DNA of 64,000 nucleotides from positions 82,501 to 146,500 of the forward strand of contig JACEFZ010026856.1 in the NCBI GenBank assembly GCA_014155875.1. Direction: 5' to 3'. Origin of the DNA: Cepaea nemoralis. Lineage: Eukaryota; Mollusca; Gastropoda; Stylommatophora; Helicidae. A program made the position numbers and the translations under genes. The notes under the pieces were generated by a model. The model had not been told where the DNA came from. It ran no database searches and saw only the letters and a list, made by a program, of their open reading frames with translations. Of the stretch, positions 1 through 64,000 are shown one piece after another (position 1 is the first letter of the stretch; each line of letters opens with the position of its first letter).

Positions 1-487
1 AACAATTATAATTAAGAACGGATACAGCACTGAGGACATTGTATGATACAATGGCACAGCCAGGAGATAGATAATTAGACAGAGATGAATATGTAAATAA
101 TCTTGTAATTGTACTGCATTGATTGTTGTATGTTATTACATGTATAATTAATGGCTCCATTTATATATAATAAATGATGAAAATTACGGGTTATATTCTC
201 TTTTGAGAGTTCTCTTGTCATAGTAAAATTGTTGTAAGCAATTACTCTAGATTAATTATTTAGTTGGTAGAGGAGAGGCAAGGAACCACCCCAAGTACAG
301 TTGGGATACTCAGTAAAAATTTCATTGTTTTCCTGGAGGTATTCCTTGGTTCTCTAAAACTCTATTTAATGATCTCAAATCATAGAGCCAGTAACAGCTA
401 AATTAATTTTAACGGGCAGGATCACATTGAGAAGGAGGAACTGAGGATCCTTTATCTCTTTTGGGTTGAGCCATCAACTACTTAACC
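1..487. other. Unassigned AT-rich sequence
   Basis: No coding exon, RNA gene or tandem array is apparent. The family-A LINE homology begins at about 488. Confidence 0.4.
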
Positions 488-1319
488 TACATAAATCAAG
501 TAACAAGACTGCTGAACTCATTATATGATACTGGAGATTTACCTTATGAATTATGTAACTCTGTATTTATTGCAGTCCCAAAGAAATCAGGAGCTTTGTA
601 ATGTGATCAATATAGAACAATTAGTATAATGAATCAAACCACAAAGATGTTGCTACGAATTATCATGCAAAGAGTGAGGAAGAAAATACAACCTGAAATA
701 CGGGAAGAACAATGTGGGTTTGTAGAAGGAAAGGGTACAGTAAATGATGTGTATATGCTGCGAACAGTTATTGAACGTGCTATAGAAGTAAACAAGGATA
801 TGCATCTTTGCTTTATTGACTACACAAAGGCTCTTGATAGCGTTAGACATGTCAACATGGTGGATACGCTTGCAGATCTACAAATTGATGGGAAAGACTT
901 ATAAAAACAAATATTGGAAACAACAAGCTGCCATAAGGATTGATAATGAAGTGGGACAATATCAGCCTACTAAGAGAGGTGTTAGGTAGGGCATGTGTAA
1001 TGTCTTCAGATCTGTTTTCCCTATACAGTGAAAATATTTTCAGAAATGTAGAAGATATAAATGGAATCATCATTGGTGGACGAAACATCAATAACATTAA
1101 ATATGCTGATGATACAGTACTGATTGCAGAGGATCTGCAACAATAAGTAGATGCGGTTGTTGTACACAGTGAGCAACAGGGGTTATAATTAAATTGTAAA
1201 AAGACACAGGTTATGGTCGTCACTAGGAAGAACGAAATACCACAATGTAATATAAAAGTAAATGAGAATATTCTTCAACAAGTGAATCGGTACAATTATC
1301 TCGGGACAGTCATAACATC
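488..1319 (+). pseudogene. Family-A LINE reverse transcriptase, 5' part of a split copy
   Basis: Decayed non-LTR retrotransposon RT. Frames read LYDTGDLPYELCNSVFIAVP, LCFIDYTKALDSVRHVN and NIKYADDTVLIA (the catalytic Y-A-D-D box at about 1098-1125), with several stops and frameshifts. It is closely similar in order and wording to the better-preserved copy at 59638-61047. Its sequence stops at 1319 in SDVITS-type thumb coding and resumes at 3429 after a nested insertion. Confidence 0.85.
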
Positions 1320-3428
1320 CGAAATCTTTGTAAAATTACCTATAGAAACAAAAACAGTGGAAGAAGAATGGGAGATGTTCAAATCAAGCATTTTAAATAC
1401 TGCAAAAATAACATGTGGAACCACGAGAAAACGCAAAACACGGATAAAGAAAACAACAGGTTGGTGGAACGCAGAGGTAAAGAAAGCATTAAAAGACAAA
1501 ATAGGAAAAATATAAAAAGTGGTTGAAGAGCAAACAGGAATGTGATTACATAGAATATAGAATAGCGAGAAGACATGTGAAAAGAATAGTAAAGAGGGCA
1601 AGACAAAAAGACTGGGAAGAGTATGGAGAAACCCTAAATAAAAACTACAAGGAGGCAACTAGAAACTTTTACAAAAAGATAAGTGCAATGCGAACCAGAG
1701 GAGAACCCTTTGACCCAGCTGAAATGATTAACAGCAAACATGGAGAACCAATAAGTGAACAAAAATAAATCCTAATAAGATGAAAGAAGTATTTCGAACA
1801 ACTTCTCAACATCCCATCAGATGTCACAGGACTTCAAGAAACCTACACAGATGCCACCGAAGAACTAGAGCCAGACATAATAAAAGATGGAAAAAAAAAA
1901 CTATAGATGCCATCAGATTAGCCCCATTGAACAAATCACCGGGACAAGATGAAATACCAAATGAACTAATTAAAGCAGCAAGAGAAGTAGGAACAGCATG
2001 GTTACAAAGACTATTCAACCATGTTTGGGTAGAACAACAGACACCACGATACTGGGGAAATGCCATAATTATCTCAATTTGGAAAAACAAAGGCAGCAAA
2101 AGAAATTGCACACAATACGGAGGCATTTCACTGTTGAGTCATACTTGGAAATTATTTTGCAAGTTTCTTGAAAAAAGACTACTAACTATTATAGAACCCC
2201 AGCTAAGCGAAGCACAACTTTAATTTAGGAAAAACATAGGATGCACAGATGTCATTTCTGCTATTAGACAACTCATAGAAAAATAAACTGAATTCAATGA
2301 AACACTATACTTAGCCTTTGTCGACCAAGAAAAGGCATTTGATAGAGCTGATAGAAACAAGCTGCTGTGGGAAATCCTTAAACAATATGGAGTGAGTACA
2401 CATCTAACAAACCTATGGAGAAGCTTATACAACAACAGTGAATGCATAGTGAGAGCAATTGGAGGACACTCAGAACCCTACACCATAAGATCTGGAGTAC
2501 GACAAGGTTGTGTCCTGTCCCCTCTCTTGTTTCATAACATATATAGACAACATGTGTAAAGAAACCAGCCAAACAGAGGCCGCAAGACTACCGCACGACT
2601 AGAACACAGAAGAAGAACCATATGCAAATCTAACCATTAGAGACATTCTGGTTTCGGATGACCAAGCACTAATAGCAAAATCAGAAGCTGAATTACAAGA
2701 TCACATGAATAGTCTAAACGAAATGTGTAGGGAACATAACATGAAAATTAGCACAAGTAAAACAGAGGTAATGACTATAACTAAAGAAGAAAAAACAACA
2801 ACAATTCACCTAAACGAACATCCCTTGAAACAAGTAAAGAGTTTCAAGTACCTAAGAAGTATTATATCATTACATGGCAGATCAGAAGACGAGATCAAAA
2901 TAGATGCAATAAGGCAAACCAACTCATTGGACAAATGGCACCAATACTAAAGAACAAACATGTATCAATAACTACTAAGAAAGCACTTTACAATACAATC
3001 TTTCTACCAACTCTATACTACCAATGCCAAACCTGGACAATGACGGAAAAAGAGAAAAGAAAAATCACAACTAACAGAAATTAGATTCCTGAGAAAAATA
3101 CTCAACGTATCAAGAAGAGATAAGATCAGAAGTGAAGAAATCGGGACTAAAGTAGGGGTTATAGCAGCACTAGATTTTATTAGAAAGCAGCAAGTCAAAT
3201 GGTTTGGCCATGCAAGTAGGCTACCAGTCAACAGCATACCACAACAAGCAATGATGTACAGACCAGATGGAAACAGAGGAATAGGCCGACCACGTAAATG
3301 TTGGACGGAGGAATAGCAGAGTCCATGGGAATATCGATACATGAAGCCCATAATTGGGCACTCTCACGATGTTTATACTTCACCGTCGACATCACAAGGT
3401 AACAAGAGGAACATGATGAAATAAGATG
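1320..3428 (+). mobile_element. Family-B LINE nested inside the family-A copy
   Basis: A second, unrelated LINE. It has a pre-RT linker (TGWWNAEVKKALKDKI), RT blocks (NKSPGQDEIPNELIKAA, LYLAFVDQEKAFDRADRNKL, IRSGVRQGCVLSPLLF, LVSDDQALIAKSEAEL) and the C-terminal KQQVKWFGHASRLP then GRPRKCW. The normal Y-A-D-D box is altered to S-D-D and there are many stops. It is flanked by the 12 bp duplication AGTCATAACATC at 1308-1319 and 3429-3440, and the right copy restores the family-A reading. The 5' end is truncated; the 3' end is an A/G-rich ATGATGAAATAAGATG tail. Confidence 0.88.
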
Positions 3429-3958
3429 AGTCATAACATCTGATAGGAGATGCCTTGAAGAGATTAGAACAAGAATCGCCATAGCGAAAGTAGCCTTTAG
3501 CAAGATGAACAATAATCTGACCAATAAAATGATGTCAATTGAAACGAGAAAAAGAGTGTATGTAAAACTTGGACAATGAGCAGTCAAGCTGAAAACATCT
3601 GATGGCTGCAGAATGTGGTTTCTGAGGAAAATGCAAAGAATATCATGGACAGACAGAAAAACCAATGAACAAGTACTACAGGAGACAAATGAAAATCGTA
3701 ACTTGATTAGAGAAATTAGACGTAGACAGTCAAAATTTTTTGGTCATGTTATGAGAAGAAATGGATTGGAGAACTTAGTGACAACTGGCAAGATCGAAGG
3801 GAACAGAACAAGAGGAAGACCGAGAGGAAAACACCTGGATGGCTTGGTCACATGGCATGGACTAGACAGGAACATTGGGCTGATCCACGACTCTGTTGAT
3901 CGAGTGAAATGGCGAGTCATGACAGCCCACGCTTTCCGGCATGGCACATGATTGATTG
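3429..3958 (+). pseudogene. Family-A LINE, 3' part of the split copy
   Basis: Continues the element interrupted at 1319: RCLEEIRTRIAIAKVAFSKM, MWFLRKMQRISWTDRKTNEQ, RRRQSKFFGHVMRRNGLENL and the terminal HAFRHGT then stop. A short (GATT)n tail follows. This is the post-RT domain shared with the copies at 48065 and 59638. Confidence 0.88.
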
Positions 3959-3974
3959 ATGTACAAAATATAAT

Positions 3975-4205
3975 TGATATGCTTGCTTGCTTGTGTTCGT
4001 TGGCTTGAGCTCCAACGCGAAGTCCTGTATGTCGGATGAAGGCATCCTGTTGTCCAACATCAGTGTGATGTCATACAGGACCTGAGGTTTGCGTGAGTAT
4101 CCGTTGTCCCATGTCTGGCTTATTGGTGCAGACTGGTGGTTCCTCGCCGTACAGGCAGACACTCTCCGACTTCGGAGGAATCGGCGATCCTACTGACTTT
4201 GTTAT
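3975..4205 (-). repeat. Interspersed repeat with (CAAG)n tail, copy 1
   Basis: The reverse complement matches 11100-11430 over the stretch containing the TGATGTTGGACAACAGGATG segment and the GACATGGGACAACGGATACT segment. The two copies lie in opposite orientations, each ending in a short CAAG-repeat tail, as expected for a LINE/SINE 3' end. Confidence 0.75.
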
Positions 4206-4209
4206 AAGA

Positions 4210-4290
4210 AAGATGAGTGATTGGAAGGGCCGAATGTAAAACGGGACTGCCTGCCAAATTTGTGACCCTTTGAAGTACTCTTAACGGGCG
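4210..4290 (+). repeat. Interspersed 3'-tail repeat, copy 1
   Basis: GATTGGAAGGGCCGAATGTA followed by AAATTTGTGACCCTTTGAAG matches the reverse complements of 24800-24885 and 63585-63660. It is probably the 3' end of one retroelement family. Confidence 0.7.
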
Positions 4291-4680
4291 ACACACTCAG
4301 GCATGAAACCTTAATCTGAGCTCGCCCATGGCATATGTTTGTAGCCTTCTAGTGATTACACCAAAGTATACACTTCAACATACTAATCTAGGCTAACACC
4401 AGGAAGTTCGTATGTGCTGCGATGAGTCATGACCTGCTTACATTCTAATATGTGTCTCCACAGACGTGAAGTTCCAGGATATACCGCTGGTTTCTGAGCG
4501 TTGAGAGTGCAAGAAAACCTGGGGAACACAGTCCCTGCAGAGGTAAGGCTTTGATATCGGTTTAAGAGAAAAATCTCTTCACAAGCCTCACTCCCTATAG
4601 ATGCAAACCTTTTCTATGACCAGAACGCAAGTGCATCAAACGGTAAAGTTAAAACCCAGTCTTGCAGAGATTGCCCGAAC
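4291..4680. other. No feature recognised
   Basis: An apparent acceptor-donor pair on the plus strand (about 4460 to 4541) was checked and has no open frame. Confidence 0.4.
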
Positions 4681-4683
4681 CAA

Positions 4684-4847
4684 CAACAGTATGTTAACAT
4701 ACAATCTTACCTTGACTGTCCTTACAACAGTATGTAAACATACAATCTTACCTTGACTGTCCTTACAACAGTATGTTAACATACAATCTTACCTTGACTG
4801 TCCTTACAACAGTATGTTAACATACAATCTTACCTTGACTGTCCTTA
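4684..4847 (+). repeat. 41 bp minisatellite, 4 units
   Basis: Units start at 4684, 4725, 4766 and 4807 and are nearly identical. Each contains the palindromic GTATGTTAACATAC. Confidence 0.92.
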
Positions 4848-5218
4848 GACACATCCTATAGCAATATATTTCTCCATAATAGTCATCATACATCGGAAAA
4901 TGAGGTATAATCCATGGTGGCCTTGGGTAAACAAGGATATCTTGGCGCCTTCGCCACGACCACGGATGCCAACCACCACCACAGTGCTTCGATTCAGCCT
5001 GCAGAAGAAAGCAGTGAGAGGTTCAGCAAATAGAGAGGAAACATACACAAACTGTGAGGGTGTTGTCTAGGTGCCCTTGCGTCAATTAAGAAAAAAATCT
5101 ATAAGACTATAAGAGTATCTGATGTTCTTTTCCCCCAGTACATGCTGGTGTGTGGGAAACGAGCAGGCGGACAAATTGGTTTTGGTCCTCAATAAGGCAG
5201 ATGTGTTCAGCGCGATGC

Positions 5219-5695
<477 letters not shown>

Positions 5696-6015
5696 AACGT
5701 GTCTGGTCGTGTTTGCCAGGTCTGCCATGTATCCTCACTGTTGTTGGCGCCCATTCTAAGACTGTCAACGAGAGCCTGTGTTCTATGGTGATTCAGTATG
5801 TGGTTGTCACGTGGTCTCAAACTGTGTCGTCAGTCAACTACCACATGTGTAGTCAGCATCCCCTATATGCAGCACATACGACATTTGTAAAACCATGCCA
5901 ACGCAACCCTGGCGCACACCTATATACTTATACTTGTGTGTGTTGTATGCGTGTGTATCGTATGTGTGTGTAAAGTGTGTGTGTAATGTGTGTAGTGTGT
6001 GAATATGTATGGCAT

Positions 6016-7102
6016 CAACCCCTTCAGGTGTTTCAGGTGTATGATGCTAGCCCTATATTTGCATCACTGAAAACCAAAACGAAAACTACCAGCGACACCG
6101 TCAGAGGACTGCTGTTTGCTGATGATTGCGCTCTATATGCCAACTCAGAGGCAGACATGCAACATAATGTTTCAGCTTTCTCATATGCTTGTGCCAACTT
6201 TGGGCTCAATATCAACTTGGAGAAGACTGTAGTTATGTACCAGCCAGCTCCAGGGAATAATCACACCGTGCCGAATATCAAGGTGAACGGTCATAGACTA
6301 AGCGCTGTGGACAAATTCACCTATCTTGGCAGCACTGTGTCACAAGCTGCCACAATAATGACGAAGTGAATTCAAGAATCTCCAAGGCCAGTGCGGCATT
6401 TGGCAGACTGTACAAGAATGTATGGGACAGAAATGGAATAAGTCTGCAAACAAAGCTGAAAGTCTATAAAGCAGTTGTATTATCCACACTGCTATATGCT
6501 TGTGAAACATGGACTGTTTACCAGCGACATGCTAGGAAATTAAACCACTTCCACACAGTCTGCCTTAGGAAGCTATTGAAGATTAAATGGCAAGACAAGA
6601 TCTCAGACACTGAAGTTCTAGAAAGAGTGTCCATGCCCAGTATCCACACTCTACTAATGAAAAATCAGATTCGCTAGGCTGGTCACTTAACTCGTATCCC
6701 AGATTACAGGCTCTCTAAACAATGTTTTTACGGGAAGCTGTAGTGTGGTAAACGCCTCCCAAGGCGGCCAGACGAAACGCTTTAAAGACACTCTGATAAT
6801 CTCACTGAAAGGGAATTCATCTTGACACCTGGGAGACTGCTGCTAAAGACCGTAATTCGTGGCGTACATCATTACATAAGGGTGCAGTCACCTTGTGAAG
6901 CAACCAGATCTGCAAGCTCTGTGAAGAAAAGGCTGGACAGAAAAGCCACTGCAGGAGATCCTCCTCCTGGAACGTCCAGCATTCTTTGCCCACATAGTCA
7001 AAGAATATTTCGAGCCAAAATAGGCCTTATCAGCCATCTTAGAACTCACGGCTTCATACTTTCAACCCCACTGGATGATATGAATGGTCATCATCATTCT
7101 TG
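6016..7102 (+). pseudogene. Family-C LINE RT and C2H2 C-terminus, decayed
   Basis: Contains GLLFADDCALYANSEADM (the catalytic A-D-D box), FTYLGSTVSQA, NSRISKASAAFGRLYKNVWD and a C-terminal C-P-H-S..IFRAKIGLISHLRTH that resembles the terminal C2H2 finger of this LINE type. The first finger Cys pair is disturbed (CPHS). There is one frameshift near 6365 and several stops after 6675. A second member of the same type is at 62575-63108. Confidence 0.85.
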
Positions 7103-7139
7103 ATGGACAAACAACAACATATTTGCATACAATAATCAG

Positions 7140-7335
7140 TACTCCATGTGTGAAGTGGTCAATGATCAGCTGGTTTCCTTTACTGCCCACAACACGTCCA
7201 GGTACCCATGTGATACCGTACCCCCCTGGCAGTCCACCTTCATGTGTCAACATCCCCTTCTCGTTGAGGATTCCAACCAATGATAAGAGGTCGCAGGCTA
7301 GTGCGCTAATCGCTGTTCTACTTCGGCTCACAATA
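7140..7335 (-). mobile_element. tRNA-derived SINE
   Basis: On the minus strand an A-box-like AGCGATTAGCGCACTAGC is followed by a B-box-like GGTTGGAATCC at tRNA spacing, then a unique body. No acceptor stem or full cloverleaf. Confidence 0.6.
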
Positions 7336-7389
7336 AACATTTACATTGTTCTTCACCATTATTGCGTTACTTTATAGTGAGACCAACAC

Positions 7390-8430
7390 TGGACATATTA
7401 TATATGTGCTATCTACTTGGGTACGGATACTTTCATCTGATTACTAGATTTTAATATCACAAAAACCAGATGATGTAAGTTAGCATATATTTATGTTATC
7501 TAGTTAGATACGGACACTCATCTGATGACAATATTTCACAATTACAATCACTAGACATGTAAGTTGGCAAGTAATTGTTATATTAGTTAGATATGGATAC
7601 ATTCACAAGATGTCAAAATTACAAAACAACATTGGACATGATAAGTTAGCAAGTATTTGTGCTATTAGTTAGTTATGGACACATTCACAAAATGTCAAAA
7701 TTGCAAAAACATTGGACATGTAAGTTAGCAAGTATTTGTGCTATCTAGCCAGGGACGGACACTCTCGACAAGATACCAAACACTGGACATGTACGTTAGC
7801 AAGTATTTGTGCTATCTAGTCAGTGACGGACAATCTCGACAAGATACCATACACTGGACATGTAAAGTTAGCAAGTATTTGTGCTATCTAGTTAGTGACG
7901 GACACTGTCGACAAGATACCAAACACTGGACATGTACGTTAGCAAGTATTTGTGCTATCTAGTCAGTGACGGACACTGTCGACAATATACCAAACACTGG
8001 ACATGTAAAGTTAGCAAGTAATTGTGCTATCTAGTCAGTGACGGACACTGTCGACAATATACCAAACACTGGACATGTAAAGTTAGCAAGTAATTGTGCT
8101 ATCTAGTCAGTGACGGACACTCTCGTCAAGATACCAAACACTGGACATGTAAGTTAGCAAGTAATTGTGCTATCTAGTCAGTGACGGACACTCTCGACAA
8201 GATACCAAACACTGGACATGTAAAGTTAGCGAGTATTTGTGCTATCTAGTCAGTGACGGACACTCTCGTCAAGATACCAAACACTGGACATGTAAGTTAG
8301 CAAGTAATTGTGCTATCTAGTCAGTGACGGACACTCTCGACAAGATACCAAACACTGGACATGTAAAGTTAGCGAGTATTTGTGCTATCTAGTCAGAGAC
8401 AGACACTCTCGTCAAGATACCAAACACTGA
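7390..8430 (+). repeat. 71-72 bp minisatellite with higher-order structure
   Basis: Degenerate copies begin at about 7390; regular 71-72 bp units run from about 7620 to 8430. Units contain GTTAGCAAGTATTTGTGCTA. From about 8110 two variants alternate (TCGTCAAG with TAAGTTAGCAAGTAA; TCGACAAG with TAAAGTTAGCGAGTAT), giving a 143 bp period. The array stops about 10 bp from the donor of the exon at 8440-8505. Confidence 0.92.
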
Positions 8431-8439
8431 ATGCCTTAC

Positions 8440-8505
8440 TGTTGGTGTATCTGTGCTCAGTGGGCAGGGTGATTTCAAAATGTCATAGCATGGTACACAT
8501 CTTCC
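8440..8505 (-). CDS. Stabilin-like exon: post-FAS1 Cys-rich linker
   Basis: Encodes 22 codons, GRCVPCYDILKSPCPLSTDT plus two, resembling the stabilin '+C.PC.......CP..' segment between a FAS1 domain and the CC-G-x-x-G module. A strong acceptor (TATTCCTGTTCCTCACAG) and donor (ACA|GTAAGG) border it. The 71-72 bp minisatellite begins only about 10 bp inside the downstream intron. The next exon (CC module) was not found at lower coordinates. Confidence 0.7.
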
Positions 8506-8593
8506 CTGTGAGGAACAGGAATAGAAAGTGATGAACTTACAGATAATGATAATTACAAACACGATAGTAAATAAAGACCAATACTTGGTTTAG

Positions 8594-8594
8594 T

Positions 8595-8661
<67 letters not shown>
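8594..8661 (+). repeat. (ATC)n microsatellite
   Basis: More than 20 uninterrupted ATC triplets. Confidence 0.97.
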
Positions 8662-8867
8662 CCGAGTCTCATGCAATTGGCGTGGTCGGTCATGGTTCGA
8701 CGTCTGATACAATCCTCAGTCTCGGGTCAAGACTATATTCTTTCCCCGATTGTGCAGTGTGGCCGAGCCATCCAGGTATTGCGTCTTTGTTTTCCCTTGC
8801 TCTTTTCTCATCAAATTTACTAATTGTTACAAAGAGTTTAAGATTATTATTAGTGCATATCATTTAC

Positions 8868-9120
8868 AGAACGTCGTAGTCAACCCCAGCAATTTGTTTG
8901 GTGTTCATCATTTCTTGGCAAGTTTTAAGTTCTGTAGTTTGCCATTGCTTTCTGGAGACCAGCAGTTATACCGTTTTATGGGAAACCAAAGCAAGTCCGT
9001 CTGCCTCCAAATTTCCAGCAACATGTGCATCGAACGCAGAACACGGAATTACCAATTGGAGTCGTTATCTCTTCTCTACAGAGCCGGCATTGTAACATGG
9101 CCAAATTATTGTACTGCCTA
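8868..9120 (-). mobile_element. SINE with AGAAAGCAATGGCAAACTAC core, copy 1
   Basis: On the minus strand the core AGAAAGCAATGGCAAACTAC is followed by an AGAACTTAAAACTTGCCAAG stretch and ends near GACTACGACGTTC. The same order is seen at 19304-19547, 32139-32342 and 49740-49860. Confidence 0.7.
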
Positions 9121-9124
9121 TATA

Positions 9125-9995
9125 ATTTCTCTGATCAGTTTGCAGTTTGTCATTTGTTTGTAGTCATCATCGTTTTGTGTCATCCAGATAAGTGTGGGAG
9201 GTTTTATTTCGCCATCACACACGACCACTGATGTTTTTGATCAGGTTCGCCTTCTTGCCCTAATTATGCCGTAGCCAAACCCGCAGGAGGTTTATCTCTC
9301 TGTCTTCCCCTTGCTCCTTTTCCACTATTCCTAGTAGAATTACTCATTTGTCTTCCTGTCCGTCCATCGAAGCGTGAGAGCAACAATTCTAAAGATAAGG
9401 TAAAGACAAAACCAAAATGAAAAGAGGGTGCCTCTTCTATAAAAAGCAAGCAATCATGAGAGAAAAGTCGCAAGAAGTCTGGCTCGCCGAGGAGCTTACC
9501 TCCTGTCGCCTAGGAAGTTAACAAGAATTTGAACCTAGAAATTTAGAGCTATATATATGCATTAGGAACAATAACACATGTTGCAAACGCAATGGACTAT
9601 TATAAGATAGAATAATATGGGGAGGACGTGAAGGAGGTGCAGAGGATATCAAAAGATATGACAGCTTGGTATACCCTGGTTGGGACTTTTGCTCCAATGG
9701 AAAACAAAGAGTAGAAGCAAACCAATAACTGGGCAAACATTTCGTTGATTACAAGTACACAATTGTACTGTCCATAATTTATTGATAGCGTATGCGTTTG
9801 CGTAATCGTTTTCAAGGATAAGGTGATAATGTCATGAAGAACCGATTTGAAAACTTAGCTAGGGGCGGTTGAAAACAAGTAGTTTTATCCACCAGACGAA
9901 ACAGATCTGCCCGCAGTTGTTATCCCCCTGATAACTATTCCAGAACGAACTCCATAGAAAGATGCACATAGACTATCACTATAAATCCATACAAA
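9125..9995. other. No gene recognised
   Basis: Short frames only; no domain, splice-bounded exon or tandem array was found. Confidence 0.4.
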
Positions 9996-10022
9996 AGTGC
10001 GAGGAATATTTGACAATGAGGA

Positions 10023-10119
10023 ACAGAACAGTGTACAGCGCAGAACAGTGTACAGCACAGAACAGTGTACAGCACAGAACAGTGTACAGCACAGAACAGT
10101 GTACAGCGCAGAACAGTCA
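10023..10119 (+). repeat. 17 bp minisatellite
   Basis: Five to six units of GAACAGTGTACAGCACA, each a palindrome-rich unit (TGTACA), directly preceding an RNase H remnant. Confidence 0.93.
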
Positions 10120-10129
10120 CTCTCAGCTT

Positions 10130-10862
10130 CTTTTGTGACAAATACCCACAGGACCTCTGGATCCGAGTCTACACAGATGGGTCAGCACGAAATGCTGTTA
10201 GAAATGGAGGAGCGGGAGTGTACAAAATAATACTCGGGACACGGCCAGAGTTCCAACAGGAAAGTACTGCCATAACTATGATGCTGAAATTGAGGCAATC
10301 AAGATAGCAACAGAGAAATTACTAAATACCAACCATGGTACACAACCTGTGGTGCTGTTGACAGAAGCAAAATCAGTACTCGAGGCGCTCCTGTCTGGTA
10401 AATTGCCAGTACTAAGGACACTACTTTCTGAACTTAGCAGTCAGCATAAGGTCACAATGGAGTGGATACCATCCAACTATGAAGTACCCGGAATCGACAG
10501 AGCTGATCAAGTGACTAAGGAAGGAGCAAAATAAGAACAGCCTTATGTGCCCATTACATGCCACCAAAAGAAAAGAATGATCAAATCAGTCAGAAGGCCA
10601 CCAGAACCTGCTCAAGACGACTACCACGTTATGGACAGACCAGAACAAGTCATTATTTTGCGCCTCAGAACAGGCCACAATAGATTACGCAACCACATGT
10701 ATACAAAATTCAAGACTGGTGACCCAGCCATGTGCACATGTGGATTGGCGCCGCAGACAGCAAAGCACATACTCCAATACTGCCCAAACTACAATACACC
10801 CAGGCATACCTTCTGGACTAGAGAGACAACAGTGGAAAATAAACTCTATGAACCGCGCTGAG
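10130..10862 (+). pseudogene. LINE RNase H domain and C-terminus remnant
   Basis: Frames give YTDGSARNAVRNGGAGVY (first Asp), VLLTEAKSVLEALLSGKLP (the third acidic residue is Glu where Asp is usual), MEWIPSNYEVPGIDRADQV (the usual W-I-P-S-H-x-x-x-x-G-N-E-x-A-D site has lost its His) and then LRTGHNRLRNHMYTKF and CTCGLAPQTAKHILQYCP. Stops and shifts break it. Unlike the I-like RNase H at 44103-45083 in sequence, so a different LINE. Confidence 0.82.
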
Positions 10863-11099
10863 GGAATTTTTTTTAATTCTTAGATTCATACAGGAGACAA
10901 CATTACAGTTATAGATATATTTCAAGCGAACGAAAGAAGAAGAATGTCACGAGAGCGTCGGAATAAGTATCAACGCCTGCGCTAATCGTCCACTAGGAGG
11001 GGGAAAACTGGCCGCCCATTCCTCCGTGGATTCAGACATACAAAATGTAATGTTGCTAACATATCAGTTTGTTTATATTAGTTATTTAAAGGGACGTAG

Positions 11100-11430
11100 A
11101 GGTGTTTCCAAGGCACCAGGGCTGGGTTCTATATTGGCCAAGACCTATTGACGCGTCCTCGACGAGCGTCCTGGGCAATAGGTCCCTTCGGGATCCTGGC
11201 TAAAGTCAGTAGGATCGTGAAATCCTCCGAAGTAGGAGAGTATCTGCCTGCACGGCGAGGACCCACCAGTCTGCACACCAATAAGCCAGACATGGGACAA
11301 CGGATACTCACGCAAACCTCAGGTTCGGTATGACATCACACTGATGTTGGACAACAGGATGCCTTCATCCGTCATACAGGACTTCAAGCTGGAGTTCACA
11401 GCCAGCGAACACAAGCAAGCAAGCACGTTA
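11100..11430 (+). repeat. Interspersed repeat with (CAAG)n tail, copy 2
   Basis: Direct partner of 3975-4205 in the opposite orientation; ends in CACAAGCAAGCAAGCA. Confidence 0.75.
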
Positions 11431-11925
11431 TTTAAAGACATTTTGCTTGTGGCGTATGTTTTCGTGGGAAAACCGTCTAACCACTTGATTTTCAATTCTG
11501 CAGTTAAAGATTGACATGCATATATCTCACTACCAACCATGACATATATAGTGATTTCATTTGTAGTCCTTAAACCCACCACTGCAAATCGGTTGAGTAC
11601 AGATTAGACAACGTTAAAGAAAGAGACATATATGCAAACAGACGATTCTGACCTCACCCCACGGTCACTCATTAAAAATGTCGCTACTGCCTTATTACTC
11701 ATTCATGAACTTAGCTTATGACATCAATCTAATGTATATGATCAAAGGCAAATAAAGAAGTGCTACAAACACTGGGGGAGAAGAACACATTACTGAATGA
11801 AATCAAGATCAGACAATTAAAGAACTTCGACAATATAAAGAGGCAGGTTTACTTATTAACATTGTTCTGAAGGGAAACAGTGTCAGAGAAAATTACTGTT
11901 ACATGTTGGTGTCCAGACATGCACT
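11431..11925. other. No feature recognised
   Basis: A minus-strand open frame reaches 11582 but matches no family that could be named. Confidence 0.35.
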
Positions 11926-11929
11926 CCAA

Positions 11930-14172
11930 GAGTTCTGTATAAAGGCACCGTAAAGACAGTGGTCTGTATAAAAGTGCCGTGATGGCAACGGCCTATATAC
12001 ATGTAAATTGATGACAGAGGACAGTATGAAAGCGCCGTTATGAAAACGGATTGTATGAAATTGAGGTGACGACAGAGGACAGTATAAACGTTGGGTGATG
12101 ACAGAGGACTGCATAAAAGCGCCGTGATGACAACGGACTGTATTAATGTAAGGTGATGACAAACGACTGTATAAAAGCGACGTGATGACATAGGACTGTA
12201 TATAAGCGCCGTGATGACAACGGACTTTATAAAAGCGGCGTAAAGACAGAGGACTGTATAAAAGCGCCGTGAAGACAGAGGACGGTATAAAAGCGCCATG
12301 AAGACAGATGATGTTATATAAGCGCCGTGAAGACAGATGATGGTATAAAAGCGGCGTGAAGACAGAGGACTGTATAAAAGCGCCGTGAAGACAGAGGACG
12401 GTATACACGCGCCGTGAAGACAGAGGACTGCATAAAAGCGCCGTGAAGACAGAGGACTGTATAAAAGCGCTGTGATGACAACGGACTGTATAAAAGCGCG
12501 TGAAGACAGAGGACTGTATAAAAGCGCCGTGAAGACAGAGGACGGTATACAAGCGCCGTGAAGACAGAGGACTGCATAAAAGCGCCGTGAAGACAGAGGA
12601 CTGTATAAAAGCGCTGTGATGACAACGGACTGTATAAACGCGCCGTGAAGACAGAGGACGGTATAAAAGCGCCGTGAAGACAGAGGACTGTATAAAAGCG
12701 CCATGAAGACAGAGGAATGTATACAAGAGCCGTGAGGACAGATGATGGTATACAAGCGCCGTGAAGACAGAGGACTGTATACAAGCGCCGTGAAGACAGA
12801 GGACGGCATACAAGCGCCGTGAAGACAGAGGACCGTATACAGGCGCCATGAAGACAGAGGTATGTATACAAGCGCCGTGAAGAAAGATGATGGTATACAA
12901 GCGCCGTGAAGACAGAGGACTATATAAAAGCGCCGTGAAGACAGAGGACTGTATACAAGCGCCATGAAGACAAAGAACGGTATACAGGCGCCATGAAGAC
13001 AGAGGACGGTATACAAGCGCCGTGAAGACAGAGGACGGTATACAAGCGCCGTGAAGACAGAGGACGGTATAAAAGCGCCGTGAAGACAGAGGACGGTGTA
13101 AAAGCGCCGTGAAGACAGAGGACTGTATAAAAGCGCCGTGAAGACAGAGGACTGTATAAAAGCGCCGTGAAGACAAAGGACTGTATAATAGTGCCGTGAA
13201 GACAGAGGACTGTATAAAAGCGCCGTGAAGACAGAGGACGGTATAAAAGCGCCGTGAAGACAGAGGACTGTACAAAAGCGCCGTGAAGACAAAGGACTGT
13301 ATAAAAGCGCCGTGAAGACAGAAGACTTTATACAAGCGCCGTGAGGACAGAGGACGGTATACAAGCGCCGTGAAGACATAGGACTGTATAAAAGCGCCGT
13401 GAAGACAGAAGACGGTATACAAGCGCCGTGAAGACAGAAGACGGCATACAAGCCCCGTGAAGACAGAGGATTGTATACAAGCGCCGTGAAGACAGAGGAC
13501 GGTATACAAGCGCCGTGAAGACAGAGGACGGTATACAAGCACCGTGAAGATAGAAGTCTGCATGAAAGCACCGTGAGGACAGAAGTCTGTATGAAAGCAC
13601 CGTGAAGACCGAGGCCTGTGTGAAAGCATCGTGAAGACCGAGGTCTGTATGAAACGCAGTGAAGATAGAAGTCTGTATGAAAACACCGTTGAGACAGAAG
13701 TCTGTAAGAAAGCACAGTGAAGACAGAAGTCTGTATAAAAGCACCGTGAATAAAGAGGTATGTATGAAAGCACCGTGAAGATAGAATTCTGTATGAAAGC
13801 ACCGTGAAGATAGAAGTCTGTTTAAAAGTAAAAGCGCTGTGAAGACAGAGGTCTGTATGAAAGCATCGTGAAGACACAGGTCTGTATGAAATCGCCGTGA
13901 AAACAGAGGTCTGTAAGAAAGCACCGTGAAGATAGAAGTCTGTATGAAAGCTCTGTGAAGACAGAGGTCTGTATGAAAGCGCCGTGAAGACAGAAGTCTG
14001 TATGAAAGCGCCGTGGAGATAGAGGTCTGTATGAAAGCGCCGTGGAGATAGAGGTCTGTATGAAAGCGCCGGGAGGACAGAGGTCTGTATAAAAGCGCCG
14101 TGGAGATAGAGGTCTGTATGAAAGCGCCGTGAAGACAGAGGTCTGTATGAAAGCGCCGTGAAGACAGAGAAC
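11930..14172 (-). repeat. 29 bp minisatellite, nearly 80 units
   Basis: The unit on the plus strand is GCGCCGTGAAGACAGAGGAC followed by TGTATAAAA. The period of 29 was checked at 12361, 12390 and 12419. The centre (about 12.2-13.5 kb) is homogeneous; both edges are diverged. The unit has no stop codon in any minus-strand frame, so overlapping 664- and 624-codon frames run through it with a 29-residue protein period. These are not treated as genes. Confidence 0.93.
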
Positions 14173-14204
14173 TGAGAATGTACAAGCTATACAATCCAGT
14201 CAGG

Positions 14205-14340
14205 CGTGCCCGTCGGCCCGGCGGTCAGGTGTTTGAATCCTCATCTAGGCGAGGATGTTGTTCACTGACCAGGTCTTCCATGTCACCCATGGCCTAAGCT
14301 GGGCACAGGGACATTCCCTAGGAAAATAAAGGCGGCCAGA
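14205..14340 (+). mobile_element. tRNA-derived SINE fragment
   Basis: B-box-like GTGTTTGAATCCTC lies 5' of a tail reading GGGACATTCCCTAGGAAAAT then AAAGGCGGCC. The A-box region is degraded. Confidence 0.5.
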
Positions 14341-14344
14341 GTGA

Positions 14345-15480
14345 TTCTTTCAGTGTGAAGATTTCACTTAATGCTGAGGATACAATCATCAGCCAGGTGC
14401 ATATGTGTAAAATCCTTGTGGGATATCGATGTTCGTCCATCATGAATGGCGTTGACCATTCATTGACGATGACCATTCATTACACTACATCTTTAGATGA
14501 GGAACGAATGACTTGCGCTTTGGATTTGTATAGCGAGGAAGTGGTCGCGCAACACCTTCGCCCCCGCTCCCTCGTCTGTGTCCGTCTGGCTCCAGTGGCG
14601 AGCATGTCAAGACGACTGGAAGACGGACACAGATGCAGTGGACGTTAGGCTGCCACGGCCAGTTATCCCTGTATATATTGGCTCTCGAGAGCCTCGTACA
14701 AACGGCCCTTCCGCCAATTCCTTTAATTTTCAGTTTTAAGACAAGCGTAGCGACAAGCAATGAGCGTATGATTACTTTTAGGATCAACAAGATTTCCTTC
14801 GCCGAAGACGGACTGACCGCCAGAACGGACCACACATACATGAGGCGAGAAGCTGCCCACAGAAGATACTGCTCGTCTAGGATGCGAGCTGATCTCCCGA
14901 TTTACGGTTGAGCCTCACAAGTGCAAATGGCGACTGACAGGCCAGACGTTCACGCACACCTTGTACCTTGAGACAAGCATATGACTACTGGCATTGAGAC
15001 AAGCATATGACTACTGGCAGGATACACCAGATATCTATCGGACAGACGGACTATTCACGCACACGCAAGCCAAGAGTAGCATCGCTAAAGCGCGCCCTCC
15101 CGGTACAAGGTGATACATGCAAAACCACTGGACGCCTACCGACGAGCTTTCAAGCTACGCCGGCAGGACTGACCGAAAAAAAAAGCTATACCAGCTTACT
15201 GACTGCAGGCCCATTACTCATCGAGAGAGAGTGGGCGCTTATCGAGACTTTGTCGAACGGTCGTACAAATTTTGCTCTTTTTCCCGCTCAAACCACGACC
15301 CTGGCTGCACGATGCGGTTACTACGACAACTGCTCTCTAATTATTTCCTTATGAAACAAAGCATTACAACAGGTGCTCTCGAACACACACATACGCTAAG
15401 CATTATATTATAAATATTTACATGTATGTTGTTCATTAATCATTCCTACCTCAACTTTCTGTGTTTCCTCCACCTGACAG
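14345..15480. other. Unassigned region
   Basis: Open frames up to about 118 codons on both strands with no recognisable domain. A short direct repeat (GAGACAAGCATATGACTACT, twice, 14972 and 14998) is present. Probably old transposon sequence. Confidence 0.4.
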
Positions 15481-15533
15481 ACATTATTGACAAGTGGGAT
15501 TAAGTAAGAAGGCACCATGACTTTATCCTACAC

Positions 15534-15606
15534 GATGACAAAGTCCATTCTTGACGGGAATGTTGGCTTTGGTTATGCTGACGTCACCATCTAGTCGTAT
15601 CTGACC
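15534..15606 (-). CDS. Stabilin-like exon: FAS1 C-terminal H2 motif
   Basis: Encodes about 24 codons including LDGDVSITKANIPVKNGLCH. '+..(D/N)+..ANI.V.NG.+H' is the FAS1 H2 box. The acceptor is TCTCTTAG; an alternative CAG six bases inside is possible. The donor CATC|GTGTAG splits just before the expected V-I-D. Cys replaces the usual Ile/Val in NG(I/V)(I/V)H. It fits as the end of the second FAS1 domain. Confidence 0.7.
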
Positions 15607-15814
15607 CTAAGAGACACACACACATATATTTCTCTAAAGTTGTTTTTGTAAATAATAATAGTCAAGGCACTGATCATTTGCATGGTAGAGTGGCATCAGT
15701 GCTCGTGTTTTTGCTTTTCACAATCACACCCCGATAATGATTCCAGTATAATACTGGGTATTGCAACACGGCCAGTTTTAGACTCTACACAGGACACTCG
15801 ACTTTAAGCCCATT

Positions 15815-16134
15815 TCAACAAAATGAAAGCCACCCAAAATGTAAGGAAATGTACCCAGACTTCAGAAGATGCATTGCAAGTGTGTCAGGGTGATTTTGTT
15901 GAATTGTGAGCGCAAACCTTGCTCGGAGAAATAAAGTGGAATAGAAACTGCGACGATCGCCTGTCACACGACTGGCGTTCCTCACTAAACGTTCATATCT
16001 TACCATCCTGCGTGACACAAATATCTCTCATCCTGAGCAAGTTCACTGACACACTCATGTCACCAAAATCAACAGTTACGCCAAGATATTTAAAAGTATT
16101 TCAGATGCTTTATCGCTCCAGAAATGCACTATGA
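15815..16134 (-). pseudogene. LINE RT thumb remnant
   Basis: The minus strand reads FKYLGVTVDFGDMSVSEL (the 'KYLG+T+D' motif after the RT active site), then RMVRYERLVRNASRV. Multiple stops. Confidence 0.55.
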
Positions 16135-16201
16135 CCAATAGTCTCAGAACCCACCAATGCATCTGTCTGTTCATTTCCCCTGACACCCGTGTGTCCTGGC
16201 A

Positions 16202-16214
16202 ATATATAAATATA

Positions 16215-16308
<94 letters not shown>
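16202..16308. repeat. (TA)n microsatellite
   Basis: About 100 bp of uninterrupted TA. Confidence 0.97.
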
Positions 16309-16310
<2 letters not shown>

Positions 16311-16311
<1 letters not shown>

Positions 16312-16670
16312 AATATTTATTGTTTTAATAGATCCCAGCTCCCAGGTTGACCTGGCCTAAAATGGAATATTTATTGTTTGTATTGATCTCGGCTCCCAGG
16401 TTGACACGGCATAAGATGGAATATTTATAGTTTTAATTGGTCCCGGCTCCCAGGTTAACCTGACCTAACATTGAATATTTATTGTTTTAATTGATCCGGG
16501 CTCCCAGTTTGACCAGGCCGAAAATGGAATATTTATTGTTTTAATAGATCAAAGCTCCCAGGTTGACATGGCCTAAAATGGAATATTTATTGTTTTAATT
16601 GATCCCGGCTCGCAGGTTGACACTGCCTAAAATGGGATATTTATATTTGTGATAGATCCCGTTTCCCATG
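16311..16670 (+). repeat. 54 bp minisatellite
   Basis: Units start at 16311, 16365, 16419 and 16473 and continue to about 16670 (six to seven). Each has GAATATTTATTGTTTTAATT and GGCTCCCAGGTTGAC. Confidence 0.92.
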
Positions 16671-16799
16671 TTCACCTAAACTGAGAACTAGAAAATGTTC
16701 TTGGAAGTAAAGGCAGACGGTGTGATATTAACCACGTGACTCATCGCGTGCTAATTGGTCCATAGAAGTATGGATATAGCACTATGTACCCAGTATGCC

Positions 16800-17340
16800 T
16801 CACTGTTGGAGACGAGTCGCCCACTGTACAAGCACAGACATCTCTATATACACCATGAGATTATGAATAGAAAGAATTATTGAAATGAATAAAGATCCAT
16901 GTCTGTGCTTTATTGAGTTGTGTTGAGACAAGAACCAACAACACAGCACACATGACCCACGGGGCACCGATCGCATATGCCGTATCGTGCACCAGAACCC
17001 CAAAAAGTGGTGCACACCAGGCCAATATGTCCGCCTGATCGTTTCCCAACCCTCCAGCATGCTCCGGAGAAAAAAAAAAGATCCAACAGATGGTCTTCAC
17101 CCTGCTCAATATAACCTGTGAGTCCATTACAAACACTACACGTTGTGTTGAGGGATGTTTTTCCCCCAGCAAGCGAAATGCCATAGTCACTGACCCCACC
17201 TCCATTCCCAGATTAGATGTTGTGTTATCATAAGCTATAATCTCCTGCACTAAACACATCCCATTAATCTTCCCTATGTACCCCCGATACACTCCTTTTG
17301 TCTCTTGGCACAGAGACATCTGTGCAGATAATTATATCAC
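16800..17340 (-). pseudogene. I-like LINE RNase H remnant
   Basis: The minus strand reads YDNTTSNLGMEVGSVTMAF (Glu), VVFVMDSQVILSRVKTI (Asp) and FFSPEHAGGLGNDQADILAW, parallel to SLAYDNTTSSLRIEVEAVS, TDSESMLRRVRT and FSPGHAGVLGNEQADRLAG of 44103-45083. It is the same family, diverged. An RT scrap (HVNNMRYADITGF, about 17490-17532) lies on the plus strand beside it, so this copy may also be inverted. Confidence 0.8.
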
Positions 17341-17756
17341 ATGGGCGAGAATTGTCGTAAATCAATTGTTTCCTCCAATTCAGCCCTGTCTTCTGGCCGA
17401 TCCCATCACCCTCGGTCCAGTGTGACTATGACTGCACAGGTCTGGCATTTCCTCTGGCGCTCTGACCCAAGAATATCAGTTGAGGGGCATCATGTAAATA
17501 ACATGCGTTACGCTGATATCACAGGTTTTTGAATCGCTGTGATAAAGTATATCCAGGACCACGCAACTTATACGCTGTAAGATCGGAAGGGAATCACAGC
17601 AAATCTCCACGATGATGGTAGATGTTCATAACCCACGCCTTACACATATATTTGGAGAGCGCATCTTTATGATGGAAATGAGTGTGGAAACACGGGTATC
17701 ACCACTCCACATTGTTCATGTCGTTTACAAGTGAAACACTCAAATTACGGGGTTCA

Positions 17757-17757
17757 T

Positions 17758-17790
<33 letters not shown>

Positions 17791-18060
17791 CAACCACAAC
17801 AACCACAACCACAACAACAACAACCATAACCACAACAACAACAACCATAACAACAACAACAACAACAACACAACCACAACAACCACAACCACAACAACAA
17901 CAACCACAACAACAACAACCATAACAAAAGGAATCACGGCAACAACAACAACATCAACCATAACAACAACCACTACAATCACAACAACAACCACAACAAC
18001 AACCACAATAACAACCACACCAATAACGACAACAATATCCACAACAACAACCATAACAAC
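17757..18060 (+). repeat. (CAA)n/(ACC)n imperfect microsatellite
   Basis: Mixed AAC and ACC triplets, about 300 bp. Confidence 0.93.
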
Positions 18061-18180
18061 AGCAATTCCTTTAATATATTTACTTGAAACGATAACCTAT
18101 AAGAGTGAACAGCTCGAAAGACGAGCTTCACAAAAGCATACACAACAATAACAATAACAATAATTCCTCGAACATATTTA

Positions 18181-18192
18181 GTTAGTTAATTG

Positions 18193-18265
<73 letters not shown>
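18181..18265 (+). repeat. (GTTA)n microsatellite
   Basis: About twenty GTTA units; not the TTAGGG or TTAGG telomere repeat. Confidence 0.96.
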
Positions 18266-18266
<1 letters not shown>

Positions 18267-18269
18267 CGA

Positions 18270-18905
18270 GATTCCAACTTCACGGCAACAGGTCGTTCCC
18301 ATTATGCTCCGTTCCTGTGCCAGTGAATATCACACAATCTGCTTTCAACTGTCCAATGTGAAAAGTGGAACAGACAGGAGTCTCGGCAATCCAACAACCC
18401 GCACAAGTACACTGTGCATAATGTCGCCGCCAGAATGTCAGCACAAAAGTCCTCTACGAAAACCACAGTTCATCGTTGTTGGAATCGGCAGTCACCAGAA
18501 AGACCTCATTGACCCGGGTTTTCTCACATGGCTCTGTCTCTATCCGCCGAAAGGGTCGCATTAAGCAGGAACTCCGTAGATCCACCGCTGATCCCCAGGA
18601 GTCTCCTGAAAAATGCACTTGTGAACCGAAAAGGCAAATCAGTCAATTCAGCAACAGCCGGTAGTCATTGTTCCGAACATGCAGGTCACTGTACAAACAA
18701 AAGCGGACATGTAGAAGCAATCCACGTGAATATCATAGCTCACAGAGTGTCGCCACGCACTCACTCAGTAGCAGGGCGACGGAACCATATACTACCAGTC
18801 CAACATGAGGGAAATGCGAAATGCAACCGCAGCCACTAAGATAAATACTCCAGAGGCCGTATCGGTTCAATGCCTAACCGCCATGATGGGGACCGATGGT
18901 TGTAC
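18270..18905 (+). repeat. Dispersed repeat flanking the 68 bp array, left copy
   Basis: Shares a long diverged segment with 22810-23340 in the same orientation, for example TTCCAACTTCACGGCAAC, TACACTGTGCATAATG and AAAGTCCTC.ACGAAAAC. Both end near CATGATGGG.ACCG. No coding function recognised. Confidence 0.8.
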
Positions 18906-19179
18906 CCTGACATGTCCATTTGCATATGTCCAATTTCTTCATGTCGTATAAGAGTGAACAATTCAAACGACGAAGTTTACACAACAACATCAGAAATATC
19001 AACAACAACATCAGTTGCTCAAATATATTCACCTGATCTGATAGGCCGACCTTCACATCAATATTTGCAATTGATTTCCTATAGCGTTTAGTAATCAAGT
19101 CAGTGACGTCAATGACTCCGGGGAACACGTGATTTTTCAAAATCACCTCAAGTTTTCTGCGTCCTTCCTAATAAATATA

Positions 19180-22100
19180 TAATAGAGAAATTGAGAGATT
19201 GTATAGAGTAATACACCAATACACAATCAAATATGTAGATTATGTATAATAGAGAAGCTGAGAGACTGTATAGATTATTACACCAATACACAATCAGATA
19301 TGTGTTTTTTTTCTTCATATCCTTTACAGGACATCGCTGTCAACATCAGCATCTGTCAGCTGACCGATGATCTATTGGCAAGATTACGCTCAGTAGTTTG
19401 CCATTGCTTTCTGAGCGATCGGCTCACATACCCCGTAAGTCACCGACGCGAAGAGAACCGCTACCAATTCTCGCGCACGTCACGTTACTCACGAGAGTAT
19501 ACAAGATTACGGAGAATGTCGTGTAACCTCTAGACCAGGGAGCCCGGCAATCAGATATGTAGATTATGTATAATAGAGAAGTGGAGAGAATGTATAGATT
19601 CTTACACACAATACACAATCAGATACGTAGATTATGTATAATAGAGAAGTGGAGAGAATGTATAGATTCTTACACACAATACACAATCAGATATGTAGAT
19701 TATGTATAATAGAGAAGTGGAGAGAATGTATAGATTCTTACACACAATACACAATCAGATATGTAGATTATGTATAATACAGAAGTGGAGAGAATGTATA
19801 GATTCTTACACACAATACACAATCAGATATGTAGATTATGTATAATACAGAAGTGGAGAGAATGTATAGATTCTTACACACAATACACAATCAGATATGT
19901 AGATTATGTATAATAGAGAAGTGGAGAGAATGTATAGATTCTTACACACAATACACAATCAGATATATAGATTATGTATAATATAGAAGTGGAGAGAATG
20001 TATAGATTCTTACACACAATACACAATCAGATATGTAGATTATAATAGAGAAGTGGAGAGAATGTATAGATTCTTACACACAATACACAATCAGATATAT
20101 AGATTATGTATAATATAGAAGTGGAGAGAATGTATAGATTCTTACACACAATACACAATCAGATATATAGATTATGTATACTAGAGAAGTGGAGAGAATG
20201 TATAGATTCTTACACACAATACACAATCAGATATGTAGATTATAATAGAGAAGTGGAGAGAATGTATAGATTCTTACACACAATACACAATCAGATATAT
20301 AGATTATGTATACTAGAGAAGTGGAGAGAATGTATATATTCTTACACACAATACACAATCAGATATATAGATTATGTATAATATAGAAGTGGAGAGAATG
20401 TATAGATTCTTACACACAATACACAATCAGATATATAGATTATGTATAATATAGAAGTGGAGAGAATGTATAGATTCTTACACACAATACACAATCAGAT
20501 ATGTAGATTATGTATAATATAGAAGTGGAGAGAATGTATAGATTCTTACACACAATACACAATCAGATATGTAGATTATGTATAATATAGAAGTGGAGAG
20601 AATGTATAGATTCTTACACACAATACACAATCAGATATGTAGATTATGTATAATATAGAAGTGGAGAGAATGTATAGATTCTTACACACAATACACAATC
20701 AGATATATAGATTATGTATAATAGAGAAGTGGAGAGAATGTATAGATTCTTACACACAATACACAATCAGATATATAGATTATGTATAATACAGAAGTGG
20801 AGAGAATGTATAGATTCTTACACACAATACACAATCAGATATGTAGATTATGTATAATAGAGAAGTGGAGAGAATGTATAGATTCTTACACACAATACAC
20901 AATCAGATATATAGATTATGTATAATAGAGAAGTGGAGAGAATGTATAGATTCTTACACACAATACACAATCAGATATATAGATTATGTATAATAGAGAA
21001 GTGGAGAGAATGTATAGATTCTTACACACAATACACAATCAGATATATAGATTATGTATAATAGAGAAGTGGAGAGAATGTATAGATTCTTACACACAAT
21101 ACACAATCAGATATATAGATTATGTATAATAGAGAAGTGGAGAGAATGTATAGATTCTTACACACAATACACAATCAGATATGTAGATTATGTATAATAG
21201 AGAAGTGGAGAGAATGTATAGATTCTTACACACAATACACAATCAGATATATAGATTATGTATAATAGAGAAGTGGAGAGAATGTATAGATTCTTACACA
21301 CAATACACAATCAGATATGTAGATTATGTATAATATAGAAGTGGAGAGAATGTATAGATTCTTACACACAATACACAATCAGATATGTAGATTATGTATA
21401 ATAGTGAAGTGGAGAGAATGTATAGATTCTTACACACAATACACAATCAGATATGTAGATTATGTATAATAGTGAAGTGGAGAGAATGTATAGATTCTTA
21501 CACACAATACACAATCAGATATATAGATTATGTATAATAGAGAAGTGGAGAGAATGTATAGATTCTTACACACAATACACAATCAGATATGTAGATTATG
21601 TATAATAGAGAAGTGGAGAGAATGTATAGATTCTTACACACAATACACAATCAGATATAGTAGATTATGTATAATAGAGAAGTGGAGAGAATGTATAGAT
21701 TCTTACACACAATACACAATCAGATATAGTAGATTATGTATAATAGAGAAGTGGAGAGAATGTATAGATTCTTACACACAATACACAATCAGATATGATA
21801 GATTATGTATAATACAGAAGTGGAGAGAATGTATAGATTCTTACACACAATACACAATCAGATATATAGATTATGTATAATACAGAAGTGGAGAGAATGT
21901 ATAGATTCTTACACACAATACACAATCAGATATGTAGATTATGTATAATAGAGAAGTGGAGAGAATGTATAGATTCTTACACACAATACACAATCAGATA
22001 TATAGATTATGTATAATATAGAAGTGGAGAGAATGTATAGATTCTTACACACAATACACAATCAGATATATAGATTATGTATAATATAGAAGTGGAGAGA

Positions 22101-22430
22101 ATGTATAGATTCTTACACACAATACACAATCAGATATGTAGATTATGTATAATATAGAAGTGGAGAGAATGTATAGATTCTTACACACAATACACAATCA
22201 GATATATAGATTATGTATAATATAGAAGTGGAGAGAATGTATAGATTCTTACACACAATACACAATCAGATATATAGATTATGTATAATAGAGAAGTGGA
22301 GAGAATGTATAGATTCTTACACACAATACACAATCAGATATATAGATTATGTATAATATAGAAGTGGAGAGAATGTATAGATTCTTACACACAATACACA
22401 ATCAGATATGTAGATTATGGATAATTTTAT
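19180..22430 (+). repeat. 68 bp satellite array, about 42 units plus outlying older units
   Basis: The unit is AGATATGTAGATTATGTATA, then ATAGAGAAGTGGAGAGAATG, then TATAGATTCTTACACACAAT, then ACACAATC. The main array 19548-22430 is very homogeneous. Units differ mainly at ATATGTAG/ATATATAG and ATAGAG/ATATAG/ATACAG. One and a half diverged units at 19180-19303 are cut off by the SINE at 19304-19547. Confidence 0.96.
19304..19547 (-). mobile_element. SINE with AGAAAGCAATGGCAAACTAC core, full copy with TSD
   Basis: Flanked by perfect 13 bp duplications CAATCAGATATGT at 19291-19303 and 19548-19560, which is satellite sequence. On the minus strand it starts GCCGGGCTCCCTGGTCTAGA, contains the shared core, then TGTTGACAGCGATGTCCTGT, and ends in an A-rich tail. 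About 244 bp. It inserted into the edge of the 68 bp array. Confidence 0.9.
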
Positions 22431-22809
22431 TACTATCCTCATGTTACAAATCTTTTGAAGAACGACGCTCACATCACGGCGCGATGAGAAGCCTCTCGAT
22501 CTCTGATCATTCCCTCCACCTCGTGCACTCTTATTCCAAAGGTGTCTGCAAATTCATGTGTCCATCTTCCTGCTGGTCCACTCCTATTTCGTCTACCAGA
22601 TGCCAGGCCATCAACAACTGTTCTACCGCAGCCACCGCGACGTGTAATACGGCCAAACTATTCCCGTTTCCGCGACACGAAACTGTTTATGAGTCAGACT
22701 TCTTTGATCACCAGATCTTGTAAAATTTCCTTATTATTCTGTTTCTAGATCCACAATATTCTAAGAACTTTTCTGTAATATTTATGCTCAAAAGCCTACG
22801 TTTCATTCT
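22431..22809. other. Unassigned region
   Basis: One plus-strand frame continues from the satellite into about 90 codons without recognisable domain; probably transposon-derived. Confidence 0.4.
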
Positions 22810-23340
22810 TTAGTCAAAGTCGCGTTTCCAACTTCACGGCAACTGGTCGTCCGCTCCGTTTCTGTGCCAGTGAGTATCACACAAAATGCTCCTCACTGCG
22901 CCATATTAAAAGTGGAGCAGACAGGAATCACGACAAACCAACAGCCCGCAAGGGTACACTGTGCATAATGCCGCCGCCATAATGCCAACACAAAAGTCCT
23001 CCACGAAAACTACAGTTCATCGTCGATGGAAGCGACAGTCACTGGAAAACCAGCAGCTACACATTACTACATAAGGCAAACTAGTCATTTCTGCAACAAA
23101 ACCGGCCAATTATTCCAGACATGTAGTTCACGCTTCAAACAACCGCAGACAGACGTAAAAGCATTTCACACGAAATTCACAGCTCACAGTGTCGCGCCAC
23201 GAACTTAGCTCAGTAGCAGGTCGACGGAACCTTACACTTCAAGTCCAACATGAGGAAAATGCGAATGCAAACGGTAGCCACAAGCATAAACACTCCATTG
23301 ACCTTAACCGTTGCAATAGCTATCCCCCATGATGGGAACC
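22810..23340 (+). repeat. Dispersed repeat flanking the 68 bp array, right copy
   Basis: Direct partner of 18270-18905; the two bracket the SINE and the 68 bp array. Confidence 0.8.
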
Positions 23341-23469
23341 GGTCCCTTTCTTCTTTAGTGATTACAAAATTGTCCATGACTCATTATCACAAGAAAGATG
23401 CATGTCCTCATTTATTTTATGTATGTAACTTGATAGCTGGTGTTCTGCCATATGTTCTGAATACTGTTC

Positions 23470-24160
23470 TATATCTCTAACCAATCAGTACAGTTGTCTT
23501 TCCCTAACCAATCAGTACGCATGTATTCTCTAACCTATCAGAACACCTGTCTTTCTATAACCAATCAGTACACATGTATTTTCTAACCTATCAGTACACA
23601 TGTCTTTCTCTAACCAATCAGTACAGTTGTCTTTCTCTAACCAATTAGTACTTTTGTCTATGTCTAACCAATCAGTACACATGTCGTTGTCTAACCAATC
23701 GATACATTTATCTTTGTCTAATCAATCAGAAAACCTTCCTTTCTCTAACCAATCAGTACAATTGTCTTTGTTTTACCAGTAAGTACAGGTGACTGTGTCT
23801 AACCAGTCAGTACAGTTGACTGTGTCTAGTCAATCAGTAAACCTGTCTTTGTCTAACCAGTCATTACACTTGTTTTTCTCTAACCAATCAGACCACATGC
23901 CTTTCTCTAATCAATCAGTAGGGGTGACTGTGTGTAATGAAGCAGTACAGTTGACTGAGTCAAGCAAATCAGTACAGTTGACCAAATCTAACCAATCAGT
24001 ACACCTGTTTTTGTCTAACCAATCAGCACATGTGACAGTGTCTAGAAAACTAGTACAGTTGACAGCGTCTGACCAATCATTACAGTTGTCTGTGTCTAAC
24101 CAATCAGCACATGTGGCCGTGTCTAACCAATCAGTACAGCTGTCTGTGTCAAAACCAATA
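23470..24160 (+). repeat. 30 bp minisatellite with CCAAT motif
   Basis: About 23 units of the type CTAACCAATCAGTACA followed by a TGTCTTTGT-like half. Eleven units keep AACCAATCAG exactly. Because 30 is a multiple of three, a plus-strand frame reads an apparent 10-residue repeat (L-S-x-S-N-Q-S-V-x-x); this is not taken as a gene. Confidence 0.92.
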
Positions 24161-24289
24161 CATTCTGGACGACCTATCTTTTGTTGTCGTATCCAAGACA
24201 GACAAGTGTCTGATCCAGTCTACATGCTGTGTATACTTTCTTAGTGTTTTTCTTTTTTATTGTACAAACATCCCACAACTGGATTTAGA

Positions 24290-24360
24290 CCCTTAAGTTC
24301 TGAGTTAGAGCTAGATGCTACACCTCTCAGCCGCTCGGCCCCTCAGTATAGATAGTTTAG
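24290..24360 (-). mobile_element. tRNA-like SINE head
   Basis: On the minus strand GGGGCCGAGCGGCTGAGAGG resembles the A-box region of long-variable-arm (Leu/Ser-type) tRNAs. No intact B box. Confidence 0.4.
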
Positions 24361-24502
24361 AGCAAACCTATAATCACAGAAAGAAATTATGCACATGAAA
24401 CTATTCACAGACAAGACCTACATCTTAAATTAACAAGTTACAATAAATCAAATTATGAGTTATATTTGTCTACATGGCTTTAAGACCAGGTGACATACTT
24501 AC

Positions 24503-24616
24503 TGTCTCGTTCTTCAGGTAGTACTTTTCTAGCAGACTCGGGGAGTCCCAAGCTTTATTGTTGGTGATGAGTACGGTTGTGTTTGGTCTAGAGAACAGCT
24601 CAGAAAGTCCTGCAGC
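24503..24616 (-). CDS. Stabilin-like exon: FAS1 domain 2, H1 region
   Basis: Encodes 38 codons containing AGLSELFSRPNTTVLITNN and ending LEKYYLKNET. 'AGL...LS.....TV..P.N.A' is the FAS1 H1 region, here with ITNNKAW in place of the common P(T/S)(D/N).A. The acceptor is ATGTTGAAG and the donor ACA|GTAAGT. The exon encoding the middle of this FAS1 domain should follow between 24.5 and 15.6 kb but was not recognised. Confidence 0.87.
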
Positions 24617-24759
24617 CTTCAACATTTAGAGCAAGGAAAAAGCAGGGATTTAGTTTCATTAACAGAGAAGAATAAACAAGGACATGTAGAGGGACATTTA
24701 ATGTAGAAGAGATGATGTGTATGGCTGGGCCATGTGACATACAATCTTGCATAAAGACA

Positions 24760-24960
24760 GAGAACGAACAAACGAACGAACGAACGAAAGAACGAACGAA
24801 CGGACTTTATTTTCACAGGGTAACAAATTGTGCACGCAGGCCCATCTTACATTCGGCCCTTCCAGTCATTCATCTTTCGTTCATCAGTGCATAGTGCATT
24901 CACATAGGAAAAATACATTGTTAAATGAATGTTGTAAACATAAACAATGCATATTACCAT
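24760..24960 (-). repeat. Interspersed 3'-tail repeat, copy 2, with (CGTT)n tail
   Basis: Homologous to 63560-63760 and 4210-4290. On the minus strand the homology ends in an AATAAAGT-type signal and a tetranucleotide tail. On its other side begins the C/A satellite. Confidence 0.75.
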
Positions 24961-24964
24961 GATA

Positions 24965-26815
24965 TGAGACACATCCTACATCCACCCACACATCCCCCAT
25001 CCACCCACACATCTTTCATCTACCACACACACATCTCAAGCACACATACATACCCCCAACCACCCATCCCCACAACTATACATCTCTCCACCCAAACACA
25101 CACATCTTCCACCCACCACCCATCCCTCCCACTCACATCCCTAACCTCCCACACACACCTCAAGCACACATACATTCCCCCACCCACACATCCCCTACCA
25201 ACACAATCTCCTCACACACACACATATCCTCCACCCATCCCATAACCCACCAACAATCACCCACCCACATACCCTCCTCCACCCATACACCCCCAACCAC
25301 CAAGCTAAAACACATCCCCCAACCACACATCCCCCACCACACACACATCTCCCCACCTTGTCACACATCCTGCACCTACCAACTCACACATCCCGAACCC
25401 ACCCACACACCCCCACCATCTCCCAAACTTCATGCACTCACCCACCCAAACATCCTCCACCCACCGACACCTCCTCCACCCACCCATCCGTCAACCACAC
25501 ATCCCTTAACCACACATCTCGTAACCACACACCCCACCCATACACACACATCCCCACTCACATACACACATATCTCCCCACCCATACACATATCCCTCAC
25601 ACAAATCCCCACCCACCAACACATCCCCCATCCAAAAACACACACCCCAACACTCAAACATACTCAAACCCACACACGTCCCCCACCCACACGCACATCC
25701 CACACCCATACACTCATCCCCTCACACATCCCCCGCTAAGTATTTATCCCTCAACCACTTACAACAACACATCACCCAGCCACTCACCAACACATACATC
25801 TATCATCTACCCACCCACACTCACACACTCCAACCACCCAGCCAAACATACATCCTCAACCTCACACACATCCTTCACCCACGCGCACATCCACACCCAA
25901 CCATAACCGCCACCCACCCACACACGTATCCCTTACGCACACCCATCTCCATTCCCACACAACACCCCACCCATATACACATCACCCACCCACAAACACA
26001 TCCCCCACAGTCATCACTCACCCACATACACATCTAACCACACATCTCCTACCCACCCACAGATCCCCCACATACAAACACCATCGCCACCCTCAAATAT
26101 ATCCTCCACCCACCCACACTTACTCCACCCACACAGACATAATCCCCTCACACACACACACATCCCCACACCCATCCCACACCAATCCCCTAACCCACAT
26201 ACATCCCCACACCCATTCACCCACACCTCCCTCACCCACTCACACACACATTCTCCACTCACACAACCCCCACCCACCAACACCCACACATTTCCAACCA
26301 TCCACCCAAACATCTCACACCCACAAACACAAATCCCTTACCCACAGACACACATCCCCACATCCCCACACCACACCCATCCCCACCTAAACACATCTCC
26401 CTACCCATTCAGACATCCCCCACACCCACATCTCCACACCCACATTCCCCACCAACCCACACACATCCCTAGGCACACATACATCCCCCAACCCACACAT
26501 GCCCTACCCACTCCACCTACATAATTTCCCCACCCACACACATATCCCCCACCCATCCCATAATCCACCAATAATCACCCACCCACATATCCTCCTTCAC
26601 CCACTCACCCCCAACCACCCAGCCAATCACACTTCCCCCAACCACACATTCCCCCATCCACACACATCTCCCACCCCCAAACCACACATACCGCACCCAC
26701 CCACACACAAATCCCGCACCCACCCACACAATCTCTATACACCCACCTACACATCCCGAGCCCACCCACACACACACACACCCCACCATCACCCAACCAA
26801 CTAGTACGAACAAAC
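24965..26815 (+). repeat. C/A-rich degenerate satellite (CCCACCCACACAYC)
   Basis: About 1.85 kb made almost only of C, A and some T, with few G on the plus strand. It is built from CCCACC, CACACA and ACATCC words without a fixed period. The minus strand is G/T-rich with many GGG and GGTGGG tracts. A related block continues at 27065-27245. Confidence 0.92.
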
Positions 26816-26934
26816 TCCCACACTTTACACACACATACAGTGACGATTTTCGTCAGCTGTCTCGCAAAATTGTAAAAAAGTGGAGAAACATTGAATATAT
26901 ACATTTTGTAACGTAAAAATTAGTGATGCAATTC

Positions 26935-26935
<1 letters not shown>

Positions 26936-27030
<95 letters not shown>

Positions 27031-27031
27031 T
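26936..27031 (+). repeat. (CT)n microsatellite
   Basis: About 95 bp of CT with rare interruptions. Confidence 0.97.
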
Positions 27032-27064
27032 TCTTAAACACACACACATACTCTCACACTCATT

Positions 27065-27245
27065 CACTCTCTCTCATCCTTCACCCACCCGCACATCCAC
27101 ACCCAACCATTCCCGTCACCCACCCACACACACTTCCCTCACGCACTACCATCTCACCTCCCACACAAAACCCCACTCATGTATACATCACCCACCCACA
27201 AACACATCCCCCACACACATCACTCACCCACACGCATCTCCCCTC
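27065..27245 (+). repeat. C/A-rich satellite, second block
   Basis: Same word usage as 24965-26815 (CACCCACCC, ACACATC), separated by the CT tract. Confidence 0.85.
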
Positions 27246-27455
27246 ACATTTTGTGCAATTCAGTAAGATAATTCCTGGAATTGGCATAAACATGATGAAA
27301 TAAGCAGTGCATGTTAAATTCAAGTGGCAGTAAAAATGCTAATATAAAAGATGAGGATACAGAAAAATAAAATATGGCATAGCATGTCACATGACAGGCA
27401 GACACACAACCTCTCTCTCACACTCACTCATTCTCTCACTCAATCTATCACACAT

Positions 27456-27508
27456 ATGCACACACACACACACGCACACACATACACACACACACACACA
27501 CACACAGT
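27456..27508 (+). repeat. (CA)n microsatellite
   Basis: CA dinucleotides with occasional G or T substitutions. Confidence 0.95.
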
Positions 27509-27604
27509 GGCGAATGATAGTGAAAATGATAGTGAAAAATGATACCAGTAGGTGGCTTAGGGAGGCATATAGTCGGTTTGGAGCTAGTATCGAAAGAGTT
27601 TTCG

Positions 27605-27644
<40 letters not shown>

Positions 27645-27671
27645 GGCAGGCAGGCAGGCAGGCAGGCAGAC

Positions 27672-27754
<83 letters not shown>

Positions 27755-27755
27755 T
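27605..27755 (+). repeat. (GACA)n/(GGCA)n alternating microsatellite
   Basis: Four blocks: GACA, GGCA, GACA, GGCA. The block alternation suggests duplication of a two-block unit. Confidence 0.95.
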
Positions 27756-28049
27756 AAGTGAAGGATGGATAGATGGAAGGATCAAATGATGGATGCATAG
27801 ATGTATGGGTACATGAATGGATAGACAAATAATGTTAGGTGTGGTTAATATTGATGTATAACTCTGTAGATTCAAGATGCTTACATTTGTGCAAGATGTA
27901 GATAGGGAGTGATAGTGACGTAGTATCATTCCCGTAGACAATATGACGAAAGAGGGGTTGGTTATTACTTAGTTCACTTGTGGTAAACAACTTGAAGAAC
28001 TGGGGATTTGTTTATTTCGGTAAACAACTAGAGTATGCCATAATCGTTC

Positions 28050-29460
28050 ACTGGTTACTATCTGTCCAGGACGTTCCACTGATTAGTGTCTGTACACGAT
28101 GTTCACTGATTACTGTCTGCCCAGCATGCCCCCTATATGATTGTCTGCCCATGAGGTTCCACTGATTAGTGTCTACCCTGGATGTTCTATTAATTAGTAT
28201 CGGCCAAGGATGTTCCACTGATTAGTTTCTGACAGGATGTACCACTGATTAGTGTCTACCCATGATGTTCCACTGATTAGTGTCTGCCCATGAGGTTCCA
28301 CTGATTAGTGTCTACCCATGATGTTCCACTGATTAGTGTCTGCCCATGATGTTCCACTGATTAGTGTCTGCTCATGATGTTCCACTGATTAGTGTCTACC
28401 CATAATGATTAGTGTCTACCCATGATGTTCCACTGATTAGTGTCTACCCATGATGTTCCACTGATTAGTGTCTACCCATGATGTTCCACTGATTAGTGTC
28501 TACCCATGATGTTCCACTGATTAGTGCCTGCCCACGATGTTCCACTGATTAGTGTCTGCTCATGATGTTCCACTGATTAGTGTCTGCTCATGATGTTCCA
28601 CTGATTCGTGTCTACCCATAATGTTCCACTGATTAGTGTCTGCTCATGATGTTCCACTGATTAGTGTCTGCTCATGATGTTCCACTGATTAGTGTCTGCT
28701 CATGATGTTTCACTGATTAGTATCTGCTCCTGATGTTCCACTGATTAGTGTCTGCTCATAATGTTCCACTGATTAGTGTCTGCTCATGATGTTCCACTGA
28801 TTAGTATCTGCTCATGATGTTCCACTGATTAGTATCTGCTCATGATGTTCCACTGATTAGTGTCTGCTCATGGTGTTCCACTGATTAGTATCTGCTCATG
28901 ATGTTCCACTGATTAGTGTCTGCTCATGATGTTCCACTGATTAGTGTCTACCCATGATGTTCCTATGATTAGTGCCTGCCCACGATGTTCCACTGATTAG
29001 TGCCTGCCCACGATGTTCCACTGATTAGTGTCTACCAATGATATTCCACTGATTAGTGTCTGCCGATGATATTCCACTGATTATTATCTGCCCAGTATAT
29101 CCCACTGATTAGTGTCTTCCCAGGAAGTTCCACTTATTGGTGTCTGCCCAGAATGTTCAACTAATTAGTGTCTGCCCAGCATGACCCACATATGAGTATC
29201 TGCCCAGAACATTCCACAGATTATTATCTGCCCCGAATGTTCCACTGATTATTGTATGCCCAGGATGTTCCACTGACTAGTGTCTGCCCATGATGTTCCA
29301 CCGATTAGTATCTGCCCTAAACGTTCCATAGATTTGTGTCTGCCCAGGATGTTCCATTGATTAGTGACTGCCCAGGATGTACTACTGATTAATGTCTGCC
29401 CAGGATATTCCACTGACTAGTGTCTGCCCAGAAGGTTCTATATATGTGTCTCTCCAGGAT
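28050..29460 (+). repeat. 28 bp minisatellite, about 50 units
   Basis: The unit is TGATGTTCCACTGATTAGTG followed by TCTGCTCA. The centre is homogeneous (CTCA and CCCA variants), the ends diverged. Confidence 0.93.
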
Positions 29461-29818
29461 GCCAGGCATAGAGGTGCAAACTCCGACCCTATAACATCAT
29501 CCAATCTACATCCCAAGGATGGATCCAACATGATAGATCAAGACAAACAGCACTTCAGCTTTTCATGTGCTTGCATGCGCACCAGCACTCACCTACCTGG
29601 TACTCGCCATGCATATTTAGTCAGCTACTTACCACAAACATTGATAAAGTATTCCGCAATTAACATAATTATTGATATAGTCTGTTTTACTTACAGTAAA
29701 CATTAGGTAAGTATTTTCTGGCTACTATAATCATTGATAGAATCAATTATACGTAAAGAAAACATTTTGAAACCGGTGTTGCTAATTATAATCCCTGGAT
29801 AAATTATAGCATACTTAC

Positions 29819-29881
29819 CATAATCATTGAGTACATTGTGCTGTAATCTGATTGATTTTTAATGAGGTCCATGGTAGTTTC
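29819..29881 (-). CDS. Stabilin-like exon: FAS1 domain 2, first helix
   Basis: Encodes 21 codons, ETTMDLIKNQSDYSTMYSMI plus Met, resembling the 'l...L+...+.S.F...+' opening of FAS1 domains. The acceptor is TCTACCTGCAG and the donor ATG|GTAAGT, a near-consensus donor. Phase 0 at both ends, so it can be joined directly to the exons at 32359-32508 and 24503-24616. Confidence 0.85.
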
Positions 29882-30129
29882 CTGCAGGTAGAAGATAAAA
29901 ATGGTGATTGAAGAGTGTATATTTACAAACAGGCAGACAATCATAGAGAGACACGCTGACTTGTACAGACTTTTATAAGACCAGGTAAGCAGAAACGTTA
30001 TTTAGCGGACACAAGGATGAATATGTGATTACATACACACAGGCAGAAATACAGACAGGCAGACCGATGGTGGAAGCGAACAAGAAGACACACTCAACAC
30101 TGGTTTGAGCCAGGCTGTTTAGGCCAGCC

Positions 30130-30245
30130 AGTGTCATCTACTCGTGGCCACACAGTGTCATGTCATCTGCTCGTGGCCACACAGTGTCATGTCATCTACT
30201 CGCGGCCACACAGTGTCATGTCATCTACTCCTGGCCACACATGGA
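30130..30245 (+). repeat. 29 bp minisatellite, 4 units
   Basis: The unit is GTGTCATGTCATCTACTCGT followed by GGCCACACA. Confidence 0.9.
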
Positions 30246-30249
30246 GGTC

Positions 30250-30400
30250 CTGTGGTGCGTGCAGTGGCTAGCACGTTTGCCTGTCAGACCAATTATCATA
30301 TGTTCGAATCCCATTTGAGGCAGGAATTATTTTCATTGATCTAAGTTCCCTAAAATTAGTATCAGTACTTTTCTAGGAAGTAAAGAGGCACTTTCACTAT
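30250..30400 (+). mobile_element. tRNA-derived SINE
   Basis: A box TGGCTAGCACGTTT and B box GTTCGAATCCC at tRNA spacing, followed by a SINE body. It starts immediately after the 29 bp array. Confidence 0.75.
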
Positions 30401-30654
30401 CAATATATATTAGAGTTTAATAATTCAGGAGCTCACGATGTGAGAATATTGGGAGAAGTCCGTATGCTCCCTCCTCTGTTGCAGCATGCAGGATTTGTTG
30501 TATAGACATTCAGTAAGTACACTACAGTAGTATATAATGTCATATATGCAACATTTAACGGAACACTTCGGGTAAAAGGGGAAGCCTAAAGATGTAAAGA
30601 TGATTAGAGACGGACATTCTAGTATCATTGTTGAATTGCCAGCCAGTATTAGTC

Positions 30655-30906
30655 TAGTCTAGTCTAGTCTTTCCTTTTGAGCCTAAGTCGGCGCATAGAG
30701 CAGACGTCATGGCTCTCCATGTCTGGCGACCCGCCGCTACCCGTTGCAGCACTTGGATGTTCACCTGGCCTCCGAATGGGCCCTCCAAGGAATTCAACAA
30801 GCTTGTGCGAAGCGTCCAACATTTGGAGCCATAAATCTGTTCCTGTGACAACGTGGAGTTTTATGATGGTGGTTTGTCAAGCCGTCGATCAACTGTCTTG
30901 AGTCAA
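30655..30906. repeat. Sequence fused to the 18S fragment
   Basis: Starts with (AGTCT)3 and has no rRNA match recognised by eye. It may be the remainder of a chimeric retrocopy. Confidence 0.35.
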
Positions 30907-31193
30907 GACCCTCTCCGGAATCGAACCCTGATTCCCCGTTACCCGTTACAAACATGGTAGGCATGTCACGTACCATCGACATTTGATAGGGCAGACATTT
31001 GAAAGATGCGTCGCCGGCACGTAAGGACATGCTATCAGCACAAAGTTATCCAGTCACCAGTGGGAACGCCGCGGCCCGCGAATGGCAACGATCATTGGTT
31101 TTGAATCAATAAAAGCGCTCTTTCCGCGAAGGTCGGAGCTTGGTTAGCATGTATTAGCTCTAGAATTGCCACAGTTATCCAAGTAGGATACTG
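30907..31193 (-). rRNA. 18S rRNA fragment (dispersed pseudogene)
   Basis: The minus strand reads TCCTACTTGGATAACTGTGG, AATTCTAGAGCTAATACATG, CCCTATCAAATGTCGATGGT and GGGGAATCAGGGTTCGATTC in 18S order, corresponding to roughly the first quarter of small-subunit rRNA. It ends abruptly at both sides, has small rearrangements, and lies in an intron. It is not a functional rDNA unit. Confidence 0.9.
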
Positions 31194-31454
31194 TATATTA
31201 TTATGATAGATATAATGTTAATGTAGCCCTATGGCGTAAACAATAAACGATAGTCACTTTACTTGTGCATGTGTATTACAATAAATATGCCTGGGATGAG
31301 GCAACGGTGCTATCTTTCAATGTGTTCATAGTTGCCTCAGGTGCATTATGTTGACTCATATCCTGTTTTCCACAGGGCAAGATCATTTTTGCCGGAACTC
31401 AATACCAAGAAATCCAAGCCAGGCAACTTCGGACATTCATCTCTCACAATAATT

Positions 31455-31640
31455 CCGGATGTCGGCGCGACCGAGAGGTTTAACGTGCTCGTGATTTAAC
31501 TGTCTCTGGTGACCAAGGCGTTGTGAGTTCATTACCCACATCGGTCATATGTATTTAAAGATTGACTTCTGGTCCTTAACTTGAAGACGTAAATTACTCA
31601 CCTCAGAAGTCAGAGTGGGTTCGCCCGATGGCGGTGGCCA
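31455..31640 (+). mobile_element. tRNA-derived SINE, degenerate
   Basis: GCGCGACCGAGAGGTTTAAC, then GTGAGTTCATTACCCAC at B-box spacing. Tail not defined. Confidence 0.45.
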
Positions 31641-32138
31641 TTGTACAAAGGATAACTAACCCTCTCGCAAAAACAATTCAGTGCACTCACTGGTAGTAGG
31701 AAATACTAGTAGTAATTGCACGTCTGGAGATTACGCTCGAGTTTAAAGATTAATCTAGTTTATCGGGAAGATAAAATAATTCCAGTGGGCCCTAGCTGTG
31801 GTATTTTATGTTTAGAAAATGTTAGTTAGCTTCTTCCTCGTTCACCTTCAGACGTCAGCATGGATGAATCCAAAGCAGGCCATCCATCCATCATGTGCCA
31901 TGCCGATAAGCGAGGGCCGTCATGTTTTACCATCTCACTCGATCACCAGAGTCGTGGATCAGCTCCGTGTTCCTGTTTAGATCATGCCACGTGGCCAGGC
32001 CATCAGGTATTTATTTCTTGGCCTTCCCATTGGTCTTTTCTCCTCGATCTTCCAAGGTGTCATCTGCGTCTGGTTTGACATTCTCTTTTTATTTATTTAT
32101 TTATTTCCTTTAAAATAAATAGTTTGTTTACAATGTAA

Positions 32139-32342
32139 TGTCGGCTCCATTGTGAAGAGGTCATACCCACTTTCGAAACACAGGTGGGTGAGATTTGGCA
32201 GAATACCACGTCATGTTGGGTTTCTAGGAATTGGTAAGGGTGCCGGGCGTTCAGAAAGCAATGGCAAACTACTGAACGTAAATTTGTTAAAAGATTACAA
32301 CAGCCAAAAATTACTGGTGTTGACTGCAACGTCCTGATTGCA
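32139..32342 (+). mobile_element. SINE with AGAAAGCAATGGCAAACTAC core beside a splice donor
   Basis: Flanked by the 9 bp duplication ACAATGTAA (32130-32138 and 32343-32351). Contains AGAAAGCAATGGCAAACTAC and CTGGTGTTGACTGCAACGTC. The right duplication ends one base before the GTAAGA donor hexamer of the exon at 32359-32508, so the insertion is antisense at about intron position +8. Confidence 0.85.
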
Positions 32343-32358
32343 ACAATGTAAATCTTAC

Positions 32359-32508
32359 CTGCGTGCCTCCAGACATGACATCTGTTATTCCCACCACATC
32401 ATTTATGATGTGGATGATTCCATTCCATGCCTCAATGTTGCCTTCTATTACATGAGATGTATCCTTGCTTGTCGAGTTGTCACAGCTCAGCACATAGTAG
32501 GTTATATT
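32359..32508 (-). CDS. Stabilin-like exon: FAS1 domain 1, C-terminus
   Basis: Encodes exactly 50 codons, including SHVIEGNIEAWNGIIHIIND. 'NG.IH.I...+' is the FAS1 H2 motif. The acceptor is ATACTGAACAG and the donor CAG|GTAAGA. A SINE inserted at intron position +8 from this donor (see 32139-32342). Phase 0 at both ends. Confidence 0.93.
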
Positions 32509-32519
32509 CTGTTCAGTAT

Positions 32520-33470
32520 GAAATCAACGGAATTAAATTAAATACAACAGGCTTTTATTATATACAAAGGCTATTAACGTCGAATCACACCCTATGGCAT
32601 GAGCTGGTAAGCTGTTGTTCTTAAGGCTCTTACGGCAGCTGGTTGGAGATGTTATTTGGGAACGTAGACGATTTGACTCTAATCAGGAAATTAATGGCTT
32701 CGCAAACGGAGCTGATGCGGTGCTTTCTGTCGAAGGTGAATTAACAAATATCCGTGTGGGGCAGCTGTCACGTCTTTTCAACTCTCTTGCACATGTGACA
32801 CTTTGCATGGGTACATCTGTTTGGACAGATTGGTAATGTGTGACTCGTCTCGGGGATGTTTTAACACAATTAGATAATGCGAATTCAGACTGATGGTTCT
32901 TTGTTCTTTATTCTTACCAAAGAGGTTCTGTACATTAACATAACGCTGAGGTTGCGATGATTACTACCCTTAGTAACTAATTTAGTCGCTCTATCATCTG
33001 TCACGGACATTAGGTCATCTACCACCACTAACCGGCGTCTATCACCTATCTATTTTTCCATATCCGACAAGCCTTCGTCAAACTGGATACCCTTCGTAGT
33101 CCCATACATGGATTGCTATTCTCCATAGCACCATATAACGCACTCTGTAATCGGGACGATCATGTCTAGGACTAGGGCAAGGCACTTTTGCACAAAGATG
33201 GATTTTACACTCCCCGTTGGTGCTGCATTCATTGCTGTAAAAGGATGTTTCCATCGAGGATCCATGACTATTAGTATCCACCTACTTAACCATGTCACGT
33301 ATTTTAATAGGTTTGAACCAGCCTCTGCGAACCCGCCCTCCGTGCCTCCGTGCGCCCTCACATGCACACACGAGAACACACGCACACACACGGTGTTTAG
33401 TTTTATATATTACAGTAGCCATACATGAATTACTTAGACAGACTTTAACCTAGATTGGACATACATTTCG
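32520..33470. other. Unassigned region with a possible exon-like frame
   Basis: On the minus strand CTTTTACAG at about 33230 is followed by NECSTNGECKIHLCAK (about 33229-33180), reminiscent of an EGF start, but the following residues do not continue the cysteine pattern. No safe assignment. Confidence 0.25.
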
Positions 33471-34630
33471 TCCTTTATGCGGCGGATCTGTTACGTCACA
33501 TTTAACATTGAAGGATTTATTATCAGGCGGATATCATATTTCCACATCATTTCCTAATTAGTTACCTCACTAAAGGGAAAGCTTGGAGTCAAAATAGTGA
33601 TGGAAATAGAAAGGGGTAGACAAGGAAAAACGTGCATAAAACAAGCATGTACTAATCGATCAATTCGTACATCCTTGGAATTATAGAGTGCGGCACAAGA
33701 CAGACAATTATGGAATAGAATGGTGAGGAGGCTCTATGACCAGCCCAAGTCCTGAACAAAAATGATAGTATGTGGTTGCCATGACATTTCAGGTAAGCGA
33801 GAATTAGTGGCTACTAATAAGCAAGGTATTCGATAAGAAACCATGGATACAGATTGCAATTCTCCTGATCACATGGGTGTCGATGATGTATGTGTCACAG
33901 TCATAAGGTCATTCTAATTTAACAGTTTGACTAGACTCAGAATGGAGATTCACTTAATCAACAGGCTGGGTTTTGTCCACCCAGCTGTAATGAATACTGT
34001 TATAGATAACACTGTTAAACACAATGTTCCCTCTTCCATCTCAAGCTTATCGTATAACCATACCTAACGCTCCCGTTCTCGGTTAGAGTGTGCTGACAAT
34101 ATTGTCACATTTCCTTCTTGCCACAAAAACACATAAAACTGTGCATAAACTTCCAATGCACAACTTATAAGTTAATATTCCTTATTTAAACATGTTTTGC
34201 GTTTGCATTTATAGTTTTAATAGTTTCTTCTCCAGCCATGTCTGTGCTGCTCCTAAATATCGTTACTGGGATCGAAACGTCAGATTTCTGTTTTGAATTT
34301 TAACTTATTTATTATAATATTTGTGCAGTGTTATTTTGTTGTTGTTTTATGCTTCTTGTTCCTGTTCCTGTTCTTGTTCTTGTTTTTTTTTCTGGTTCTT
34401 GCTGTTTTTGTTGTTCTTCTTATATTATTACTATTATTGTTTTTAATAATGAAGACACAAACAATATATTGCGAGATTTATTGTCTGGCATATTTCGCTA
34501 AATCTCAAAAGATGCATACTGCAGAAATCACACGACATTGATTAAAGTAATTAGATAAATCCATCAAGCAGAAATATACACACATTCATATAGTAAATTT
34601 AACTATCTGCTACAGTAGCTTTAAACTGAC
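33471..34630. other. No gene recognised
   Basis: AT-rich unique sequence; one T-rich stretch (34330-34440). Confidence 0.4.
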
Positions 34631-34671
34631 TATCATGTCTTTCTGTTTCCACACAACTGGCTGTCCTGTTT

Positions 34672-35600
34672 TCAAAATTGCCGTCCAGTCGATGACCCAG
34701 GAAGTTTGTGGTGAGTCTGCTTGGCAAGGTCCCCGTTGTCTTTGTGTATTATTCTGTCAATCCTATTGGGTATATGTTCGACCACACTGATGTTTAACTG
34801 CCTCTCTGTTCTGCCTTTGAAGATAGACTGGCACCTGCGTGTAAATTGATAAATACAATTGGATTTGGCGTCGAGAGGAACAGGCCCCTTTACTGATAGG
34901 GTGGGAATAGCTGTTTTTCTGTAACTAATAGCCGGAGTTGCAGCACACAATTTAAGAATGACTGTTGTAATGAGCCGGTCCTTTAGAAGGTGCATTACGT
35001 CATCCCCTCCAAAGGTTAGCTGGATAAATACTATGAGTATTGGTGTTGATGTTTCTTCGGGATTTTGTTACAGCTGTTGGTGCTTTATAAATCCTGCGGA
35101 GTAGCCATTCAGGTGTAAGGCATTCTTCAGGGTTTCAAATTCCTATGTCCGTCTGTCCGGTGTGCTTATCTTCCTGGCTCTTTCAAACTATTCAGCGACG
35201 TATGTACTGGTGGGCGGGGGTGAAAATGTGGACATTTATGCTTTGGCCAGTCCACGTTTCTTTGTGTTACACCAATCTTTGAATTGTGTAGTTTATTTTT
35301 CTTTCTAAGTCTCATTAAAATATCTAGACACTGCAACGCTTCGTCGTGTTCGTGTTCCTTAGACAGAGAGATGTTCTTAGGCGTCAGGTTCATTGTGACC
35401 TAAACCGATGTTGCTTGTTGCTAGTCTTTGGTGATAAGTATTATACTGTCGGCGTATCGATGGTAGAAGTCCTAGTTTTTAATGTCTGAGGATCTCTTTT
35501 CTTCTAAATGTGCCATGAAGATGTCCTCTAGAATAGGGCCAAGAGGTCTCCCCGTGGCCACTCCGTCAATGTATGCCATGTAATCTGTTCATGCCATGAT
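34672..35600 (-). pseudogene. Penelope-like element remnant (RT and GIY-YIG)
   Basis: Minus strand, 5' to 3': MAYIDGVATGRPLGPILEDI then FMAHLE (Penelope-type 'DG.(A/V)MG.PL(G/S)P.+A..F'), RYADSI where R-Y-V-D-D is usual, then LDAKSNCIYQFTRRC and IFKGRTERQLNISVVEHIP. The last corresponds to the '.YIG.T.+.L..R...H' portion of the GIY-YIG endonuclease. Several stops and shifts; the second catalytic Asp and the Y-I-G are altered. Boundaries unknown. Confidence 0.78.
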
Positions 35601-36134
35601 TTTTGTTCATGCTATGACGAAAGCCTGACAAGGTTTTCTCACTTAGGCTTCATTGCTATGCACTAAATATACGATTTCCTCATTTTATTTTGTCCTACTT
35701 CTTTTGTGTGAAGCATCAGAGAGAGGAGGCAGATGCAATGTTCTGTGTTTCACTTGTTTTGTTGCTTATTGCTAATGTCAGATTTGATTTCTTCAATGTC
35801 ACTTTTACTCATTATAGCCAACTCTTGCTGTGTCGTCCCCTCGCCTTGTATCCCAATGCTCTCATGTAGTACGCAATAGTCACTGGTTGATCTTGTTCCA
35901 TTCTAACTAAATATTCCAAACATGTAATTTCTTGATGTTCTATAAAGTCGGTAATAGGTGTTGCCCCTCCATTTGCTCTGTGTTTTCTCATTTGTCTCTA
36001 TCTATTTTTTTTTTTCCAGCTGTGTTTCTTAGACATCTCATCTCACATGCTGTGATTTTGCGTCTGCGAGTTTCTAGGAATGTCCGTGTGTTAATAAAAT
36101 ATACTAATGCCAATAAAAAATACAACATTCTCAC

Positions 36135-36309
36135 CCCAGATGTCAAGGACATCTTTGTCTCCAAATTGGCCAGATTTCCTTGCAGGTTGTAAAATGAACT
36201 GGATGAAGTAGTCATGAACTGGCCAGCCGCGATGTGCTGACGAAGGATCTGTTGCAGCTTGTTGTCATCTCCCATAAGGTTGGCCAGTTGACTGTCGTTC
36301 ATCACATTT
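36135..36309 (-). CDS. Stabilin-like exon: FAS1 domain 1, middle
   Basis: Encodes 58 codons including LQQILRQHIAAGQFM and NLETKMSLTSG. The FAS1 'L..HI..G.F' and 'L.TK+SLTSG' segments are visible. The acceptor is AATTGCTAG and the donor GGG|GTGAGA. It ends at phase 0. Confidence 0.92.
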
Positions 36310-36369
36310 CTAGCAATTCACAAGAAACATTTGTATCATGAACAAGTAAAAAGTAAGGCCCCAGGGTAA

Positions 36370-36480
36370 ATGATACTTTGACGCCGTGTAATGACAGGTA
36401 AAGTAAACGTGGTGTAATGACAGGTGTAATGCCAGTAAATGTGTAATGACAGGTAAATGTGGTGTAATGACAGGTTATGT
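36370..36480 (+). repeat. Short irregular tandem repeat
   Basis: GTGGTGTAATGACAGGTAAA-type units, four to five, with indels. Confidence 0.75.
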
Positions 36481-36639
36481 CAGTGGATCATAAAGTATTA
36501 GTCCTTCACATATGCTAAGCAATTGCAAAATGAAATGGGGAGGACATTTCCCTTCTCATCGCCCTACTTTTTCCAGACAATTCTATAAATTCCTGGCACT
36601 AAATTTATGAGACTAGGTCGACTTCAGAAGTGTACTGAT

Positions 36640-36735
36640 CAGAATAATAAAATAATGTTGTCACTGCTGGGAATTGAATCCTGTCCTGGCAAGAAAGCTC
36701 ACTAACTACTCTGCCTCTGCGGCAACTCATTATAC
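36640..36735 (-). mobile_element. tRNA-derived SINE
   Basis: On the minus strand GCAGAGTAGTTAGTGAGC (A box) and GGATTCAATTCCC (B box) at tRNA spacing. Confidence 0.65.
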
Positions 36736-36821
36736 ACACCAATAAATGTTGAAAACATGGGAAAAGGCAGGTTTATGAGGACACGGGATATCATTAACAC
36801 AACAACAGAAAACTAGGTCAC

Positions 36822-36964
36822 CTGAAAGCTTGATCAGTGGGCACAAAAATGGTGAATGGTCCAGGTCTTGTGAGAACTTCACTATAAAACCTGGTAGTTA
36901 TGTTTACCATGTACTGGAGCTTGTCCTTGAATCTGGTGTCTTGGGTGTTGAGCTCTTCAAGTCT
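36822..36964 (-). CDS. Stabilin-like exon: FAS1 domain 1, N-terminal third
   Basis: Encodes 47 codons plus two bases, ending GPFTIFVPTDQAF. 'G.(F/Y)T(V/I)F.P.(D/N).AF' is the conserved FAS1 H1 motif. The acceptor is ACCCTCCAG and the donor TTCAG|GTGACC. The split codon AG|A (Arg) joins it to the exon at 36135-36309. Confidence 0.92.
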
Positions 36965-37168
36965 CTGGAGGGTACATTAAATATATGGAACGTTCAAATA
37001 CGATTTTCTCATACAGATAAAGAAATACGTTGACTTACCGCTCCATTCGCTTTATACCACACTCATCACCAAACAGTGGTTAGTTAGAACATAATACGAA
37101 CAACACATAATTCTGTAGAAGAAAGAAAACAATGCACACACACACGCACACATATATGCACACATACG

Positions 37169-37170
<2 letters not shown>

Positions 37171-37239
<69 letters not shown>

Positions 37240-37322
37240 GCACACACGTGCATGATAAAGAATTCCCACATGCATGCACATACTCATATGCGCGCTGTCA
37301 CATACTAGCACGCGTGCACCCA

Positions 37323-37357
<35 letters not shown>

Positions 37358-37395
37358 GTACACACACACACACCCACACACACACACACACACCC
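37171..37395 (+). repeat. (CT)n and (CA)n microsatellites
   Basis: A CT tract 37171-37228, then interrupted CA to 37395. Confidence 0.95.
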
Positions 37396-37883
37396 TGTTA
37401 TATATTAACACTAAAAAACATGCCCCGTAGCAGGAACCACCCTATGGTTCTGTGACGTCATAAGGCCTTCATGTCTTGTAGGCCTGGCTGCACGGAGACA
37501 CTGGTGGCCTGTCTTACCCTCTGTTGTCAGACGACGAACTTTCGTCTTATATAACTATCTATGCAGCCGTGATAACTATGCGAATAGTCCTTCAGAGTAA
37601 AGAGGTTGAGGAAGGCTGCCCTAAAGTATGTCTACACGTGATACATGAAATCAGACAGATGAGAACAGACACTAACCTACTTCCTCGTCTTGGTCTCTCT
37701 TACTAATGGCCTCACAACACTAGAAACCAATATACTTCTTAACAAACTCTGGCATGCACCCCCAACATCGCTGCGCTTGTTGCCATTGTATCTCATTTGG
37801 CCAAGAAAACATGGGCCGGAAATTATATCTCAAAGTACTAGGATGTCTTGTAAACAAATTCAGTTGTAACTAATCATTATTGG

Positions 37884-37965
37884 GACGCGATGGTGAAGTG
37901 GCTGGCGAGTTTGCCTGTCGATCATGTGATTATGAATTTGGTTCCCAGTCAAGATGTTTATTTTC
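37884..37965 (+). mobile_element. tRNA-derived SINE head
   Basis: GGTGAAGTGGCTGGCGAGTT (A box) and TTGGTTCCCAGTC (B-box-like). Confidence 0.55.
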
Positions 37966-38322
37966 TATTTAAATTGTAATTTTGATTTTAAGCACTTGTT
38001 TATCTTTTATGCAAACAGACATAGTTCGTGTTAAATTTGAAATTACCGTGGGGATTGATTAAGACAAGCTCAATATTTTAACAATATCTGTGATTTTGTG
38101 TTTTAAGTGACTGTGCTCTGCCAACGTATTATTCACTTATTCACTTCATATATACAACCCTGCAATATGCACCACACGACATACAACAAACTATGTCAGG
38201 CAATAACTCGTGCAACTTATTGTTTGTGGCTTTTGTGTTTACAATATAGTTACAGTCGAGTTATATTTGAACGTAGTTGTCATGTAGCAGCAATTTCACT
38301 CTTTAGGCATCAGAACCTATTT

Positions 38323-38750
38323 GTCAGATGTGTAGAATAGACCTTCGATTGACACCATTGACTACAGATGTGTGCTGGGCTGATGAGTGTCAGAGACACG
38401 GTCTGGTCATGGGTGTCAGATGTGTGGAGTAGACCTTCGATTGACACCATTGATTACAGATGTATGCTGGGCTGATGAGTGTCAGAGACACGGTGTCTGG
38501 TCGCTGCATTGGTGTGTCAGATGTGTGGAGTAGACCTTTGATTGACACCATTGATTACAGATGTGTGCTGGGTTGATGAGTGTCAGAGACACGGTGTCTG
38601 GTCGCTGCATTGATGTGTCAGATGTGTGGAGTAGACCTTTGATTGACACCATTGATTACAGATGTGTGCTGGGTTGATGAGTGTCAGAGACACGGTGTCT
38701 GGTCGCTGCATTGATGTGTCAGAGACACGGTGTCTGGTCGCTGCATTGAT
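38323..38750 (+). repeat. 101 bp minisatellite, 4 units
   Basis: Units start at 38323, 38415, 38516 and 38617 with GTCAGATGTGTGGAGTAGAC and GATGAGTGTCAGAGACACGG. Confidence 0.92.
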
Positions 38751-39046
38751 GTGGTTGCACATTCCAAGCTTCCCCATCAGTTCTGTTTTGGGCCTGTGAT
38801 GATCATGTGTCCGTAGTGAAGGTCAAGGAAGTATGGCAGAAGTCGTGCACGGGGTTCCTTACAACCAACAGAGGTCAGACGCAGAGTGTCAGTTTGTACC
38901 CAAACAACGGTCGTCTCCACATTGCATTGTTAATATACGACAATACGCTTCTTCTTTGTAACAGGTATAATATAGTAACATGTGTCTTATTACTTTAATT
39001 TATGTGATAATCTTGTAGAGTCTTGATGAAAAGTATAGTAGCCAAC

Positions 39047-39107
39047 CTTAATTATATTTCCCTCACACACTGTTCCATCCCATGTATAGCCTTCATTGCA
39101 ATCACAA
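39047..39107 (-). CDS. Stabilin-like exon: EGF C-terminus leading into FAS1
   Basis: Encodes 20 codons: CDCNEGYTWDGTVCEG then NIIK, the last half of an EGF repeat followed by the linker into FAS1. The acceptor is TTCATCTACAG and the donor AAG|GTTGGC. Stabilins have this arrangement, with an EGF 'C.C..G+.GDG..C' running straight into a FAS1 domain. Confidence 0.88.
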
Positions 39108-39239
39108 CTGTAGATGAAATAATAACAGACAGAGCAATTCAAATGTAATGTTTCAAACACAACTATAGATGAAATAATAATAGACATATCAGTACAAATG
39201 TAATGTTTCAAGCAAAACTGTGTGTGAAATAATATTCGG

Positions 39240-41135
39240 TACTCATCTCGCCCCATCTCATCTTGTTCCTCTAGTAACTCGCGGTGTCGAGCGGGAGAGT
39301 GCCCCTGTATAGGCTTCATATATCGAGATTGCCATGGACTCTGTTATTCCCTCTGTCCATAGTTTACATGGATGACCTCTTATTCTGTTTCCATTTGTTC
39401 TGTACATCATTGCTTCTTGTGGAATACTTGTAGTTGGTCGCCTAGGTATATGGCTGAGCCATTTAACTTGCTGTTTTCTAATGAAATCTAGCTCAGCTAT
39501 GATCATCACTTTAGTCCTAATTTCTTCATTTCTGATTTTCTCTCTTCTTCTCTAATCTTACCACGCATATAAAATCTGATCTTTTTCTATTATGGTTTTA
39601 GGAAACCCGTTGATGTTTGTGTTCTTTTGTTAGTGATGTCATTAATTCTTTTGTGCATTAAATTTGGTATTCCGGGTTTTGTGTTGGTTTCCAATTTCCT
39701 TATAATTTTCCTCAAGCCATGTTTCTTTTGCCTCTTTGCATAGCTTCCTAATTTTCCCGTGAATCTCTTCATATTTTCCCTTGTTATTGTTGTTATTTCT
39801 TCTTATTTCCGTGAGTTTTAAGATGTCTTCCGTCATCCATTTCTTGCGTCCTATTATCTTTATTTTGGGATGGTTGTTTCTGCAGCTTGGTTGACTGATT
39901 TCTTTAATATTTCCCATTTGTCATTGACATGTTGAAATAATATTTCCATATCGGACAATGCATAAAATCTGTTCTTTACCTCTACGTTGAATTTATCTTT
40001 TACCTCCTCACTCTTCAGTGCCCGTAGATCGAACTTTGTATTTCTTGGTGTATATTTGACTTTCTCCGCTTATGGGTCACATTTCTGCCCCTAAATTTGT
40101 TTTGCCTATCACAAAGTATTTAAGGAGTATTTAAATAATTAAATTTAAAAGAATAATAATTGTAACTAAATAGAAAATAGTGTTTATATTCTTCTTCTTA
40201 GTACAATCAGAGTGGTGTGCTACTGACATTTTCAATTTTATGTGAAAATTATGTGCTTCAAAATATTACGTTTTAATTATGTTTTTATTGGTGTTGTGGT
40301 GCAGTTCTCGTGATATTATTGAACAAAAGTGGTGTGTGTAACAGTATTCAGCAAATTTAACTGGATTAGCTGCAGTGGATTATAAATAACGCCTTGGTAA
40401 GTGAAATTTTAAAATAATGTTTTAATTGCAATTGTCATTAATAAACCTCTCATTACTGTCATAATATCTCTAACCTATCAATTAATTATTAACATAGACA
40501 TGTTCCCTGTGCAATCCCTTTTAATTTGATATATAATACAATATATCTGCTACATTTTAGAAATTTTAAAAGCATTATTGTGACACTTCCCTACTTCTCA
40601 TTTTCTGCCATAAATTTCTGTTTGGTCAGGACCACTTTTTTGTTTGGCAGGCAATCAGTTAATTTTATATGTATATTGCTTAAGATTAATCTTTGGTCGC
40701 CGTAGCAGTCTGCGCTTGGTATTGTTTTTACGACATTTAAGGCATTTCGAAATGTTTCTATTGATGAGAATGTAATCAATCTAATTTTTTATATTAAGAT
40801 CAGGACACCTCCATTTCCATAATCTCCTTGGGTGCTGTTTATACCAGTTGTTTCCAATAATCACATCATGCGTTTTGCCCACTGTAAAAGTCTTCAACCT
40901 CTTTCATTCTGTACCCCTAGTCCATACTTGCCTACTATGCACCCGTCCTGTTGATGTTCACCTTTGACATTCCAGTCTCACCATTATGATATTTACTTCA
41001 AAATTCTTACATTTCTTGAAAGGCTTTCTCTAAATCATTATAAAATTCTTCAATGCTGTCATCACTACCATCTGCTGTTGGTGCATAAACTTGTATGACG
41101 TTGACATCAAAACGTCTTCCACTCAACTTCACCAG
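39240..41135 (-). pseudogene. Family-B LINE with RT deleted
   Basis: Minus strand, 5' to 3': endonuclease piece FDVNVIQVYAPTADGSDDSI (about 41120-41060), pre-RT segment MTEDILKLTEIRRN to KETWLEENYKEI (39917-39640), linker INDITNKRTQTSTGFLK then TIIEKDQILYAW, then directly EEIRTKVMIIAELDFIRKQQ and VKWLSHIPRRPTTSIPQEAM. The whole catalytic RT between the linker and the C-terminal domain is absent relative to the copy at 1320-3428. Confidence 0.8.
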
Positions 41136-41214
41136 TAACACTCATCTGGTAAAATCCAATATTGATACTCTTTTGCACTCAGTCGCCTGCTGACGGTCTG
41201 GAGTCACTTAGGGC

Positions 41215-41650
41215 ACATGACTACCCCTACCGGGCGAGGCTGCTCCTATGGAACACCCATTTCCGCCGTTTCTCTGATTATCGAAGAGTTCGCAATACAT
41301 GATATTCTAGGCATCTGTAAAGAAGGTAGTTTGCCATTGCTTCCCTTCCTAACAGTGACCAAACTGGTCGATGACCGTAGCCATTGTCTCCCCACCCCCC
41401 CCCCCCCTCCAAAAAAAAAAATAGATCCTCTGTCTAATGTCGTGAAGCTGCAGACCATAACCTACATCTATCTGTTGCCTACTCCTCAACTTCATCCACC
41501 ACCTGCACGCATGGCTTCACGTAACCCTGATCGGGGGGATAAACGGGTAACCACCTTTCCCAAGGGTGTCCCATAGGCTAGCGGAGGGAAAAGACACCTT
41601 ACCTCTCCTTTGATAGGGAATACCCCTATCTCCACCACCCCAGATTCAGA
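41215..41650 (+). repeat. Dispersed repeat (SINE core fragment plus CCCAAGGGTGTCC block)
   Basis: AGGTAGTTTGCCATTGCTTC recalls the SINE core in antisense. Further on, TTTCCCAAGGGTGTCCCATA then GGCTAGCGGAGGGAA matches 57640-57730 in the same orientation. Confidence 0.65.
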
Positions 41651-41866
41651 GAACGTTTAATTGCGTGAAACTATTCAGTTAAATCGATCTCCTTGTTGGG
41701 TGCACGTACTGGGATCCTCCGCGGTAGAACGGACGTCGTGCACTGTGCTGGGATGGCCATATGTTATTTAGATGGGGAAAAACGACTTAAGGAAGTGTGT
41801 AATGAAAGTGAACCTATACAAACTCAAAACATAAACAAACACGTAGGATACTGTAAGTGAGTGTAC

Positions 41867-41997
41867 CTGTGTTTAAGAGGTTCTCTGGTCTCACAGACTG
41901 CATTGGGGCCACAAGTACCTGGGCTGCACATGTCTTTGATTGTGCAACCTTTATCAGGATTGTCTCCTTCATAACCCTCCTTGCATTGGCATTTGTT
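41867..41997 (-). CDS. Stabilin-like exon: EGF repeat
   Basis: Encodes 43 codons plus two bases: NKCQCKEGYEGDNPDKGC, then MCSPGTCGPNAVCETREP. The C-terminal cysteines of one EGF repeat are followed by the start of another. The acceptor is CCCGATGCAG and the donor CACAG|GTACAC. The split codon AG|T gives Ser when joined with the exon at 39047-39107. Confidence 0.9.
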
Positions 41998-42379
41998 CTG
42001 CATCGGGATATATACAATGAAATATTTCCAACGTATCGTTCGCAAACACAATTATTACAATACAGTGGATCAAGGACAGAAACTAAGACGTTCTGTTCTA
42101 AACGATGCAAACATTGAAAAAGACCGCCACATAAAAAATTATCATGCTTCAGAAACTGACATATGTCGGACACATCAAACACTTATTGTTTTAGACAGGA
42201 CAGTAATGAAGGCTGAAGATGAGACAGGGCCTGTCCAGCACGACACAAGACACACGAAATGACATATAGCTAGATTAGGCTATCAAACTGTCATTTACTG
42301 CCAATATAGTACCTTGCGGTGTATGGCAGGAGATCTTGAGCCTGAGGAATTAAGGCCGCCTGGATTAGTTTGTATATAG

Positions 42380-43000
42380 TGTAATTATATACAGCGTTAC
42401 AGCAACGCCTGCTAGACTAGGTGTGTATATAGTCTAACTACACACTACGTTACCTCATCTCCTGCTAGACTAGGTGTGCATATAGTGTAACTAACTACAC
42501 ACTTCGTTACCTCATCTCCTGCTAGACTAGACGTGTATACAGTGTAACTACACTCTACGTTACCGCATCTCCTGCTTTGCTAGATGTGTATATAGTCTAA
42601 CTACGCACTACGTTACCGCAACTCCTGCTTTACTAGATGTGTATATAGTGTAACTGCACACTACGTTACCGTATCCCCTGCTTTGCTTGATGTGTATATA
42701 GTGTAACTGCACACTACGTTACCGCATCTCCTGCTTTACTAGATGCGTATATAGTGTAACTGCACACTACGTTACCGCAACTCCTGCTAGACTAGGTGTG
42801 TATATAGTGTAACTACACACTACGTTACCGCAACTCCTGCTAGACTAGGTGTGTATATAGTCTAACTACGCACTACGTTACCGCATCCCCTGCTTTACTA
42901 GATGTGTATATAGTGTAACTGCACACTACGTTACAGCATCCCCTGCTTTACTTGATGTGTATATAGTGTAACTACACACTATGTTACATCATCTCATACT
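42380..43000 (+). repeat. 53 bp minisatellite, 11-12 units
   Basis: Units of GTGTATATAGTGTAACTACA, CACTACGTTACCGCA and CTCCTGCTAGACTAG; regular from 42421. Confidence 0.92.
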
Positions 43001-43019
43001 AGAATATGTGTTGAATAAA

Positions 43020-43385
43020 CCCACTACCCCGTGGTCAGTAGAATGAACGAGGGAACGAAAGAAGACACTGGTTTGTCAAATGATAAAGAATTTATGCACG
43101 CTGGCCATTCTGACATTGTGCCTTTCTTATCCCCTGATCTCATGCGTTATTTCATTCATACATCACATATGAAGCTAATTGTTGACAACACCGATAACAA
43201 TAAAAGTAATATAATCATTATAAACGCAAATAAATGTGCAATAATCAATAATACATGACTCACTCAAAAAACTCAATACATATAAAGTCGTCAGAACGTT
43301 TCCTGCAGAAGTGATGGCTAGCAACACCAATCAGAGGTGTCAGGTTAACATTTAAAAGAATACTGTACGAGATGATGCTCGCAAT
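43020..43385. other. No feature recognised
   Basis: Nothing beyond a short plus-strand frame of 75 codons. Confidence 0.4.
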
Positions 43386-43389
43386 ATTG

Positions 43390-43960
43390 TCGTCTGTATT
43401 GATGGGTTTATTGGTTGATTCCTTGGTTAGTCGGTTGATTTGTTGTGTGGTTGATTTATTGGTTGGTTTGTTGATTTGTTGATTGTTTGTTCGGTTAATT
43501 TATTGGCTGGTTGGTTTATTGGATGGTATTTTTATTAGAAGATTGGTTGGTTAGTTGGTTGGTTGACTGGTTGATTTGTTGACTGGTTGGCTATTTGATT
43601 GAATTACTGGTTGGTTGGTTGGTTGGTTGGTTGACTGGTTGATATCTTAATTGGTTGGTTGGTTATTTGGTTGATTGATTGGTTGGATTATGTGTTTCTT
43701 GACTGGTTGTTTGATTCATTGGTTGTTTGGTTGGTTGGTTGATTTGTTGGTTGGTTGGTTTACTTGCTGATTGTTTAGTTAATTTGTTGGTTGTTTAGCT
43801 GGTTATATATTTATTTGATTTGTTGCTTGGTTGGAAGCTTTGTTGGTTGGTTGTTTGATTGGATGATTTGTTGGTGTGTTGTTTGATTAGACGGTTAATT
43901 GGTTGGGTTTGGTTGTATGGATGATTTTTAGGTTGGTTGGTTGATTAACTGGTTAATCCC
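43390..43960 (+). repeat. (GGTT/GATT)n degenerate tract
   Basis: G/T-rich tetranucleotide words TTGG, TTGA without fixed order. Confidence 0.9.
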
Positions 43961-44067
43961 TGGAAGACTGAATTTTAACATTTAAGTCAGATGCCTAAGC
44001 TTGCAGGTCAGGCCCCTATTAACTCCTTACATCTGTGGTAGCCAGGCTGGTGTACTGAATCGTGTCC

Positions 44068-44081
44068 GAAGGAGGTACCGA
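44068..44081 (+). repeat. Target site duplication, left
   Basis: GAAGGAGGTACCGA, identical to 47837-47850. Confidence 0.9.
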
Positions 44082-44102
44082 TTGATTGATTGATTGATTG
44101 AT

Positions 44103-45083
44103 TTAGGAACCGACATCACAGCACTCGGGACATTCCCATAAGCGCTCCGCCTCCATCCCCAGCAGCCAGCGAAGAGTTCCAACACTAATAGTTCCAGTAG
44201 CAATCTGATTATATGTCCGTCTCGCCTTTCCTCCGAGCGCCGAGCGTCGGCCAGATCCCCTCGTCACACCTTGTTGTCTCATTCTTACCAGACCATGGTG
44301 CTCCATCTGCTCCTCCGAGGTGTACACGTGCTCCCACAAGGCCGCAACCACGTCTGCCTTGTAATGCATCAATACTCCACCAAATTTTGCCGAGCCAGCC
44401 AATCTGTCCGCCTGTTCATTCCCCAGCACACCGGCATGCCCAGGAGAAAAGATCCAGGTGATGCTTACTACCCGTGACCTCCGAAGCGAAGCAAGCCACT
44501 CTGCACGAAGCCTACCTGTTCTCACCCTTCTCAGCATGCTTTCTGAGTCAGTTACAATCACAATGTGTGTATGTATCGTGTTTTCTATCCAGCGGAAAAC
44601 TGCACTTACCGCCTCCACCTCTATTCTTAAGCTAGATGTAGTGTTATCATACGCCAGGCTCTCCTGCACCAAACGCCGACCATTAGTTTTTGCCAAGAAC
44701 CCCCAGGCACTTCTCCTACCTCTCAACACTGACCCATCCGTGTAGATAATCACATCACCCGGGCGAGAATTTTCCTGAATTAGTTGCTGAATTTCCACTT
44801 CCGTGGCCCCTGCTGGCCACTCCCTCCACTCCCGGCTCAAAGTTATTACAACTCTGCACAAGTCTGACTGCACGGCTGGCACTCTGACCCACTCCTCTCC
44901 TCGCCTGATGTTCTCCAAGGGGCACACCTGTCTGATCGTATCCTCCGCCTGAGCCATCCATGATTTCCCTCTTATCAGTCTCTGACCCTTAACTACGTCC
45001 AGCGCGTATGGACTCTTGAGGGACATCCCCTGCCCCTTCCCTAGTAAGCAGGCAATGCTAGGGTGACCGTTTATTTCCTGCAA
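44103..45083 (-). CDS. I-like LINE RNase H domain and C-terminus
   Basis: An open frame of about 326 codons without stops. It reads KGQRLIRGKSWMAQAEDTIR (post-RT), GDVIIYTDGSVLRGRRSAWG (Asp), LRIEVEAVSAVFRWIE (Glu), HIVIVTDSESMLRRVRT (Asp), and WIFSPGHAGVLGNEQADRLA (His..Asp). The four catalytic residues of RNase H1-type folds are present. It ends LWECPECCDVGS and stop, with a CxxCC-type C-terminus. It has no ATG at its start because it is the 3' part of a larger polyprotein separated by the inversion. Its intactness suggests recent insertion. Confidence 0.9.
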   Translation of the reverse strand: MQEINGHPSIACLLGKGQGMSLKSPYALDVVKGQRLIRGKSWMAQAEDTIRQVCPLENIRRGEEWVRVPAVQSDLCRVVITLSREWREWPAGATEVEIQQLIQENSRPGDVIIYTDGSVLRGRRSAWGFLAKTNGRRLVQESLAYDNTTSSLRIEVEAVSAVFRWIENTIHTHIVIVTDSESMLRRVRTGRLRAEWLASLRRSRVVSITWIFSPGHAGVLGNEQADRLAGSAKFGGVLMHYKADVVAALWEHVYTSEEQMEHHGLVRMRQQGVTRGSGRRSALGGKARRTYNQIATGTISVGTLRWLLGMEAERLWECPECCDVGS

Positions 45084-45099
45084 TATCCAAACTTTGCCT

Positions 45100-45861
45100 A
45101 TGGATTTATTTAAACACGGGAATCGTCGCCGGAGCTACGGAGCACGTGCTCTGCGCTTGACACATCTTTCAGCGGCTAGCGAAGAGAGGGTGAGGAGGAG
45201 AAGGCGAGGAAATGGTGTGAGAAGAAGGCATAGAAATAGGAGGGCAGGCGCCAGGAGAGCAAGACGAAAAGTGGAGAGACTAGGTTTCAACCATGTAAGA
45301 GTGGGATACTGGAACTGTCGTAGTGCCAGGCAGAGAGGTCCTGTATTGGAGAGGCTAATATATAATTTTGATGTCCTCATGCTCCAGGATTTAAATACAG
45401 ATAAATACCATTGCCCTGGGTACGTCAGTTATATAAACCCCACTGGGCAGAAGAGACATGGGCAAGGTCTGCTGGTGAAGAAAGGAGTAAAGCATGTGGC
45501 ACTTGACTTAAGCCAGTGGAATCACAGTGCAAGAGAGGTCCAGGGTATACAAATGGAGATTGGTGGCTTAAGTTGGAACATCATAAATGTATATGCCACA
45601 GTGGACTGTTTTGTCAGAAAGGAACAATGGGACTGGATTAAGGAATTAGAGGACTTACCAGGTGATAGGCTACTCATATTTGGAGACTTCAATGCGAGAA
45701 ACAGAGAGTGGGACAGTAGTGGAGAAAATCGACAAGGAATTGCACTTGCGGATGCCATGGTGGACTCCGAGGTGGTCTGCATAAATGATGGTAGGCCAAC
45801 TAGAATGGCAATGAGGCCTGGCGATGCAGATACTGCTATTGATTTGACACTTGTCTCCTAG
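45100..45861 (+). pseudogene. I-like LINE ORF2, APE-type endonuclease, interrupted
   Basis: The frame from ATG 45100 has a basic region (about residues 10-60, rich in RRR), then VRVGYWNCRSARQRGPVLER (Asn and, in place of the usual E, QDLNT), LLIFGDFNARNREWDSS (the D-F-N active-site block), and TAIDLTLVS. TAG at 45859-45861 stops it just before the expected S-D-H block, which follows in the same frame as NDHWSDHMPCSVL. Only the stop and a downstream frameshift separate it from the RT. Confidence 0.88.
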
Positions 45862-47836
45862 TCATCAGTCCTTGATGTAAGGTGGACTGTTTTGAATGAC
45901 CATTGGAGTGATCACATGCCATGCTCAGTCCTGATCTCTAAGTCCAGGAAAGTTAAGGCTGGGAGAGCGCGCAAGACCTTTCGGTATGAGCGGAGCGACA
46001 GTCCTCTTGGACGCCTCAGACTTGGGGCATGCAACAGGACTGTTAAAACTCCTTTTTTTGCAGCCCCCATGGTGGACCCCAGAAGTAGACAATGCGTGGA
46101 AAGCAAAGAGAGCTGCAGTGAAGCAGCTAAGGAAATTGCGACAGACACCCCTAAGGTCACGAGAGGAAGTGGACATAGCGGAAAATGACAAGAAAGACAA
46201 GGTGGAGGCTTTCAAGCGATGTGCTGCAGAGGCCAAGAAAGTAAAATGGGAATGTTTTATGAAGGAGGTTGGAGGTGATAAAACACTGCATAAATTCTGG
46301 AAACTGTACAGACAAATGCAAAGAAAAGATCGGCCTATGACAATGGGAACAATTTATAAAGAGGATGGGGTACGCTTGACAACAGACAAGGAGAAAGGGG
46401 AGGCGTTTCTCCAGAGATTCTTAGAGCAGACCAATCATAGTGATGCGGATACCAGGGATGCAGTTAGAGGGGAATTATCTGGCACAATAGAGAATATGCC
46501 TTACGAAGACATCATACTGTTTGAAGATGTTAAACATAGTTTGCAGAAGGCAAAAGACACGGCACCAGGGCCTGACAGTGTCAGGTATGGCCACATGAAG
46601 GCTTTGAGCGATGTAGACCTGAAGGAGATGGCCGGCTGCTTTAATCAGAGCATTAGGACAGCGTCAGTACCGCAGGATTGGCTGCATAGCTATCTCATCC
46701 CTCTCCCAAAACCATTCAAGGATCATTCAAAGCTTGCCGGCTTTAGGATCATCACCCTTCAAAATACATTTGGGAAGGTTTTAGAGAAGATAGTCGCTGT
46801 TAAGCTGCAGGATTTTTTGGAAAGGGGGAAGCTTCTTCCAAGAGGCCTGGGGAGCTACAGGCCAGGAAAAGATACCTGGTCAAATGCAGCCACCTTTGCC
46901 TTTGACGTTTATGAGGGGTTCCAGAGTAGACAGGAAACGATGGCGGCAGCGCTTGATCTCGAAGATGCGTACAATAGAGTTCGCTATGATATTTTGATGA
47001 CCGCACTTATGGAGAAGGAGGTCAATCCCTGGTTGGTGAACTGGATAGCAGCCGTCCTGCATTCTCGTCAAGTTGCTCTCCGTCTAGGCGCATGGACCTC
47101 AGAGCCACATATTTTAACCCCGGGACTGCCACAGGGATCTGCAATCTCACCGGTGCTCTTTAATGTGTATACGAGCAAGATTGCATACCTAGAAGCACCA
47201 GGGGTTGGAAGGATTCTAACATTTGCAGATGATATTCTTGCATACAGGCAGGGGAGAAATAGGGATCAAACAGCCCAGGAGCTACAGGTGACAGTGGACA
47301 AAGTGATTGACTGGTGCACTGAAATGAGTGCTGTCATCAACCCGGAAAAGGCGGCGGTGTTGTGGTGCTCTCTGGACAACAGGATTGTGAGAGATGATAC
47401 CCCAAGCCTCACGATAGATGGTAGAAGCGTCAACAGAGAGAACAAACTGAAGTATCTGGGAATCACATTTGACAGGAGTCTGTCCTTCAAGGACCATGTG
47501 GAGACGGTTGTGACAAGATCTCAAAAGGGACTCAATGCACTTAAAACTATGGCTGCAATGGACACAGAGCAGAGAATGCTCTTCACACTATACCAGCACT
47601 TGATCCTCTCAGTGATTGATTATGGACTAGGAATGCTCACTGTCTCAAAGAGTCAGCTGGTGAAATTAGAGCGCATACAGAATGAAGCGATGCGGGTCAT
47701 TCTGGGATGCACCAGAGACACTCCAGTAGTGTGTATGCGTTACATCCTTGGTCTTCCTACTGTTGCTAGTAGGCACAAGGTGATGCAAGCGAAGGCATAC
47801 CTCAGAGTAGCTGCAGACACAGATCACCCGTTGCAT
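45862..47836 (+). pseudogene. I-like LINE ORF2, reverse transcriptase, frameshifted
   Basis: After the TAG the same frame continues to about 46060, where a run of seven T shifts it into the frame starting PWWTPEVDNAWKAKRAA. RT blocks follow: KDTAPGPDSVRYGHMKAL, AALDLEDAYNRVRYDIL (first Asp), ILTPGLPQGSAISPVLFNVY, RILTFADDILAYRQG (catalytic A-D-D), NKLKYLGITFDRSLSFKDHV. Catalytic residues are kept. Coding of the element ends at LRVAADTDHPLHE; the remaining codons to 47926 are target-site and flanking DNA. Confidence 0.9.
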
Positions 47837-47850
47837 GAAGGAGGTACCGA
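47837..47850 (+). repeat. Target site duplication, right
   Basis: GAAGGAGGTACCGA, identical to 44068-44081; flanking genomic sequence continues ATTACCATCT. Confidence 0.9.
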
Positions 47851-48064
47851 ATTACCATCTACAACAAGGGTGTGTTACAAAGCTTGCCTTCACCTCTCCA
47901 AGCGCGCGATCACGCAGCTCTTGTAAGATAAGAACCTCAGTTTAACACTGCAGCAAAACTCGGCAATACACGTGACGTTAACCAGACTGGAAAACTAGTC
48001 TCTTCATAAAAGTGGAGGTCCTTTACGGTCTTGTCCGGTTTAATTGCTGCACTATATATGCAGG

Positions 48065-48864
48065 GTAGAATCAGCATTGGAGGACGAAACATCAATAACA
48101 TTAGATATTCAGATGATACAGTATTGCATCAATGAGCAGGATTTGCAATAATTAGTAGATGCGGTTGTTGCACACAGTGAACAATAGGGGTTAGAATTAA
48201 AATGTAAAAAGACACAGATTATGGTCGTCACTAAGAAGAATAAAATACCACAATATAATATACAAGTAAATGGGAACATTCTTCAACAAGTGAATCGGTA
48301 CAGTTATCTCGGAATAGTCATAACATCTGATGGGAGATGCCTTGAAGAGAACAGAACAACAATCGCCATGGCGAAAGTAGCCTTTAGCAAGATGAAAAAC
48401 GCACCGACCAATAAAAGGATGTCAATTTAAACGAGAAAAAGAGCGTTGAGGTGCTACATAGAGCCTGTTTTTTTTTTATGGATGTGAAACGTGGACAATG
48501 AGCAGTCAAGCTGAAAAACATCTGATGGCTGCAGAATTGTGGTTTCTGAGGAAAATGCAAAGAATACCATGGACAGACAGAAAAAAAAACCAATGACCAA
48601 TTACTACAGGAGACAAATGAAAATCGTAAATCGATTAGAGAAATTAAACGTAGACAGTCAAATATTTTGGACATGTTATGAGAAGAAATGGACTGGAGAA
48701 CTTGGTGACAACTGGCAAGATCGAAGGGAACAGACCAAGAGGAAGACCGAGAAGTAAATACCTGGATGGCTTGGCCACATGGCATGGTCGAGACAGGAAC
48801 ACTGGGCTGATCCACGACACTGGTGATCGAGTGAAATGGTGAGTCACGCTTTCCGGCATTGCAC

Positions 48865-48895
<31 letters not shown>

Positions 48896-48896
48896 C
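48065..48896 (+). mobile_element. Family-A LINE, 5'-truncated dead copy
   Basis: Starts inside the RT active site (NIRYSDDTVL, Ala replaced by Ser) and runs through NRYSYLGIVITSDGRCLEEN, RMSI and the terminal domain, with many stops, to a (GATT)n tail. An 8 bp TATGCAGG occurs at 48057-48064 and 48897-48904 and is the likely target duplication. Confidence 0.85.
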
Positions 48897-48949
48897 TATG
48901 CAGGCTCTGTTGACCTGATTGGGATAATGTTGGTATAGCAAACTTGATC

Positions 48950-49125
48950 TAACTTGAGGATACCCGATACTGTCTAATTTACGGACATCCAATTTGGTTT
49001 AACTTATGTATACCTGATGTGGTTTAACTGGTGTGTATCTGATTTTGTCTAACTGATTTTTACCCGACTTAGTCTAATTTATGGATACCTGATTTGGTCT
49101 AACTTAAGAATACCTGATTTGGTCC
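48950..49125 (-). repeat. 25 bp tandem array containing the splice donor of the EGF exon
   Basis: On the minus strand from about 49125 to 48950, seven units of ACCAAATCAGGTATTC followed by an intron stretch TTAAGTTAG, period 25 bp. The first unit covers the last 12 exon bases and the true donor CAG|GTATTC. Later units keep CAG|GTATCC, CGG|GTAAAA, CAG|GTATAC and CGG|GTATCC. Confidence 0.88.
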
Positions 49126-49313
49126 GGTGTATATACAATCTGTTGTAACATGACAACCACCACTGTTATTCTGGCAAGGGTTTATGGGAGCACACTCTGT
49201 CCCATCTCCAGCGTAGCCATCATGACAGACACACCTGTGTCTGCCTGGACCTGTGTGAATGCACTGACTGTTGTTTCCACACGGGGACACGGGGCTCTGG
49301 CACGGGTTCTTTC
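49114..49313 (-). CDS. Stabilin-like exon: two EGF repeats
   Basis: Encodes 66 codons: NPC..PVSPCGNNSQCIHTG, then RCVCHDGYAGDGTEC, then NPCQNNSGGCHVTTDCIYTG. The 'C.Y.G.G...C.C..GY.GDG..C' and 'NPC....GGC' patterns are typical of stabilin EGF repeats. The acceptor is TTATGCAG; the donor is CAG|GTATTC at 49113-49108. It ends at phase 0 and continues in the exon at 41867-41997. The last bases of this exon and its donor form the first unit of a 25 bp tandem array reported below. Confidence 0.92.
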
Positions 49314-49739
49314 CTGCATAAACAAGGCACATGTTTCACATCTTGTAGTATTACACACTATTTGGCGAATTTGTTTCATGCTTTGCCAGTTGTTGCACAT
49401 TTAATTTAACAATAATAAATAGTATAGTTTTTATTATTGCTATTCTAATGTCTGCTGCTTATAGCCCGTGTCATGTGGCGATCCGGATCGTGTCTGTCCA
49501 CGGCCTACTGTCTCGTGTACCACAAGCCTTTTATGCTACAGAGGTCCCTCCATGCTATGATGTCAAACTGTCCAGAATCTTCTCTTGATGCGTATTCCTG
49601 TCTCTCTTCCCCTCTAACTTTCTGGTTGTCACAACGTATTCCAGCATTCTAGTGTCATGTCCATAGAATATTCTTCGTCTGGTGCAAGTAACCGGTTTTC
49701 TATGTGAGTTAACTTCTTTCCAACATATAAACATTGCTA

Positions 49740-49865
49740 ATACAAAACCTTCAGAAAGCAATGGCAAACTATTGAACGTAAACTTGCCAAGACATCAACA
49801 ACAGCAGTAAAATGCTGGTGTTGACAGCGATGTCCTGTAAAAGGGATATGCAAAAAAAAATAAAC
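49740..49865 (+). mobile_element. SINE with shared core, 5'-truncated
   Basis: TTCAGAAAGCAATGGCAAAC, then GCTGGTGTTGACAGCGATGT and an A-rich tail. Confidence 0.75.
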
Positions 49866-50044
49866 AAAGACAAAAAAATACAAAAGACTAGAATACATAG
49901 GAGGGAAGACCACCCTGAATGAGTGGTCTACCTCAAGTAGATTAGAGGTAACCCAGTGCCCCAACAAGAGGGCAGGGTAGGTGTAGGGAGTAGATAGGGG
50001 GGGGGGGAGAACTATCAACAGTTCTCTCATGAGACACGTAAGTG

Positions 50045-50535
50045 TCAACCAGAGGGTAAGCACTCTGGTCACGGTGTAATCACCTCAACGTGATAGACAC
50101 CAAGAACTTGGAATAGAACTCAAGAGTAGGCTTACTACTCTAAGCGTGTGGAATGATGTAGCACGCAAAAGCCGAAGTGCGCATGACGACCCTCCGCGTG
50201 CTGTGTAATCGGGACACGGAGGATGGTCAGACAGGGGACGGACTTCGTAGCGGACACATCGCTTAGAGTCGATGCGTCTTTCTTTAAGTGAATAGATAGA
50301 TTTAGCAGTAGGGCTAGGGACGACTAGAGATAGGAAGTTCTGTGTATTCATGTGTGATTCATTAGAGACAGTTTTGTGCATTTATGTATTGTAAGAGCCA
50401 GTGGCAATAAAATGTGTAATCAATTCCTCTCGTACGACTGACAAATCTTTTTGTGTGGTGCGAGAGAAGTTTATCCCCGAATGCCTGTAGCATCGCTTGA
50501 TGACAGGCTAGGATAAAAGTGGTGTCAGAAGTGTA
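50045..50535 (+). mobile_element. Probable solo LTR with primer-binding-site remnant
   Basis: A CAATAAA polyadenylation signal at about 50404 is followed by about 115 bp and then TGGTGTCAGAAGTG (50520-50533), the form of a tRNA-Leu-type primer-binding site used by some Gypsy elements of invertebrates. Neither LTR edge nor a target duplication could be fixed, and no gag/pol follows. Confidence 0.5.
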
Positions 50536-50589
50536 GCTTGGACATTTGTTCAAGCTAAAATACTCACCCACGGCTCTAAAATAGCTTTA

Positions 50590-51610
50590 CTGTCAGTTAA
50601 TCACAGGGTTTAATTTGTGTTAGTGTAAAATGGCGTGTGAAGACTAGAACAAGATGCGAGCTGTGCCCATCGTGACCGATTACCATTTATTTATACTTAT
50701 TGAAATGTTTTGTGCTTTATGAACATGCTTTCTTCTGATTTGTAAGTATTATTAGTATAGTTTTGCATCATTTATTTCTACAATTATTTGTTTATTTATG
50801 AGTATTTATGAAACATGATTCACGGCGGAGCAATACACTAAGAAATGAGCCGGCGACAATATCGATTTTTCAATCTAAGAATAGCGCTGCGCCTGTGACG
50901 TATCACGGTTGACCCACAGCTGTCCTACGCCATTGGCAATCAGCGACAGATTGTTTACAAATCGCCAAGCCGCTGCTCGCCTGAATCTTTGTATTATATT
51001 GAGTATTATTTGTTTATACAAGCTATTTATTGAATATATTTATTAATTTGAACAATATTATTTCCTTTATATTTATTTTAAAGCATTTATTTATTTATTT
51101 GTGGACATATTCTACTTTCTACCGTCACGATGGCACTACTTTCTTTATGCAAATAGGATTCAGTCTGCACAGCACTATCATAGATTATACAGCAATTAGT
51201 TAAGTAAAGCAGAAGATATTAGAACGAAGACAGGACAGTGACTGTCTATATCTACCATACCACATTGTGTTGTCCGGGGGCATGTAATTGTAAATTTCAA
51301 ACAAATGTCTAAATTCATTTGTCGTTTGCAAATGGTTAATTATTGATGCTCTAATAAACCAGATATAACAAGTGCTGTTTAGAGGAGTAACGCAAGTTGT
51401 GTGTCGGGGTTGCCAAAGGATTGTGCCTGAGTGTCCCGGATTGTTAAAATGAGTATACCCAAATTATTTTGAATGCAATATAATTAATAATGCATCTCTT
51501 TTTCAGGGTGTAATCTAATAGTATTTTTTGTACACAGGCATTTAAAATCTTAACATATCGAATATACCTGAGTGTCAGGGTCTTAAACCTGGCTCGTTAA
51601 CCTAACACAT
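50590..51610. other. No gene recognised
   Basis: AT-rich, with TTTATT-rich stretches (50680-50810, 51000-51100). The missing stabilin EGF exon expected between 52.6 and 49.3 kb was looked for here and not seen. Confidence 0.4.
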
Positions 51611-52095
51611 GTGAGACAGTACAAATACAACGTGATTTGACTTGAGACTCAACGACACGAAGTTTCGATGGATTTATTTACAGATCACGATCTAGAGATG
51701 ATCATCACAATACATAAGTTATAACAATACACTTACAGGCAACCCACAGCTTACAATCAGTCTCACAAGATGTACAGACACTCGACTTTCGGGCCACAGA
51801 AACTACACAAGCCTTTCTCCCATCACACGTCCAGTCGAGTCCGAGTCCCAGAGCTGTCTGGCTATTTCTCGCAACGCGCCTGTCCACCTGAAGTGGCTTC
51901 ACGAGGCCTGCGTGCGTCCTGCTTTGTCCTTGCCTGACCGCTGGCTGTCTGTCAGCCGGCAACCTCGCAGGCAGGTAACTAATACTCGCCTGGCGGGCGT
52001 AACGATGTTACAGCATCCCCACTAGGAACTATTCGCCTGGCGGGCATAACGATGTCCCTGCATCTCTGCTGGCACTACATTGGACTCTGACATGC
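51610..52095 (-). mobile_element. LTR-like segment
   Basis: On the minus strand it begins TGTCAGAGTCCAATGTAGTG, has a duplicated GCCCGCCAGGCGA..AG block (52046-51985), an AAATAAATCC polyadenylation signal at about 51672, and ends TACTGTCTCACA. CATGT occurs just outside both ends. No internal coding region adjoins. Confidence 0.5.
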
Positions 52096-52643
52096 TCCCC
52101 CGGGGCTTCTTCATGAAAGATGTCATCTTTCATGTACACTCTATATACACTACTGGGTTAATATTTTTAACCTGTCAGAGTCAACCTTTCTGTTATATAC
52201 ATTGATGTAGAAATACCTAAACACACACATCTTGGCATAGAAACCCATAAGAAATGGACATTGTATCTAAAGACATGTGGTGTTCAACCTTTAACACTCG
52301 TCAACTTGGCGTGTTAGTGGACTAGGAGATAAAGAACCATCACTAGTAGTATTCATGAAAGAAATCAAACATCCAAATATTAGGACTTGCGGATACGAGG
52401 AAAAAGTGGCAAAACACAAAATGAATTCATAACATTTACATTCTGATATGGAGTGGTGTCGATCAGCGAGCAAAGGCTAACTATGGAGTACACTTTACAT
52501 TAAGTCCTGAAAAACAATCGCAATACATTATCAACACTGAATTTGTATTAAAAAGAACAATATTAACGCAGATTAAAGAAGGCAGTAAAACAACGACTAT
52601 TATGCAGACATACGTTCCATGTAACAGCGATGAAGATAAAGAC

Positions 52644-52707
52644 TTAGGTGTGCACAAGCCATCACCATGGATTCCATTATTGCATTCACCATCCTCACAA
52701 TTGCAAT
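52644..52707 (-). CDS. Stabilin-like exon: EGF piece CNCEDGECNNGIHGDG (3' border uncertain)
   Basis: Encodes DCNCEDGECNNGIHGDGLC, matching the stabilin 'C.C..G.C..G..GDG.C' repeat. The acceptor CCTCTAG is good and its phase fits the upstream exon. The donor is not clear: AA|GTCTTT (used here), TT|GTGCAC at 52656, or the stronger AC|GTATGT further into the intron. None gives the phase required by the next recognised exon at 49114-49313, so at least one exon is missing between them, or the gene is damaged here. Confidence 0.72.
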
Positions 52708-52782
52708 CTAGAGGTGGGAGGAGACAAATGAGTTCTCTGTTCAGCATGAGTGACAATGAATATTTAAGGATACTTCTTCATT

Positions 52783-53010
52783 GCTTACAATGTAATTTGT
52801 TTACAGTGTAGTTGCTTACAATATAATTTACTTGCAATATTGTTGATTAAAATGTAATTTATTTAGAGTATAGTTGCTTACAATGCAATTTGATTACAAT
52901 ATAGATGCTTAAAATGTAGTTTCCTTACAATATAATTGCTTACAATGTAATTTGCTTTTAATATAGGTGTTACAATGTAATTGCATATAAAGCATCTGCT
53001 TACAATATAC
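52783..53010 (+). repeat. Degenerate TTGCTTACAATGTAATTT tandem repeat
   Basis: About ten loosely spaced units of GCTTACAATGTAATTT and GCTTACAATATA. Confidence 0.8.
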
Positions 53011-53284
53011 GAGTACGTGCTGATAATATATTTAATTATGAAGATGTCTTCTGTTTCTTCTTATTCTTGTTAATCATCCTCTTTTTCTTCTTTTTCTTGT
53101 TCTTGTTCTTCTTCTTCTGCTTCTCCTTACCCTTGTCAAGCTCACAAAAGCACCCATTACATGGTTCTCCTTAAACAATCATATTTTTAAAACAGATCTG
53201 CCAATAGTTAGAGTAGACGGAAACATTATCTTCTTCTTCTTCTTTGCGTTCATCCGGAGTATTTTTTTCAGATGTGATTGCGGT

Positions 53285-54200
53285 GTGTCTGTTATGCGCC
53301 CTTGGGCCGAAACCCGTAGGCCAATACATCCGACTATAGCGTGCTTTTTTGACCAGGTAGCATTCCTGGGAGACTCACTTTTGTGGTGCCATCAACAACC
53401 CAGCTGGCCAAGTTGGGACGGTCGAAGACAACGGTCGTCCCTCAAAGGAAGGCAGGGACAGTCCATAGCATTTTCCGCCATCCAAGGTTGCTTCCATAGT
53501 TGCAGGGCCGGCACATAGCGCCCTGGTACTGGGCTCACCGAGGGAATCGTAACGTCCTGCTCATGGCTGCTTTAAATCCTCACTCCAATATATTGGTCAT
53601 TTCGTTTGCCCTGGACCATTCCCGCACAAATCAGACAGGTTTGCAGACGGTATCCACTCAGCGAGTTTTCGGACATGTGCTTGTCGTTGCGCCCGTCAGA
53701 GCTGTTCCAGGCACGACAGACATTCGGAAAACTACCTAGTCAGAGCTGTTCTGAACAAGAGCGGCATTCGGAAACTAGGTAGTCAGAGCTGTTCCTAGCA
53801 CGAGAGACATTCGGACGAGACATTTCACTCGGACGCAATTGCGTAGTGTCAATTTTTAGTTTGCCACCCGTAGGACGACACTTCCGACTTCCGGCGGGCA
53901 TTTTTTTAATGAGGTTAGCCTTCCTCTGGTTTCGAGGCGCGTTAGGCTTATTGTTGTGATGTCGCCCACATCTCAGCTGGTCAAGATAGAACGATCAACT
54001 ACATCGCGGTTGGCCCTCAAGGGAAGGCAGGGGCAGACCATTAGCATTCCCTCGCTATCCAAGGAGGCTTCCATAATTGCAGAGCCGGCACATATTGCTC
54101 TGAGACTGGGCTCACCCGAGGAGTTGCCACGTCCTGCTCATGGCTGCTTTAGTTCCTCACTTCCATGTGTTGGGCATCTCGCTTGCCACTAGTCGCTCAA
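53285..54200 (+). repeat. Unknown repeat in two direct copies
   Basis: 53300-53620 and 53860-54190 share TCCTGCTCATGGCTGCTTTA, GGAAGGCAGGGACAG/GGGCAG and CCAAGG.(T/A)GCTTCCATA.TTGCAG in the same order. CTCAGAGCTGTTC-type short repeats fill 53695-53815. No coding function recognised. Confidence 0.75.
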
Positions 54201-54930
54201 GCACACACCAGGAGCGGTCAGACTGCGGGCGACATCCATTCGGTAAGCTTTTGCTTTTGACTTCGGACCAAGCAATAGGTTCGCTCGCCGTGCGTTCCAT
54301 TTCGTGTTAGTGAGACGTTTTTCCACTTTTGTCTACACTCTCTATGAGTTAGATACAGACAGTTTTCGTAACCATTTCCTTCGACTGGGGCACTTTTCTA
54401 ACTTTTTGTACTCGCTCACGAGGTAGGCTACATGTGCTGCCGGCTGAGAACCTTACCTTCGTGCAGCAGTGAGCGAGAAACGGCCAGGCCCTCTCATCCG
54501 GGAATCCATCATATCCCACAGCTGAGAGCCTTCGAACAAGTATCAGAACTGGGCATGTAGCTTGCTCAGTATCTCGCCTCTATTTTTTGGTAGGTGGGTA
54601 TCGGCACGGCTCTCAGATCCGAGGGTTTGTGGCTTAGAGGCGTTCAGCTAAAACCCTCGACAGAGAGCCTTCGAGTATTGTCCGGACCAAGAACTTCTGC
54701 CTTCATGCGCCTGATTTAAACTTTTGACTGCTATCCTCAGTCTACCTGCAGAGCAGCAGGTTGTGAGTCTCTTAGTCCCATAAGCTGTCCGATATGTAGT
54801 TTTCATCCATCGGCAAGCACATGGGGTCGATGGGACACACAAGCTCTCCCACCACGGCAAGGTGGAGACATCCGGGGGAGGACGGGAACATTATGACTAG
54901 AACCGAGTTGATGGCATAAATGGGCATGAG
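54201..54930. repeat. Probable transposon 5' region
   Basis: On the minus strand it carries CTCCACCTTGCCGTGGTGGG (about 54868-54849) and further GC-rich unique sequence. No ORF with a recognisable domain. Confidence 0.35.
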
Positions 54931-54934
54931 TTTT

Positions 54935-55500
54935 AATAGCAGTCTGTACTTCAAAGAAAGCATCGATCACGTGATAAAAAAAAACTTGAAAAGGTCTTTC
55001 AGAAATAAGAGTTTTGGAAACTATCGGTGTCAAGGAAAGACTGTTAAGACGTCTGTTCCAGGGACTGGTACTTTACCCATTTAGAATGCCCTGGTCATCC
55101 TCGTTGACAGCCCTGCACGGATTGGAAGACTGGAAAAGATACACAATGATGCCGTGAACATTATGTTAGGGTGTGCGAGAGTTACCTGCTGCGCAGCAAT
55201 GAGGTTCATCCTGGACTTTTCAAACATAAACAACGAGATTAAGGTTTGAAAATAAGTGCACATGGGCGGCACCTTCTGCATGAAGTTCTATTCAGAGGAA
55301 AGAATGATAGGCTAAAGAGAGGAAAATCATGGATGGATCAGGCGAAAGATGTTGTCTGGCATGTCTGCAGTCTTACCATTATCAACCTCGAGAGGGAATG
55401 GATGGTTTCATTCGGTGGCAGGGGGAACATCATCAATAGAAGGCTTGATGGTTTGGTGGAAGGTGGAATATCTTCAAAAGAAGGCTTGATGGTGTGGTAG
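54935..55500 (+). pseudogene. I-like LINE remnant (RT thumb to RNase H linker)
   Basis: Frames give RIGRLEKIHNDAVNIMLGCA, matching KLERIQNEAMRVILGCT of 47663-47713, then NDRLKRGKSWMDQAKDVVWH matching the RGKSWMAQAEDTIRQ start of the 44103-45083 domain. Many stops. Confidence 0.8.
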
Positions 55501-55660
55501 AAGAGGGGATATCATCAATAGAATACTGTAAGATTTCAGTAGGTGACAGGGGGAATATCATCAATTGAATGGAGGGTGGTTTGGTATACCATCAATAGAA
55601 TGCTGGGTGGTTTCAATCGGTGGCATGAGTCATATCTGTCAATAGAATGTATTCAGAACA
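55400..55660 (+). repeat. Degenerate tandem repeat
   Basis: Four to five units containing GGTGGCAGGGGGAACATCAT, CAATAGAA.GCTTGATGGTT; irregular spacing of about 60 bp. Confidence 0.7.
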
Positions 55661-55807
55661 CCAACGTCCCAGATCTGTAGAGATACATGATCGCCTATGC
55701 CAGTTGGCAGGGCACGAGTCGATGATTATGATGTGTCAACTAAGATTGTTTAAACCAAGCACGCAAGTATATTTCCCACTGACACAAACATGTCTTATGT
55801 CACTCAC

Positions 55808-55877
55808 CCAGTGAACAGTTTGGCCCATATTTGGTCACGTCCGTGCACAGTTCACATGCTGTTCCTTTAAATGCAGC
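55808..55877 (-). CDS. Stabilin-like exon: GTACELC laminin-type EGF
   Basis: Encodes AAFKGTACELC followed by a stretch ending KYGPNCSL. 'G.ACE.C.....YGP.C' is diagnostic of stabilin laminin-type EGF repeats. The acceptor is CCACACAG and the donor CTGG|GTGAGT. It starts at phase 0, matching the previous exon, and ends with one base that pairs with AT of the next exon to make Asp. Confidence 0.9.
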
Positions 55878-55999
55878 CTGTGTGGAATACATTAATTCAC
55901 ATTTACAAATCTCTCCTCATTAAAGATGTGGATACGCAAAGTGTATTTTATGTTACTAAACCATTAAACACAAACAACATCATCATCAAGTGCCTTGTC

Positions 56000-56240
56000 G
56001 ACTGGCGTGGACGATCATGCTTCTCCACACATTACGATCTCCGATGACATGGATCAGTTCATGTGTTGACTCCAATCCGTGTCATGACACAAGCCTGTCA
56101 AGAATGTTCAATCACAGTCTTCCTCTATGTCTGTTTGTTCACTTTTTTTTCTGCAACCACTTTATCATTTCCTGTAGTTCCTTCTGGCATGTTGCTACCA
56201 AGACAGTGTCATCAGCGCAAGGTAAGTTATTCATGTAATG
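56000..56240 (-). pseudogene. LINE RT active-site scrap
   Basis: The minus strand reads ADDTVLVATCQKELQEMIKW, the catalytic A-D-D block with its following helix, then breaks. Confidence 0.6.
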
Positions 56241-56508
56241 TCCAACAACTAGGACACCTGGCGTATTTTTTGAATATCTCATCATATGTTCACTGTACAA
56301 TGACAAAAATCAGGGGACATTACACAAGCTTCCATATCTCCAGGGACAGACTTCGAAATCAGTATGTTGGATGTGTGAAATTGCGTTCACTAGCCTCCAG
56401 CTGCATTCTCCGATAAGCAATATCTAAGTATAACTAACGTCCATTTATAGGAGCTATGTGGGTGAAATGTAATATGTCATTTTAACATCGGTTAACTAAA
56501 GAATAAAC

Positions 56509-56520
56509 TTCTACTAATTT
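56509..56520 (+). repeat. Target site duplication, left (retrozyme-like insertion)
   Basis: TTCTACTAATTT, identical to 57378-57389. Confidence 0.88.
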
Positions 56521-56596
56521 AAATATTGAGCACAACCCACTACTGGCAACGCCAATCGCATTCTGATATGAACCTAAGGCCTATCCACGTTAATAT

Positions 56597-56651
56597 GGAA
56601 GCACTATACACGAGTTTCGCCCTCATTTGAGCTCGTCAGTAGTGCATATCC
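56597..56651 (-). ncRNA. Type I hammerhead ribozyme (unit 1)
   Basis: On the minus strand: stem I GCACTA with TAGTGC (perfect 6 bp, plus an outer GGA/TCC across a TAT/T internal loop), core CTGACGA, stem II GCTC/GGGC closing loop AAATGA, core GAAA, a minimal stem III (AC/GT with loop TCGT) and cleavage site GTA before TAGTGC, i.e. between 56607 and 56606. All invariant core bases are present. A two-pair stem III is unstable alone and typical of ribozymes that work as dimers in tandem RNA. Confidence 0.88.
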
Positions 56652-57213
56652 CTGACCGGATCCGGAAACAGTCCCGGATCACGCGTGTGAAGCGGGTGTG
56701 TAACCACGCGGCACACACTGGACACACCAAATTATCACAACAGAACATCACAACGCCACCCATCGTAGGCTATGCTCAAGATTGCCCAATAGCCGCGACC
56801 GACGTCCGTCAATCGATGGGACCCGAACGATCAGGACTTCTCACTGGCAAGGAACACCAGGCCTCCTAAATCCAGTGAGCAATAATCAATTGATTATGTG
56901 GTTGTTTCGGGATTTGAAATTTAAATATTGAGCACAACCCACTACTGGCAACGCCGATCGCATTCTGGTATGAACCTAAGGCCTATCCTTAGGATTTAGG
57001 AGGCCTGGTGTTCCTTGCCAGTGAGAAGTCCTGATCGTTCGGGTCCCATCGATTGACGGACGTCGGTCGCGGCGATTGGGCAATCTTGAGCATTGCCTAC
57101 GATGGGTGGCGTTGTGATGTTCTGTTGTGATAATTTGGTGTGTCCAGTGTGTGCCGCGTGGTTACACACCCGCTTCACACGCGTGATCCGGGACTGTTTC
57201 CGGATCCGGTCAG

Positions 57214-57268
57214 GGATATGCAATACTGACGAGCTCAAATGAGGGCGAAACTCGAGTATAGTGCTTCC
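57214..57268 (+). ncRNA. Type I hammerhead ribozyme (inverted unit 3)
   Basis: Same architecture on the plus strand: GGA..GCAATA, CTGACGA, GCTC/GGGC with AAATGA, GAAA, CTCGAGTA, TAGTGC. Stem I has one A.G mismatch compared with unit 1. Stem III reads ACTCGAGT, a palindrome that could pair between two molecules. Predicted cleavage between 57258 and 57259. Confidence 0.86.
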
Positions 57269-57377
57269 ATATTGACGTGGATAGGCCTTAGGTTCATACC
57301 AGAATGCGATCGGCGTTGCCAGTAGTGGGTTGTGCTCAATATTTAAATTTCAAATCCCGAAACAACCACATAATCAA

Positions 57378-57389
57378 TTCTACTAATTT
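57378..57389 (+). repeat. Target site duplication, right (retrozyme-like insertion)
   Basis: TTCTACTAATTT, identical to 56509-56520. Confidence 0.88.
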
Positions 57390-57619
57390 CATAGAAGATG
57401 ATAATCAGTATAAACATTCACAACTATATTAAAGACACAACTACTTAATACATACATTTTACATTAACAAAACTTACTTTTAATGACGATTTGTATGTAC
57501 TGTTGTATACAACAATGAAGACTTAAATATATATAAGATATAATATGCACCCATATGTATTGAACACGATACTGTTGAAACAATAATAATAGTAAGTTGA
57601 CTATTTTCACAAATATCTT

Positions 57620-57800
57620 GAATAAACGGGCACTCTGCCTTGCCCAAGGGTGTCCGGAAGGTTAGCGGAGGGAAGGAGGAATCTAACCTCTCTCGTGATA
57701 AGGGAGACCCCGACACTGGCGGCCCTCCCTACAAAGCAGTAATGAAGCTGAACTAATGTGAAACCCCAAGACCTGGCTGGAGCATCGCAACACCCCACAC
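57620..57800 (+). repeat. Dispersed repeat, partner of 41540-41640
   Basis: TTGCCCAAGGGTGTCCGGAA, GGTTAGCGGAGGGAA, then a TCTAACCTCTC.. block, matching 41555-41640 in the same orientation. Seen in both places as an isolated transposon fragment. Confidence 0.7.
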
Positions 57801-57853
57801 GCCTAACGCCTCATTGTTTACAACATGCATGATTATTGAATTCAAATACTCAC

Positions 57854-57930
57854 TTCACAAACACACTGTCCATGTGTGCTGGAACATTTTCCGTGGCCAT
57901 TGCAAGGATTCCCACTGCCACCTGGACATT
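57854..57930 (-). CDS. Stabilin-like exon: EGF module CPGG..NPC
   Basis: Encodes 25 codons starting CPGGSGNPCNGHGKC and ending GQCVCE, the first stabilin laminin-type EGF repeat. The acceptor is ATACCAG and the donor is GAA|GTGAGT. It enters in phase with the exon at 59022-59129 and leaves at phase 0. Six cysteines in EGF-like spacing are contributed jointly with the following exon. Confidence 0.88.
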
Positions 57931-58199
57931 CTGGTATGCAAGATAGATCACAGGGTTACTGTCTTCACATGTTGGATCTGTCATAAGGGCTTGAAATGTT
58001 AGATCCTCAAATATACTATGTCATGATGTCATCTTCGTCTTCGTTTGTCCGGTACTTTGGAATGAAACAAACATAACTAGTCTTTTCCAGACAATTGTTG
58101 TTAGTTTCTGCGGTGAGTTGAATTACAAACATCACAACACCAATGACATTCACTCAAGACATACGCGCTCTGTCCCCATCTTCAACAGCCAGCAACAAG

Positions 58200-58790
58200 C
58201 CCCAGTAGTAAGTAATGATTGTGTGTCCGTCTGGCCTTCCCATAAAGTAGTGAGTGCTGGCCAGAGCGTCTGCTCACTCCCTGCCGCACCATTCTCTCCT
58301 GGCTTTGATCATTTATACGTTCTTCCTCACTATTCAAATGACCCCAAACGGTCCTGACGACGCCTTATCGTGCAAAAATACCAAACCTAGCGTGCCAAAC
58401 CAGCCACTCTGTCCGCCTGCCCGTTTCCCACCACATAAATATTTCCTGGACACAGGATCCAACGGGCACTCCCTATCTTTGAGTTGTGAACTGAAGCATG
58501 CCACTCTGTATGAAGCATGCATATCTTTACTCCTCTTAGCATGATCTGCGAGTCCGTTAGAATCGAGATATAAGAGTATGGCTTGTCCTATAGAAATCTG
58601 AACACCGCAGAGGCTGCCTTGATCTCCATTCTCTAAATATGCCAGGTTCTATTTTACGAAACACTGCCATTATACTTACCTTTACTATGAGCCAGGGGGC
58701 ACTTCTTATGGCTCTTTTCACAGGCCATCCGATTAAATGACCACATCGCCTGGGCGCCATTTGTGTGGATCAGTTGTTGCACCACCATTT
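58200..58790 (-). pseudogene. I-like LINE RNase H remnant
   Basis: The minus strand parallels 44103-45083 across WPVKRAIRSAPWL (for the SVLRGRRSAWGFL block), a WILCPGN..VVGNGQADR-like WxxxPGHAGxxGNExAD block (about 58450-58390) and the following linker. Many stops. Confidence 0.65.
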
Positions 58791-58799
58791 CGGCTTAGC

Positions 58800-59021
58800 C
58801 CGCTAACCAATCCCTGCACTTCCCAGTTAACATGGGCTATCTTGGTGTCTACATTAGCTGTGTGCAATTAATCTGATCCATTTCAAAAATTGTGAAACGA
58901 ATAGTCAATTCTTCTGGCCTGTGCTCAACTCAGAGTATAGAGTTTTGAAATTTTTATTTTTCAAGATGTAATGAATTCTAACAAAGGTACCGTGTTAATG
59001 TGTATAAAAAGTGCCACTGAC
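58800..59021. other. Intron, no feature
   Basis: Nothing recognised other than the donor of the exon at 59022. Confidence 0.4.
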
Positions 59022-59129
59022 CTTGAACGCAATCATCTCCCCAAAATCCGTGACAGCAGGATTCTGTTGTATACGCCTCAATACACATGGCCCGGCAAGT
59101 CCCGCTCTCTGAACACTGTTCTGTGTTCA
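59022..59129 (-). CDS. Stabilin-like exon: Cys-rich CC-x-G-x-x-G module
   Basis: Encodes 35 full codons with the cysteine pattern C-x5-C-x3-C-x9-CC followed by HGFWGDDC. This is the stabilin 'CC.G++G.DC' signature that precedes each block of laminin-type EGF repeats. The acceptor CTGTTCCAG and donor AAG|GTCAGT border it. It enters with two bases completing a codon and leaves with one base (G), which joins the next exon's AA to make Glu. It is the most 5' exon recognised; the preceding exon must lie beyond or remain unseen in 59.1-64 kb. Confidence 0.85.
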
Positions 59130-59637
59130 CTGGAACAGATTTGTAGGTGTACATGTATATTTTAGAGGACATTAGACATTTTACATTTGTGGTGGAACAA
59201 GATAAACCTATGTAGTTTCAGGAACATTTGACAGAATGATTAATCTTTTAGGTATCATTGCAACAAAAGAGATATGCACGTTTTACGGGGCAATATACAA
59301 AAATATGTATATATGAGGGTCAAAAGGAGAGAAATAAACATATTTGATTGGACACGACACATACTCATCTTTAATTGTCTTCTCTGGAGAAATCATGTAT
59401 GTTACAACTCTGCCATCATCTCTGACACCTTTTATTGTAATGAAGCTGACGGCGCATAGATTATTAGTTGATGCCCATCTGATTTACCTTTCACGTTCAT
59501 CTCTCACCGTCATCTCTGTCCTTTTGGCAAGTAACCCCCACACATTTTATGTAGCCTTTCTTTTTCATTTTGATGAATAATAGTGTAACCCGCCCACCCC
59601 CATTCCACTGACCCCACTCAGGTGTGAATATGGGAGA
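59130..59637. other. No feature recognised
   Basis: AT-rich; no splice-bounded stabilin exon seen. Confidence 0.4.
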
Positions 59638-61051
59638 ATGAGATTGTTTATCCTATCTCCACCAAATCATTATGGCTGGGGCATATGGAGGGATACTGGA
59701 AATATACCTCATGAGTTGTGTAATTCTGTATTTATTGCAATCCCAAAGAAATCAGGAGCCTTGGAATGTGATCAACATCGAACAATTAGTATAATGAGTC
59801 ACATCACGAAGATTTTGCTAAGAATTATCATGCAAAGAGTTAGGAGGAAAATACAACCTGAAATAGGAGAAGAACAATGTGGGTTTGTAGTAGGCAAGGG
59901 TACAGTAAATGCTGTGTATATACTGAGAACCGTAATCGAACGTTCTATAGAAGTAAACAAAGATCTACACCTTTGCTTTATTGACTACACAAAGGCTTTT
60001 GATAAAGTGAGACATGTCAACATGATAAGGATGCTTGAAGATCTACAAATTGATGGGAAAGACCTTAGACTTGTAAAAAACATATATTGGAAACAACAAG
60101 CTGCCATAAGAGTTGATAATGAAGTAAGCCAATATCAGCCTATTAAGAGAGGTGTGAGACAGGGATGTGTAATGTCTCCAGATCTGTTTTCCCTGTACAG
60201 TGAAAATATTTTCAGAAATATTGAAAATATGGAAGGAATCAACATTGGGGGACGATGCATCAATAACATTAGATATGCAGATGATACAGTCTTGATTGCG
60301 GACAATGAACAGGACCTGCACAATTTAGTAGATGCTGTTGTTACACACAGTGAACAACAAGGGTTAGAATTAAATTGTAAAAAGACACAGATTATGGTCG
60401 TCATTAAGAAGAACGAAATACCACAGTGTAATATACAAGTTAATGGGAATATTCTTCAACAAGTGAATAGGTACAATTATCTCGGAACAGTAATAACATC
60501 TGATGAGAGATGCCTTGAAGAGATTAGAACAAGGATCGCCATGGCAAAAGTAGCCTTTAGCAAGATGAAAAACATACTGACCAATAAAAAGATGTCAATT
60601 GAAACGAGAAAAAGAGTGTTGAGATGCTACATAGAACCTGTACTTTTATATGAATTTGAAGCTTGGACAATGAGCAGCCAGGCTGAAAAACATCTGATGG
60701 CTGTAGAAATGTGGTTTCTGGGGAAAATGCAAAGAATACCATGGACAGCCAGAAAGACCAATGAACAAGTCCTTCAAGAAAGAAATGAAGATCGTAAACT
60801 GATCAGAGACATTAGACGTAGACAGTCACAATTTTTTGGGCATGTTATGAGAAGAAATGATTTGGAGAACTTGGTGACAACTGGTAAGATCGAGGGGAAC
60901 AGACCAAGGGGAAGACCTAGAAACAAGTATCTGGATGGCTTGGCCTTGTGGCATGGTCGAGACAAAAACACGGAACTGATCCACGACTCTGTTGATCGAG
61001 TGAGTTGGCAGAACATGACCGCCCACGCTTACCGGCATGGCACATGATGGA
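59638..61051 (+). CDS. Family-A LINE reverse transcriptase, 5'-truncated but open
   Basis: A 469-codon open frame without stops; homology to the split copy begins near 59690. RT blocks: IPKKSGALECDQHRTISIMS, LHLCFIDYTKAFDKVRHVNM (first Asp), IKRGVRQGCVMSPDLFSLY, NIRYADDTVLIADNEQ (catalytic Y-A-D-D), NRYNYLGTVITSDERCLEEI. The C-terminal domain is MQRIPWTARKTNEQ, RRRQSQFFGHVMRRNDLENL, GNRPRGRPRNKYLDGL, ending AHAYRHGT. No RNase H. No endonuclease: the element is 5' truncated, so it cannot retrotranspose itself. A (GATG)n tail follows at 61047. Intact motifs make this the youngest family-A copy in the window. The clade (RTE/Jockey-like) is not resolved. Confidence 0.9.
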
Positions 61052-61285
61052 TGGATGGATATGGAGGGAATGGAAGATGGTGGGGAAACGGGGCTCGCTT
61101 GCACTCGGGAAGTGGATGACTGTGGACACCGAGGTGGGCCAAGAGGACGGTGGAGAGATAATATATATGCAGACCTACAGGCACTTGGAGTCGGCGACTG
61201 GCAAGAGAAGGTCCACCAGAGAGACGAATGGAGATGGCTTGTATCTGCAGCAAAGAACCTCAATGGCTCGGAACGCTGAAGAAGT
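61052..61285 (+). pseudogene. LINE C-terminal fragment of another family
   Basis: GGPRGRWRDNIYADLQALGV, then GDWQEKVHQRDEWRWLVSAA and KNLNGSER stop: the 'GRP+.RW.D.+..D+......W...A.DR..W+.L+' tail common to RTE-like LINEs. Followed by a short (AT)n. It directly abuts the family-A tail. Confidence 0.75.
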
Positions 61286-61399
61286 AGAATATATATATAT
61301 ATATTTGTACGTTTGTGTGTATGTTTATGTGACTGTGTGTGTGTGTGTTTGTGTTATATTAGTACGTGTGTAATCTAAAATACACGTAGTTTTGTCCAA

Positions 61400-62417
61400 T
61401 CTATATCTATAAAACAGAGTATATGTTTGTTTGTTTGTGGGTATTGGATGCGTTCGATAACGGTACATCCGATTGAGATGAAATTTTCTACACGTCTTCC
61501 TTTCATTCATTTGCAACCGACTATAATAATTTCTTAATGTAAAATGTTCGACTTATTTAATAACATTTACTTTTCCATTTTCATTATATAATGTCTATAT
61601 AGCAGGGGCACTTCACTCTAGAAAAGTTATTTCAAGGGGCATAACTTTTAATAACATTTCTATATACTTTATAGTCATATTGTTGGACTTACTTGCACTA
61701 TTGTTAAACTTTTTGTCTATAGTTATTTTTAGGCATATGAGTTATAATAAATAATGATATAATCTTTAAGGCATTTTCAAAGTTTTCATAAAAATAATGC
61801 ATAATGCATAACATTGTAACCCATCTTTTTCTACAGTTTTCATTGAATGGTGTGTGGAAGGACATTATTTTAAGTTACTGTGCGCCAAGAGCTGGACGAA
61901 ACCACGCCGGTCAGACAGATAGACAGACAGACAGTCGGGAACGGGAGAGCTTATATGACTACTTATATGAATTAAATTAGATGCTCCCCACCAGGGACTG
62001 GGTGAAGCCGGGCCGGGACAGACAGACAGTCGGGAACGGGAGAGCTTATATGACTACGTATATGAATTAAATTAGATGCTCCCCACCAGGGACTGGGTGA
62101 AGCCGGGCCGGGACAGAGAGACAAACAGATAGTCGGGAACGGGAGAGCTTATATGACTACGTATATGAATTAAATTAGATGCTCCCCACCAGAGGACTGG
62201 GTGAAGCCGGGCCCGGCCAGATAGACAGACAGACAGATAGTCGGGAACGGGAGAGCTTATATGACTACTTATATGAATTAAATGAGATGCTCCCCACCAG
62301 GGACTGAATGAAGCCGGGCCGGGTCAGCCAGCCAGACAGACAAACAAGCAGACAGACAGACTGATAGATAGATAGATCCCCTCCAGGGCCTGGGCGAAGC
62401 CGGGCCGGGTCAGCTAG
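61400..62417 (+). mobile_element. Non-autonomous Helitron with internal tandem units
   Basis: The 5' end is TCTATATCTATAAAACAGAG after an A. The 3' end is a GGGCGAAGCCGGGCC hairpin region (bulged stem CCTGGGC-GAA-GCCGGG), then GGTCAG and CTAG before a T. TC...CTRR ends inserted between A and T, with a subterminal 3' hairpin and no target duplication, define Helitrons. No Rep/helicase coding. 61920-62330 holds about four 95-108 bp units, each containing a copy of the near-terminal GGGTGAAGCCGGGCCGGG segment. Confidence 0.8.
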
Positions 62418-62464
62418 TGGTCAATAAAATATACTTCCTTCTGTCAAATGTTCTCAAAAAAAAT

Positions 62465-62569
<105 letters not shown>

Positions 62570-62574
62570 ACTTA

Positions 62575-63110
62575 CTCACACCAAGAGAACAACTTAAACA
62601 GCTTTCATATGCGGTGTCTGCGAAGAATTCTTGGTATTAAGTGGCAAGACAAAATCACAAATACTGAAGTATTGGAAAGATCAGGTTGTGTGACAGTTTA
62701 TTCCATGCTCAGTCTTCGTAGACTTAGATGGATAGGACATCTTAGGAGGATGGATGATGGTAGAATACCAAAGGATATCTTTTTTGGTGAATTACAGATG
62801 GGTAAGAGATCTCAGGGTCGGCCTCTACTACGATACAAAGATGTGTGTAAGCGGGACATGATTGATACAGGCATTGATAATGCACATTGGGAGCAAGTCG
62901 CCGCTGAACGTGTTGCATGGAGGGCAAATATCAGAAATGGAATAAAGTCAAAGGAGAAAATTATTGCAGAAAAGTCACACACCAAGCGTTTGAGACGTAA
63001 GATGGTGCATGATGGTGGAAATGACCACGTGTTCACATGCACCCACTGTGAACTGACATTTACAGCGCAAATTGGCCTTATCAGTCACACTCGCTACCGC
63101 CATAGTTAAA
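62575..63110 (+). pseudogene. Family-C LINE 3' end with C2H2 finger
   Basis: An open frame from the TA tract into [56 protein letters not shown], and a C-terminal [20 protein letters not shown] then RYRH: a C-x2-C-x12-H-x4-H finger that is intact here. 5'-truncated in the thumb. TA microsatellites lie on both sides, so it probably inserted within a TA tract or was copied with one. Confidence 0.85.
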
Positions 63111-63167
63111 AGTTATTATGCCTTTTTAAAGCACAAACTATCGTCTGTCAAGACGGCAAGGTGCCAA

Positions 63168-63285
<118 letters not shown>

Positions 63286-63299
63286 TATTTATCCCTTGA

Positions 63300-63559
63300 G
63301 GCATTCATATTTTTGTGTGATATTGCGGAGAATATATTATTTACATATTTAAGGCAACATTTAACCGAAGGATGACTTCTGCCAAGTAGTCAGGATTAGA
63401 GCCATTGTTAAAAAAGGGAAATAACCGAAATAACACTGGAAAACAGGCGTCATAAATCTCTTTACCGAGGGTTACTGAGTGTAACCAACCACCATTCAAG
63501 TCGGTCAATAATTGGACCCACACCCACGTGAGCAGAGTAGAACACGGGAACAGTGAGGT
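63300..63559. other. No feature recognised
   Basis: No gene or repeat recognised. Confidence 0.35.
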
Positions 63560-63830
63560 AAATCAAATCAAATCAAATCAACTTTATTAGGGTCACAAAT
63601 TGGGCGCGCAGGCCCGTCTTACATTCGGTCCTTCCAATCACTCGTCTTTCGTTAATCAAGAGCATTATACATTTACATAGGAAGAAAAATAAACATGGTG
63701 AAATGAATGTTGTAAATATAAACAAGGCAAATTACCATGTTATGAGGCCCATCTCCCACGTATCCATACATCACCCCACCCACACACACACCCCCACCTA
63801 CCCACACACACGCACAAAAAGGGACACATA
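63560..63830 (-). repeat. Interspersed 3'-tail repeat, copy 3, with C/A seed
   Basis: (AATCA)n, then TTATTAGGGTCACAAATTGG and TTACATTCGGTCCTTCCAAT homologous to 24800-24960. As at 24.9 kb, the homology is followed after about 170 bp by CCACCCACACACACA. Confidence 0.8.
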
Positions 63831-64000
63831 CATACCCCACCAACCGAGGTAATCGCACGGAGCCGAGAATTCAGGGATATTTTGTAGTCACTTGCGGCTC
63901 AGGGTTAGATGAGACACAACAGATGCCGTACGATTAAGAAATTTACCATCAAGCTGTTATATCTGACAACGAAACGTGTCAAGAATACGAAACAAGTGCA
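63831..64000. other. No feature recognised
   Basis: Nothing seen to the window end. Confidence 0.35.

Follow-up and report, generated by a model that had tools for sequence, protein, structure and literature searches.

The 402-nt hammerhead unit found in the window, a 64,000-nt stretch of the Cepaea nemoralis genome, is most probably a non-autonomous animal retrozyme, non-coding and equipped with a type I hammerhead, that was inserted by the reverse transcriptase and GIY-YIG endonuclease of a Penelope-like element (PLE). We put the probability of this reading at roughly 0.8. The retrozyme copies bear the mark published for PLEs, and the PLE copies of the same genome are built alike, which therefore provides new evidence for insertion by PLE machinery; as read from the sequence, the insertion signature points to that machinery. 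The fold-back form is the usual product in our sample, with a two-site start, a tail on one arm and a 12-bp duplication.

The window copy is an 857-bp insert (56521-57377) between perfect 12-bp repeats. The left copy of the target duplication, TTCTACTAATTT, lies at 56509-56520 on the plus strand. Its last five nucleotides (AATTT) also match unit nt 87-91, which is likely the annealing patch of the top-strand primer. The unit is numbered in the ribozyme sense, starting from the base that follows the cleavage site (nt 1). The left arm (56521-56988, 468 nt) has its sense on the minus strand, and its first templated nucleotide is unit nt 86 (site A, the tail-less end). Read from 56988 down to 56521, this arm is made of one unit plus 66 nt, crosses the ribozyme junction and reaches unit nt 21 of the preceding unit, with two differences in its 66-nt self-overlap. 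The first unit, which a preliminary description of this DNA had taken for truncated, is complete. At the 5'-to-5' inversion junction, the three nucleotides TTA (56989-56991) match neither arm. The right arm (56992-57377, 386 nt, sense on the plus strand) has unit nt 119 as its first templated nucleotide (site B, the tail end) and stops at unit nt 136. It differs from the unit of the left arm at 7 of 386 positions.

Unit nt 87-119 (57345-57377, plus strand) are carried by the right arm only, past the end of the left arm, and are called the tail here, partly by comparison with the available text of PMC11167929. The right copy of the target duplication follows at 57378-57389 on the plus strand, and its first two nucleotides (TT) also match the unit. 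The sense 3' ends of both arms point outward. Within the 64-kb window, no reading frame of at least 150 aa overlaps the insert. The preliminary description was right on the coordinates, the inversion, the 402-bp unit and the identical 12-bp flanks. Elsewhere in the window, a 303-bp piece of eukaryotic 18S rRNA (30915-31217, minus strand; RF01960, 144.5 bits) is apparently a dispersed rRNA pseudogene.

Type I hammerhead ribozymes are found on both strands of the insert. The minus-strand ribozyme (56601-56645) has a perfect 6-bp stem I (GCACTA/TAGTGC), and its predicted cleavage falls between 56607 and 56606. The plus-strand one (57220-57264) has a single stem I mismatch (GCAATA) and a UCGA loop in stem III. 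The two complete hammerheads initially reported are both present, the perfect stem I being confined to the minus strand. The Rfam model for this type (Hammerhead_1, RF00163), suggested at the time as a check, matches at both places with 26.4 bits (minus strand) and 22.8 bits (57221-57264), below the gathering threshold of 34; neither hammerhead is listed by the whole-window search at gathering score. A descriptor designed after the motif had been seen (core, 4-6 bp in stem II, 2-5 bp in stem III, and a 6-bp stem I with at most two mismatches) matches exactly the two ribozymes in 64 kb; when the window was simulated 400 times with a first-order Markov model, it gave one match. Of the 154 complete copies in the genome sample, 145 keep the core and 122 are identical. 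The retrozyme-like nature proposed earlier is supported. Formally, the lack of a hit above threshold is an outcome that the preliminary description had named as refuting it, but the Rfam gathering threshold is too strict a test here.

The RNA of the unit is predicted to be strongly folded. As a circle, it reaches -147.4 kcal/mol, compared with -122.9 (sd 6.0) for 100 shuffles (z -4.0) and -113.7 for the antisense. In the predicted circle, nt 118-121 form an AAUU tetraloop with a pairing probability of 0.01, and nt 86-89 are unpaired, with 0.04 or less. From PLE machinery, a start in an AC-rich stem-loop would be expected. Site B is this AAUU hairpin loop and is not AC-rich; the AC-rich stretch AAACAACCACA, contained in the tail of the window copy, falls between sites A and B.

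The further copies expected by the preliminary description were found at dozens of places in the genome (3.47 Gb, 26,579 contigs), where 271 matches were counted, with 40 of 1780 first-look candidates scored. The sample consists of 39 fetched loci (L001, which is the window copy, and L009-L046), and the query itself contained the inverted form. Two loci are duplicates on second contigs (L010 of L009, L025 of L021), and the two near-identical elements of L019 were counted once. After this de-duplication, the 39 loci yield 24 two-armed elements and 14 one-armed loci, L016 containing two two-armed elements, one of which is an old relative at 77-84% identity. All 24 non-redundant two-armed elements run 5'-to-5' (sense-minus, then sense-plus). 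The search was repeated with one unit alone, avoiding the inverted query (40 of 475 candidates scored, matches only), and it added eight two-armed places to the sample, every one of them 5'-to-5'. Two of these, C22402 and C21792, are mirror images and probably one insertion on two contigs, which leaves seven distinct places. In this pooled sample of the genome, 31 of 31 distinct two-armed copies are 5'-to-5' with the sense outward; in three of them (L021, 33 bp; C22402/C21792; C2641), the second-arm match is short, only 31-57 bp.

A one-off fold-back accident is rejected, the two-armed form being family-wide. Long one-way arrays are also present (L020, L024 and L027, the last with at least 16 units). 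At L019 (G000:C5970:285500-295400), two elements 5.4 kb apart have the same left-arm extent and the same duplication, and the right arm of the second is shorter; the pair is probably the result of a later segmental DNA duplication. The old relative at L016 (L016:5740-6297) is two-armed in the same way; its ends lie at nt 87 and 115, and its target duplication is exact and 14 bp long. From this element, the insertion mechanism looks old in the host lineage.

A target duplication is present in 21 of the 24 two-armed elements. Its length is 12 bp in 12 elements, 13 bp in four, 14 bp in two, and 15 and 16 bp in one each; L012 has 7 exact bp, or 13 with one mismatch by eye. As for the elements lacking a scored duplication, L021 has none, L033 runs into Ns and L045 lies in an AT microsatellite. 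For the 20 duplications of at least 12 bp, a fixed length of 12 bp with chance extension predicts 11.2, 5.6 and 2.1 cases at 12, 13 and 14 bp, where 12, 4 and 2 were observed. As a control, flanks of different loci match by at least 10 in 1.4% of the pairings. The duplications are 76% A+T, versus 58% for the window. Only one of the 11 testable one-armed loci has a duplication (L031, 10 bp).

The positions at which the arms start are recurrent. In all 21 copies with a duplication, exactly one end starts at unit nt 107-120. The other end starts at nt 84-94, about 30 nt upstream, in 15 of the 21, and at nt 12, 20, 23, 35, 44 or 398 in the remaining six; no copy among them has two ends of the same kind. 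At 38 of the 42 arm ends, arm and duplication share 1-9 nt of microhomology. The earlier proposal of priming from both target ends is supported by the uniform orientation (31 of 31), the 12-bp duplications and the recurrent start sites.

The RNA template was characterized on 46 arms of 23 elements, excluding the old L016 relative and taking only the outer piece of the L011 left arm. The ribozyme junction is crossed by 42 arms, 31 arms exceed one unit, and just one ends 3 nt or less from the cleavage site. A hammerhead-cleaved linear monomer is rejected as the usual template, since the arms run across the ribozyme junction. The template is likely a circle, and an uncleaved multimer remains as the alternative. 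The presence of one B and one A site in each copy was not retained as proof of a monomer circle, since PLE copies, whose RNA there is no reason to regard as circular, follow the same pattern. The inner 5' ends lie exactly at unit nt 136 in 5 of the 46 arms (L001, L009, L014, L016 and L018), which would be either a reverse-transcription stop or a recurrent joint.

Three segregating sites served as markers in 22 elements, each arm being represented by its majority base. Within a locus, the left and right arms carry the same base in 49 of 52 comparisons; shuffles of arms between loci average 57%, and none of 5000 reaches the observed value. The disagreements are found at nt 41 in the window copy, whose left arm is split between T and C, and at nt 41 and 263 in L041. 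Variants are thus shared between the two arms, and therefore a single RNA source served both.

Changes common to at least two units of a locus are biased towards one strand, with 17 A>G versus 1 T>C and 15 C>T versus 6 G>A. Singleton changes are nearer to even (25 A>G, 15 T>C; 36 C>T, 41 G>A). One locus, L013, supplies eight of the 17 A>G and the sole T>C, and without it the counts are 9 and 0. The one-sided p of 7e-5 for 17 versus 1 is too small, clustered changes having been taken as independent. In L013 (G000:C2388), seven A>G changes fall within unit nt 362-394 (33 nt), affect the ribozyme core and are alike in both arms. The cluster resembles the outcome of A-to-I editing, acting before copying on the template RNA or on an ancestor.

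PLEs are present in the same genome. A search for the GIY-YIG domain gave 107 matches, with 150 of 2019 candidates scored. A PLE frame of 909 aa (L059) scores 26.6 bits for GIY-YIG, above the cut-off, and 27.9 bits for RVT_1, just below it. Among its 120 listed relatives, the four with a named organism are gastropod proteins (Physella, Biomphalaria, Arion and Littorina). The window itself contains, at 33858-34016, a fragment of a Penelope-like protein with 58% identity over 53 aa to this frame.

The PLE copies came through tail-bearing queries (best 40 of 2162 and of 3920 candidates). Their 3' ends fall at one or the other of two sites, which are separated by about 42 nt. Six copies are two-armed (L049, L066 and L070-L073), and all of them are 5'-to-5' with a tail on one arm only. 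In this small sample, the exact duplications measure 12 bp (L066, L070), 6 bp (L071, or 12 bp with one mismatch by eye), 11 bp (L072, L049) and 14 bp (L073), lengths of about 12 bp that agree with those of the retrozyme copies. A contrary case is L062, where both arms reach the tail end and the flanks show no duplication. The loci L064 and C1318 are partial, and L022 is an old PLE copy of two-armed shape, without a clear duplication. A comparison of 15 PLE loci with the unit gave no match beyond chance (best E 1.8), and sequence kinship between the PLE of this genome and the unit is rejected on that value.

Taken together, insertion by PLE machinery could proceed as follows. Transcripts of the tandem genomic units would be cleaved by the hammerhead and circularized, as published for animal retrozymes. 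A PLE protein, probably a dimer, would then bind the RNA and cut AT-rich DNA with a 12-nt stagger, a length taken from the duplications. Each 12-nt 3' overhang would prime inside the RNA. One would do so at site B, the AAUU loop around nt 118, and the other in most cases at site A, around nt 86 and some 30 nt further upstream; these start sites are observed, and their order is assumed. Both strands would extend past the ribozyme junction, often for more than one unit, and their ends would be joined 5'-to-5', with short microhomology or a few extra bases at the joint, as seen in the final structure.

In a more specific form, a PLE dimer would start at the two loop sites of one hammerhead-made circle with a 12-nt stagger, and the strands would run around the circle, sometimes several times, until they meet 5'-to-5'. 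This form is proposed because most arms cross the junction, many exceed the unit and both arms are alike in their variants; we hold it at even odds. Should it apply, the tandem arrays would be the footprint of rolling-circle reverse transcription.

Ordinary twin priming by a LINE is a rival reading. In this case, an APE-type LINE would nick the target and start synthesis on the retrozyme RNA; microhomology would allow the second strand to prime upstream, giving the inverted arm. The geometry fits, the microhomology of 38 of the 42 arm ends speaks for it, and two long frames of the window (44103-47926 and 59584-61047) are, by eye, candidates for a LINE endonuclease and reverse transcriptase. 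However, LINE inserts have duplications of varying length and are inverted in a minority of cases. In the retrozyme copies, the duplication is fixed at 12 bp, and all tested copies with a duplication except L031 are two-armed, the LINE side of this comparison being general knowledge. Two recurrent internal starts with a one-armed tail are, moreover, reported for PLEs and present in those of this genome. We consider a LINE origin unlikely.

Events at the DNA level, with satellite units inverted or spread by recombination, extrachromosomal circles or palindrome-forming repair, could explain the one-way arrays (L020, L024, L027), and the L019 pair does resemble a later DNA duplication. Such events would be very improbable as the source of the family, in view of the 12-bp duplications, the single orientation of all 31 copies and the ends at fixed unit positions; the sense-strand bias of the common changes, with or without L013, points to RNA. 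Inverted repeats are also a known artefact of long reads, in which fold-back reads are collapsed, and some loci are indeed seen on two contigs (L009/L010, L021/L025). A false fold-back would not create a duplicated 12-bp flank, end the arms at differing unit positions or recur at dozens of unrelated places, and for the family an artefact is hardly credible.

Circular RNAs of animal retrozymes are abundant, and insertion by PLE machinery would bear directly on the question of what copies them into DNA. In the available text of the three reports, PLEs are a strong candidate (PMC7229834), PLEs and Terminons are likely candidates (PMC7761336), and LINEs or PLEs are candidates (PMC11722881), on the basis of co-occurrence and the common type I hammerheads. 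No report linking the anatomy of retrozyme inserts to PLEs was found in the accessible parts of the open-licence literature. The answer had rested on co-occurrence, and the insert anatomy offers a readable signature, which can be searched for in other animal genomes. The unit may also be useful in PLE biochemistry, as an RNA substrate that is small and defined. It suggests that a PLE protein is able to use RNA joined across the ribozyme site, perhaps circles.

Among the known systems, LINE-1 twin priming is alike in its 5'-to-5' inversion and in the target priming of both ends; from general knowledge, it differs in starting primarily near the 3' end of the RNA, in duplications of variable length and in inversion of a minority of inserts. 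Plant LTR retrozymes have a hammerhead, a circular RNA and a non-autonomous nature in common with the unit, but possess a type III hammerhead, LTRs and 4-bp duplications (PMC7229834 and PMC7761336, in the parts available).

The closest relatives in kind are the animal non-LTR retrozymes. In the accessible part of PMC7229834, these are type I hammerhead, non-coding elements of tandem 150-450-bp units (about 350-390 bp in mussels) with duplications of more than 4 bp and a highly self-paired RNA. The class lacks LTRs, a primer-binding site and a polypurine tract, and is expressed as linear and circular RNAs that arise by self-cleavage. The unit agrees in hammerhead type, 402-bp tandem units, many copies, lack of coding, 12-bp duplication and self-paired RNA. 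By these features it would be a member of this known kind, with a borderline GC content (49.3%, below the 50% of the text and above the 45% of a figure legend in that partly available source). The family had been called undescribed; its kind is described (PMC7229834, as far as available), and the 402-nt sequence family alone may be new. Phage and plasmid collections gave no blastn match to the insert, and the exact 26-base core pattern is absent from viral contigs and from bacterial and archaeal genomes, all collections that hold no animal genomes and are silent on novelty. The retrozymes of PMC7229834 are described as tandem repeats, and the available portion of its main text makes no mention of inverted two-armed copies, two fixed starts or a tail.

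These traits are instead those of endonuclease-positive PLEs. In the available text on the Anolis element PAc (PMC11167929), the PLE has two neighbouring internal start sites, one at either boundary of the tail, and both strands are cut and extended. Penelope elements of Adineta (PMC3846280, in part) have head-to-head inverted pLTRs, an optional 31-bp tail on one of them and 8-10-bp duplications. The unit differs in its 12-bp duplication, in a tail sequence unlike that of the PLE of the Cepaea nemoralis genome, and in encoding neither reverse transcriptase nor endonuclease, so that it is a passenger and not a PLE, the PLE frame being separate. According to the available parts of both reports, it is like these PLEs in its head-to-head arms, its single-arm tail of about 30-40 nt and its two-site internal start, and further in the AT-rich target, the priming of both strands, the tandem units and the hammerhead that PLEs often carry.
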